41,404 nucleotides of DNA from contig CAJOIU010000020.1 in assembly GCA_905234855.1 (NCBI GenBank), positions 1 to 41,404 on the forward strand, read 5' to 3'. Shown piece by piece: positions 1 to 41,404 of this stretch (its first letter is position 1; each line of letters opens with the position of its first letter). Under the pieces are notes generated by a model that saw only the letters and a list, made by a program, of their open reading frames with translations, ran no database searches and was not told the DNA's origin. The DNA comes from an uncultured Oscillospiraceae bacterium. GTDB lineage: Bacteria; Bacillota; Clostridia; Oscillospirales; Oscillospiraceae. Made by a program: the position numbers and the translations under genes.

Positions 1-119
1 CCCCAAAAACCGAAACTGTGGACATCCTCCACAAATCTGGTTTGAGCAGGTCTGGTCACTACGAAGAAAAATCAAACCCATCCCCCACGAATTTCGATTG
101 CCCGGTAGCTCACTTGTGG

Positions 120-148
120 TTGACATTGTGACAATTTAGGTATATTAT
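120..148 (+). promoter_or_regulatory. Sigma-A-type promoter of the HTH-ATPase regulator
   Basis: TTGACA at 120-125 and TATTAT at 143-148 are separated by 17 bases. Transcription would start near 155, about 45 bases ahead of the start codon at 201. The -35 box shares one base with the first of three operator-like dyads and the -10 box overlaps the second, so a bound repressor would block polymerase. Confidence 0.75.
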
Positions 149-178
149 TGAGACAATAAGCGCGAGAATTGACACAAT
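125..178. promoter_or_regulatory. Triple operator array, ATTG-N3-CAAT, phased by 21-22 bp
   Basis: Three 11-bp dyads are seen: ATTGTGACAAT at 125-135, ATTGAGACAAT at 147-157 and ATTGACACAAT at 168-178. All fit ATTG-NN-ACAAT. Start-to-start spacing is 22 and 21 bases, two helical turns, so all three lie on the same DNA face. They cover the -35/spacer, the -10/+1 region and the early leader. The pattern suggests cooperative binding and autorepression by the wHTH protein encoded just downstream; the identity of the binder is inference. Confidence 0.7.
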
Positions 179-200
179 CACGTTTTTGGAGGTCGATAAT

Positions 201-1235
201 ATGCCCAAAAACTCTAGCGAAAAGACAAGGATCATCAACCTGCTTATCGAACGAATTGGCGAGGCTCCTGCCGACTTCTCAGCCAAGGCGTTTTCTGCTG
301 AGCAAGGCGTGTCCTTGAAAACAGTTTATCGGTATTTACAGGAGTTGGAAGAAAACGGGCTCATAACAATAACGGCAAGCGGCAGGAAAAACGACTATCG
401 ACTCGTTGAAATCAGCTACGAGGTAACTATGGGGATTGGAGAATTCAGCGAAGATCTCGTATGGAAACGTCACGTTGAACCCTTTTTCGCTGATTTGCCG
501 GCTATCGCAAAAGCCAATCTCGGAATAGCGTTTACCGAAATGCTGAACAATGCGATCGACCACTCGCAGGGAACAAAGGCGACGATACACTTGATAAAAA
601 ACGGCTTTGAAGCAAACGCAATTATCATGGATGACGGCATTGGGATCTTTAGGAAGATAACCGATGCCATGAAGCTGGAAGATAAGAGCTTTGCTATTCT
701 GGAGCTTGCTAAAGGAAAATTTACAACGGAGCCGGATACCCATTCCGGGCAGGGCGTCTTTTTCAGCTCTAAAATGGTCGATGATTTTGCCATCATCTCA
801 GAGGGACTTATATTCCTCGGTCCGACATCCGCGGCGGATCCGTATCTGGATAGCATAGAGTCTAGCGGAAAAGGAACGACGGTTTTCATGGGGATCAAGT
901 ATTCCCATTCTCAGACGGCGCAGGCGGTATATGATGATTTTGCCGGGTCACTTAATGATTACAGTTTCTCCAAAACCATTGTCCCTGTCCGGCTGCTGGA
1001 GTACGGCAATGAAAGGCCGCTGGTAGTTTCGCGATCTCAGGCCAAGCGTCTCATTGTTCGCTTCGAACGGTTTCGGAACATCATCCTTGATTTTGAGGGG
1101 ATAGATTCCATCGGCCAAGGCTTCGCCGACGAGCTGTTCCGCGTTTTTGCCGGGCAGCATCCGGCTTCTAAGCTGATCCCCGTGAACTGCAATCAAGCTG
1201 TTCAGGCTATGATCAACAGGGTTCAAGCTCTATAA
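201..1235 (+). CDS. wHTH - GHKL ATPase - STAS-like (DUF4325) regulator
   Basis: A 344-aa soluble protein. Residues about 8-60 look like a winged helix (FSAEQGVSLKTVYRYLQEL). Residues about 100-230 are a GHKL/HATPase_c fold with the N box EMLNNAIDH (113-121), DDGIGI (144-149), GQG (183-185) and GKGTT (223-227). Residues about 285-340 resemble the STAS-like DUF4325 domain. There is no membrane segment and no phosphoacceptor histidine domain, so this is not a normal sensor kinase; the ATPase resembles RsbW/SpoIIAB-type switch proteins joined to a STAS-like partner. ATG 201 is preferred over TTG 186 because TTGGAGGT (186-193) is then the ribosome binding site. Lower GC than the rest of the window suggests transfer. 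Target genes are unknown; the phased dyads upstream suggest autoregulation. Confidence 0.8.
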   Translation: MPKNSSEKTRIINLLIERIGEAPADFSAKAFSAEQGVSLKTVYRYLQELEENGLITITASGRKNDYRLVEISYEVTMGIGEFSEDLVWKRHVEPFFADLPAIAKANLGIAFTEMLNNAIDHSQGTKATIHLIKNGFEANAIIMDDGIGIFRKITDAMKLEDKSFAILELAKGKFTTEPDTHSGQGVFFSSKMVDDFAIISEGLIFLGPTSAADPYLDSIESSGKGTTVFMGIKYSHSQTAQAVYDDFAGSLNDYSFSKTIVPVRLLEYGNERPLVVSRSQAKRLIVRFERFRNIILDFEGIDSIGQGFADELFRVFAGQHPASKLIPVNCNQAVQAMINRVQAL

Positions 1236-1343
1236 GACGGCTCTAAAAAAATCCATTGAGCAGGTAGCTGCATGTCCTTCCAATCTGACTGGCTGAGTAC
1301 CTGCCATTATTTGAACTTTTTCTAGTCATCATCCGCATTTGTA

Positions 1344-1373
1344 TTGACATTGTAATTTGACATTGGGTATAAT
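1344..1373 (+). promoter_or_regulatory. Promoter of the toxin-antitoxin pair with direct repeat
   Basis: TTGACA (1344-1349) and TATAAT (1368-1373) are 18 bases apart. The 9-mer TTGACATTG occurs at 1344-1352 and again at 1357-1365, a 13-bp-spaced direct repeat within the promoter. The same 9-mer is also at 120-128. RelB-type antitoxins usually repress their own promoter, so the repeat is a plausible antitoxin site. Confidence 0.65.
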
Positions 1374-1393
1374 AAAGCCAGAGGTGATTTATT

Positions 1394-1684
1394 ATGGCGA
1401 GCATTAATATGAGTATAAGAACCGATTCGGAACTGAAGTCCCAGGCGGAGAGCATCCTGTCCCAACTGGGTATGAACATGAACGGCACCATCAATATGTT
1501 TCTTCAGCAGATCGTACGGGACAAGGCTGTTCCGCTGAGCCTGTCTCTCAACTCGGAGCAGGCTGCCTATGCTGATCTACTTTTCGCCCAGACGGAACGG
1601 GCTAAGGGGTATACAGGCCGGACAGCGGATGAGGTTTTAGGCGACATGGATAAGATTATCGCCGCCGCGAAAGCCGGAGAGTGA
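1394..1684 (+). CDS. RelB/DinJ-family antitoxin
   Basis: A 96-aa protein. The N-terminus (MASINMSIRTDSELKSQAES) matches the ribbon-helix-helix DNA-binding start of RelB/DinJ antitoxins, followed by the helical GMNMNGTINMFLQQ segment and a charged C-terminal tail that would wrap the toxin. GAGGTGA lies 6-7 bases ahead of ATG 1394. Its stop is two bases before the toxin ATG, the usual coupled layout. By family knowledge it neutralises the toxin and represses the operon, with a direct repeat in the promoter as a candidate operator. Only two hallmarks, N-terminal sequence and context, support the family call. Confidence 0.85.
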   Translation: MASINMSIRTDSELKSQAESILSQLGMNMNGTINMFLQQIVRDKAVPLSLSLNSEQAAYADLLFAQTERAKGYTGRTADEVLGDMDKIIAAAKAGE

Positions 1685-1686
1685 CC

Positions 1687-1986
1687 ATGCCGAAATACAA
1701 GGTGATCTTTGGCAGCCGAGTGGACAATATGCTTCTGCGCCATGTGGAGTTTCTGGCACGCGTCAGCGTCCCGGCAGCCAAACAGTTTCGAGATGAGTTC
1801 AAGAAGGTCATCCGTGAGATAGAGGAAAATCCGTATCAGTTTCCCTATGAGATCGATATAAACCTCCCGGCGGACACCTACCACAAAGCGCTGTTCGCCA
1901 AGCGCTATAAGGCGCTGTTTCTCATAGAGGATAAGACGGTGTATCTGGACGCCGTTGTAGATTGCAGACAGGATAATTCGTTTTAA
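1687..1986 (+). CDS. RelE/ParE-superfamily toxin
   Basis: A 99-aa basic protein starting MPKYKVIF; GTG at 1681 would add two residues, but ATG 1687 follows the antitoxin stop directly. It shows the RelE/ParE pattern: an N-terminal strand, two helices (SVPAAKQFRDEFKKVIREIEE), then strands around YHKALFAKRYKALFLIEDKTVYLDAV and a C-terminal CRQD. RelE members cut mRNA on the ribosome and ParE members poison gyrase; the sequence alone does not decide between them. The pair probably acts as a stress or island-maintenance module. Confidence 0.83.
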   Translation: MPKYKVIFGSRVDNMLLRHVEFLARVSVPAAKQFRDEFKKVIREIEENPYQFPYEIDINLPADTYHKALFAKRYKALFLIEDKTVYLDAVVDCRQDNSF

Positions 1987-1998
1987 TAATCCTTTTAG

Positions 1999-2175
1999 TC
2001 AAGCAGACTCAACGCTGTTTTTGAGCATATTGATATCGAGCATTTCATCCGGAAGGCAAAAAAGTACACGGAGCTCACGGAGCTGACCTCTTACGCTCTG
2101 CACGAGCTTGTGAGCGCGATCAATAACAAAGCGCCTTGTCCTCCACAGATTCCTCGTAAGCGTCAAACGGTATAA
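1999..2175 (+). pseudogene. 3' remnant of a large serine recombinase (DUF4368 region)
   Basis: An open frame with no start codon, bounded by stops at 1996 and 2173. It encodes HIDIEHFIRKAKKYTEL and TELTSYALHELVSAI, which follow the DUF4368 C-terminal pattern of TnpX-type large serine recombinases (an F..LVKKYT-like segment, then TELT...L..LI..I). The tail PRKRQTV resembles the family's basic tail before its last strand, after which the frame breaks. No catalytic domain is present. This is a decayed mobile-element end next to the toxin-antitoxin pair. Confidence 0.55.
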
Positions 2176-2200
2176 AAAATGACCTGCCCAAAAGCAGGTC
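2173..2200 (-). terminator. Minus-strand intrinsic terminator
   Basis: Read on the minus strand, GACCTGC and GCAGGTC form a perfect 7-bp stem with a six-base loop (2181-2200), followed by ATTTTTTATA. It lies just downstream of the IS66 transposase remnant and may be its original terminator. Confidence 0.65.
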
Positions 2201-2219
2201 CGAGAAAACGGTATGGGGA

Positions 2220-2552
2220 TCAATTGTCGGTGGGGAGCCGGCACTCAGCAGGCGCATACTGCGGGTGCAGAGACACCGTCCAGCTGGGGTCATCCAGCGC
2301 TCTTTTTGGAGCTGCCCGGAATACCCGCACGAGATAGCGGTACGGATCCAGACCTTCTTCCTTGGCTGTCTCAATCAGGCTGAAAAGGACGGCACTGCTC
2401 TCAGCGCCTGCCGGGGTGTTGGCAAACAGGAAATTCTTTCGAGCTATCACAAAAGGCTTAATGCTCCGTTCGGCTCGGTTGTTGCTCAGCTCAATGCGGC
2501 CGTCCTCCAGATAGGCAGTCAGATACGGCCATTGGTTCCATTCGCTGCGGAT
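2220..2552 (-). pseudogene. IS66-family transposase, C-terminal remnant
   Basis: The minus-strand frame from 2552 down to the stop at 2220-2222 reads WNQWPYLTAYLEDGR, then IELSNNRAERSIKPFVIARK, NFLFANTPAGAESSAV, ETAKEEGLDPYRYL and a W..SLHP..APAEC ending. This is the conserved C-terminal part of IS66 transposases (NNxAERxIKPFVIGRKNW-like core plus the short C-terminal element). A stop codon at 2553-2555 and the SDR promoter cut it off upstream, so DDE residues D and D and most of the protein are missing. Non-functional. Confidence 0.85.
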
Positions 2553-2566
2553 TTATTACAAACAGG

Positions 2567-2595
2567 ATGACTTTCCCGGTGTTATCTGATATAAT
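2567..2595 (+). promoter_or_regulatory. Promoter of the SDR gene
   Basis: ATGACT (2567-2572) and TATAAT (2590-2595) are 17 bases apart, starting exactly where the IS66 remnant ends. AGGAGG follows 12 bases ahead of ATG 2626. Confidence 0.65.
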
Positions 2596-2625
2596 GAAAG
2601 CAACTTCAAAACAGGAGGCAATGTT

Positions 2626-3384
2626 ATGAGACTAGCAAATAAAGCCATCGTGGTGACCGGCGCTTCCTCCGGCATGGGGAAGGCCATCGTTGAGCTGTTC
2701 GTAAAGGAAGGCGCATCCGTGATTGCTGTCGCAAGACGCGCCGACCGCCTGGCCGCATTGGCGGAATCCCTGGCCGGTGAAGCGGGCAAGATCGTTCCCT
2801 TTACCGGCGATGTGTCCAAGAAGGAAGATTGCGAAGCCATGATCGACGCCTGCGTCAAAGAGTTCGGCAAGCTGGATGTACTGGTGAACAACGCAGGGGT
2901 TATGGACAACATGGCTCCGGCCGGAAGCTTCTTGGACGAAAAGTATGAGAGCGTTATGGCTATCGACGTATATGGCCCACTGGCGGCGATCCGCAAGGCC
3001 GTGAACGTGTTCCATGCGCAGGGCAGCGGAGGCAATATCATAACCGTGTCGTCCTTCGGCGCACAGCATCAGGCAGCAGGCGTGGTCTACGGCGCGGCGA
3101 AGGCCGCGGTCAACGCCATCGTACGTCACACCGCGTTTGTCTATGCCAAAGAGGGCATCCGCAGCAATGCCATCGCGCCGGGCGCCATCAATACCGAGAT
3201 CTCTTCCTCCATGGGTATGCCCGATCCCGACGGTTACGGACGGATCCAAGGTGTACTCGGGCTGAACCCCGCCATGGGCGAGGGCAGCGACATTGCCAAT
3301 GCCGCGCTGTTTCTGGCGAGCGACGAGTCGAGCTTTGTGAACGGTCAGATCCTCGGTGTGGACGGCGGCTGGAGCGCGCTGTGA
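2626..3384 (+). CDS. Short-chain dehydrogenase/reductase (classical SDR)
   Basis: A 252-aa classical SDR. TGASSGMG near residue 11 is the TGxxxGxG dinucleotide motif; ARR after strand 2 suggests NADP(H) preference. NNAGV near residue 88 and YGAAK (YxxxK) with the serine pair in TVSS upstream supply the active site. The C-terminus GQILGVDGGWSAL is typical. Many such proteins are annotated as glucose 1-dehydrogenase or 3-oxoacyl-ACP reductase, but the substrate cannot be read from sequence. It is monocistronic, with its own promoter and a strong terminator, and lies at the border between the accessory stretch and the core DNA. Confidence 0.9.
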   Translation: MRLANKAIVVTGASSGMGKAIVELFVKEGASVIAVARRADRLAALAESLAGEAGKIVPFTGDVSKKEDCEAMIDACVKEFGKLDVLVNNAGVMDNMAPAGSFLDEKYESVMAIDVYGPLAAIRKAVNVFHAQGSGGNIITVSSFGAQHQAAGVVYGAAKAAVNAIVRHTAFVYAKEGIRSNAIAPGAINTEISSSMGMPDPDGYGRIQGVLGLNPAMGEGSDIANAALFLASDESSFVNGQILGVDGGWSAL

Positions 3385-3403
3385 TCAACCATAGCAGAAA
3401 TAC

Positions 3404-3443
3404 GGACGGTGTACCTCGAAAAACGGTACACCGTCCATTTTTT
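3404..3443 (+). terminator. Strong intrinsic terminator after SDR
   Basis: A perfect 12-bp stem (GGACGGTGTACC at 3404-3415, complement at 3425-3436) with a 9-base loop, followed by ATTTTTT. It lies 19 bases after the SDR stop. Confidence 0.9.
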
Positions 3444-3444
3444 C

Positions 3445-4029
3445 AGAAGTCGTAAAAGCGCCGTCGTTTTCGCTCGCCGCATCGGCAATGTGTTTTTAGC
3501 GCAAGCCAAAGAAGCTCATCGCAAGAGCGATATTCCCCACCCTTCAGGTACTTTACATGCCGTCCGTCACCGTTATGATGTTCATTTTTCAATTTTCATC
3601 CTGACATCCGCAGCTTTTCCAACAGCGATTACCTCTAGTTATCACTGCGCAAAATGCATTCTCTGTCGCGGAGCCGCCGTCATTTATCACCCATTTTCTT
3701 CCAACGCGGTTTCGCCGTTTTTCGCGGCGGCTCAACCTTTTCTCATAATTTCACGCGCGAAAGCGCCTCTCCGAATCGGTTGTCATAATTCTATATCGCT
3801 GTTTCAATGCAAAGAGTTATCAACATTTTCAACAGGTTTTTGAACATCGGTCAAATCCTTGAAATATCAAGGAAATTATCATTTTTACCAATTTTTTCAA
3901 ATTCACGGATCGTGTCCAGAAACAAATAGTATCAATTTTGCATTTGACATAATTCTGTGTTCCCAGAGCCGCCTGCAGGAGAGCGTCGAAAAATGCAGGA
4001 TTTGCGCCGCGAGGGCGCGGAAGGCTGCG
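3445..4029. other. 585-base AT-richer gap without a convincing gene
   Basis: This lies between the convergent SDR and radC genes. Plus-strand open frames (3409-3843, 3859-4404) have no ribosome binding site, no recognisable domain and odd composition, so I do not call them. The stretch is clearly lower in GC than the DNA to its right. It contains one DnaA-box-like TTATCAACA at 3817-3825, a lone TTGACA near 3944, and no clear radC terminator. It may be decayed DNA at the edge of the island. Confidence 0.5.
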
Positions 4030-4707
4030 TCAGGCGTCCAGAAGGCCGTCGTCCGAGAGGGAGACGAAATCCTCCCCCGCCACGATGATATGGTCGTAAA
4101 GCACGACTCCCACCTCCGCCAGCACGTCCCGCACCCGCAGGGTGGTGATCTCATCCTCCTTCGAGGGCAGGGCGATGCCGCTCGTATGGTTATGGGCGAG
4201 GATGACGGCGGTGGCGTTATGCATCAGCGCGACCTCCACGATCTTCCGCAGGCGAAACGGCACGGATACCGTGCTTCCCGACCCCACCTGACGGCAGTCC
4301 AAAACCTTCAGCTTTGCGTCGAGGCAGACGAGATAGACCGTCTCCTCCCGGCAGTTCATGAACCGGGGGATGAGATACCGCCCCGCCTCCTCGCTGGTGG
4401 CTAGGATCACGCCCCGCTCCTCCTTGGCCATGCGATAGCGCCGGGCGGCGGCGGGAATGAGCCGGATGAGCGCGGCGGCGCTCTCCCCGATGCCCGGCAC
4501 GGTCATGAGCGCCTCGGGCGTCGCCTCGAATACCGCGTCCAGCGAGCCGAAGGTCTCCAGCAGCGCATGAGCGGTCTCATTCATATCCATGCGGGGCTGG
4601 GCGTAGAAAAGCAGCAGCTCCAGAATCTCATGATCCTTGAAGTTATCAAGCCCGTGCCGCAGGAAGCGCTCCCGCATTCTTTTTCTGTGTCCGCTGTGAT
4701 CCGCCAT
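4030..4707 (-). CDS. radC: RadC family JAB/MPN-domain protein
   Basis: 225 aa, full length for the family. Residues about 1-95 hold helix-hairpin-helix-like sequence (TVPGIGESAAALI near 69-81). Residues about 100-225 are the JAB1/MPN metalloprotease-like domain with the JAMM signature: H172, H174 (AHNHTSG) and D185 (SKED), with a glutamate near 121. RadC was named as a DNA repair protein, but a direct repair role has been questioned and members often accompany mobile elements. It is divergent from the SEDS gene, with a 106-bp shared upstream region. Confidence 0.95.
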   Translation of the reverse strand: MADHSGHRKRMRERFLRHGLDNFKDHEILELLLFYAQPRMDMNETAHALLETFGSLDAVFEATPEALMTVPGIGESAAALIRLIPAAARRYRMAKEERGVILATSEEAGRYLIPRFMNCREETVYLVCLDAKLKVLDCRQVGSGSTVSVPFRLRKIVEVALMHNATAVILAHNHTSGIALPSKEDEITTLRVRDVLAEVGVVLYDHIIVAGEDFVSLSDDGLLDA

Positions 4708-4725
4708 GGTGTTTCTCCCGTCTTA

Positions 4726-4754
4726 TTGCGTTCCGGCGCAGGTTGTGGTACAAT
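4726..4754 (+). promoter_or_regulatory. Promoter of the SEDS gene at 4814
   Basis: TTGCGT (4726-4731) and TACAAT (4749-4754) with a 17-base spacer. Confidence 0.6.
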
Positions 4755-4813
4755 AGCGCCTGCATCGAAGCGTTTTCACCATTGTAACACATTTTTCGAA
4801 AGGAGGCGAGCCT

Positions 4814-5962
4814 TTGAAGCTCAGGTTATCGGATATCGGCGAGTTTCTGAAGCGGGCGGACATGCTGCTGCTGTGTCTGTGCCTCGCGGCGTCGATCTTC
4901 GGCATCGTCATCATCTCCAGCGCCACGAAGAGCTACGGCTCCCTCTCATATGTGTATGTGCAGATCGCGGCGCTCATCATCGGCGTCGTGCTGTATTTCC
5001 TCTTCACCGTCATCGATACGGACATCATCGCCGATCAATGGCCGCTGCTCTTAGTGGCGGAGATCGTGCTGCTGCTCCTCCTCATCCCCTTCGGCGAGAG
5101 GGGTGACACCGGCAACCGAAGCTGGATCCGCTTCTTCGGCATCGGCATCCAGCCCTCGGAGATCGTGAAGGTCATTTATATCGTGCTGTCTGCCAAGCAC
5201 ATCTCCTATCTGCGGGACTACCGCAATCTGAGCTCGCCCCTGTCGGTTCTTCAGATCGCGGGACATTTCGGCATCCTGTTCGTGCTGATCCTCGGCATTT
5301 CCAGCGACCTCGGCAACGCCCTCATCTTCTTTTTCATCTTCCTCATCATGGTATTTGTCGCAGGACTGAAGCTCTATTGGTTCCTGTTCGGCATCGCGGC
5401 CATGGCGGTGGTTGTGCCGCTGGCGTGGAACTACGTCCTCGAGCCCTATCAAAAAGAACGCATCCTCGCGCCGTATGACCCCACCATCGACCCCACGGGC
5501 AACGGCGTCTCGTGGGAGCCGAACCATGCGAAGATGGCGCTTTCCTCCGGCCGCCTCACCGGCACCGGGCTGTATCAGGGCACGCAAACCCAGTCCAATG
5601 CCATCGCCAGCAAGCACGCCGACTATATCTTCGCCGCCATCGGCGAGGAGCTGGGCATGGTCGGCTGCATCGCAGCCATCCTGCTGCTCGCGGCGATCAT
5701 CGTGCGGTGCGTCTATGTGGGGATGCACAGCCGCAGCACCTTCGGTATGCTGGTGTGCTTCGGCGTGGCCTCGGCGATCTTTTTCCAGGCCTTCGTAAAC
5801 ATCGGCATGTGCCTCGGCCTCACGCCGGTCATCGGTATCGCGCTCCCCTTTTTCAGCTATGGCGGCTCGTCGCTGTTTACCTCCTTCGCCGCGATGGGGC
5901 TCGTCTCCGGCATACGCTACAAGCCAAAACCGGCGCAGTATACCACCTTTTCGGCGTATTGA
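4814..5962 (+). CDS. FtsW/RodA/SpoVE-family SEDS glycan polymerase
   Basis: 382 aa with about ten membrane helices. SEDS proteins polymerise lipid II into glycan strands with a class B PBP. Visible family marks: NRSWIRFFGIGIQPSEIVK (the QPSE region), a KHADYIFAAIGEELG segment whose D270 lines up with the essential aspartate of RodA, and the C-terminal FFSYGGSS loop. Translation starts at TTG 4814, chosen because AGGAGG (4801-4806) lies seven bases ahead and no ATG or GTG fits. No transpeptidase gene is adjacent, unlike the second SEDS gene of the window. It could be RodA, FtsW or SpoVE; RodA-like is my preference. Confidence 0.92.
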   Translation: MKLRLSDIGEFLKRADMLLLCLCLAASIFGIVIISSATKSYGSLSYVYVQIAALIIGVVLYFLFTVIDTDIIADQWPLLLVAEIVLLLLLIPFGERGDTGNRSWIRFFGIGIQPSEIVKVIYIVLSAKHISYLRDYRNLSSPLSVLQIAGHFGILFVLILGISSDLGNALIFFFIFLIMVFVAGLKLYWFLFGIAAMAVVVPLAWNYVLEPYQKERILAPYDPTIDPTGNGVSWEPNHAKMALSSGRLTGTGLYQGTQTQSNAIASKHADYIFAAIGEELGMVGCIAAILLLAAIIVRCVYVGMHSRSTFGMLVCFGVASAIFFQAFVNIGMCLGLTPVIGIALPFFSYGGSSLFTSFAAMGLVSGIRYKPKPAQYTTFSAY

Positions 5963-5991
5963 AAATGCACGGCTCATCACCGTGCATTTTT
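5962..5991. terminator. Bidirectional terminator between SEDS and NUDIX genes
   Basis: An 11-bp perfect stem (AAAATGCACGG with its complement at 5980-5990) around a 7-base loop. It has a T run on plus and A-rich 5' arm giving a T run on minus, so it serves both convergent genes. Confidence 0.9.
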
Positions 5992-5994
5992 CTT

Positions 5995-6624
5995 TCAGTC
6001 GAAAACCGGCTTCCAGTCGTCCCCCGCGGCGGCGGCCTCGAAGCACATCCGTATCTCCTCGGCGGTGGTTTTTTCCTCCGCCAGCGGCGAGGGCAGCGCG
6101 TCCGGCGTAAACCACCCGCTTTCCTCCGTTTCGCTGTTCGGCCGGAACGTCCCGCCCAGCGCCGTGCACGCCACGAAAAACATAGTGATGTTATAGGCAT
6201 ACACCGGCTTGTGGTGCTTTTTCCGATCCAGCACGGCAACGATCCGATCCGCCGTCACCGTAAGCCCGGCCTCCTCCCGCACCTCCTTGACGGCGTTTTC
6301 CCGGACGGAGAGATCCTCGTCCACCCAGCCGCCGGGCAGCGCCCAGCGCCCGGTGCGCTCCTTCACGAGCAGGATGCGCCCGTCCCGGATCACCGCGGCG
6401 CGGGTGTCGATCTTCGGGGTCTGATAGCCGACGCCGCCGCAGAAGAGATCCCTGACCGTCTCCACAGGCAGCTCCGTATGGCGGCTCACCATCTCCGCCG
6501 CGATCTCGCGGATGCGGGTATACCGCTCTGTATCAAAGGGATTGTCCTTCGCGTAATACAGTCCCGCCTGCGCAAGTCCCTGCAGCTCCTGCGCCCAATG
6601 CAGCCATAGGGCGGTGTTGTCCAT
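5995..6624 (-). CDS. NUDIX hydrolase with N-terminal Nudix_N domain (YjhB-like)
   Basis: 209 aa from ATG 6624, chosen over an upstream ATG at 6663 because AGGAGG precedes it at the right distance. Residues about 1-65 form the helical Nudix_N segment (WLHWAQELQGLAQAGLYYAKDNPFD). The Nudix box starts GGWVDEDLSVRENA and ends KEVREEAGL; two consensus positions differ (E to L, R to K) but the catalytic REEAG glutamates remain, as in YjhB-like relatives. Likely cleaves a nucleoside diphosphate-linked compound; substrate unknown. It is the last gene of an operon after ydcF-like and ABC-F genes, 14 bases after the former's stop. Confidence 0.88.
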   Translation of the reverse strand: MDNTALWLHWAQELQGLAQAGLYYAKDNPFDTERYTRIREIAAEMVSRHTELPVETVRDLFCGGVGYQTPKIDTRAAVIRDGRILLVKERTGRWALPGGWVDEDLSVRENAVKEVREEAGLTVTADRIVAVLDRKKHHKPVYAYNITMFFVACTALGGTFRPNSETEESGWFTPDALPSPLAEEKTTAEEIRMCFEAAAAGDDWKPVFD

Positions 6625-6638
6625 CCCCGCGTCCTCCT

Positions 6639-7391
6639 TCATTCGATGCCGAATATCCGGCATTTTGCCATGGCAAAGGCCTCCCGCACGGCATAGTTCG
6701 CCGCAAGCGAGATATGGCCTGTATGCGCCGCCACGCCCACCGGCTCAAAGCCCAGCGCCCGCCCCATATACCGCAGGCGGTGCAGATGGTATTCGCTGGA
6801 TACGAGCGCAACGCGCCCCGTGGGATCGCCGCCGTCGGCCGCGATCACCGCCAGCGAAAAGGCGATATTCTCATAGCTGCTCGTGGCGCGCTCCTCCAAT
6901 AGGATCCTATCCGGCGCGACGCCGTGGGCGGTCAGCCATACGAACATGGCCTGCGCCTCGGTGATATCCTCCCGCGGTCCCTGCCCGCCGGAAACGACGG
7001 CCTTCCCCTCGGGATGCTCCTCGAGCCACGAAAGCGCCGCCTCCATCCGTTCCCGGAGGGACAGGGACGGCGTCTTGCCGTACACCGCCGCGCCGAACAC
7101 GACGGCGTAATCCGCCGAGGTATCCTCGTCGGAGGGCATATCGGCCAAGATCGGGATCTCCAGCAGGAGAAAAAGGGCAAGCCCCGCCGCCAGAAGGCAG
7201 GACAGCGCAATGCCCAGCGCCTTGGCGGTCTTCGAGCCCCACCGGCGCAGCAGCCCGCAGGCCGCAAGGATCAGCGCCAGACCCAGAAAGCACAGCGCCG
7301 TCATGTTATACCCCGCCGGCACGAGCCAGAAAAACGCCGCCGGCAGCAGCGAGACGCCCGCCGCGAGAAGAAGTCCCCCGCCCCGCTTCAT
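6639..7391 (-). CDS. YdcF/SanA-like DUF218 membrane protein
   Basis: 250 aa. About three N-terminal hydrophobic segments (residues 5-25, 30-47, 58-80), then a DUF218 domain: ADYAVVFGAAVYG, VVSGGQGPREDITEA, LLEERATSSYENIAFS and LVSSEYHLHR. This pattern is standard for YdcF/SanA proteins, linked to envelope barrier function or S-adenosylmethionine binding in other bacteria. The start ATG overlaps the ABC-F stop as ATGA (7388-7391), showing translational coupling. Confidence 0.88.
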   Translation of the reverse strand: MKRGGGLLLAAGVSLLPAAFFWLVPAGYNMTALCFLGLALILAACGLLRRWGSKTAKALGIALSCLLAAGLALFLLLEIPILADMPSDEDTSADYAVVFGAAVYGKTPSLSLRERMEAALSWLEEHPEGKAVVSGGQGPREDITEAQAMFVWLTAHGVAPDRILLEERATSSYENIAFSLAVIAADGGDPTGRVALVSSEYHLHRLRYMGRALGFEPVGVAAHTGHISLAANYAVREAFAMAKCRIFGIE

Positions 7392-9259
7392 TCCGCCAGC
7401 GCCTCCCAGCGCAGATACAGCCCGTCCAGCGTCTCGGAAAGCGCCGACTTTTCCTCTCCGAGCTCCATGAGCTTTTGATAGTCCGTGGCGTAGGTCTCCT
7501 CCTCCGCCGCGAGCCGCGCCAGCTCCGCCTCGAGCTTTGCGATCTCCTTTTCCACCTTCGCCGCCTCCCGGGCGGTATTGGGGAGCTTGGAGGCCGAAGC
7601 CGCCGGGGTTTTTTTCTTTTCCGCCTGCTTTTTCGCGGCGCGGGAAAGCTCCGCCTGCCGCGTTTTATAGCTCTGATATTCCGCAAAACCGCCGCGGTAA
7701 TCCGACAGCGCGCCGTCCTTCAGCTCCCATACCCGGGTGGCGAAGGCGTCCACGAACCAGCGGTCGTGGCTCACGAACAGGAGCGTTCCCTCGTAATCCG
7801 CCAGCGCCGCCTCGATCCATTCGCGGCTTGCGATATCGAGGTGGTTCGTCGGCTCGTCAAGGATGAGAAGGTTGATGTCCGATTTCATGAGCATGCACAG
7901 CCGCAGACGGCTCTGCTCGCCGCCGGACAGGGAGCCGACGGTCTTGAAAACGTCCTCGCCGGTGAAGTTGAAAGCGGCGAGGCGATCCCGCGCCTCTTGG
8001 GGCGAGGCTTTGCAGTCGTAAATGAGCGTATCGAGGGCGGAGCGCTCCGGGTGCTCGAAGGTGACGAGCTGCGGCAGATACGCCGTTTTGATGGCGGGGC
8101 CGATGCGCACCCAGCCCTCGTCCGGGGTCTCCTCCCCCAGAATGAGCTTCACAAGGGTGGATTTTCCGCTGCCGTTGTCGCCCATGACGGCCACCCGCTC
8201 CCCCGGCTCGATCAGCAGCTCCAAGTCGGAAAACAGGCGCTTTTCCCCAAAAGCCTTGCCCAGCCCCGCGATGAGCAGCACCTCGTCGCCCCGGAACTCC
8301 TGCTCCTTGAATCGGGCGGAGAGCTTCCGCCCGGTTCTGGGCTTTGGGGCGGTCTGCAGCTTCGCGATGCGCTTTTCCATGGAAAACGCCCGTTTATGGA
8401 GCTTGTCGTTTCCCATGAACGCCCACAGATGCAGCTTGTCTGCCGCCGCCTCCAGATGGGCGATCTCCTTCTGGTTTTTCTCATACAGGGCGAGCTGCTC
8501 CTCATATCGGCGCTGCTTCTCCTCCACGAAAAAGCTGTAGCTGCCGGAATAGAACTCGCATTTGCCGTCCACCAGCTCGATGGTGCGCTGGGCTATGGTA
8601 TCGAGAAACCAGCGGTCATGGCTCACGGTGAGGACGGTGCCGTGGAAATGGAGCAGGAAGTCTTCGAGCCATTCCGTGCTTTTCAGGTCGAGGTGGTTCG
8701 TCGGCTCGTCCAGCAGGAGGATATCCGTGTCCTCCAGCAGCAGCCGGGCGAGATTCACGCGGGTCTTCTCCCCGCCGGAGAGGCTGTCGAAGGCCTGCGC
8801 CCGCATAGGGGCGGTGATATCGAGGCCGTTTGCCACCCGCTCCCGCTCGTAGTCCGCCGCATAGCCGCCGAGGCGCTCAAAATCCGCGGTGAGCCTGTCA
8901 TATCGGCGCAGCACCTCGGGCGAGGCGTCCAGCGCCATGGTCTGCTCCAGCTCGGTCATCTCCGCGCGGATATCATCCAGATGGCGGTGCGCCGAGCGCA
9001 GCACGTCCTCGGTGGTATAGCCCGCGGGATAGACGGGGATCTGGGAGATCAGCCCCACGCGCTTTTGGGCGGGCAGCACGATCTCGCCCTCGTCCGCCTC
9101 GAGCTGGCCGGTGAGGATCTTCAGAAGGGTCGTTTTGCCGGTGCCGTTCGCGCCCAGAAGCGCCACGCGCTCGCCCTCGTTCACATCAAAGCTGACGCCT
9201 TTGAGGATGTCCACCCCGCCGAAGCTCTTTTTTACGTTGTGCAGGGATATGTCGATCAT
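7388..9259 (-). CDS. ABC-F family ATPase (ribosome-associated)
   Basis: 623 aa with two ABC nucleotide-binding domains and no membrane segments. Domain 1 has Walker A GANGTGKTT near residue 36, LSGGEK and LLLDEPTNHLDL; domain 2 has GDNGSGKST near residue 360, LSGGEQ and LILDEPTNHLDI. The linker between them (residues about 240-320, charged, helical) and the KKQAEKKK...KVEKEIAKLEAELARL coiled-coil C-terminus are typical of ABC-F/Uup/YdiF proteins, which act on ribosomes rather than in transport. Some confer antibiotic resistance, but nothing marks this one as such. First gene of the ABC-F, YdcF, NUDIX operon. Confidence 0.93.
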   Translation of the reverse strand: MIDISLHNVKKSFGGVDILKGVSFDVNEGERVALLGANGTGKTTLLKILTGQLEADEGEIVLPAQKRVGLISQIPVYPAGYTTEDVLRSAHRHLDDIRAEMTELEQTMALDASPEVLRRYDRLTADFERLGGYAADYERERVANGLDITAPMRAQAFDSLSGGEKTRVNLARLLLEDTDILLLDEPTNHLDLKSTEWLEDFLLHFHGTVLTVSHDRWFLDTIAQRTIELVDGKCEFYSGSYSFFVEEKQRRYEEQLALYEKNQKEIAHLEAAADKLHLWAFMGNDKLHKRAFSMEKRIAKLQTAPKPRTGRKLSARFKEQEFRGDEVLLIAGLGKAFGEKRLFSDLELLIEPGERVAVMGDNGSGKSTLVKLILGEETPDEGWVRIGPAIKTAYLPQLVTFEHPERSALDTLIYDCKASPQEARDRLAAFNFTGEDVFKTVGSLSGGEQSRLRLCMLMKSDINLLILDEPTNHLDIASREWIEAALADYEGTLLFVSHDRWFVDAFATRVWELKDGALSDYRGGFAEYQSYKTRQAELSRAAKKQAEKKKTPAASASKLPNTAREAAKVEKEIAKLEAELARLAAEEETYATDYQKLMELGEEKSALSETLDGLYLRWEALAE

Positions 9260-9373
9260 CGTTTCTTTCCTTATGGTTCATGGGCGGAGGCGGAAGGTGC
9301 GCCATGCCGAACGGTCGGCCGGAAGGTTTCAGCGAGGCGGGGTACAGCTTCCGCCGGCACGCCTCCGGGATGC

Positions 9374-10681
9374 TCAGCCGAATACCGCCTTCTGCAATAC
9401 GGTGTTCGCGATGGGCGAGGCCACGGCATACCCGCCGCCGCCATGCTCCACCAGCACCACGAAGGCAAGCGGCGCGTCGCTGTTCGTGATAAAGCCCGCA
9501 AACCACGCATGGCTGGTACCGTCGCCGAATTCCGCCGTGCCGGTCTTGGCGTGCATCGAAAGGCCGGGATAATTGCCCGCGCCGTAATTGTATTCCACGT
9601 TATAGCTCATAAGCTCCGAGAGCGTCCGGGCGGTCTCGGCCTCCATGATACGCTCCGAGCCGTTCGACTTTCCCGCGAGGATGGAGGGCTCCGTCACCAC
9701 GCCGTCGTTTGCGATGGCGCCCATGAGCCGCAGGAGCGAATAGGGCACCACGAGGTCGTTGTACTGCCCGATGCCCTCCCACGCGGTATCGGCGCTGTTT
9801 TCGCCGCTCTCCACGCTGCCGGCGGCGGTCTCGATGCCGTTTAAGTCATGGGTCGAGGTAAGGCCGTATTTCTCGGCATAGGCCGCGATGGTATCGCCGC
9901 CGAGCTGCTGGGCGATCTGCGCGAAGGCACAGTTGCAGGAATGCGCCAGCGCCTGCTCCACCGTGAGGGTGCCGTGGGTGCCGGAGCACTTGATGCGCTG
10001 CCCGTCCACCTCCAGCGAGCCGCCGCAATAGAAGGTCTGCTCAAAAAGATCGGGGATATTCTCGATGGCCGCCGCCAGCGTTACGAGCTTGAACACCGAG
10101 CCCGGCACGAAGCTCGCGCTGATGGCGCGGTTTATATACACGCCCTCATAATCGCTGTCGTCCGCGTCAAAGCCCACGTTGGGGTCATAGGAGCGGGAGG
10201 AGGTCATGCAGAGGATCTCCCCCGTCTCGTAGTTATACACCAGCACCGCGCCCCTGCGCCCGTTCAGGGCGTTATAGGCCGCGACGTTCAGATCGGCGTC
10301 GATGGAGAGCTTCACCGTGCCGCCCTCGCCCGTGGTGCCGGTGAGGATCGAATAGCCGATGAGCTTCGAGCGGAAGGCCGAAAGCGCGCCGGTGCCGATA
10401 TTCCCCTTCATATCCCCCACGGCATGGAGGCACGCCCGGCGCACATCCGCCGACTCCGCATAGCCGAAGGCGGATTCGCCGGAAAAGGCCAGCAGCACGC
10501 CGTTTCGATCCGTGACGGCGCCGCGGTTGATGACGCCGCCGGAATACACGCTGTCGTTGGCGTAAAACGACGCCCAGTCACCCCCGTCCCGGGCAAGGCG
10601 AAAGAGGTAAATCCCCATGCCCGCGACGATCAGCGCCGCGAGGATCAGCGCCGCGAAGGAGCGTGTCGTGACTTTTTTCAT
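9374..10681 (-). CDS. Class B penicillin-binding protein (transpeptidase), PbpA/FtsI-like
   Basis: 435 aa. An N-terminal membrane anchor (residues 8-27), a short dimerisation region and a transpeptidase domain with SVFK (S195 nucleophile, K198), SCN (248-250) and KTG (379-381). It cross-links peptidoglycan outside the membrane. Its ATG overlaps the stop of the FHA-SEDS gene as ATGA (10678-10681), so the two proteins are made together as a SEDS-bPBP synthase pair. It is short for a FtsI protein because the N-terminal pedestal is reduced, as in mycobacterial PbpA-like forms. A 114-base gap with no clear terminator separates it from the ABC-F gene. Confidence 0.93.
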   Translation of the reverse strand: MKKVTTRSFAALILAALIVAGMGIYLFRLARDGGDWASFYANDSVYSGGVINRGAVTDRNGVLLAFSGESAFGYAESADVRRACLHAVGDMKGNIGTGALSAFRSKLIGYSILTGTTGEGGTVKLSIDADLNVAAYNALNGRRGAVLVYNYETGEILCMTSSRSYDPNVGFDADDSDYEGVYINRAISASFVPGSVFKLVTLAAAIENIPDLFEQTFYCGGSLEVDGQRIKCSGTHGTLTVEQALAHSCNCAFAQIAQQLGGDTIAAYAEKYGLTSTHDLNGIETAAGSVESGENSADTAWEGIGQYNDLVVPYSLLRLMGAIANDGVVTEPSILAGKSNGSERIMEAETARTLSELMSYNVEYNYGAGNYPGLSMHAKTGTAEFGDGTSHAWFAGFITNSDAPLAFVVLVEHGGGGYAVASPIANTVLQKAVFG

Positions 10682-12444
10682 AAAACGCCTCCTTCCGCTT
10701 CCCCTTCCGCGTCCTCCGGCGGAAGCTCATCCTCCACCCCCGCGCCGCCGGAGAATTTCTCCGGCCGCTTCACGGCAAAGCTCGCCCGGGCGCGGATATC
10801 CGACCCCTTTATGAAGGCCAGCAGCGCCCAGCACGAAATCAGGCTCGAGCCGCCCCGGGACACAAAGGGGAACGTCACCCCCGTAAACGGCAGGATATCC
10901 ATGGTGCCGAAGACGTTCAGGGCAAGCTGCGTCATCATCATGGTGACGGCGGCCGCCGCCGCGATGACGAAATAGGACGAGCGCCCGGCGGAGGCGTTTT
11001 TCACCACGAACCCCGCCAGCACGAGGATGGAGGCCACGCAGCACAGGCCGGGGATGAGCCCGAGCTCCTCGCATATCATGGCGAACACCATATCCGTATC
11101 CGCCGCCACGACCTCTTCGAACCAGCCGTTGCCCGCGCCCTGGCCGAAGAAGCCGCCGCTGGCAGCGGCGCTCATGGCGCGCGCCTGCTGGTAGCCTTTA
11201 TTGTAAACGTCGTCCCACACATGCCCCCATGTGGCGAAGCGCTCCACGATATAGGGCTTCACCGTCAGCACCAGCATCACGCCCAAAACGGCGGCAGTCA
11301 CCGCGAGAAACACCGTGGCGAAGCTGCCCGAGCGCATGAACGAGATCACGAGAAACGCCACGAAAAATACCAGCGCCGTGCCGAAATCGCTCATGAGCGC
11401 CAGCGCGCCCACGCAGGCGGCGGAAAAGCCGATGAACACAAACAGGTTCCGATTCACGAACAATCGGTCAAGGGTCGCCGCCCCGGCATAGATATAGAGG
11501 ATCTTTACAAATTCCGAGGGCTGGAAGCGGAAGCCCGCGATCTCCACCCAGTTCTGCGCGCCGTTCGTGACCTCCGCCAGCACGAGGTTCAGGGCGAGAA
11601 ACGCCAGCGCCGCGATGAGGGCGGGCAGCCGCAGGGATTTCATGCGGCGCAGGTCGCGCATCCAGATGCCGAGAAAAAGAAACAGCGCCAGGCCCGCCAG
11701 CAGGAACACGAGCTGCTTCAGGATCGCCCCCGGCACGGAGGACGCCGCCACGCTCAAGCCTATCGTTGTGAGGAAAAAGCCCAGAAGCTCCACCTCAAAC
11801 CCCCGTTGGCCGGAGGCGCGCAGCACGATGAAATACAGCCATTGCAGCAGGCACAGCCCCGCAAACGCCACGGCCACGGTCACCGTCGCCCGGGGGTTAT
11901 AGGCGAGCTGCTCCAGCGTCAGCAGGATCTGCATGGCCGTCAGCAGCAGCAGCGTTCCCGCCGGGCGCACGTTCCGCCCCGGCATATGCCGGTATTTGAG
12001 GAGCGACGCCCGCTCCTCCTCCGTCAGATCGACGAACCGGGCGGGCACGTCCCCCAGCGTCAGCACGTCCGCGTCAGCGATGGGAAGGCCGCCCGCGGCG
12101 GCGATCCTGCCGTTCACCTGCGTGACGCCCTTGCCGAGGTTATAGACCGTCCACCCGCCGTCGGCGCTGCGGATGAGGCAGGCATGCAGTTTTTCCAGAG
12201 AGGGATGCTCGATATAGGCGTCCGCGGATTTCTGCCGCCCCACGATGCATTCCCAATGGCGCAGCGGCACCATGACCTCGCCGGGGAAATAGAGATATGC
12301 CCACGTTTCCGGCTCATACCGCTCCCGCAGCATACTGCGCACACAGCGCACCACGATCAGCACCGCCAGAAGCGGCACGACGTATCGCGCGAGGTTTGCC
12401 AGCAGCGCCGCGGAGCCGCCGAATAGAAATTCCGTTATGTCCAT
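10678..12444 (-). CDS. FHA-domain / SEDS (FtsW/RodA/SpoVE) fusion
   Basis: 588 aa. One membrane helix (residues 18-36), then a cytoplasmic FHA-like domain (about 62-138: VGRQKSADAYI, SLEKLHACLI, WTVYNLGKGVTQVNG), then a SEDS polymerase domain (about 160-560) with FRFQPSEFVK, the ADTDMVFAMICEELG segment carrying D451 and FVSRGGSS. A charged C-terminal tail follows. FHA domains bind phosphothreonine, so the fusion suggests control by a Ser/Thr kinase that is not in this window. The order FHA, RodA-type, PbpA-type matches the actinobacterial fhaB-rodA-pbpA cluster, but here the first two are one protein. GGAGGAG precedes ATG 12444. Confidence 0.92.
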   Translation of the reverse strand: MDITEFLFGGSAALLANLARYVVPLLAVLIVVRCVRSMLRERYEPETWAYLYFPGEVMVPLRHWECIVGRQKSADAYIEHPSLEKLHACLIRSADGGWTVYNLGKGVTQVNGRIAAAGGLPIADADVLTLGDVPARFVDLTEEERASLLKYRHMPGRNVRPAGTLLLLTAMQILLTLEQLAYNPRATVTVAVAFAGLCLLQWLYFIVLRASGQRGFEVELLGFFLTTIGLSVAASSVPGAILKQLVFLLAGLALFLFLGIWMRDLRRMKSLRLPALIAALAFLALNLVLAEVTNGAQNWVEIAGFRFQPSEFVKILYIYAGAATLDRLFVNRNLFVFIGFSAACVGALALMSDFGTALVFFVAFLVISFMRSGSFATVFLAVTAAVLGVMLVLTVKPYIVERFATWGHVWDDVYNKGYQQARAMSAAASGGFFGQGAGNGWFEEVVAADTDMVFAMICEELGLIPGLCCVASILVLAGFVVKNASAGRSSYFVIAAAAAVTMMMTQLALNVFGTMDILPFTGVTFPFVSRGGSSLISCWALLAFIKGSDIRARASFAVKRPEKFSGGAGVEDELPPEDAEGEAEGGVL

Positions 12445-12471
12445 GCTGGGATTTCTCCTCCGAATAAGCTA

Positions 12472-12500
12472 TTGACATTATACATTTTTGTAACTAAGAT
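12472..12500 (+). promoter_or_regulatory. Promoter placing +1 at the start codon of the NusG-II gene
   Basis: TTGACA (12472-12477), a 17-base spacer, then TAAGAT (12495-12500). The start codon is at 12508, only seven bases after the -10 box, and no Shine-Dalgarno sequence lies between. The transcript may be leaderless. Confidence 0.6.
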
Positions 12501-12507
12501 GTAAACT

Positions 12508-12858
12508 ATGAAACGAAAAACGCTTTTCTGGATCGTGCTCTTCGCCGTGCTCGCGGCAGCGTCCGCGGGGATGTATCTCCTGCGGGGCGGCGCGGGCGGA
12601 ACGGTGGCCGCCGTGTATGTGGACGGCGAGCTGCGGGATCGCATCGATCTTTCCGCGGCGGTGATCCCCTATGAGCTCACCGTGGAAACCGAATACGGCT
12701 ATAACACCCTGCGCGTCAGCCACGGCGCCGTCGAGGTGGCGGAGGCCGACTGCGACGAGCAGGTCTGCGTGCATCAAGGCGCCATCCGGGACAGCCTCGT
12801 TCCCATCGTATGCCTGCCCCACCGGCTGGTGATCCAGATCGAGGAGCCGGAGCCATGA
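12508..12858 (+). CDS. NusG domain II-containing small membrane protein
   Basis: 116 aa. A signal-anchor helix (residues 7-25) is followed by a NusG domain II-like fold outside the membrane. The C-terminal half carries the family's conserved cysteine/histidine pattern: CDEQVCVHQGAI and IVCLPHRLVIQI. This is unrelated in role to transcription factor NusG. Genes of this type are commonly found beside Gx/Hpre_diP_synt_I transporters, as here, where its TGA overlaps the next ATG (12855-12858). Function unproven; redox or flavoprotein-linked roles have been suggested from context. There is no ribosome binding site. Confidence 0.85.
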   Translation: MKRKTLFWIVLFAVLAAASAGMYLLRGGAGGTVAAVYVDGELRDRIDLSAAVIPYELTVETEYGYNTLRVSHGAVEVAEADCDEQVCVHQGAIRDSLVPIVCLPHRLVIQIEEPEP

Positions 12859-13355
12859 GAGGGACGAAAAAGCTCGTGTTCATGGCGCTGCTGGCCGCCA
12901 TTTCCCTCGTCGTATGGGTCATCGAGGCGCAGATCCCCGCGCCCATCCCCGTGCCGGGGGTGAAGCTCGGTCTTGCCAGCGTCGTCACCCTCACCGCCAT
13001 GGCGCTGCTGGGGCGGAAGGAGGCGCTGGCGGTGCTGCTCGTCCGCATCGTGCTGGCCGGCGTGTTCGCGGGCAGCTTTTCCGCCATCCTGTTTTCGCTG
13101 GCGGGGGGGCTTCTGTCATGGCTCGTCATGGCGCTGACCCTCGGCCTTTTCCCGGAAAACCGCCTGTGGGTGGTGAGCGTTTTCGGCGCGATCGCCCATA
13201 ACGCGGGGCAGCTTCTCGCCGCCATGCTGGTGACGAAAACGACCGCCCTCATCGCCTATGCCCCGGCGCTTTTGTGCGCCGCCATCGTGACGGGCGCCTT
13301 CACCGGCGCCGCCGCCCAAGCCCTGCAAAAGCCCCTCCGGGGGCATATCCGCTGA
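12855..13355 (+). CDS. Gx transporter family / Hpre_diP_synt_I membrane protein
   Basis: 166 aa from ATG 12855, which overlaps the upstream stop (ATGA). Five or so hydrophobic helices; the N-terminal IEAQIPAPIPVPGVKLGLAS segment is the family hallmark. Older annotation calls this heptaprenyl diphosphate synthase component I, but the fold resembles ECF-type S components, and members are now listed as Gx transporters. The substrate is unknown. Pairing with a NusG-II protein is conserved in clostridia. Confidence 0.87.
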   Translation: MRGTKKLVFMALLAAISLVVWVIEAQIPAPIPVPGVKLGLASVVTLTAMALLGRKEALAVLLVRIVLAGVFAGSFSAILFSLAGGLLSWLVMALTLGLFPENRLWVVSVFGAIAHNAGQLLAAMLVTKTTALIAYAPALLCAAIVTGAFTGAAAQALQKPLRGHIR

Positions 13356-13369
13356 AAGAAGGAATGACC

Positions 13370-14290
13370 ATGATCGACCGCAAAGCCTTGAAAATCAACG
13401 CCCGCGCCGCCCTGCGGGAGGCGCGCCCCCATCCCGCTTGGATCACGCTGGCCGTCACCGGCATCACGCTGGTGCTGCAGCTTCTCAACATGAGCCTGAA
13501 CGGCGACCTTGAAGCCTACCGCACCATGTATACATCGGCGGCAAACGGGGATTTCACCCTCATCACCGCCACCGGCTCCACCAGCTTCCTCGGCTCCCTG
13601 CTGGCCTTCGCGCTGGAGCTGATGCTGATGGTGGTCTCCGTGGGCTATCTGCTCTACTGCATGCGGGTCAGCCGGAGGCAGAAGGCCTCTGTGGGGGACG
13701 TGTTCGACGCCTTCGGGATGTTCCTGCGGGTGGTGGTGCTCAGCTTTGTGAAAAACCTCGTGCTGTCCCTGTGGCTGTTTCTTTATGCCGTCCCCGCCTC
13801 CGTGCTGCTGGCGCCCTCGCTGATGGCCGCCGCCGGGATGCCCGTTCCGGCGCTGCCCTTCGATATCGCGCCGGAAGTGGCGCTCGTCGTGTGTCTGCCG
13901 CTGCTGATCCCCTTCGTCATCGCCGCCTATAACTACAGCCTCGCGGAATTCATCCTGCTGGATAACCCCACCTTCCCGGCGCTGCAATGCCTCGGCCTCA
14001 GCCGCATGGCCATGCAGGGGTATAAATGGGAGCGGTTCAAGCTCGACCTGAGCTTCATCGGCTGGTTTTTGCTCTCCCTCATCCCCTTCGTGACCCTGTG
14101 GGTGCAGCCGTATGTGACCGTCACCCGCGTCGGCTTCTACGAGGAGATCATGCCCGGCTTTATGGAAAAGCTCCGCACCGTGCCCGCCCGGGCCATGCCC
14201 CGGAACACGGATTACCACATCCCCGGCGAACCGACCGCTCCCCCGCCCTCCGATCCCCCGGAGGACGGGCAGGAGGACGAAAAAGAATAA
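13370..14290 (+). CDS. DUF975 family multi-pass membrane protein
   Basis: 306 aa from ATG 13370, six to seven bases after AAGGA; an in-frame ATG at 13364 is too close. DUF975 pattern: an N-terminal RKALKINARAALRE cytoplasmic segment, about five helices, a central SRMAMQGYKWERFKLDLSFIG segment, and a proline/acid-rich cytoplasmic tail (PTAPPPSDPPEDGQEDEKE). Function of the family is not known. It follows the Gx gene by 14 bases and ends the operon before a strong bidirectional terminator. Confidence 0.85.
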   Translation: MIDRKALKINARAALREARPHPAWITLAVTGITLVLQLLNMSLNGDLEAYRTMYTSAANGDFTLITATGSTSFLGSLLAFALELMLMVVSVGYLLYCMRVSRRQKASVGDVFDAFGMFLRVVVLSFVKNLVLSLWLFLYAVPASVLLAPSLMAAAGMPVPALPFDIAPEVALVVCLPLLIPFVIAAYNYSLAEFILLDNPTFPALQCLGLSRMAMQGYKWERFKLDLSFIGWFLLSLIPFVTLWVQPYVTVTRVGFYEEIMPGFMEKLRTVPARAMPRNTDYHIPGEPTAPPPSDPPEDGQEDEKE

Positions 14291-14294
14291 ACGC

Positions 14295-14346
14295 AAAACC
14301 GCCCCGGCTTTCCGCGCTAAGCGGAGACCGGGGCGGCGGTTTTTTG
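14295..14346. terminator. Strong bidirectional terminator
   Basis: CCGCCCCGG (14299-14307) pairs with CCGGGGCGG (14328-14336), and an inner TCCGC/GCGGA helix extends the stem. It is flanked by AAAA on the left and TTTTTT on the right, serving the DUF975 gene and the convergent Fn3-protein gene. Confidence 0.92.
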
Positions 14347-14351
14347 TTGTA

Positions 14352-17051
14352 TCAGAAGCACACCTTGCAGCGCACGTAGCCCTGTGCGTCCGCCTCTCCC
14401 AGCGTTGTGGTGAAGTAGTTTTTCATGCCGGAGCAGTTGCTTCTCAGGTGGGTCTTATGCCCGCTGGTGCTGACATAGACCGTTGTGTTCTGATCATAGC
14501 TCACGCTGGTGGGTGCCGTTCCGGCCGATGTTGAGCCGGAGGTATCGTCCGTCGGCAGGGCTGTGGCCGCCGCGGTCGTCGTGGACGCCGCTTTCTTGCA
14601 GGTGACGGATTTCACGCTGCTGTAAGCGGATACCACGGCGGACGCGGATGGCTTCGCGCCGCTGTTGGCCGTGACCTTGTAATAGTAAGTCTTCCCTGCT
14701 TCCGCGGCCGAATGAGTGAAGCTCGTGCCGGTCACGGTCTTCAGCGACTTGAACGTCCCGGTCTTGCTGGCGGCATAGTATACGGTATAGCTCTTCGCGC
14801 CGTCCGCCTCCGTCCACGAAAGCACCGGCTTGCCCTTGGTGTTCAGCTTCGCCGTCAGCGTGGGTCTCGCCAGTCCGCACACCGCCGACCGGACGGCGCT
14901 GTAGGCGGATGTTTTCGTGGATGTGCTCACCTTGGCGGTGCTGTTTGCCGTGACCTTATAGTAATAGGTCTTCCCCGCCTTCGCCGTCGTATCGGTAAAG
15001 GTCTTGCCGGTCACGGTCTTGATGGCTTTATATGTGCCGCTTTTGCTCACCGTGCGGTACACGGTATAGCTCTTCGCGCCGTCCACAGCCCCCCACGTCA
15101 GCTTAGGCTTGCCGCTGGCAGCCGTGACGGAGACCTTGACCGTGGGTCGCGCAAGGCCGCATACAGCCGTCTTGACCGCGCTTTTGACTGAGCGGTTATA
15201 GGAACCGGATACGTTCTCGGCGTTATTGGCAACGACCTTATAGTAATACGTCTTGCCGACCTCGGCCTTGGCATGTGTGAAGCTCGTGCCGGTCACGGTC
15301 TTCAGCGCATTATACGTTCCGCTCTTGCTTGTGGCATAGTATACGGTATAGCTTCTCGCGCCGTCCACCTCCGACCATGTCAGCTTCGGCTTGCCGCTGG
15401 CAGCCGTGACGGAGACCTTGACCGTGGGTCGCGCCAGCCTGCACCAGACGATGTCGGTCTGTGCCGCCGCCGAACGAACGGTGGACTCCGCCTTGGTTGC
15501 GGCGTTGTTCGCCACGACCCGATAGTAGTAGGACTCGTTTGCCTCCGCCTTGGTATGCGTGACGGTCGTTTCCGTCACCGTCTTCAGCGTCACATAGGGG
15601 CCGACCTTGCCGACCATATAAAGCACCGTATAGCTTTTGGCGCCGTCCACCTCCGACCACGACAGCACCGGCTTGCCGGTGGCAGCGTCGTGAGTGACCG
15701 TGACCTTCGGCTGCGCCAGCTTACAAGTCGCGGATTTCGGCTCGCTCTGGACGGAGTTCGTCTTTTCCGTACTGCCGATCGCCGCGACCTTGTAGTAATA
15801 GGTCTTGCCCGGCTCGGTATTATTGCTCAAATCCGTGTAGCTGGTGCCGGTCACGCCCTTCTTGATAAGCTTGTAGTCGCCGTTCTTGCTCGTAGAGCGG
15901 TAGACCGAATAGCTTTCGGCGCCCGTGACCTCCTTCCACGAGACCTTGATCTTGCCGCTGGACGCCGCGTTCGTCAGCGTCACCATCGGCTGCGCCAGCT
16001 TACAAGTCGCGGATTTCGGCTCGCTCTGGGCAGAGTTCGCCGCGCTGGTTTTGCCCACCGCCACAACCTTATAGTAATAGGTCTTGCCCGGCTCGATATT
16101 CTTGCTCGTGTCCGTGTAGCTGGTGCCGGTCAGCCCCTTCTTGATGAGGGTGTAGGTCTTGGTATCGCTCGAATAGCGATAGACCGAATAGCTGTCGGCA
16201 CCTGTGATTTTCTTCCACGAGACCATGATCTTGCCCGTGGAGGCCACGGTGGAGAGGGTCACCACCGGCTGCGCCAGCGTACAGGTAACGGAGACCGCAT
16301 CGCTCTGCGCCGAGGCGCGATACCCCGGCAGGGGATCGGCCGCGACCTTGTAGAAATATGTATTCCCGGCGGTCGCCTCGCTGTGGGTCAGCTTGGTGTC
16401 CTCCGTCGTGCCAAGCTTCGTGAAGCTCCCCTTCTCGCTCGCCGCGTAATACACCGTATACGACGCCGCGCCTTCCACTTCCTCCCACTCGATCTGCGGC
16501 TTGCCGGTAGGTTCCAGCACGTTCGCTGCGATCATCGGCGCTTCCAGCTCGATCAGCAGCGCCTCGTTGCCCTCGCCGATCTCGATCGCGGAAGGATCCC
16601 CCTCAAAATCGACGTATTCCAGCGCATTGCACCCGGCAAAGGCGAACTCCTCGACCACCGCCATGCTCTCGGGGAAATAGATCTGTGTCAGCGATCCGCA
16701 GGCGTAGAAGGCGCGGATGCCGATCCGCTCCATAGTGGAGGGCAGCTCGGCGTATTCCAGATTCCAGCATTCGTAGAACGCCTCGCTGCCGATGCTCGTA
16801 ACGCCCTCGTCGATGACGACCGAGGTGATCTCATCCCGCACATCGAACCATGGCGGGGCGGGCGCCTCCTCCGCGAAATAGTGCATGGTATAGAAATCCC
16901 ACATCTCGCCCTCGCCGCTGATATAGAGGACGCCATCCTCCAGCGACCATGTCAGGTCGTCGCCGCAGGCGGAATCATCCGCCAGCGCCGACAGCGGCAG
17001 CAGCGAGAAGCACAGCAAAAGTGCCAGAACAAAGGATACTGTTCGCTTCAT
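14352..17051 (-). CDS. Secreted BspA-like leucine-rich / fibronectin III repeat protein
   Basis: 899 aa. Signal peptide at residues 1-24 ending SALA. Residues about 70-150 form a short BspA-type LRR_5 block (SIGSEAFYECWNLEY, IGIRAFYACGSLTQI, VEEFAFAGCNALEY). Seven Fn3-like repeats of about 93 aa follow (about 171-820), each with W..V.GA.SY.VY and GKTYYYKV, joined by C(K/G/T/R)LA(Q/R)P linkers. A Thr/Ser/Ala spacer leads to a C-terminal module (VYVSTSGHKTHLRSNCSG, then YVRCKVCF) that resembles the small Cys/His metal-binding ends of clostridial secreted proteins. No LPXTG or SLH anchor is seen. Likely adhesin or surface scaffold. Last gene of an operon, 25 bases after the ATP-grasp gene. Confidence 0.88.
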   Translation of the reverse strand: MKRTVSFVLALLLCFSLLPLSALADDSACGDDLTWSLEDGVLYISGEGEMWDFYTMHYFAEEAPAPPWFDVRDEITSVVIDEGVTSIGSEAFYECWNLEYAELPSTMERIGIRAFYACGSLTQIYFPESMAVVEEFAFAGCNALEYVDFEGDPSAIEIGEGNEALLIELEAPMIAANVLEPTGKPQIEWEEVEGAASYTVYYAASEKGSFTKLGTTEDTKLTHSEATAGNTYFYKVAADPLPGYRASAQSDAVSVTCTLAQPVVTLSTVASTGKIMVSWKKITGADSYSVYRYSSDTKTYTLIKKGLTGTSYTDTSKNIEPGKTYYYKVVAVGKTSAANSAQSEPKSATCKLAQPMVTLTNAASSGKIKVSWKEVTGAESYSVYRSTSKNGDYKLIKKGVTGTSYTDLSNNTEPGKTYYYKVAAIGSTEKTNSVQSEPKSATCKLAQPKVTVTHDAATGKPVLSWSEVDGAKSYTVLYMVGKVGPYVTLKTVTETTVTHTKAEANESYYYRVVANNAATKAESTVRSAAAQTDIVWCRLARPTVKVSVTAASGKPKLTWSEVDGARSYTVYYATSKSGTYNALKTVTGTSFTHAKAEVGKTYYYKVVANNAENVSGSYNRSVKSAVKTAVCGLARPTVKVSVTAASGKPKLTWGAVDGAKSYTVYRTVSKSGTYKAIKTVTGKTFTDTTAKAGKTYYYKVTANSTAKVSTSTKTSAYSAVRSAVCGLARPTLTAKLNTKGKPVLSWTEADGAKSYTVYYAASKTGTFKSLKTVTGTSFTHSAAEAGKTYYYKVTANSGAKPSASAVVSAYSSVKSVTCKKAASTTTAAATALPTDDTSGSTSAGTAPTSVSYDQNTTVYVSTSGHKTHLRSNCSGMKNYFTTTLGEADAQGYVRCKVCF
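14589..16541 (-). repeat. Seven-copy Fn3-type coding repeat array
   Basis: About 280 bp per unit. Some copies are nearly identical at the DNA level: the block at 15106-15151 recurs at 15388-15433 (offset 282) and the block at 15709-15750 recurs at 15988-16029 (offset 279). This points to recent unit duplication and makes the array prone to copy-number change. Confidence 0.8.
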
Positions 17052-17076
17052 GATCCGATTCTCCTATCCAAGTTTT

Positions 17077-18105
17077 TTACCGCTCGAACTCGGGGACATA
17101 TTTCCGGAACACCGGCAGCATACCGATGCCGTCCGGCGTCTGGGGGACATGCTGATAGAAAAGGTAATCCGTAAAATCGTTGCCCTCCACGATGGCGGGG
17201 CCGTCCGGCGTGATGCCCACGTCCCAGCCCACATAGCGCAGGGTGGGCGTGACCATGGCCGCCTCGCAGCACATCTCGCAGGCCTCCTTGAAATAGGGGA
17301 TCTTATAGCCGACGAGCTGCTTGCCGGAGGTGGGATGAACGGTGAAGGTCTCGCGCAGATACCCCTCGCCGATGACCGCCGGCCAGTCCACCGTGCCGGT
17401 ATCCACGTTCACGCGGCAGCCGATGCCGCCGGGGCCGTAGTTATCGACGCATACGTCCTTCGTGCCGAATTTCTGCACGGCATAGATGACGTGGGGCGCG
17501 CCGCCCGAATCGATGAGGGTGATGATACGGATGCAGTTGAGGGACGAGGGATTGAACTCCGCCTGCTCCGGGTGCTGCCGCAGGCATTCCTCGCATACGC
17601 CGACGCCCTGCGCGCGCATATCCGCCAAAAAGCCCTCCCGCCCCCTGGCGGGGTCGTAGTCATAGATAAAGCAGCCGTGGCCGCAGGCGCCGTCCGTGGG
17701 CTTGCAGAACATATGCGGGTGCTTTTCGATAAATGCGTCGATCTCCGCCTCCGAAGCCTCGGAGAGCGCCAGCACGTCCCGCTTCATGAATTTCCCGTAT
17801 AACCGGGCAAATTCCCCCTTGTTGTCCAGCACATGGGCGTCCCGCTCGTCGTTGAGGGTATCCATGAGCTTCCGGCTCACCACACGGGTGACCATGGTGG
17901 CGCGCTGCTCGTCGGTGAGGTCGTACATGCCGAACTGGATATAGTCGTGATAGCCGCAGCCATAGCGCCGGGCGCAGCGGATCATATCCGCCGTCAGCCA
18001 CAGCTTGCTGCGCCCGCTGATCTCGTGGGCGCGGTCGAGGATCGGCTTGAAGCGCTTGAGGCGCATGCCGCTCAACACGCGGACATAGTAGGCAAATTTG
18101 TTCAT
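17077..18105 (-). CDS. Sugar-transfer-associated ATP-grasp protein
   Basis: 342 aa. It matches the ATPgrasp_ST family: an N-terminal helical segment (KFAYYVRVLSGMRLKRFKPILDRAHEISGRS), nucleotide-binding loop KPTDGACGHGCFIY near residues 135-148, LNCIRIITL, and the C-terminal VGWDVGITPDGPAIVEGND magnesium/ATP segment. Family members ligate a carboxylate to an amine or alcohol during surface polysaccharide or peptide modification; the substrate is unknown. It lies 22 bases after the mrp stop and 25 before the Fn3-protein gene. Co-transcription hints at cell-surface modification. AAGGAGG precedes ATG 18105. Confidence 0.87.
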   Translation of the reverse strand: MNKFAYYVRVLSGMRLKRFKPILDRAHEISGRSKLWLTADMIRCARRYGCGYHDYIQFGMYDLTDEQRATMVTRVVSRKLMDTLNDERDAHVLDNKGEFARLYGKFMKRDVLALSEASEAEIDAFIEKHPHMFCKPTDGACGHGCFIYDYDPARGREGFLADMRAQGVGVCEECLRQHPEQAEFNPSSLNCIRIITLIDSGGAPHVIYAVQKFGTKDVCVDNYGPGGIGCRVNVDTGTVDWPAVIGEGYLRETFTVHPTSGKQLVGYKIPYFKEACEMCCEAAMVTPTLRYVGWDVGITPDGPAIVEGNDFTDYLFYQHVPQTPDGIGMLPVFRKYVPEFER

Positions 18106-18127
18106 CGTGCCTCCTTATCCGCTATGC

Positions 18128-18949
18128 TCACAGCTTCTGGGAAAAATCCCACAGGGCGGACACGTCCGCTTCCTCCACCATGCCCCGGTCACAGGCGGCG
18201 GCAAGCGTCGGATTGATGGGGAGCTTCACGGTGTTTTCCACACCGAAGCGGGCGGCGATCTCCTCGATATGGCTGTCACCGAAGATAGGCAGCTTCTGTC
18301 CGCAGCAGGGGCATTCATACCAGCTCATGTTCTCCACCATGCCCACGATGGGGATATTGAGCATCTTGGCCATATTGACCGCCTTTTCCACGATCATGGA
18401 GACGAGATCCTGCGGCGTCGTGACGACCACGATGCCGTCCACCGGCAGGGACTGGAACACGGTCAGCGGCACGTCGCCCGTGCCGGGAGGCATGTCCACG
18501 AACATGTAATCCACGTCGCCCCATACAACATCCGTCCAGAACTGCTTCACCGTTCCGGCGAGGATCGGGCCCCGCCATACGACGGGATCGGTCTCGTTTT
18601 CCAAGAGAAGGTTGATGCTCATGACCTTCACGCCGCCGGGCGTCTGGGGCGCGATGATGCCGAACTCGTCTCCCATGGGACGCTCATGCATACCGAAGGC
18701 CATGGGGATCGAGGGGCCGGTGATATCCGCGTCGAGCACGGCCGCCTTCCTGCCCGCCTTCGCGGCGCTCACGGCCAGCAGGGACGTGACCATGGATTTG
18801 CCGACGCCGCCCTTGCCGCTCATCACGGCGATGACCTTGCCCACATAGGACTTGGGGTTCAGCTCCTCCAAAAAGCTCTGGGGCGCCTGACGGCCGGCGC
18901 ATTCCTCGCCGCAGCTCTCGCACTTGCTGGGGGTGCAGTCTTCATTCAT
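18128..18949 (-). CDS. mrp: Mrp/NBP35 (ApbC) family iron-sulfur carrier ATPase
   Basis: 273 aa from ATG 18949 with AGGAGA upstream; the longer open frame to 19576 is antisense to deoD. N-terminal cysteines (C..CESCGEEC) resemble Nbp35-type clusters; the deviant Walker A is GKGGVGKS (45-52), followed by LDADITGPSIP and DMPPGTGD. CPCC near residue 220 is the bridging-cluster CxxC motif. It binds and passes on Fe-S clusters in the cytoplasm. It lacks the DUF59 domain of long Mrp forms. First gene of the mrp, ATP-grasp, Fn3-protein operon, facing away from deoD. Confidence 0.92.
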   Translation of the reverse strand: MNEDCTPSKCESCGEECAGRQAPQSFLEELNPKSYVGKVIAVMSGKGGVGKSMVTSLLAVSAAKAGRKAAVLDADITGPSIPMAFGMHERPMGDEFGIIAPQTPGGVKVMSINLLLENETDPVVWRGPILAGTVKQFWTDVVWGDVDYMFVDMPPGTGDVPLTVFQSLPVDGIVVVTTPQDLVSMIVEKAVNMAKMLNIPIVGMVENMSWYECPCCGQKLPIFGDSHIEEIAARFGVENTVKLPINPTLAAACDRGMVEEADVSALWDFSQKL

Positions 18950-19024
18950 ATCCGATATCTCCTGTCGCTTATTTTTTTCGTATGCTTTACCGGCGGCTTT
19001 CCCGCCCGATTTATGCCAAAACAT

Positions 19025-19053
19025 AGTATATCCATCCTGCCCGGCTTTGTCAA
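19025..19053 (-). promoter_or_regulatory. Promoter of the mrp operon
   Basis: On the minus strand TTGACA (plus 19048-19053) and TATACT (plus 19025-19030) are 17 bases apart. The -35 box is one arm of the dyad TGTCAAT-TCG-ATTGACA (19048-19064), shared with the divergent deoD promoter. Confidence 0.75.
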
Positions 19054-19058
19054 TTCGA

Positions 19059-19087
19059 TTGACAGCCGCCGCCGGAAAACGTAAAAT
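19059..19087 (+). promoter_or_regulatory. Promoter of deoD
   Basis: TTGACA (19059-19064) and TAAAAT (19082-19087) with 17 bases between. Only five bases separate its -35 box from that of the mrp promoter, so the two polymerases cannot both bind. Confidence 0.75.
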
Positions 19088-19117
19088 AGAGTTAATAAAA
19101 CAACGAGGAGGATCACC

Positions 19118-19855
19118 ATGAACCCCTATCCCACGCCCCATATCGACGCGGCGCCTGCCGATTTTGCCGAGACGGTCCTCATGCCCGGCGACCCGCTGCG
19201 CTCCAAATTCATTGCCGAGAATTTCCTCACCGCTCCGAAGCTCGTGAACAACGTCCGCGGCGTGCAGGGCTATACCGGCGCCTATCGCGGCGTGCCCGTT
19301 TCCGTCATGGCCAGCGGCATGGGCATGCCCTCCATCGGCATCTACAGCTATGAGCTTTATAACTTCTTCGGCGTGGAGAATATCCTCCGCGTCGGCTCCG
19401 CGGGCGCCATCGGCGCGCATATCCATGTGCGGGACATCCTGTTCGGGCAGGGCGCCTGCACTACCTCCCGCTATGCCCATACCTTCCATCTGCCCGGAGA
19501 TTTCGCCCCCATCGCGGACTGGAAGCTGCTCGCCGCCGCCGTAGGCCACGCGGAGGAGATGGGGCTTTCCTATCACGTCGGCAATCTTCTCTCAAGCGAC
19601 GTATTCTATAACGACGTATCCGACCTCGCGCCGGAGGCCATGCCCGCCGCCCGCTGGGGCAAGATGGGCGTCATGGCCATCGAGATGGAGGCCGCCGCGC
19701 TGTATATGAACGCCGCCCGGGCGGGCAAGCGCGCCCTCGCGATCTGCACCGTCTCGGATCACGTCGTAACCGGCGAATCCCTCCCCGCGCAGGAGCGGCA
19801 GGATTCCTTCACCGATATGATGGAGCTTGCTCTTCGCACCGCCGCCGATTTCTGA
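19118..19855 (+). CDS. deoD: Purine-nucleoside phosphorylase, DeoD type
   Basis: 245 aa, the usual size. Family marks: LMPGDPLRSKFIAE near residue 21 (phosphate binding), SGMGMPSIGIYSYEL, RVGSAGAIG, and near residues 175-182 AIEMEAAALY, with the catalytic aspartate in TVSDH. It reversibly cleaves purine (deoxy)nucleosides with phosphate to base and sugar-1-phosphate in salvage. Hexameric, cytoplasmic. GAGGAGG precedes ATG 19118. Monocistronic. Confidence 0.96.
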   Translation: MNPYPTPHIDAAPADFAETVLMPGDPLRSKFIAENFLTAPKLVNNVRGVQGYTGAYRGVPVSVMASGMGMPSIGIYSYELYNFFGVENILRVGSAGAIGAHIHVRDILFGQGACTTSRYAHTFHLPGDFAPIADWKLLAAAVGHAEEMGLSYHVGNLLSSDVFYNDVSDLAPEAMPAARWGKMGVMAIEMEAAALYMNAARAGKRALAICTVSDHVVTGESLPAQERQDSFTDMMELALRTAADF

Positions 19856-19862
19856 TCCCGCT

Positions 19863-19903
19863 AAAAAACGCATCCCGCCGCTGACCGGCAGGATGCGTTT
19901 TTT
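19863..19903. terminator. Bidirectional terminator between deoD and Ldh_2 gene
   Basis: AAAAAACGCATCC (19863-19875) pairs with GGATGCGTTTTTT (19891-19903) around a 15-base loop. It serves both convergent genes. Confidence 0.9.
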
Positions 19904-19920
19904 CATGCTTCGGCGGAGTA

Positions 19921-21066
19921 TCAGTCCTCGAAGGGGAACTTATAAGGCAGGTTGTATTGGTCGCGCACGGCGATAAATTCCTTCTGCACGGCCTCTCCCA
20001 CGGGCACGCCCTTGTCGGCGCGGAAGACGCTCGTCATATACGCCTTCTCGCCCGCGGTGAAGATGCGGGGCTGGCCGGGAGCCTTCTCGGAGGCGCGGAG
20101 CTGGCGGAGGATATCGCCGCAGGTCTTGCGGAAGGAATCCTGCCCGAGGAACGCATCCGGGTCGATCACGATGAAGAAGTGACCGAGGTGATAGGGCTGC
20201 TTCTCCCCGTTTTCGCCGATGCCGGAAAGCGCCTTCAAAAACGCGCCGCCCTGCAGCGCCGCGGAGAGCACCTCCACCACGGTGGCGTAGCCGTAGCCCT
20301 TATAGCCCGCCAGCTCCTCGCCGATGCCGCCGAGGGGCGCGAGGGCGGCCTTTCCCTTCGTGAGATCCACAAGGATCTGGTCGCTGTCCGTCATGGCGGA
20401 GCCGTCGTGGCCGATGACCATGCCCGCCGGGGTGGGCATACCGCTGCGGGAATAGAACTCGATCTTGCCCCGCTGGGTGATGGAGGTGGCGCAGTCGAGG
20501 CAGAAGGGGAACGGCTCGTCCGTGGGCATGGCGATCGTCAAGGGGTTTGTGCCGAGCATGTTCTCCACGCCGAAGGTGGGCGCGATGGAGGGACGGGCGT
20601 TCGTGCCGGTGATGCCGATCATGCCCTCGTCCGTGGCCATGGTCGCCCAATAGCCCGCGATGCCGTAATGGGTGGAGTTGCGGATGGCGCCCATGGCGAT
20701 GCCATAGGTCTTGGCCTTCTCGATGAGGGATTTCATCATCTTATACGAGGCCACCATGCCCATGCCGTCGTGGGCGTCGGCCACGACGGTGGTGGGGGTC
20801 TCCCGCAGGATCTCATACTCCGTCACCGGGTTCTGGATCCCGGCGTTGATGCGGTCGATATAGATGGGCTTGAAGCGGTTGCAGCCGTGGCTCTCGATGC
20901 CGCGGCGGTCGCTCTCCATGAGGACGTCCGCGCAGATGGCGGCATCCTCCGCCGGAACGCCCACAGCCTTGAAGGCGTCCGTCATGAAGCTCCCGATCAG
21001 CTCCCAAGGCACATACGGTCTGGTTTCGGGGTCCTTTTCCATATTGAGGTCGGTGATCTGTGCCAT
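19921..21066 (-). CDS. Ldh_2 family malate/L-lactate-type dehydrogenase
   Basis: 381 aa. The Ldh_2 family (malate/L-sulfolactate/ureidoglycolate dehydrogenases) is shown by DRRGIESHGCNRF near residue 54, NSTHYGIAGYWATMA, GTNPLTIAMPTDEPFPFCLD, and GYKGYGYATVVEVLSAAL. The histidine of STHYG is the catalytic base in the family. NAD(P)-dependent oxidation of a 2-hydroxyacid is expected; the exact substrate cannot be assigned. It is the third gene behind the barnase and barstar-redox genes, 27 bases after the latter, with its own AAAGGAGAG. Confidence 0.9.
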   Translation of the reverse strand: MAQITDLNMEKDPETRPYVPWELIGSFMTDAFKAVGVPAEDAAICADVLMESDRRGIESHGCNRFKPIYIDRINAGIQNPVTEYEILRETPTTVVADAHDGMGMVASYKMMKSLIEKAKTYGIAMGAIRNSTHYGIAGYWATMATDEGMIGITGTNARPSIAPTFGVENMLGTNPLTIAMPTDEPFPFCLDCATSITQRGKIEFYSRSGMPTPAGMVIGHDGSAMTDSDQILVDLTKGKAALAPLGGIGEELAGYKGYGYATVVEVLSAALQGGAFLKALSGIGENGEKQPYHLGHFFIVIDPDAFLGQDSFRKTCGDILRQLRASEKAPGQPRIFTAGEKAYMTSVFRADKGVPVGEAVQKEFIAVRDQYNLPYKFPFED

Positions 21067-21093
21067 AGTATTGCTCTCCTTTTTGGGTTTTTA

Positions 21094-21756
21094 TTACAGT
21101 CTTCCCGTCTCGCGCAGCAGCGCTTCGACGAGGGATACGCATTCATAAACCATGCCGTCGCAATGGGCGGAGCGGTCGCCGCCCCGCTCGCGGTTGAGGC
21201 GCAGCAGGTCGCCGCAGTCGAACAGGCCGTCATGACGCTCCCGCAGCCGGCGGTAGTATTCCCCCACGGTCGCGGGATCCTCCGCGCCGAAGAGGCCGAG
21301 GGCCATGAGGCCGCCGGTGATCGCGCCGCATACGGAGGCGCGCTTCATGCCGCTGCCGAAATTCGCCGTGACCCGGCAGGCCGTTTCCGCGTCCATGCCC
21401 GCGTCCTCCGCGAAGGCGGCGATGACCGACTGGGCGCAGTTGTAGTGCCGCTCATGGCTTTCGCGCATCGCCCGCGCCCGGCGGAGGAACCGGCTCCCGC
21501 CCTCCTCCCACCGCACCGTTACGGAGGGCGGCAGATCGTCGAACACCCGGCGGAGCGCGGCGATATAGGCCGTCATGCCGCCGTCCGCCTGATCCGCGTT
21601 CCGGAAAACGATATCGCGGGGCGCGCCCTCGGACAAAACGTCGTGCAGCGCGTCAAGGTTATTCCCGTAATGCTCCGGCAGCGCCAGCGCCTCCCGCAGC
21701 AGCCCGTGGAGCTGCTCCCGGCTCGAAACGCCGGCCAGATCGATCTCACAGGTCAT
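21094..21756 (-). CDS. Barstar-like inhibitor fused to C_GCAxxG_C_C redox domain
   Basis: 220 aa. Residues 1-86 match barstar: EIDLAGVSSREQLHGLL, then ALPEHYGNNLDALHDVL, with D35 and D39 at the same positions as the barnase-binding aspartates of barstar; Y29 and W38 are both histidine here. Residues about 97-215 match the C_GCAxxG_C_C family: YNCAQSVIAAFAED (C107), ANFGSGM, VCGAITGGLMALGLFG (C143), then C181, C199 and C206. The family is thought redox-active. No signal peptide: cytoplasmic. Its GGGGAGG site lies inside the end of the barnase gene, whose stop is three bases before this ATG. Likely role: protect the cell from its own ribonuclease; why it carries a redox domain is unknown. Confidence 0.85.
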   Translation of the reverse strand: MTCEIDLAGVSSREQLHGLLREALALPEHYGNNLDALHDVLSEGAPRDIVFRNADQADGGMTAYIAALRRVFDDLPPSVTVRWEEGGSRFLRRARAMRESHERHYNCAQSVIAAFAEDAGMDAETACRVTANFGSGMKRASVCGAITGGLMALGLFGAEDPATVGEYYRRLRERHDGLFDCGDLLRLNRERGGDRSAHCDGMVYECVSLVEALLRETGRL

Positions 21757-21759
21757 AAC

Positions 21760-22326
21760 TCATTCCTCCCCGTAGAGCAGCGTAAAGCTCTCGTAATGGT
21801 CGTCCGTATAGTATATGAGCCCGTCGTTCGAATACACGATGCGCTTCGCGCCCCGGCCGGACGCGCCCGCGGTGTCGATGTCGCATTCGTGAAACTCCCG
21901 CCCCGGCGCTTCGGGCAGAAGCCCCTCGTAGTTGCCGAAGCGGTCGCCGCCGATGCTCTTGCCGGGGGCGTATGCCTCCAAGCCGCCGCCGCTCCAGCCA
22001 AGCGCCCGCGCCTCGTCCTTCGTGATGAAGTTGCCGGGCAGCTCGCCGTAGGTATGCAGGTAAAGCGCCACGGAGTCCTTATCGGAATACCAGCCCTCGG
22101 GATCGAGGGTCGGCGTTTCCGGCTCCGCGGGCGTTTCCGGCTCCGCGGGCGTTTCCGGCTCCGCGGGAGCGGCCGTTTCCTCCGCAGCCTCACGGATGAC
22201 CTCCGCCAGCTCCGCCGCGGCGTCCACCGCGGCAGCCACATCCTCCGTCTTGACGGCGCAGCCCGTCAGCAGCGTCAATGCAAGACACAGCGCCAGCAGC
22301 AGCGCCATGATCCGAGTTTGCTTCAT
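21760..22326 (-). CDS. Lipoprotein barnase-family ribonuclease
   Basis: 188 aa. A lipoprotein signal peptide with lipobox LTGC (C23), a helical Ala/Glu stretch, a linker with three perfect AEPETP-type repeats (about 55-72), then a barnase domain (79-186). Matches to barnase: ITKDEARALGW, PGKSIGGDRFGNYEG, and DDHYESFT. All catalytic residues known from barnase have counterparts: K103 (K27), E147 (E73), R158 and R162 (R83, R87) and H177 (H102), so it should be an active RNase held on the outer face of the membrane. Followed at once by a barstar-type gene. It might serve nutrient RNA degradation or competition. Confidence 0.9.
   Translation of the reverse strand: MKQTRIMALLLALCLALTLLTGCAVKTEDVAAAVDAAAELAEVIREAAEETAAPAEPETPAEPETPAEPETPTLDPEGWYSDKDSVALYLHTYGELPGNFITKDEARALGWSGGGLEAYAPGKSIGGDRFGNYEGLLPEAPGREFHECDIDTAGASGRGAKRIVYSNDGLIYYTDDHYESFTLLYGEE
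22113..22166. repeat. Three perfect 18-bp tandem repeats in the barnase linker
   Basis: The unit GCGTTTCCGGCTCCGCGG occurs at 22113, 22131 and 22149 (plus strand). Each adds one six-residue Glu/Pro-rich step to the linker between the lipid anchor and the nuclease, so slippage would change reach without breaking the frame. Confidence 0.85.
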
Positions 22327-22358
22327 AACCGTTTCTCCCGTATTATCTGATCGTTCCT

Positions 22359-22387
22359 ATGATACCGCATCTTCTTCGCTTTCGCAA
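22359..22387 (-). promoter_or_regulatory. Promoter of the barnase operon
   Basis: On minus, TTGCGA (plus 22382-22387), 17 bases, TATCAT (plus 22359-22364). GGGAGAAA lies ahead of ATG 22326. Confidence 0.55.
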
Positions 22388-22390
22388 GGC

Positions 22391-22419
22391 TGGATTCTGT
22401 CCGTCTTATATGCTATAAT
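22391..22419 (+). promoter_or_regulatory. Promoter of the GT4 gene
   Basis: TATAAT at 22414-22419 has a TGC extension immediately upstream (extended -10). A weak -35, TGGATT, lies 17 bases ahead. Confidence 0.6.
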
Positions 22420-22448
22420 GACAAAAAACCTGCAAAGGAGCATGATCC

Positions 22449-23774
22449 ATGGCACCCGAGCAAAGCATCTGTCTCATAAACGATTCCTTCCCGCCCGTCA
22501 TCGACGGGGTGGCAAACGTGGTCGTGAACTACGCCCGCGAGCTCGAGCGGCACGGCGAACGCGCCGTGGTGGCGACCCCCGCCGTTCCCGGCGCTGACGA
22601 CAGCGCCTTTTCCTTCCCGGTGCTGCGCTATCCCAGCATCGACACCCGCAAGCTTGTGGGCTATGTGGCAGGCTTCCCCTTCTCCCCGGAGCTGGCCAGC
22701 CGCCTGCAGAGCGAGCATACCGCCCTGCTCCACAGCCACAGCCCCGTTTCCTCCACGCTGCTGGCGCGGCAGCTTCGGGACGTGCTGGACGTTCCCCTCG
22801 TTTTCACCTATCACACAAAGTTCGATATCGATATCGCGAACGCCGTCCGCAGCAAGCTGGTGCAGGAGGGGGCGATCCATGCCCTCGCCCAGAACATCAC
22901 CGCCTGCGACGAGGTATGGGTCGTCAGCCGCGGCGCGGGGGAAAATCTGCGCTCCCTCGGCTATGAGGGGGATTATATCGTGATGGATAACGGCGTGGAC
23001 GTGCCCCGGGGACGCGCCTCGGCGGAGGCGATCCGCGCCGCCGCCGCCGGATACGACCTGCCGGCGGGCGTGCCGGTATTTCTGTTCGTGGGTCGGCTCA
23101 TGTGGTACAAGGGACTGCGCATCATCCTCGACGCGCTCGCCGCCCTGAAGGGTCAAAAAATCCCCTTCCGCATGGTGTTCATCGGCGCGGGGGGCGACGA
23201 AGCGGAGGTGCGCGCCTATGCCGAAGGCTTGGGTCTTTCGGACGTATGCTTTTTCACCGGCGCGATCCGGGATCGGGACGCGCTGCGGGCATGGTACTGC
23301 CGCGCCGATCTGTTCCTGTTCCCCTCCACCTTCGATACGAACGGCCTCGTCGTCCGGGAGGCGGCGGCGAGCGGCCTTGCCTCCGTTCTCGTGGGCGGAA
23401 GCTGCGCCGCCGAGGGCGTCACCGACGGGCAAAACGGCTATCTCATAGAGGAAAACGCCGCCTCCCTCGCCGTATGCCTTGCCATGCTCTGCCTCGATAT
23501 CCGGCAGACCCGCGCCGTAGGGGAGCGCGCCTCCGGCGAGCTGTATATCTCGTGGGAGACCGCCGTTTCCCGCGCAAGGGAGCGGTATGCCATCGTGATC
23601 GACCGCTGGAGGAGCGGCGGGTTCCGCCGCCGCCATAAGCCCGCGGACGAATTCCTGCGGGCAAACGGGGAGCTGATGGCCGCCCTCGGCACGCTGGAGC
23701 AGCGGGGCGAGGCTTGGCAGAAGAAGCTGACGGACGCGGCGTATGCCAATCCGTGGTCGACCTTCCGGGACTGA
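22449..23774 (+). CDS. GT4-family glycosyltransferase
   Basis: 441 aa, GT-B fold. N-terminal DSFPPVIDGVANVVVNYARELERHG, central HSHSPVSS and TYHTKFD, and the C-terminal nucleotide-sugar domain with FVGRLMWYKG and a terminal EX7E-type region in STFDTNGLVVREAAASGL. Relatives transfer mannose or glucose to diacylglycerol or phosphatidylinositol-like lipids, so a glycolipid or surface-polymer role is likely but unproven. No signal peptide; a peripheral inner-face enzyme. ATG 22449 is chosen, eight bases after AAAGGAG; ATG 22442 is out of frame. Operon with the 96-aa gene 12 bases downstream. Confidence 0.88.
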   Translation: MAPEQSICLINDSFPPVIDGVANVVVNYARELERHGERAVVATPAVPGADDSAFSFPVLRYPSIDTRKLVGYVAGFPFSPELASRLQSEHTALLHSHSPVSSTLLARQLRDVLDVPLVFTYHTKFDIDIANAVRSKLVQEGAIHALAQNITACDEVWVVSRGAGENLRSLGYEGDYIVMDNGVDVPRGRASAEAIRAAAAGYDLPAGVPVFLFVGRLMWYKGLRIILDALAALKGQKIPFRMVFIGAGGDEAEVRAYAEGLGLSDVCFFTGAIRDRDALRAWYCRADLFLFPSTFDTNGLVVREAAASGLASVLVGGSCAAEGVTDGQNGYLIEENAASLAVCLAMLCLDIRQTRAVGERASGELYISWETAVSRARERYAIVIDRWRSGGFRRRHKPADEFLRANGELMAALGTLEQRGEAWQKKLTDAAYANPWSTFRD

Positions 23775-23786
23775 CGGGAGGCGGCT

Positions 23787-24077
23787 ATGGAGCTTCAATG
23801 GATCCTCGGCGCCCGGGACGCCTTTGCCGCCGTTTACGGCAAAGAGAAGGGCAGCAGCGTCTGCAGCGCGGTCATGCCGGGCATTCTGGCCGATTTCCGC
23901 CGCACCGCCCAGAAAAGGGCGGAGGGCGAGCGTCTGCGGGAGGAATACCTCACGGACGATAAGCGCCGCGTCGCCGTCACGGTGACGGGGGAGCGCCGCG
24001 GGGCGCATAGCCTCATCACGTGCATCGAGATAAACGGAAAGCCCGTGCCGCTTCCCCCGGCCGGGCTGGAGATATAA
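23787..24077 (+). CDS. Hypothetical 96-aa protein
   Basis: Not recognised. The N-terminal half is helical and charged (FRRTAQKRAEGERLREEYL); the C-terminal half has strand-like sequence (RRVAVTVTGERRG, SLITCIEINGKPVPLP). No signal peptide or membrane segment. GGGAGG precedes ATG 23787 and the gene follows the GT4 gene by 12 bases, so it is probably co-translated and may assist or modulate it. Coding status rests on the ribosome binding site, spacing and frame composition only. Confidence 0.65.
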   Translation: MELQWILGARDAFAAVYGKEKGSSVCSAVMPGILADFRRTAQKRAEGERLREEYLTDDKRRVAVTVTGERRGAHSLITCIEINGKPVPLPPAGLEI

Positions 24078-24089
24078 GTGAAACGGAAA

Positions 24090-24111
24090 CGGGCTGCCAA
24101 AAGGCAGCCCG
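24090..24111. terminator. Hairpin between convergent genes
   Basis: A perfect 9-bp stem, CGGGCTGCC with its complement, around AAAA. No good T run follows on either strand, so termination may be weak. Confidence 0.55.
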
Positions 24112-24129
24112 CTTGCTTATATGTGCTTT

Positions 24130-25416
24130 TTATCCGAAGATGGCCTGCATATCGGGATGGTCGAAGCCCTCGTTCCAAACCACGTCGGCCGTATCCATCC
24201 ACACCTGCATCTGGGCGGAATACTGCTGGCTGGCAGCCTGATAGCGCAGGGTCACATCCTCGCCGTTGGCATCCTGCCCCAGCACGGTATCCGGGGTGAT
24301 GGGCTGCCGCAGGATGATGTGATAGCCATAATCCGACTCCACGATATCCGAAAGGCCGTAGTTTTCATCGAGAGCCTTGACGGCCTCCTCAAACTCGGGC
24401 ACCATCTCGCCCTCGCTGAAGATATAGCCGTCGGGATAGGCGGCGAGGCCGGAATCCTCGGAATACTGGTTCATGAGCTCGTCGAAGGCGGGGATCAGCG
24501 CGTCCTGATTGTCCTTCATCTCCGTAAGACGGGCATAGATCTCCTCCGCGGTGGCGCGCTTCTCGGCGATCTCCTCCTCGGAGAGGGGCTCCCGGGTCTG
24601 CTCGTCCACCGTGAGAAGCAGGATGTGCTTGGCGTTCAGAACGCCGCTCTCGTCGATGAAGGTCTGGGTGGCCTCGTCGGAATACTTCTCGCCGAACTCG
24701 CCGTAGGTCGCGATGAACACCTTGTCGTTGAGCAGCGGCACCTCGCTGAGGTAATCGAACAGCGCCCGATCCACATGGTTTTCCGCAAGGAACTCGTCGA
24801 AGGCGGCGCGTTCCTCGTCGGTGGTCTCGCCGTCGCCGTCGCCCTGCGCGTCGGCGTTGCTGTCATACACGGAGGCGATGGTGGCCGCGTCCTCGTCATC
24901 GAGGGTGACGCCCAGCTTCTCGGCCTCGGTCTGCACCACATGATACTGCTCCGCGCTGAACTGCGCCATGGCGATCAGCGCATCGGCATTGGACTGCTCG
25001 GAGGAAAGCTCCCCCACCGCGTCCCAGCTCGTGAGCGCCACGCCATACTGCTCGGCAAGCTGGAGATACTGGGTGACATAGCTGTTGAGCCAGTAGTAGT
25101 ATTCCATCCAAGTGACCTCGGTGCCGTTCACGGTGGCGACCACCGTATCGGGGGCATAGGTCTCATAGCCCGTGCCGCCGAGGCCGATATGGATCCCCTC
25201 CGCCTCCGCCGCGGACTCGACCGCAGATTCCCCCTCTGCCGGGGCGGCGTCCTGCGGGGCGGCGTCCTGCGGGGCGGTTTCCTCGCCGGCAGCGGAGGTC
25301 TCCGCGGCGGGCTGCTCGTCTTCGTAATATTCGATTTCGCTGTTTCCGCCGCCGCAGCCGGCCAGCAGGCCAGCCATCAGGCACAGGCAGATCAGCGCTG
25401 CGATCCATTTTTTCAT
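24130..25416 (-). CDS. PrsA/SurA-like parvulin foldase lipoprotein
   Basis: 428 aa from ATG 25416; the open frame upstream to 27033 is only antisense to the GH2 gene. Lipobox LAGC (C21), then an acidic low-complexity linker with an APQDA repeat, a SurA_N-like helical domain (about 90-260), and a parvulin-type PPIase region beginning LNAKHILLL and ending GLSDIVESDYGYHIILRQP. It should help secreted proteins fold outside the membrane. The family often carries a histidine pair in the PPIase core; NAKHI and GYHII provide both. It has its own promoter divergent from GH2. Confidence 0.9.
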   Translation of the reverse strand: MKKWIAALICLCLMAGLLAGCGGGNSEIEYYEDEQPAAETSAAGEETAPQDAAPQDAAPAEGESAVESAAEAEGIHIGLGGTGYETYAPDTVVATVNGTEVTWMEYYYWLNSYVTQYLQLAEQYGVALTSWDAVGELSSEQSNADALIAMAQFSAEQYHVVQTEAEKLGVTLDDEDAATIASVYDSNADAQGDGDGETTDEERAAFDEFLAENHVDRALFDYLSEVPLLNDKVFIATYGEFGEKYSDEATQTFIDESGVLNAKHILLLTVDEQTREPLSEEEIAEKRATAEEIYARLTEMKDNQDALIPAFDELMNQYSEDSGLAAYPDGYIFSEGEMVPEFEEAVKALDENYGLSDIVESDYGYHIILRQPITPDTVLGQDANGEDVTLRYQAASQQYSAQMQVWMDTADVVWNEGFDHPDMQAIFG

Positions 25417-25455
25417 GACTGTCTCCTTTGCATCTGCAAATTTCAAAGCGTACCT

Positions 25456-25484
25456 ATTATAGTCGCTCAAACACAAAAAGTAAA
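25456..25484 (-). promoter_or_regulatory. Promoter of the foldase lipoprotein gene
   Basis: On minus, TTTACT (plus 25479-25484), 17 bases, TATAAT (plus 25456-25461). Confidence 0.65.
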
Positions 25485-25530
25485 TTCCATCGGAAAAAGT
25501 TTTACAATTCTTTTTCTTTCTCCGCCGGTA

Positions 25531-25539
25531 TGGTATAAT
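25531..25539 (+). promoter_or_regulatory. Extended -10 promoter of the GH2 gene
   Basis: TGG immediately followed by TATAAT (25534-25539). No good -35 box is seen upstream, consistent with an extended -10 or an activator-dependent promoter. Confidence 0.5.
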
Positions 25540-25584
25540 GATCCGGCAAACGTAAAACGCTGTCCCTTCGAGAAAGGCGGACCT

Positions 25585-27255
25585 ATGCAAAAGCTCTATA
25601 CCCCGGCGGGCGAAGCTCTCGCCGGCATCCCATGGAACGATTATCCCCGTCCCCGGCTCGTCCGGGAGGACTGGCTGTGCCTGAACGGCGACTGGGAGTT
25701 TTCCTGCGGCGGGAGGACGGAAACGATCCGCGTCCCCTTCTGCCCGGAGAGCCTCCTCTCCGGCGTGGACAGGCTCGTCCCTCCCGGAGAGGAAATGCTT
25801 TACCGGCGCCGCTTCACCCTGCCCGCGGACTGGGCGGGAAAGCGGATCCTGCTGCATTTCGGCGCGGTGAGCCGGATCGCCGTCGTCCGCCTGAACGGCG
25901 TCACCGTGGCCGTCCATGACAACGGCTATCTCCCCTTCGAGGCGGAGGTGACGGCGCAGCTCCGCCCCGGCGAAAACGAGCTGACGGTGCGGGCGGTGAA
26001 CGATCTCTCCCCCAAGCATCCGTGGGGCAAGCAGCGGCAGGCACGGGGCGGCATGTGGTATACCCCCGTGTCCGGCATCTGGCAGACGGTCTGGCTCGAG
26101 GCCGTGCCGGAGACATACATCCGCGGCCTCTCCGTGGAGACCGGCGACACATGGGCGGAGATCACCGCCGATGGCGTTTCGGACGGGACGGTCACGCTGG
26201 ACGGACGGGATCATCCGCTTTCCGGCGGCCGCGTACATATCGACCTTGACGACCCGATCCCGTGGAGCCCCGAGGATCCCTACCTCTATCGCTTCACCGT
26301 GACGGCGGGAGCGGATCGGGTATCGTCGTATTTCGCCCTGCGGACGCTCACCGTGGCGGAATACGGAGGCATCCCCCGGCTGTGCCTCAACGGGCGCCCG
26401 TATTTCTTCCACGGCGTGCTGGATCAGGGCTATTGGAGCGACGGCCTCTATACCCCCGCGTCGCCGGAGGGCTTCGAGGAGGATATCCGCGCCATGAAGG
26501 CGCTGGGCTTCAACACCCTCCGCAAGCATATAAAGCTCGAGCCCCAGCGGTTTTACTATGACTGCGACCGGCTGGGCATGATCGTTTTCCAAGACATGGT
26601 GAACTGCGGGAAATACGCCTATCTGCGCGATACGGCGCTGCCCACCCTCGGCTTTCTGAAGCATCGGGACGATACCCTCCACACCGACCCGGAGACGCGG
26701 CAGAACTTCCTGCGCGCCATGGAGGAAACGGTGCTTACTCTGCGGGAGCATCCCTGCATCTGCCTCTGGACGGTGTTCAACGAGGGCTGGGGACAGTTTC
26801 TCGCCGACGACGCCTATCGCCGTCTGCGGGAGCTGGACCGCACCCGCTTCATCGACACCACCTCGGGCTGGTTCCATCAGAAAAAAAGCGACGTGGACAG
26901 CCTGCATATCTATTTCCAAAAGCTCCATTTCGGCAGGGAGAGCCGCCCCCAGCTCCTGTCCGAGTTCGGCGGCTGGTGCTATAAGCTGCCGGAGCACAGC
27001 TATAACCTCCGCAAGACCTATGGCTACCGCCAATACGCGGATCGGGAGACCTTCCTCAGGGAGCTGCGGGCGCTGTATGACGGGCAGGTGATCCCCCTCG
27101 CCCGGCAGGGGCTTTGCGGCGCGATCTATACCCAGCTCTCCGATGTGGAGGACGAGACGAACGGCTTTCTCACCTACGACCGCCGGGCGCGGAAGGCTGA
27201 GCCGCAGGAGCTTGCCTATATCGCCGACCGGCTGCGGGAGGCCGTAAAGCCGTAA
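25585..27255 (+). CDS. Glycoside hydrolase family 2 protein
   Basis: 556 aa from ATG 25585 after AAAGGCGG. Order: sugar-binding jelly-roll (about 25-170: LNGDWEFSC, YRRRFTLPADW, GGMWYTPVSGIWQTVWLE), a short immunoglobulin-like domain, then the TIM barrel. The acid/base is E400 in NEGWG and the nucleophile is E460 in SEFGGW; HGVLDQGYW and GFNTLRKHIK are typical of the GH2 barrel. No signal peptide, so cytoplasmic. It ends soon after the barrel, lacking the extra C-terminal domains of LacZ-size enzymes. The substrate (glucuronide, galactoside or mannoside) cannot be decided here. Confidence 0.92.
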   Translation: MQKLYTPAGEALAGIPWNDYPRPRLVREDWLCLNGDWEFSCGGRTETIRVPFCPESLLSGVDRLVPPGEEMLYRRRFTLPADWAGKRILLHFGAVSRIAVVRLNGVTVAVHDNGYLPFEAEVTAQLRPGENELTVRAVNDLSPKHPWGKQRQARGGMWYTPVSGIWQTVWLEAVPETYIRGLSVETGDTWAEITADGVSDGTVTLDGRDHPLSGGRVHIDLDDPIPWSPEDPYLYRFTVTAGADRVSSYFALRTLTVAEYGGIPRLCLNGRPYFFHGVLDQGYWSDGLYTPASPEGFEEDIRAMKALGFNTLRKHIKLEPQRFYYDCDRLGMIVFQDMVNCGKYAYLRDTALPTLGFLKHRDDTLHTDPETRQNFLRAMEETVLTLREHPCICLWTVFNEGWGQFLADDAYRRLRELDRTRFIDTTSGWFHQKKSDVDSLHIYFQKLHFGRESRPQLLSEFGGWCYKLPEHSYNLRKTYGYRQYADRETFLRELRALYDGQVIPLARQGLCGAIYTQLSDVEDETNGFLTYDRRARKAEPQELAYIADRLREAVKP

Positions 27256-27296
27256 AAAGCCGGAGAGCCGCCGACGCGCGTCGGCGGCTCTCCGGC
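27254..27296 (-). terminator. 38-bp perfect palindrome, terminator of thiT
   Basis: 27259-27296 is a perfect palindrome (19 bp per arm) with GCCGGAGAG at its ends and no unpaired loop bases beyond the centre. On the minus strand TTTTTAC follows, so it terminates thiT; on plus no T run follows. Confidence 0.85.
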
Positions 27297-27306
27297 CGAA
27301 TGGAGG

Positions 27307-27879
27307 TCATTGCAGGTCCTCGCCCCGGATGAACCGTCCCAGCGGCGCATAGATCAGCATGGCGACGAGCTCCGTGAGCACGAGCTCGGCCAGCATATAC
27401 CAGCCGTTATAGAGGAAGGAATAGAGCCATGGGCTCGTCATGGGCAGGTTCATGAACTCCTCCGGCATCCACTCGCCCCAGATCCACGCGCCGGTGACGA
27501 GGTGGCACAGAAAACGCAGGCAGAACGTCACGGCAATGCCCGCCGCGACGGCGCCCCGGCTGCTGCCGAAGATCCCGGACAGACCGATGACCGTGTAGGC
27601 GATGATGTAGTCGAGCAGGATGATCCCCACCGCCATGACGAAGCTGGCGGCATAGCCCACGTTGTCAAGCCCGAGGATGAGCTGCAGCACGCTGTAGACG
27701 AAGGCGGTGACGACGCCCCATTTCCAGCCGTGGCGATGGCTGGCGATGATAAGCGGCAGCATGCTCACGACGGTGACGCCGCCGCCGAAGGGCAGGTCGA
27801 TCTTGACGAGGCTCAGCACCGTGGCCACGGCGATGAGAAGCGCGCTCTCCACGAGCTTGCGGGCGGTGATTTTTTTCAT
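27307..27879 (-). CDS. thiT: ThiT thiamine ECF transporter S component
   Basis: 190 aa from ATG 27879 with AAAGGAGA upstream. About six membrane helices. The ThiT marks are the N-terminal KLVESALLIAVATVLSLVKI segment, LPFGGGVTVVSMLPLI, and the conserved thiamine-binding stretch LCHLVTGAWIWGEWMPEE near residues 125-142. It binds thiamine with high affinity and works with a shared EcfAA'T module encoded elsewhere. A TPP riboswitch sits in the leader, confirming the vitamin. Confidence 0.95.
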   Translation of the reverse strand: MKKITARKLVESALLIAVATVLSLVKIDLPFGGGVTVVSMLPLIIASHRHGWKWGVVTAFVYSVLQLILGLDNVGYAASFVMAVGIILLDYIIAYTVIGLSGIFGSSRGAVAAGIAVTFCLRFLCHLVTGAWIWGEWMPEEFMNLPMTSPWLYSFLYNGWYMLAELVLTELVAMLIYAPLGRFIRGEDLQ

Positions 27880-27910
27880 GATACGGTTCTCCTTTCGCTG
27901 TTCCGAAGGA

Positions 27911-27942
27911 AAACAAAGCGCCGGCGGGCTGTCCCGTCGGCG
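27911..27942 (-). terminator. Expression-platform terminator of the TPP riboswitch
   Basis: On minus, CGCCGACGGG pairs with CCCGCCGGCG (one A-C mismatch) around a four-base loop, followed by CTTTGTTTTCC. It lies between the aptamer and the thiT start, so TPP binding should cause premature termination. A small GCAGC-GAAG-GCTGC hairpin (plus 27952-27965) lies between them. Confidence 0.75.
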
Positions 27943-27962
27943 TTTCATTGCAGCCTTCGCTG

Positions 27963-28058
27963 CCGTTTTCCTACGCCGGCATTACCCGGATCAGGTTCGC
28001 GGGTCCGGCGCGCCCCACGCGCCGTCTCAGCCGGATGAAGTCCAGCACCCCGTTTCGG
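27963..28058 (-). promoter_or_regulatory. TPP riboswitch (THI element) controlling thiT
   Basis: The minus strand shows the canonical aptamer core: GGGGTGC, GGCTGAGA, then GAACCTGATCCGGGTAATGC and GCGTAGGAAAA, with short flanking CCG/CGG ends for P1. The variable P3 region is a GC-rich hairpin (GGCGCG..CGCGCC). It senses thiamine pyrophosphate and lowers thiT expression when it is plentiful. Confidence 0.96.
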
Positions 28059-28068
28059 TTGTGACCAT

Positions 28069-28097
28069 ATTTTACCCCACATCCCCGCCCGTGTCAA
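28069..28097 (-). promoter_or_regulatory. Promoter of the TPP riboswitch-thiT transcript
   Basis: On minus, TTGACA (plus 28092-28097), 17 bases, TAAAAT (plus 28069-28074), just ahead of the aptamer. Confidence 0.75.
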
Positions 28098-28154
28098 CCG
28101 GGCGGGCGGATATTTTGCGTCCCGCGGGAAAAACTATCCGGCGAGGTGACGCAT

Positions 28155-29177
28155 ATGAAAGCAGTGATCCTGTCCGGCGGCGAGGGGACACGCCTGCGGG
28201 CGGTCTCCGGCGGACTGCCGAAGCCCATGATGCCGCTTCTGGGCACGCCCCTGCTGGAGCGGACGGTGGCTCTTCTGCGGGAAAACGGCTTCGACCGGCT
28301 GTGCATGACGCTCCACTACGAGCCGGAGGTCATCCGGCGGCATTTCGGGAGCGGCGGGCGCTTCGGCGTAAAGATCGAATACCGGGAGGAGACGGAGCCT
28401 CTCGGCACGGCGGGCGCGGTCAAAAACTGCGCCGATTTCATAGGCGGGGAGCCGATCCTCGTCATGAGCGGCGACTGCGCCTGCGATTACGATCTTGCCG
28501 CCCTCCTGCGGGAGCATACGGAGGGCGTGACCGTGGCGCTGGCGGCTCACGCCGAGCCGCTGCCCTACGGCCTTGTGGTGACCGACGGGGCGGGGCGCAT
28601 CACGGGCTTTGTGGAAAAGCCGAGCTGGGAGCGGGTGGTCACCGACCGGGTCAGCACGGGGATCTATGCCCTCTCCCCGGAGGCGTTGGAGCGCGTCCCC
28701 GCCGGGGAGAAATACGACTTTGCCAAGGATCTCTTCCCCCGGCTGCTGGCGGAGGGCGTTCCCATGACCGGCCGGGTGATGGAGGGATATTGGTGCGACA
28801 TCGGCACGCCGGAGGCCTATTACCAATGCAACCTTGACGCGCTCCGCGGCCTGTACCGGCTGCCCGGCGGGGACGGGGGACGGCGGATCCTCCCCTGCCG
28901 CGACCGGGCGCGGCTCATGCGCGCCGTCAGCGAGGCCATGGTGGGCTTCGGGGCGGATTTCTCCGACGGCCTCACGGTGCAAAACGAAAACGGGCGCGCC
29001 CATCTGGCGCCGCTGCCTGACCGCTGCGCCCTCAGCCTCGACGGGGACGCGGCCGCCGTCCGGGCGCTGGAGACCCTTGCCCGGCGGCTGGAAGCGCAGG
29101 CGGGTCAGCCCCCCCGCCATTTTGATTTCCGTTATTTCAGCTCCAAGATACGCCCGGAATCGACCCGGACGGTATAG
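28155..29177 (+). CDS. Sugar-1-phosphate nucleotidyltransferase with phosphomannomutase-like tail
   Basis: 340 aa from ATG 28155, five bases after GAGGTGA. Residues 1-230 are an NTP_transferase domain: MKAVILSGGEGTRLR, KPMMPLLGTPLLER, MSGDCACDYD, VTGRVMEGYWCDIGTPEAYYQCN. This resembles the guanylyltransferase half of ManC-like mannose-1-phosphate guanylyltransferase/phosphomannomutase fusions. Residues about 250-322 (RARLMRAVSEAMVG, DFSDGLTVQNENG, then a predicted strand and ALETLARRLEAQ helix) look like domain IV of phosphomannomutase, while mutase domains I-III are absent. Likely makes an NDP-sugar for glycans. Its 3' end overlaps the convergent zinc-ribbon gene by 46 bases. Confidence 0.85.
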   Translation: MKAVILSGGEGTRLRAVSGGLPKPMMPLLGTPLLERTVALLRENGFDRLCMTLHYEPEVIRRHFGSGGRFGVKIEYREETEPLGTAGAVKNCADFIGGEPILVMSGDCACDYDLAALLREHTEGVTVALAAHAEPLPYGLVVTDGAGRITGFVEKPSWERVVTDRVSTGIYALSPEALERVPAGEKYDFAKDLFPRLLAEGVPMTGRVMEGYWCDIGTPEAYYQCNLDALRGLYRLPGGDGGRRILPCRDRARLMRAVSEAMVGFGADFSDGLTVQNENGRAHLAPLPDRCALSLDGDAAAVRALETLARRLEAQAGQPPRHFDFRYFSSKIRPESTRTV

Positions 29178-30175
29178 CTCCTGCCGATCTCCATGGACGA
29201 CCAGATCGGATAATCGCAGGTATAGGTGTATTGCTTGCCCTTGGCCTCGCAGGCGACGCTGTAGCTCTCCTGCGTCTGTCCCTGCCGCAGGGTGTCGCCG
29301 AAGGGGATATCCGGCCAGTAGGCGTCCCCCGCGCCGCTGCCGGAGACGGTCTCCGTGCGGTCATATACCCAGCGCTGCGCGGTGTAGTAATATTTCGTCT
29401 CAAACACCGGCACCTGAACGTATACCGGCTCCTCGTAGGTCTCGGTATAATACTCCGTGCGGTAGCGCGGCACGGAATGCTCCTCGGTCTCGAAATAGCC
29501 GTTGCCCATGTCGTTATAGGTCGTATAGGTATCGTACCCGTCCAGCACCTCGCGGGAACGGGTCTCGGTGACCGTTTCGTAATGATCCAGAACCGAATCG
29601 TAGTGGTGTATCTCCCGCTCTGTCCGCAGCAGCTCCACCGCGTCCGCGGGCAGGGCCCAGTCGCTTTCCTCCACGAGGCGGTATTCCTCCACCTCCACGC
29701 TCCGCTCCCAGAACCGATCCGTCACCGTGACGCCCCGATCCCGGGGCGCCGTCAGCAGGCTGATGCCGCCGATGATGAGCGCCAGAATGAGCAGGATCGA
29801 GATGAGCCGCTTGGGCGAGCGCTTCTGCCGGGGCTGGGAGCCGGAGATCACCCGTTCGCGGTCGGCGGCCTGCTTCTCCTGCTTTTGCGCCTGCTCCTCC
29901 CGCTTGGCGAAATAGTCCTGATCCGTCGCCTCCCGCTCATGTCCGCAGTTTTTGCAATGGGTGGCGGAGTGGCTGTTATAGGAATCGCAGTAGGGGCAGA
30001 ACCAGTCGGGTCCCTTCTCCACCTTGGATTCGTCCGCCACGGGCGTTTTTTCTTTCATATAGAATTTCGTCTCCGCCGAGCGGGTCTTGCCGCAGCTCGG
30101 ACAGGTCTGCTCCTTGCCGGGAATGCCCTCGTTCCCGCAATAGGGGCAGTCCCAATAGCCTTGGATGATCGCCAT
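29132..30175 (-). CDS. Double zinc-ribbon membrane-anchored protein
   Basis: 347 aa from ATG 30175 with GGGAGGG upstream. Two cytoplasmic zinc ribbons at residues 10-29 (CPYCGNEG...CPSCG) and 59-76 (CPYCDS...CKNCG), a charged Gln/Glu/Lys segment, one membrane helix (about 125-142), and an outer domain of about 200 aa rich in Tyr, Thr and Glu (ETVTETRSREVLDGYDTY, VPRYRTEYYTETYEEPVY). The outer repetitive Y/E-rich part resembles no family I can name. The function is unknown; an envelope or sensor role is possible. It is transcribed from its own promoter. Confidence 0.8.
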   Translation of the reverse strand: MAIIQGYWDCPYCGNEGIPGKEQTCPSCGKTRSAETKFYMKEKTPVADESKVEKGPDWFCPYCDSYNSHSATHCKNCGHEREATDQDYFAKREEQAQKQEKQAADRERVISGSQPRQKRSPKRLISILLILALIIGGISLLTAPRDRGVTVTDRFWERSVEVEEYRLVEESDWALPADAVELLRTEREIHHYDSVLDHYETVTETRSREVLDGYDTYTTYNDMGNGYFETEEHSVPRYRTEYYTETYEEPVYVQVPVFETKYYYTAQRWVYDRTETVSGSGAGDAYWPDIPFGDTLRQGQTQESYSVACEAKGKQYTYTCDYPIWSSMEIGRSYTVRVDSGRILELK

Positions 30176-30236
30176 GGGCTTTTCCCTCCCCTTCCGCATC
30201 GTTCCCGCCGCGGCGCAGGCCGCGGCTTCCGTCGTT

Positions 30237-30265
30237 ATTGTAGCATTCCCGCGCCGGTTTTTCAA
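30237..30265 (-). promoter_or_regulatory. Promoter of the zinc-ribbon gene
   Basis: On minus, TTGAAA (plus 30260-30265), 17 bases, TACAAT (plus 30237-30242) with a TGC extension. Confidence 0.65.
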
Positions 30266-30306
30266 TGCGTCCTGTCGGATCGGCGCGAAAAAACTGCGCC
30301 CGGGCA

Positions 30307-30335
30307 TGGAAACCCGGCTCGATGTGTGCTACAAT
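30307..30335 (+). promoter_or_regulatory. Promoter of the polysaccharide deacetylase gene
   Basis: TGGAAA (30307-30312), 17 bases, TACAAT (30330-30335) preceded by TGC (extended -10). Confidence 0.6.
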
Positions 30336-30398
30336 ACAGGCAGAACGAACCGACGCGGGTCATGATCGCGGCGCCCGCGCCGCCGGGAGGGATGAAGA

Positions 30399-31388
30399 AT
30401 GCTGCGGAAGCTCGCTTGGGGACTGCTGTTTATATGCATGATCCTCGGATTTCTGCTGCTCTTCAGCCGGGGCGAGGTGCGCGTGCTGCTGAGAGGGCCC
30501 GCGAAGCTCACCCTCACGGCGGGGGAGGATTTTGCCGATCCCGGCGCCTCCGCCCTGTTCCGCGGGAAGGACACGACGCTGCTTGACCGGGCGCTGCCCG
30601 TGAGCGCCGAGGGGGAGGTAGACACCGCCGCCCCGGGAAGCTACCGGGTCACCTATTCCTCCCAATGGCTCATTTATTCCGACGCGGCGGTGCGCACCGT
30701 CCTCGTAGAGCCGACCCCCGAGCCAACGCCCGAACCCACGCCCGAACCCACGCCGGAGATCCCGGACGGCAAGGCGGTCTATCTCACCTTCGACGACGGC
30801 CCCGGCCCGTATACGGACGAGCTGCTGGATATCCTCGCCCGGCATGACGCGCATGTCACGTTTTTCGTCACCTCGATATTCCCGGAGTATGCGGACTGCA
30901 TCCGCCGGGAGGCCGAAGCGGGACATACGGTGGCGGTGCATTCCTATTCCCACCGCTACGGCACGGTGTATGAGAGCGAGGAGGCCTATTGGGCGGACTT
31001 CGAGCGCATGAACGATATCATCGAGGAGCAGACCGGCTCCCGCACCACCCTGTTCCGCTTCCCCGGCGGCTCCTCCAACACCGTCAGCAGCGGCAATCCG
31101 GGGATCATGACCCGGCTCACGGCCGCCGCCGCGGACAAGGGACTCACCTACTTTGACTGGAACGTTGACAGCGACGACGCCGGCAGCACAAAAACCGCCG
31201 ACGGGGTCTATGACAATATCATCGACGGCATCCTGAACACCCATACCCACCTCGTCCTTTGCCATGACGTCCACGATTATACGGTGGAGGCCATGGATCG
31301 GGTGCTGACGTGGTGCGAGGAAAACGGATATGTTGTGGTACCGCTGACGGCGGATTCCCCCACCATGCATCACCGCATCGCGAACTGA
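30399..31388 (+). CDS. Polysaccharide deacetylase (NodB/CE4) with Ig-like domain
   Basis: 329 aa from ATG 30399, seven bases after GGGAGGG. An N-terminal membrane anchor (7-22), a bacterial Ig-like domain (about 33-100: LTLTAGEDFADPGASA, APGSYRVTYS), a PTPE repeat linker (about 105-120), then the NodB domain with LTFDDGP (D132, D133), HSYSH (H181, H185), FRFPGGSSN and CHDVHDYT. These are the CE4 metal and catalytic motifs. It probably removes N-acetyl groups from peptidoglycan or a surface glycan outside the cell, as lysozyme-resistance deacetylases do. An ORF with a good ribosome binding site follows 17 bases downstream. Confidence 0.92.
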   Translation: MLRKLAWGLLFICMILGFLLLFSRGEVRVLLRGPAKLTLTAGEDFADPGASALFRGKDTTLLDRALPVSAEGEVDTAAPGSYRVTYSSQWLIYSDAAVRTVLVEPTPEPTPEPTPEPTPEIPDGKAVYLTFDDGPGPYTDELLDILARHDAHVTFFVTSIFPEYADCIRREAEAGHTVAVHSYSHRYGTVYESEEAYWADFERMNDIIEEQTGSRTTLFRFPGGSSNTVSSGNPGIMTRLTAAAADKGLTYFDWNVDSDDAGSTKTADGVYDNIIDGILNTHTHLVLCHDVHDYTVEAMDRVLTWCEENGYVVVPLTADSPTMHHRIAN

Positions 31389-31405
31389 TGGCGGGAGGAA
31401 TGCCC

Positions 31406-31693
31406 ATGCCGACCGATACGCCCCGCTCCCTTGCCCCCATCAACGGGCAGCTCCTGCCGCCATGGCGGGATATGCCCTATGGCCGCTCCACCGTGGGACG
31501 GGCGGGCTGCGAGGGACGCTGCATTGCCTATAATCAAGACTGCGGCAGCGGCGAACCTGCTTCCGGGCGGCGCATCAGGGACTTCCTGCCGGGGCGCGGG
31601 CGGTATATCAGCGGCTTTTTCGTCCCCCTGGCGCAAAATATGCCGTCAAACGGCGCCGCGCCGTATTGTCCGCCGGGGGAAGCTGTGTTATAA
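31406..31693 (+). CDS. Small 95-aa ORF, possible remnant of a C39-like protein
   Basis: Starts at ATG 31406, seven bases after GGGAGGA, and 17 bases behind the deacetylase stop. The segment NGQLLPPWRDMPYGRSTVG, then RAGCEGRCIAYN, resembles the N-terminal core (W..PYG.STI..GC....A.YN) of clostridial C39-like peptidase-fold proteins, but the rest is short and does not hold the later His and Asp regions. So it may be a truncated or frameshifted copy or an unrelated small protein. The promoter of the HerA gene overlaps its last codons. Confidence 0.5.
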   Translation: MPTDTPRSLAPINGQLLPPWRDMPYGRSTVGRAGCEGRCIAYNQDCGSGEPASGRRIRDFLPGRGRYISGFFVPLAQNMPSNGAAPYCPPGEAVL

Positions 31694-31694
31694 T
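31666..31694 (+). promoter_or_regulatory. Promoter of the HerA-like gene
   Basis: TTGTCC (31666-31671), 17 bases, TATAAT (31689-31694). GGGGGG lies ahead of ATG 31739. Confidence 0.65.
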
Positions 31695-31738
31695 AATGGC
31701 AAATCCGATCACAACACTACATACAGGGGGGTCCAGCC

Positions 31739-33433
31739 ATGTTCAAAGACGGTAAAATCTGGTTAGCGCAGTCCGATAAGGAGCTTTTCCTGCTCCCGCA
31801 GATGGCCAACCGCCACGGCCTCATCGCGGGCGCCACCGGCACCGGCAAAACGGTCACGACAAAGGTCATCGCGGAATCCTTTTCCGCCATGGGCGTGCCG
31901 GTGTTTCTGGCCGACGTGAAGGGCGATCTGTCCGGCATGTGCGTTCCCGGCGCGGAAACCGACGATCTGCGCGCCCGCATGGGGCGCTTCGGGCTGGACA
32001 GCTTTCCCTTCTCGGATTTCCCCACCCGGTTCTGGGATATCTTCGGGGAGGCCGGGCATCCCGTCCGCGTCACCGTGTCCTCCATGGGGCCGACGCTGCT
32101 TGGGCGGCTGCTGGATCTGACGGAGATCCAGACCGGCGTCCTCAATATCGCCTTCAAGGTGGCGGACGAGCACGGTCTGCTGCTGCTCGATCTGAAGGAT
32201 CTGCGCGCCATGCTCCAGTTCGTGGGCGAGAACCGCGCGGAATTTACCACCATGTACGGAAACGTCTCCGCCGCCAGCATCGGCGCGATCCAGCGGGCGC
32301 TTCTCGTCTTCGAGGAGGAGGGCGGCGAGCAGTTCTTCGGGGAGCCGGAGCTGGATATCCGGGACTGGATGCGCACCGACCTGAACGGCCGGGGGTATAT
32401 CAACATCCTCTCCAGCCAGCGCCTCATCCAGAGCCCGAAGGTCTATTCCACCTTCCTGCTGTGGATGCTCACGGAGCTGTATGAGAAGCTGCCCGAGGTG
32501 GGCGATCTCGACAAGCCCCGCATCATCTTCTTCTTCGACGAGGCGCACCTGCTCTTCACCGATACGCCCAAGGCGCTCGTGCAGAAGATCATCCAAGTGG
32601 TGAAGCTCATCCGCTCCAAGGGCGTGGGCGTGTATTTCGCCACCCAAAGCCCCTCCGACATCCCGGACGAGGTGCTGGCGCAGCTATCGAATCGCGTGCA
32701 GCATGCCCTGCGGGCGTATACCCCCTCGGAGCAGAAGGCCGTCCGCGCCGCGGCGCAGGCCTTCCGGGTGAATCCCGCGTTCGATACCGAGACCGCCCTC
32801 ACGGAGCTGGCCGTGGGCGAGGCGCTGGTGAGCTTCCTCGACGAAGAGGGCATCCCCATGCCGGTGGAGCGCGCCTATATCCTCATGCCCCAGAGCAAGC
32901 TGGGCGCGGCGGACGGCGACCGTGTCCGGAGCCTCGTCCTCTCGGATGAGTTCGACCTCAAATACCGCCAGAGCGTGGATCGGGAATCCGCCTATGAGAT
33001 CCTCATGCAGGCAAACGAGGAGCTGGAGCGCCGCCGGCAGGAGGAGGCCGAGGCCGAAGCCGCCGAGAAGCAGCGCCAGAAGGAGGAGCTGGAGGCCGAA
33101 AAGCAGCGGCTGAAGGAAGAGGCCGCCGCCGAAAAGGCCGCGCAGAAGGAGGCCGCCGCTGCCGCCAAGGCCGCCGAAAAAGAAGCTGCCGCTGCCGCCA
33201 AGGCCGCCGAAAAGGCCGCGGCGCAGCGCACGAAGACCGCCCAGAAGGCCGTGACCGCCGCCTCTTCCACCGTGGTGACCGCCATGAGCCGCAACCTCGT
33301 GAACACCGTCACCGGCGGCAAGACCACCAGCGCCTCCACCATCGCAAAGCGCGCCGCAACCAACGCCCTCAGCTCCGTCATGCGCTCCGGCTCCACCTCC
33401 ATCATCCGGGGTCTGTTCGGCAACAAGAAATAA
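31739..33433 (+). CDS. HerA-like / DUF853 family ATPase
   Basis: 564 aa. Walker A GATGTGKT (31-38), DVKGDLSGM, and Walker [10 protein letters not shown] (D267, E268), plus the [10 protein letters not shown] sensor region; this is the DUF853/YjgR branch of FtsK-HerA ATPases. Residues about 420-500 are an Ala/Glu/Lys-rich coiled coil with repeated [12 protein letters not shown] units, followed by a basic Ser/Thr-rich tail ending RGLFGNKK. HerA proteins translocate or process DNA, classically with NurA nuclease; no NurA or defence gene is adjacent, so the role here is unclear. It has its own promoter and terminator. Confidence 0.88.
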
Positions 33434-33453
33434 TACCTCACATATACAGCGAA

Positions 33454-33489
33454 CCGGCATGGGCAAAAAGCTCATGCCGGCCTTTTTTT
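33454..33489 (+). terminator. Terminator of the HerA-like gene
   Basis: CCGGCATG (33454-33461) and CATGCCGG (33473-33480) form an 8-bp stem around an 11-base loop, then CCTTTTTTTG. No T run on minus, so the convergent gene is not served. Confidence 0.88.
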
Positions 33490-33496
33490 GTTTTGC

Positions 33497-34153
33497 TCAC
33501 GCCCCATCGGGCGAGCCGAAAAAGGGCTCCATCCGCATCCCCGGCAGCACCCGGAAGGAGAGCTGGACGAAACGCCCCGTCAGCAGAACGGAGGCCACGG
33601 AGCTGATCCCCACGCTGGCGAGCGACCCCACGGAGATGCAGTTTATCACGATGGCCGCCGCCACATACACCGCGTCGGCGCACATTTTGACATTCCCCAG
33701 CTTCTTGCCGAAGGTGCGCGCCACCACGTTGTTGAACTCGTCCGGCGCGGGCAGCATCATGTCGCAGCCGCTGATGAGCGCCACGCCGAAGCCTTGGATG
33801 GCGATGCCCAGCACGAGCGCCGCCAGCTTCTGCCACAGCGACAGATGACAGGGATCCCACAGCCACATGAAAAAGTCCACCAGATACCCGAAGGGAACGC
33901 CCACGCCGAGGCACAGGATGCTTTTGAGGGTGACCTTCCTCTGCACGGCGATCTGCAGAACGACGCACAGGACGTGCAGGAGGATCGTGGCGTTGCCGAG
34001 GGTCAGGGGCGTGATGTTCGCCACGGCGTCCGGCACGGCGGTGATGGGCGATACGCCCCAATACGTCCGCTTGAGAAGCACAAGGCCGATGGCCATGCAG
34101 ATCAGTCCCGCCAGATACTGCAGGATGCGCCGGGGCAGCTTTTTCTCCCGCAT
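33497..34153 (-). CDS. YczE/YyaS/YitT-family membrane protein
   Basis: 218 aa from ATG 34153, with about five membrane helices. The pattern LGNATILLHVLCVVLQI, LGVGVPFGYLVDFFMW, GFGVALISGCDMMLPAPDEFNNVVAR fits the YczE/YyaS/YitT integral-membrane family. Function in bacteria is poorly known. The ATG overlaps the queH stop (TGATG at 34151-34155), so translation is coupled. There is no clear terminator behind it on the minus strand. Confidence 0.85.
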   Translation of the reverse strand: MREKKLPRRILQYLAGLICMAIGLVLLKRTYWGVSPITAVPDAVANITPLTLGNATILLHVLCVVLQIAVQRKVTLKSILCLGVGVPFGYLVDFFMWLWDPCHLSLWQKLAALVLGIAIQGFGVALISGCDMMLPAPDEFNNVVARTFGKKLGNVKMCADAVYVAAAIVINCISVGSLASVGISSVASVLLTGRFVQLSFRVLPGMRMEPFFGSPDGA

Positions 34154-34767
34154 CAGTCCGCCCCCTCCCGCTCCGGCAGGCCGCAGCCGCAGTATTCCTG
34201 CCGATAGATGCCGTATTGCTTCGAGAGCTGGATGGAGCGGAGGTAGCCGTTTCGCTTCTTGAAATCCGACGGCAGCCATCTGACGCCGTATCGCTCCGCC
34301 AGCGCCTCGCCTATAGCATTGAGCATCGGCGCGTTTTTATGCGGGCTGACGGTCAATGTGGTGCCGAAATAGTCATATCCGCCCCCGGCGGCCAGCCGCG
34401 CCGTCTCCTCCAGCCGCAGCCGGAAGCATACCGGGCAGCGGGCGCCGCCCTCCGGCTCGGATTCGAGGCCGCGGATCGCCTCCGTGAACTCCCCGCCCCG
34501 CCAGCCCGGCTCCACGAGCTTCACCGCCGCCCCCTCCGGCATCCGCGCGAGCAGCTCCTTCAGGGCGGAAAGCCGCCGGTCATACTCCGCCTCCGGCCGG
34601 ATATTGGGGTTATAGTAGAGCAGCGTCACATCAAAATACTGCGTCAGATATTCCAGCACATAGCTCGAGCACGGCCCGCAGCAGCCCTGCAGCAGCAGCC
34701 GGGGCTTCGCGCCGCTCAGCCCGGCGATGACGCCGTCCAGCTCTTTTTGATAATTTCTCTTTTCCAT
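34153..34767 (-). CDS. queH: Epoxyqueuosine reductase QueH (DUF208)
   Basis: 204 aa from ATG 34767. QueH marks: LLLQGCCGPCSSYVLEYL near residue 24-41 (C29, C30, C33), the RCPVCFRLRLEETA pair, SPHKN, and the C-terminal REYCGCGLPE-like EYCGCG. QueH reduces epoxyqueuosine to queuosine, the tRNA wobble base, with an Fe-S cluster and adjacent metal; it replaces QueG. No other queuosine gene is nearby, consistent with salvage from the environment or a pathway elsewhere. First of a two-gene operon with the YczE-family gene. Confidence 0.93.
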   Translation of the reverse strand: MEKRNYQKELDGVIAGLSGAKPRLLLQGCCGPCSSYVLEYLTQYFDVTLLYYNPNIRPEAEYDRRLSALKELLARMPEGAAVKLVEPGWRGGEFTEAIRGLESEPEGGARCPVCFRLRLEETARLAAGGGYDYFGTTLTVSPHKNAPMLNAIGEALAERYGVRWLPSDFKKRNGYLRSIQLSKQYGIYRQEYCGCGLPEREGAD

Positions 34768-34773
34768 ACCCCT

Positions 34774-34802
34774 ATCATACCACAGCTGTAACCGAATGTT
34801 AA
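34774..34802 (-). promoter_or_regulatory. Promoter of queH
   Basis: On minus, TTAACA (plus 34797-34802), 17 bases, TATGAT (plus 34774-34779). The 3' edge is only seven bases from ATG 34767, so the leader would be very short. Confidence 0.6.
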
Positions 34803-34860
34803 CCACTTCTCCCGGCAAATCCCCTATAATGGTGGCAATCATTTTTGCGGGAGGCGCATC

Positions 34861-35337
34861 ATGGCACGAACCACCAAGGACAATTATTACCTCGATATCG
34901 CCGATTCCGTGCGCGAACGGGCGACCTGCCTGCGCCGCACCTATGGCGCGATCATCGTATCGAACGACGAGATCATCTCCTCCGGCTACAACGGCGCGCC
35001 CCGGGGACGCTGCAACTGCACCGATATGGGCGTATGCCACCGTGAGGAGCTTCAGATCCCCTCCGGCCAGCGGTATGAGCTGTGCCGCTCCGTCCACGCC
35101 GAGGCCAACGCCATCATCTCCGCCGCCCGGCGGGATATGCTGGGCAGCACGCTCTATCTGGCCGGGCGGGACGCCAAGACCGGCGAGCTGCTCCATGACA
35201 CCACCTGCTGCTCCATGTGCCGCCGCCTCATCATAAACGCCGGTATCGCCCGGGTCATCGCCCGCATCGGCGAGGAGGATATCCGGGTCACGGACGTGCA
35301 GGAATGGATCGACGAGGACGACACCGTTTTGTCGTAA
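34861..35337 (+). CDS. dCMP deaminase (ComEB family)
   Basis: 158 aa. Zinc motif: H79-A80-E81 (SVHAEANAI) and the cysteines of DTTCCSMC (C117, C120), with a cysteine replacing the usual proline of PCxxC. N-terminal YGAIIVSNDEIISSGYNGAPRG is typical of deoxycytidylate deaminases. It makes dUMP for thymidylate synthesis, or is the ComEB-type late competence gene. TATAAT (34825-34830) lies ahead but no good -35 box. A GGGAGG site precedes ATG 34861. Confidence 0.93.
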   Translation: MARTTKDNYYLDIADSVRERATCLRRTYGAIIVSNDEIISSGYNGAPRGRCNCTDMGVCHREELQIPSGQRYELCRSVHAEANAIISAARRDMLGSTLYLAGRDAKTGELLHDTTCCSMCRRLIINAGIARVIARIGEEDIRVTDVQEWIDEDDTVLS

Positions 35338-35369
35338 AACGCACGTCTTTCCCCAAAAACACCTGCTTA

Positions 35370-35405
35370 TGTGGAAAACTCTGTGGAAAACCCAAGTTTT
35401 GCACA
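35370..35405. promoter_or_regulatory. Cluster of DnaA-box-like sites
   Basis: TGTGGAAAA at 35370-35378 and 35382-35390 (minus-strand TTTTCCACA, 12 bp apart) and TTTTGCACA at 35397-35405 all match TTWTNCACA exactly. They lie in the 198-base gap after the dCMP deaminase gene, followed by an AT-rich run (35480-35500). Proximity to rpsF-ssb-rpsR, often near oriC in Bacillota, makes an origin or DnaA-binding site possible, but dnaA is not in the window. Confidence 0.5.
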
Positions 35406-35496
35406 GGCGAAAAAACGGGTGCTGGCCTGACCTGCGCTGGACTTGTCTTTACTGGACTAACCTATACTGCGGCAACCAAAGTTAACATAATTTTAT

Positions 35497-35523
35497 GGGG
35501 ACGGTTTGAGGCCGCCCCCTTTT
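35497..35523 (+). terminator. Possible terminator after the dCMP deaminase gene
   Basis: GGGG.CGG and CCG.CCCC form an imperfect stem around TTTGAGG, followed by CTTTT. It lies 160 bases after the stop, so the assignment is weak. Confidence 0.45.
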
Positions 35524-35535
35524 GTATTGGAACGC

Positions 35536-35898
35536 TCACCCAAGCCCGGAAGCCTGCCAATCCGGCGTCTCGATGCCCAGCCGCTTCTCCACCGACGCAG
35601 CCATTGCCTTATACAGCCCCGGATGGTAGCGATCCCGCCGGATCTGGTTGTTGCGCCGCCAATCCCGGATATAATATACGTTCGGCCGATCCAGCGGCAC
35701 AAGAAAACCCCGCTCCGTCAGCTCGTTCAGCGCCTCCTGCGGCGCGTCCGTCATCCGCATCACCCAGAAAGGCTCCACACATCCGTCGTCGTCCGCCCCC
35801 AGCCCGAGATCGAAATACAACAGCCGCGCCGCCGCGCTCATCGTAAGAAAATCCTCCGAATGCGCCACCAGCTTGGAAAACATCCTTCGCTCCGCCAT
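35536..35898 (-). CDS. Phage replisome-organiser N-terminal-type protein
   Basis: 120 aa from ATG 35898 with GGAGGGG upstream. MAERRMFSKLVAHSEDFLTM, then AARLLYFDLGLGADDDGCVEPFWVMRM, follows the N-terminal winged-helix domain of phage replisome organisers and related replication proteins (usual motif RRMFSK...D.FL.M....Q.LYF.L...ADDDG). The usual C-terminal half is absent and no phage genes are nearby. It ends in VEKRLGIETPDWQASGLG. It may be a domesticated DNA-binding protein. Its own promoter is at 35933-35961. The DnaA-like cluster lies just beyond its 3' end. Confidence 0.78.
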   Translation of the reverse strand: MAERRMFSKLVAHSEDFLTMSAAARLLYFDLGLGADDDGCVEPFWVMRMTDAPQEALNELTERGFLVPLDRPNVYYIRDWRRNNQIRRDRYHPGLYKAMAASVEKRLGIETPDWQASGLG

Positions 35899-35932
35899 GG
35901 TTTGCCCCTCCAATAGTTGCTTTATGCAATTA

Positions 35933-35961
35933 TTAATAGAACAGTCAGGCGCAAAAATCAA
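35933..35961 (-). promoter_or_regulatory. Promoter of the replisome-organiser-type gene
   Basis: On minus, TTGATT (plus 35956-35961), 17 bases, TATTAA (plus 35933-35938). Confidence 0.6.
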
Positions 35962-35971
35962 CTGTTTGGAC

Positions 35972-36010
35972 ATAAAAAAGCAGCATCCGGCGAAAAAACG
36001 GATGCTGCTT
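35972..36010 (-). terminator. Terminator of the rpsF-ssb-rpsR operon
   Basis: AAGCAGCATCCG (35978-35989) and CGGATGCTGCTT (35999-36010) form a 12-bp stem; on minus TTTTTATG follows. It lies 17 bases after the rpsR stop. Confidence 0.9.
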
Positions 36011-36027
36011 GCGGTTTTTGTACGGGA

Positions 36028-36249
36028 TCAGTCCGCCACGTAGGGCAGCAGAGCGATCTGACGGGCGCGCTTGATGGCCTCGGTCAGCTGGCGCTGATGC
36101 TGGGCGCAGGTGCCGGTGGTGCGGCGGGGCAGGATCTTGCGCAGGCGCGCGGTGTCCTTATAGTCGATGTGGGTCATCTTATCGACGCAGAACTGGCATA
36201 CCTTTCTGCGCTTGCGGGGCTTGGCACGGTTGTCTCTATCGTAAGGCAT
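36028..36249 (-). CDS. rpsR: Ribosomal protein S18
   Basis: 73 aa, full length. The N-terminal [10 protein letters not shown] is the zinc-type S18 version with a CxxC pair, and [12 protein letters not shown] and [12 protein letters not shown] are the family core. S18 binds the 30S platform with S6. AAAGGAGG precedes the ATG at 36249, 18 bases after ssb. Confidence 0.98.
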
Positions 36250-36267
36250 GATTGCTATCCTCCTTTA

Positions 36268-36744
36268 TCAAAACGGTAACTCGCCTTCGCCGTCGTCCAG
36301 CTCGGCGAACGCGCTGCCGCCGGGGGCAGCGTCGAAGCTTCCGCGGGCAGGGGCGTCATAGCCGCCGGACGCCGCTCTCGGCGCCGGAGACGCGGCATAG
36401 GAGCCGCCGCTCTCGCGGGATTTTTTGCTTTCGCAGAAATACACGTTGTCCACCACGACCTCGGCGGAGCGGCGCTTATTGCCCTCCCGGTCGGTCCAGT
36501 CGCGGATCTGCAGGCGGCCGGATACGGCGGCCATGCTCCCCTTCTGGAAATACTTCGAGACGAACTCGCCGGTGGAGCGCCATGCAACGCAGTCGATGAA
36601 GTCGGTTTGGCGCTCGCCGCCGTCGCGGCCGCCGAAGTCCCGCTCCACCGCCAGGCTGAAGGTCGCCACGGGGGTGTTGGACTGGGTGTAGCGAAGCTCG
36701 GGATCGCGGGTGAGGCGTCCCATGAGCGTGATGTGATTGAGCAT
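36268..36744 (-). CDS. ssb: Single-stranded DNA-binding protein
   Basis: 158 aa. OB fold with MLNHITLMGRLTRDPELRYT, DFIDCVAWRSTGEFVSKYFQKG, and VSGRLQIRDWTDREGNKR; a Gly/Ala/Ser-rich linker; and a C-terminal ELPF acidic tip that is the protein-binding tail. It coats ssDNA in replication and repair. Located in the conserved rpsF-ssb-rpsR order, 15 bases after rpsF. Confidence 0.98.
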   Translation of the reverse strand: MLNHITLMGRLTRDPELRYTQSNTPVATFSLAVERDFGGRDGGERQTDFIDCVAWRSTGEFVSKYFQKGSMAAVSGRLQIRDWTDREGNKRRSAEVVVDNVYFCESKKSRESGGSYAASPAPRAASGGYDAPARGSFDAAPGGSAFAELDDGEGELPF

Positions 36745-36759
36745 GGCGGATTACCTCGC

Positions 36760-37056
36760 TCAATCGACGCGCAGGGTAATCAGGCTGCGCATGATGCCGT
36801 CGGTGATACCGAGGATACGATCCAGCTCGGCGGGGAAATCCGGCGCGCTGGTGAACTTGATGAGGACATAATAGCCTTCGCCGATGTAGTTGATCTCGTA
36901 AGCCAGCTTCTGCTTCTCACGAACCTCCATCTCATCGATCGTGCCATTCTGCTCAACAAGCGCCTTGAACTTCTCGACGATAGCCGTGCGCTCATCTTCC
37001 TCCAGATTGGGGTTCATGATGTACATGACCTCGTACTTCTCGCTTATTTTCGCCAT
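36760..37056 (-). CDS. rpsF: Ribosomal protein S6
   Basis: 98 aa. MAKISEKYEVMYIMNPNLEEDER and KLAYEINYIGEGYYVLIKFTS are typical of S6. AAGGAGGTG precedes ATG 37056. First gene of the operon; S6 with S18 is known to repress such operons through the leader in several bacteria. Confidence 0.98.
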   Translation of the reverse strand: MAKISEKYEVMYIMNPNLEEDERTAIVEKFKALVEQNGTIDEMEVREKQKLAYEINYIGEGYYVLIKFTSAPDFPAELDRILGITDGIMRSLITLRVD

Positions 37057-37140
37057 TTGTGCACCTCCTTATGGTCAATTGGCCCCTGTTTTCCCTCAGG
37101 AGCAAGGATTTTTGCCCGACCGCATCGGTCAAGCCTTTTT

Positions 37141-37168
37141 ATTATACACATTTTTCTTTTCTTGTCAA
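37141..37168 (-). promoter_or_regulatory. Promoter of the rpsF-ssb-rpsR operon and its leader
   Basis: On minus, TTGACA (plus 37163-37168), 16 bases, TATAAT (plus 37141-37146) with a TG extension. The leader (about 37057-37134) holds a GACCG-CAT-CGGTC hairpin (37118-37130), which may form part of an S6:S18 regulatory site. The divergent oligopeptidase promoter overlaps this region. Confidence 0.8.
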
Positions 37169-37220
37169 ATGTTTTGTGCTATACTGCCTAAAGAAATCTT
37201 GCACCGATTGGGAGGAATCT

Positions 37221-38924
37221 ATGAAATTTTCCGAAATGCCCTACACCCGTCCCGATAAGGACGAGGTGCTTTCCAAGGTCGCCGACGCCACCGCCTGCCT
37301 TGCCGCGGCGCAGAGCTTCGAGGAGGCCGAGGCCGTATACCTTGAGGCGGACAAATACAGCGGCGAGCTTATGACGCAGGCCACGCTCGCCTCCATCCGC
37401 CATTCCATCGACACGCGCGACAAGTTCTATTCCGACGAATCCGACTGGTGGGACGAGACGATGCCGCTCCTGTCCGAAGGCATGAACGCCTTCCAGAAGG
37501 CGCTGTATGAAAGTCCCTTCCGCCCGCAGTTCGAGGAAAAATACGGCTCCGTGGTATTCAAGAACGTCGAGTTTTCCCTCAAATCCTTCTCCCCCGAGAT
37601 CATCCCCGAGCTGCAGAAGGAAAACGCCCTCGTCACCGAATACAACAAGCTCATCGCCTCCGCGCAGATCGAGTTCGAGGGCAAGACCTATACCGTCGCC
37701 CAGATGGGTCCCGTGCAGCAGGACACTGACGATGCGCGCCGCCTCGCCGCTTGGAAGGCCGTGGGAAGCTGGTTTGCGGGCAAGGGCGCGGAGCTTGACC
37801 GCCTCTATGACGAGCTGGTGGCCCTGCGGGACGGCATGGGACGCAAGCTGGGCTTCGACGGCTATACCGAGCTCGGCTACTACCGCATGTTCCGCACGAG
37901 CTACGGCAAGGAGGAGATCGAGCGCTTCCGCCTCGCCGTGCAGAAATATCTCGTCCCCGTGGCGGATAAGATCCGCCGCGCGCAGGCGGAGCGCCTCGGC
38001 GTCGCCTACCCCATGAGCTATGCCGATCAGTCGCTCATGTTCCGCTCCGGCAATCCCATGCCCGTGGGTACCGCTGACGATATCGTGGCTCACGCGAAGA
38101 AGTTCTATCACGAGCTTTCCCCGCAGACCGGGGAATTTATCGACCATATGCTCGAAAACGAGCTCATGGATCTTCTCGCCACCCCCGGCAAGCAGGCCGG
38201 CGGCTACTGCACGGAGCTGCCCGCCTATCACACCCCCTTCATTTTCGCGAACTTCAACGGCACGCAGGGAGATGTGGAGGTCGTCACCCATGAGGCCGGT
38301 CACGCCTTCCAGAACTGGACGGCGCGGGACATCGTCCCCATCGACTGCCATTGGGCGGGCATGGAGGCCAGCGAGGTGCATTCCATGAGCATGGAATTTT
38401 TCGCATGGCCGTGGTCGGAGGGCTTCTTCGGCGCGGACACCCGCAAGTTCCACTACAGCCACCTCGCCAGCGCGCTCACCTTCATCCCCTACGGCACCAT
38501 GGTGGATCACTTCCAGCATATCGTCTATGAAAAGCCCGGGATGACCCCGGCGGAGCGCAACGACGCATGGCGCGAGCTGACCGCCCTGTATATGCCGTGG
38601 CTGCGGCTCGACGGCGAGATCCCCTTCTTCGCCGAGGGGCGCTACTGGCAGCGGCAGGGACATATCTTCCAATCGCCCTTCTATTATATCGACTACTGCC
38701 TCGCGCAGACCATGTCGCTGTATTTCTGGGCGGGCATCCAAGAGGATATCGACGCCGCGTGGGAGCAGTATTACCGCTATACGAAGCTTGCCGGCACCAA
38801 GACCTTCACCGAGCTTCTGGAAGCGGCCGGCCTGCCCTCCCCCTTCGACGAGGCCACCCTCCGCGGCGTTTGCGAGAAGGCCGCCGCGTGGCTCGACGAC
38901 TTCGACCTTTCGGATATACAATAA
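37221..38924 (+). CDS. M3-family oligoendopeptidase (PepF-like)
   Basis: 567 aa from ATG 37221 after GGGAGGA. Zinc peptidase with HEAGH (H357, E358, H361) in VTHEAGHAFQ, followed by EASEVHSMSMEFFAWP with the third ligand glutamate. A family mark is the C-terminal GHIFQSPFYYIDYCLAQTMSLYFW. It cleaves peptides of about 6 to 20 residues in the cytoplasm. TATACT (37180-37185) is its likely -10 box. The gene order with the rpsF operon (divergent) is intact. Confidence 0.94.
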   Translation: MKFSEMPYTRPDKDEVLSKVADATACLAAAQSFEEAEAVYLEADKYSGELMTQATLASIRHSIDTRDKFYSDESDWWDETMPLLSEGMNAFQKALYESPFRPQFEEKYGSVVFKNVEFSLKSFSPEIIPELQKENALVTEYNKLIASAQIEFEGKTYTVAQMGPVQQDTDDARRLAAWKAVGSWFAGKGAELDRLYDELVALRDGMGRKLGFDGYTELGYYRMFRTSYGKEEIERFRLAVQKYLVPVADKIRRAQAERLGVAYPMSYADQSLMFRSGNPMPVGTADDIVAHAKKFYHELSPQTGEFIDHMLENELMDLLATPGKQAGGYCTELPAYHTPFIFANFNGTQGDVEVVTHEAGHAFQNWTARDIVPIDCHWAGMEASEVHSMSMEFFAWPWSEGFFGADTRKFHYSHLASALTFIPYGTMVDHFQHIVYEKPGMTPAERNDAWRELTALYMPWLRLDGEIPFFAEGRYWQRQGHIFQSPFYYIDYCLAQTMSLYFWAGIQEDIDAAWEQYYRYTKLAGTKTFTELLEAAGLPSPFDEATLRGVCEKAAAWLDDFDLSDIQ

Positions 38925-38941
38925 AAACTGGATCTCACGAT

Positions 38942-38976
38942 AAAAAATCTCCGGTGCGGCGCACCGGAGATTTTTT
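38942..38976. terminator. Bidirectional terminator between the peptidase and nifJ
   Basis: CCGGTGC (38951-38957) and GCACCGG (38961-38967) form the inner stem and AAAAAATCT with AGATTTTTT extend it. A T run lies on both strands. Confidence 0.92.
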
Positions 38977-38991
38977 GGTTTTGGGCAAAGC

Positions 38992-41404
38992 TTACGCCTT
39001 GACCTCCTGCTCGAACATCTGCTTCTGCAGCTCGAGGTTCGCGAAACGCTCGCCGGCCTTCTTCTCCGCCTCGGTGAAGAGCTCCTCCGCACGCTCGGGG
39101 AAGTTGATGGTCAGCGCGGAATAGCGCGCCTCGTTCATGATGAAGTCGCGATAGGAGCCGGTGGGCGCCTTGGAATCGAGGGTGAACGGGTTCTTGCCCT
39201 CGGCCGCCAGCGCGGGGTTATAGCGGAACAGGTTCCAATAGCCGCACTCCACAGCCTTCTTCATCTCTGCCTGGCAGTTCGTCATGCCGCCCTTGATGCT
39301 GTGCATCTCGCAGGGAGCATAGCCGATGATGAGCGACGGGCCGGGATACGCCACGGCCTCGCCGATGGCCTTCAAGGCCTGCGCGGGGTTCGCGCCCATG
39401 GCGATCTGCGCCACATAGACATAGCCATAGGTCATGGCGATCTGGGCGAGGCTCTTCTTGGCGAGCGTCTTGCCCGCCGCGGCAAACTGCGCCACCTGAC
39501 CGATCTGGCTGGCCTTGGAGGCCTGGCCGCCGGTGTTGGAGTAGACCTCGGTATCGAACACGAGGACGTTCACATCCTCGCCCTGCGCCAGAACATGGTC
39601 GAGGCCGCCGAAGCCGATATCATAGGCCCAGCCGTCGCCGCCGAAGATCCAAACGGTCTTCTTGGCGAGAAATTCCTTGTTCTTCAGGATGGCCTGGCAA
39701 TGCTCGCCGCCGCAGCCGTCCTTCTCGACAGCCGCCACGAGCTTGCGGGTGGCCAGCTCATTGGCCTTGCCGTCGTCGTAGCTCGCGAGGTATTCCTTCG
39801 CGGCCTCGCGGATCGAATCGACCTTGCCGTTTTCGGCAACGAACTCGATATCGCTCTTCAGCCGGTCCCGGATGGCCTTCTGGCCGATATACATGCCGAG
39901 GCCGAACTCGGCGTTGTCCTCAAAGAGGGAGTTGGCCCAAGCGGGGCCGCGGCCTTCCTTGGTGCGGGTATAGGGGCTGGTGGCCGCCGGGCCGCCCCAG
40001 ATGGACGAGCAGCCGGTGGCGTTCGCGATATACATATGATCGCCGCAGACCTGCGTCACGAGGCGGGCATAGCTCGTCTCCGCGCAGCCCGCGCAGGAGC
40101 CGGAGAACTCCAGCAGCGGCTGATGGAACTGGCTGCCCTTGACGGTCATCTCGAAGAGCTCTTCCTTCGGGGCGACCTCGTCGACCATGTAGTTCCACAC
40201 GGCCTCCTGCGGCTGCTCCTCTTCTCTCGGCACCATGGTGACTGCCTTCGTCGGGCAGACGCCGACGCAGACGCCGCATCCCATGCAGTCGAGCGGGCTG
40301 ACCGCCATGGCAAACTTGTAAACGCCCTTGCCCTTGCCGGCCTTCCAGTCGGCGATCTTGGCGGCCTCGGGAGCCTTGGCGGCTTCCTCCTCCGTCAGCG
40401 CGAAGGGACGGATCGTGGCGTGCGGGCAGACATAGGCGCACTGGTTGCACTGGATGCATTTGCCCTCGTCCCAGCGGGGAACGGTGACGGCAACGCCGCG
40501 CTTCTCATGGGCGGCGGCGCCAAGATAGAAGGTGCCGTCGGCATGATCGACAAACGCGGAGACAGGCAGGCTGTCGCCGTCCATCTTGTCCACGGGGGTG
40601 AGGATGTCCTTCACCATCTTCATGACCTCGGGACGGTCGGGATGCACCTCGGGCTCCGGGGTATCGGGGCAGTCCGCCCAAGAGGCGGGAACATCGATCT
40701 TCACGAAGGCGTTCGCGCCGAGGTCGATGGCCTTGTGGTTCATATCCACGATGTCCTGACCCTTCTTGCGATAGCTCTTGGTGGCGGCCTCCTTCATGTG
40801 CTGGACGGCCTCCTCCGCGGGCATGACCTTCGCGAGCGTGAAGAACGCGGACTGGAGGATGGTGTTGGTGCGCTTGCCCATGCCGATCTCGATGGCGAGG
40901 TCGATGGCGTCGATGGTATAGAGCTGGATATTGTTCTGGGCGAGATAGCGGCGGGAAGCGCCGTCGATGTGCTTTTCAAGCTCCTCGGGCTTCCACTGGC
41001 AGTTGATGAGGTAGACGCCGCCGGGCTTCACGTCCTGCACCATCTTGAAGCCCTTGTCCACATAGGACGGGTTGTGGCAGGCCACGAAATCCGCCTTGGA
41101 GATATAATACGGGCTCTTGATGGGCTTGTCGCCGAAGCGCAGATGGCTGATGGTGACGCCGCCGGTCTTCTTGGAGTCGTACTGGAAGTACGCCTGCACG
41201 AATTTATCGGTGTAGTCGCCGATGATCTTGATGGAGTTTTTGTTCGCGCCGACGGTGCCGTCGCCGCCGAGACCCCAGAACTTGCACTGGATCGTGCCGG
41301 CGGGGGCGGTATCGGGCGCGGGCTCCTCGGGCAGGGACAGGTTCGTCACGTCGTCCACGATGCCGATGGTGAACTGACGCTTGGGCTCGTCCTTTGCCAG
41401 CTCT
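38992..41404 (-). CDS. nifJ: Pyruvate:ferredoxin (flavodoxin) oxidoreductase, 3' part
   Basis: Partial; the open frame runs off the right edge (ELAKDEPKRQ at the edge), so the N-terminus, about a third of the protein, is missing. Order from the edge: domain III (TIQCKFWGLGGDGTVGANKNS), two 4Fe-4S ferredoxin motifs (CIQCNQCAYVCPHA and CMGCGVCVGVCPTKA), the cluster region GSCAGCAETSY, and the TPP domain with GGDGWAYDIGFGGLDHVLAQ, DTEVYSNTGGQ and a final C-terminal stretch ending EQEVKA. It oxidises pyruvate to acetyl-CoA with electron transfer to ferredoxin or flavodoxin, the key fermentation step of anaerobes. Confidence 0.97.
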   Translation of the reverse strand, partial: ELAKDEPKRQFTIGIVDDVTNLSLPEEPAPDTAPAGTIQCKFWGLGGDGTVGANKNSIKIIGDYTDKFVQAYFQYDSKKTGGVTISHLRFGDKPIKSPYYISKADFVACHNPSYVDKGFKMVQDVKPGGVYLINCQWKPEELEKHIDGASRRYLAQNNIQLYTIDAIDLAIEIGMGKRTNTILQSAFFTLAKVMPAEEAVQHMKEAATKSYRKKGQDIVDMNHKAIDLGANAFVKIDVPASWADCPDTPEPEVHPDRPEVMKMVKDILTPVDKMDGDSLPVSAFVDHADGTFYLGAAAHEKRGVAVTVPRWDEGKCIQCNQCAYVCPHATIRPFALTEEEAAKAPEAAKIADWKAGKGKGVYKFAMAVSPLDCMGCGVCVGVCPTKAVTMVPREEEQPQEAVWNYMVDEVAPKEELFEMTVKGSQFHQPLLEFSGSCAGCAETSYARLVTQVCGDHMYIANATGCSSIWGGPAATSPYTRTKEGRGPAWANSLFEDNAEFGLGMYIGQKAIRDRLKSDIEFVAENGKVDSIREAAKEYLASYDDGKANELATRKLVAAVEKDGCGGEHCQAILKNKEFLAKKTVWIFGGDGWAYDIGFGGLDHVLAQGEDVNVLVFDTEVYSNTGGQASKASQIGQVAQFAAAGKTLAKKSLAQIAMTYGYVYVAQIAMGANPAQALKAIGEAVAYPGPSLIIGYAPCEMHSIKGGMTNCQAEMKKAVECGYWNLFRYNPALAAEGKNPFTLDSKAPTGSYRDFIMNEARYSALTINFPERAEELFTEAEKKAGERFANLELQKQMFEQEVKA

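What the first reader, a model, noticed from the sequence alone, without database searches (positions are those of the whole stretch)
21094..22326. Lipoprotein barnase with a barstar fused to a C_GCAxxG_C_C redox domain
The nuclease keeps all barnase catalytic residues (K, E, R, R, H) and is anchored outside the cell. Directly behind it is a cytoplasmic barstar whose C-terminal half is a cysteine-rich redox-family domain, an arrangement I do not recognise as described. Both lie in an operon with an Ldh_2 dehydrogenase. It might be an immunity protein whose hold on the nuclease depends on redox state, or a coupling of RNA scavenging to metabolism. Barstar's Y29 and W38 are both histidine here, hinting at adapted specificity.
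Basis: partly seen in the sequence, partly recalled or inferred. Interest (0 to 1): 0.78.

Follow-up and report, generated by a model that had tools for sequence, protein, structure and literature searches.

The report
Immunity protein repeatedly fused to enzymes
The protein that should shield this gut bacterium from its own RNA-cutting enzyme is joined to a redox-type protein domain, and in related bacteria the same shield has been joined, again and again, to quite different enzymes, which suggests that toxin immunity keeps getting welded to whatever gene lies next to it.

Summary
A barnase lipoprotein (21760-22326, minus) is followed by one protein (21094-21756) made of a barstar domain and a C_GCAxxG_C_C domain, then an Ldh_2 dehydrogenase. 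The redox reading is not supported. In the same genus 25 of 35 genomes carry barnase-barstar, and the barstar is fused to C_GCAxxG_C_C in 4, to a GNAT acetyltransferase in 10 and to NUDIX in 2. In the family and order I found further fusions: M32 peptidase, two PLP enzymes, a NuoE-type [2Fe-2S] subunit, GtrA, DUF169, LMW phosphatase, beta-helix, radical SAM, DUF6847, plus one contig-end domain without Pfam match. All counted cases sit C-terminal of a barstar beside a barnase with intact active-site residues. Intermediates exist: GNAT as a separate gene overlapping barstar by ATGA, and junctions where the partner's ribosome-binding site and start codon are still readable. A control antitoxin (HicB) shows no such fusion. 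Best reading: barnase-barstar heads short operons, and the immunity gene has repeatedly fused in frame with the next gene, giving two-function chimeras; C_GCAxxG_C_C is one passenger among many. Why fusions persist is open: lock-in, dosage, or near-neutral drift. I found no earlier report in the papers searched.

The parts
21760..22326 (-). Barnase-type ribonuclease with lipoprotein signal (LTGC), 188 aa
   Evidence: PF00545 71.7 bits; phmmer to barnase E 3e-28; active-site residues kept
21754..21762 (-). Junction: barnase stop (TGA), one codon, barstar start (ATG), all in one frame; the TGA reads CGA in G017, so barnase-barstar-CGC is one open frame there
21502..21756 (-). Barstar domain (aa 1-85) of the fusion protein
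   Evidence: PF01337 57.8 bits, aa 2-75; Foldseek to barstar structures
21500..21509 (-). GGGAGGAGGG in the linker, perhaps a remnant of the ribosome-binding site of a once separate C_GCAxxG_C_C gene (AGGAGG plus ATG still present in sister G017)
   Evidence: the remnant reading is inference
21121..21444 (-). C_GCAxxG_C_C domain (aa 105-212) of the fusion protein
   Evidence: PF09719 78.2 bits
19921..21066 (-). Ldh_2 family dehydrogenase, 27 nt downstream; found beside the fusion in 4 of 4 genomes
   Evidence: PF02615 392 bits

Best explanation
The protein is a two-part chimera: a barstar that neutralises, in the cytoplasm, the exported barnase encoded just upstream, and an intact C_GCAxxG_C_C domain carried along as a passenger. 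It arose because barnase and barstar head a short, closely spaced operon, and the start region of the next gene became fused in frame to the barstar (loss of the barstar stop, or an indel at an overlap). In sister G017 the passenger's own ribosome-binding site and ATG are still in the linker; in this window no start codon is left at that place (the nearest in-frame ATG lies 9 codons further in, with a weak ribosome-binding match), so the domain is probably made mainly as a barstar fusion. The same kind of event happened with 13 partner kinds from 12 Pfam families in this family and order. SHOWN: recurrent fusions, separate-gene intermediates, unfused orthologues, remnant start signals, conserved active sites. 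INFERRED: that this barstar binds this barnase, that the passenger is active, and that the fusion is kept because immunity and a host enzyme have become one unit that cannot be lost piecemeal.
For: Genus: fused to C_GCAxxG_C_C 4, GNAT 10, NUDIX 2; GNAT overlapping but separate 2; none of these 7; total 25 of 35 genomes. Family: 23 of 145 barstar matches (138 of 400 genomes) have an enzyme-size C-terminal domain, against 0 of 118 for HicB, longest open frame 213 aa; Fisher p 6e-7, shared descent ignored. Partners by Pfam. Intermediates: ATGA overlap in G010 and G002; DUF6847 separate in G754 and G704, fused in G699. NuoE stands alone in G344, G409, G114 (85-90% identity) and is fused in G378, with AGGAGG and GTG kept in the linker. 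Start codon plus strong AGGAGG match kept at 6 of 37 junctions. One GNAT match per genome in 29 of 35; in 3 of its 10 fusions no start codon lies from codon -12 to +30 around the junction. K27, E73, R83, R87, H102 and barstar D35, D39 kept in 37 of 37 fused pairs. Tree: 14 fused/unfused changes, 17 by partner.
Against: No binding, expression or enzyme data. Fusions are a minority in the family (23 of 145), 3 of 83 barstar genomes elsewhere in the order and 0 of 17 outside it. A benefit of fusion is not shown: stop loss after a tolerant barstar C-terminus could be near neutral. HicB is only one control family. A close co-directional gene is not general: a mechanical count finds one starting within -30 to +25 nt at 28 of 105 unfused loci and none up to +150 nt at 38 of 105 (ORFs of 70 aa or more, not verified as genes, a few loci counted twice). 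The tree sample is enriched for fusions and its alignment is short.
Confidence: 0.62

Rival explanations
1. Near-neutral read-through: the barstar C-terminus tolerates extension, its stop is lost by chance where a co-directional gene follows closely, and the fusion has no use of its own; where an inner start remains, the partner is still made alone.
For: Partners share no theme; start and strong ribosome-binding match kept at 6 of 37 junctions; 28 of 105 unfused loci have a co-directional ORF within -30 to +25 nt.
Against: HicB, also a small antitoxin in the same family, shows 0 of 118. Several fusions are shared by species that have diverged (C_GCAxxG_C_C proteins 58-63% identical). In 3 of 10 GNAT fusions no start codon remains near the junction, although each genome gave only one GNAT match, so that GNAT depends on the fusion.
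Confidence: 0.25
2. Redox-gated immunity: cysteines of the C_GCAxxG_C_C domain control the hold of barstar on barnase.
For: The family is called putative redox-active (PF09719) and its cysteines are kept in the fused forms.
Against: Barstars beside barnase are fused to GNAT, NUDIX, M32, DUF169 and others in related genomes. Contact acids D35 and D39 are kept in 37 of 37 fused pairs, so inhibition needs no extra domain. The same domain without a detected barstar is common (52 loci).
Confidence: 0.06
3. Occupancy sensor: unexported barnase bound to the barstar half changes the activity of the fused enzyme, linking export state to metabolism.
For: Physical linkage in one chain; confident two-domain model.
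Against: Non-homologous partners of unrelated chemistry would each need their own coupling; domain orientation is not confidently predicted (pTM 0.70; 0.52 for the G017 frame).
Confidence: 0.07

Closest known systems
Barnase-barstar pair (toxin-then-immunity gene order; Zhang et al. 2012, PMC3482391, passages seen)
   Same: Same two families, gene order, conserved catalytic and contact residues
   Different: The barstar carries a C-terminal domain that differs from lineage to lineage; no such fusion is mentioned in the passages seen
C_GCAxxG_C_C family (PF09719 / TIGR01909), stand-alone
   Same: Full domain, cysteines kept, 54-62% identity to six stand-alone proteins from genomes titled Lachnospiraceae, Eubacteriales, Clostridiales or Kandleria
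   Different: No barnase or barstar hit near the stand-alone forms (0 of 52 loci)
Deletion-born gene fusions (PMC12803068, abstract and outline seen) and translational coupling of overlapping genes (PMC10666635, passages seen)
   Same: Rearrangement or tightly coupled neighbours as a source of fusion proteins
   Different: Here one immunity domain is the repeated N-terminal half of many separate fusions

Membership tests
Barnase (PF00545) | Profile match over cut-off and catalytic K27, E73, R83, R87, H102 | tested here: met
   (residue numbering recalled)
Barnase (PF00545) | Ribonuclease activity | not testable with these tools
   needs an assay
Barstar (PF01337) | Profile over cut-off, barstar fold, contact residues D35 and D39 | tested here: met
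Barstar (PF01337) | Adjacent to barnase | tested here: met
   4 of 4 genomes with the two-domain protein
Barstar (PF01337) | Binds and inhibits the cognate barnase | not testable with these tools
   needs an assay; the G017 single frame gave pTM 0.52, uninformative
C_GCAxxG_C_C (PF09719) | Profile over Pfam cut-off | tested here: met
   78.2 bits, cut-off 27
C_GCAxxG_C_C (TIGR01909) | Profile over NCBIfam cut-off | tested here: not met
   44.2 bits, cut-off 47.4; so a member by Pfam, not by NCBIfam's narrower model
C_GCAxxG_C_C | Redox activity | not testable with these tools
   no solved relative of this half in the Foldseek list shown

The most novel reading that the evidence does not exclude
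Barnase-barstar acts as an addiction cassette that repeatedly welds its immunity gene to a host gene, so that neither the toxin pair nor the captured enzyme can be lost alone: natural gene entanglement by fusion to an antitoxin, with 13 kinds of captured partner in one bacterial order.
Probability: 0.33. Interest if true: 0.87.

Novelty: new variant of a known kind. Interest (0 to 1): 0.76.

Why it matters
Barnase-barstar is among the best-studied protein pairs, yet I found no report that its inhibitor is recurrently fused to metabolic enzymes (listings). The stepwise series (separate, ATGA overlap, fusion with remnant start, fusion without a start) shows gene fusion under way and allows a direct test of whether toxin immunity can stabilise, or be stabilised by, a host gene. 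It also warns against guilt-by-fusion inference: here the fused partner says little about the function of the barstar.

Tried and rejected
Redox switch: rejected as leading idea because fusions to partners of other chemistry are more numerous. Adapted specificity from H29/H38: rejected, both occur in unfused barstars. Long open frames taken at face value: many only run over upstream sequence and are not fusions (L202, L203, L206, L209, L210, L226-L230); not counted. Barstars at the C-terminus of other sequence without a barnase hit were not counted: phosphatase-like L207 and L211, PAP2-like L217, L219, L223, L224, MarR-like L220, unidentified L221, L266, L267, and L298-L301 in the phylum sample. 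Tandem barstars (L249, L261-L263) and short acidic or Cys-rich tails (L271, L273, L274) were not counted. L222, L225 and L269 stayed unclear and were not counted. My own barstar profile missed some loci that Pfam found (L217, L219, L221, L223-L225; L269, L292, L298); the frames of all but L269 were then looked at by coordinates. Complex model from the G017 single frame: pTM 0.52, uninformative. Foldseek listed no convincing relative for the C_GCAxxG_C_C half. NCBIfam on the barnase gave only weak matches below cut-off. Whether InterPro already lists these architectures could not be checked.

Full report
OBSERVATION. On the minus strand the window holds, in transcription order, a barnase lipoprotein (21760-22326), a 220-aa protein (21094-21756) and an Ldh_2 dehydrogenase (19921-21066). 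Pfam gives Ribonuclease 71.7 bits for the first, Barstar 57.8 bits (aa 2-75) plus C_GCAxxG_C_C 78.2 bits (aa 105-212) for the second, and Ldh_2 392 bits for the third, all over their cut-offs; NCBIfam's TIGR01909 stays just under its cut-off (44.2 against 47.4). phmmer against solved structures finds barnase at E 3e-28 and barstar at E 4e-5. The predicted structure has mean pLDDT 92.5 with pTM 0.70, so the domains are confident and their mutual orientation is not. Foldseek matches the first half to barstar (TM-score over target up to 0.84); the other listed matches have TM-scores of 0.31 or less.

IS THE ARCHITECTURE TIED TO BARNASE? A search of 99 related genomes gave the full-length fusion in 4: G000 (this genome), G017, G022, G023, all of one genus. 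A pattern scan of the collection of 84,980 species genomes returned 59 loci: 2 full-length, 52 matching essentially the C_GCAxxG_C_C half, 5 matching only the barstar half. The 2 full-length contigs are titled uncultured Oscillospiraceae bacterium isolates Red_deer_3 and Red_deer_4, and their contig lengths equal those of G017 and G023. None of the 52 gave a barnase or barstar hit in the DNA fetched around it, with the window's own sequences as phmmer queries, so distant homologues could be missed. In the four genomes with the fusion, barnase is directly upstream and Ldh_2 directly downstream. At E 1e-50 the Ldh_2 orthologue (81-89% identity) occurs in only these four of 35 genomes of the genus; two others have a relative at 31-36%.

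THE MAIN RESULT. In the genus, barnase occurs in 25 of 35 genomes and barstar in the same 25, next to each other in 25 of 25. The barstar is fused at its C-terminus to C_GCAxxG_C_C in 4, to a GNAT acetyltransferase in 10 (G018, G012, G034, G009, G032, G015, G033, G014, G026, G030) and to a NUDIX domain in 2 (G001, G003). In 2 (G010, G002) the GNAT is a separate gene overlapping the barstar stop by 4 nt (ATGA). The remaining 7 have none of these partners fused or overlapping.

WIDER SURVEY. In 400 genomes of the family, 138 have a barstar (145 matches). I looked at every match with an open frame of 150 aa or more (fetched, or the window itself). 23 of 145 have an enzyme-size C-terminal domain: the genus above (5 in this sample), M32 carboxypeptidase (4), PLP-dependent enzymes of two kinds, ammonia-lyase-like and threonine-synthase-like (1 each; Pfam gives only PALP, the finer names are my reading), 2Fe-2S NuoE type (1), GtrA (2), DUF169 (6), low-molecular-weight phosphatase (1), right-handed beta-helix (2). 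One representative of each kind was confirmed by Pfam with both parts over cut-off. In the order, 96 of 394 genomes have a barstar, 83 of them outside the family. Three of these 83 have such a fusion: radical SAM (G663), DUF6847 (G699), and a domain without Pfam match at a contig end (G543). In the phylum sample 20 of 398 genomes have a barstar; of the 17 outside the order none showed an enzyme-size domain behind the barstar. So there are 13 identified partner kinds from 12 Pfam families, plus one unidentified.

CONTROL. HicB (PF15919) is also a small antitoxin that usually follows its toxin gene (recalled). In 280 genomes of the same family it gives 118 matches in 65 genomes, longest open frame 213 aa for a protein of about 140 aa, so no enzyme-size fusion. 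23 of 145 against 0 of 118 gives Fisher p 6e-7; by genomes, 23 of 138 against 0 of 65, p 9e-5; neither corrects for shared descent. One control family is a limited control.

HOW THE FUSIONS AROSE. In G012, of the same genus, barnase and barstar overlap as ATGGTGA; in the window they are 3 nt apart and in frame. Some unfused barstars are followed by a close co-directional gene of varying kind: asparaginase (-4 nt), short-chain dehydrogenase (-4, +3), a class I tRNA-synthetase-like protein (-11), PrsW (+2 to +17), LtrA (+10), a membrane transporter (-1) (one of each checked by Pfam). A mechanical count gives a co-directional ORF starting within -30 to +25 nt at 28 of 105 unfused loci and none up to +150 nt at 38 of 105 (ORFs not verified as genes, a few loci counted twice). 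The same partner appears separate in one species and fused in another of the same genus: GNAT as above; DUF6847 separate in G754 and G704 and fused in G699. NuoE is followed by a NuoF-like and a hydrogenase-like gene (my reading of the sequences) and stands alone in G344, G409 and G114 (85-90% identity), but is fused behind barnase-barstar in G378. In G378 AGGAGG and GTG can still be read inside the linker, at the place of the NuoE start. In G017 the linker holds GAGGAGG and ATGAGCAAATAC, resembling the starts of stand-alone C_GCAxxG_C_C genes. In this window the same place reads GGGAGGAGGG with no start codon from codon -6 to +8; the next in-frame ATG is at codon +9 with a 3-of-6 match to AGGAGG. 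In G022 there is none from -12 to +30. A start codon with a 5- or 6-of-6 match to AGGAGG is kept at 6 of 37 junctions. In 3 of 10 GNAT fusions no start codon lies from codon -12 to +30, in a fourth only a GTG at +16, although each of the 29 GNAT-bearing genomes of the genus (of 35) gave just one GNAT match at E 1e-25. G020 and G001 share the genes flanking GNAT, with barnase-barstar-NUDIX between them only in G001; whether that is gain or loss I cannot say. In the genus of G378 the gene upstream of barnase is shared with G409, G202 and G307, so there a rearrangement downstream of barstar is as likely as an insertion of the pair.

BOTH HALVES LOOK ALIVE. In 115 adjacent pairs (of 119 loci tried; fused loci are over-represented by design), K27, E73, R83, R87 and H102 are kept in 37 of 37 fused pairs, and barstar D35 and D39 in 37 of 37. 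R59 of barnase is Y in 26 of 37 fused and 41 of 78 unfused pairs, as in this window. Barstar position 38 is H in 15 of 37 fused and 10 of 78 unfused; position 29 is H in 2 of 37 and 4 of 78. On a tree of the pairs, parsimony needs 14 changes between fused and unfused and 17 between partner kinds; alignments are short and the numbers rough. The C_GCAxxG_C_C clade is monophyletic on a long branch in the genus tree.

MECHANISM. I take the protein as a modular chimera: barstar protecting the cytoplasm from barnase before export, and an enzyme domain carried along. The distance from the barstar NLDAL motif to a conserved partner motif varies between species (66-79, 72-77, 71-80 and 77-81 residues in four fusion kinds), always with the frame open. 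That fits selection to keep the frame, but these loci were chosen as fused, so it is weak evidence. The most interesting reading is lock-in: once the enzyme is made as a barstar fusion, deleting the cassette removes the enzyme, and deleting the fusion exposes the cell to barnase. That part is inference. Near-neutral stop loss is the main rival.

ODD CASE. In G017 the barnase stop TGA reads CGA, giving one open frame barnase-barstar-C_GCAxxG_C_C with an inner GTG. It is one draft genome and may be an error. Its predicted structure had pTM 0.52 and does not inform on the complex.

LITERATURE. Searches for barstar with fusion, acetyltransferase, Oscillospiraceae, immunity protein, gene fusion, polymorphic toxin, Firmicutes and related terms and for C_GCAxxG_C_C listed no paper that describes such fusions, judging by titles and abstract starts; one search listed 12 of 314. 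Of Zhang et al. 2012 (PMC3482391) I saw the passages that mention barstar or barnase: barstar is described as specific to barnase-type toxins, with no enzyme fusion in those passages; its supplementary files were not seen. Of PMC12803068 I saw abstract and outline; of PMC10666635, passages. Subscription papers and InterPro architectures were not searchable.

Noticed in passing
L207 (frame 2-757) and L211 (frame 3427-4119): A low-molecular-weight-phosphatase-like protein (my reading) with a barstar at its C-terminus and no barnase hit nearby, the reverse order of the fusion in L212.
   Followed up: partly
L217, L219, L223, L224: A distant barstar-like domain at the C-terminus of a PAP2-like membrane phosphatase (my reading), without a barnase hit.
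   Followed up: no
L271 3240-3701, L273 3020-3469: Barstars beside barnase with a tail of about 46-50 residues made almost only of Glu, Asp, Cys and Gly.
   Followed up: no
L261, L262, L263: Tandem barstar domains in one protein with barnase-like hits nearby, resembling immunity arrays of polymorphic toxins.
   Followed up: no
L140 6661-7740: Barnase, barstar and C_GCAxxG_C_C in one open frame (stop TGA replaced by CGA), with a possible inner GTG start.
   Followed up: partly
window 14352-17051: An 899-aa protein with a signal-like N-terminus and several similar repeats of roughly 80-100 residues.
   Followed up: no
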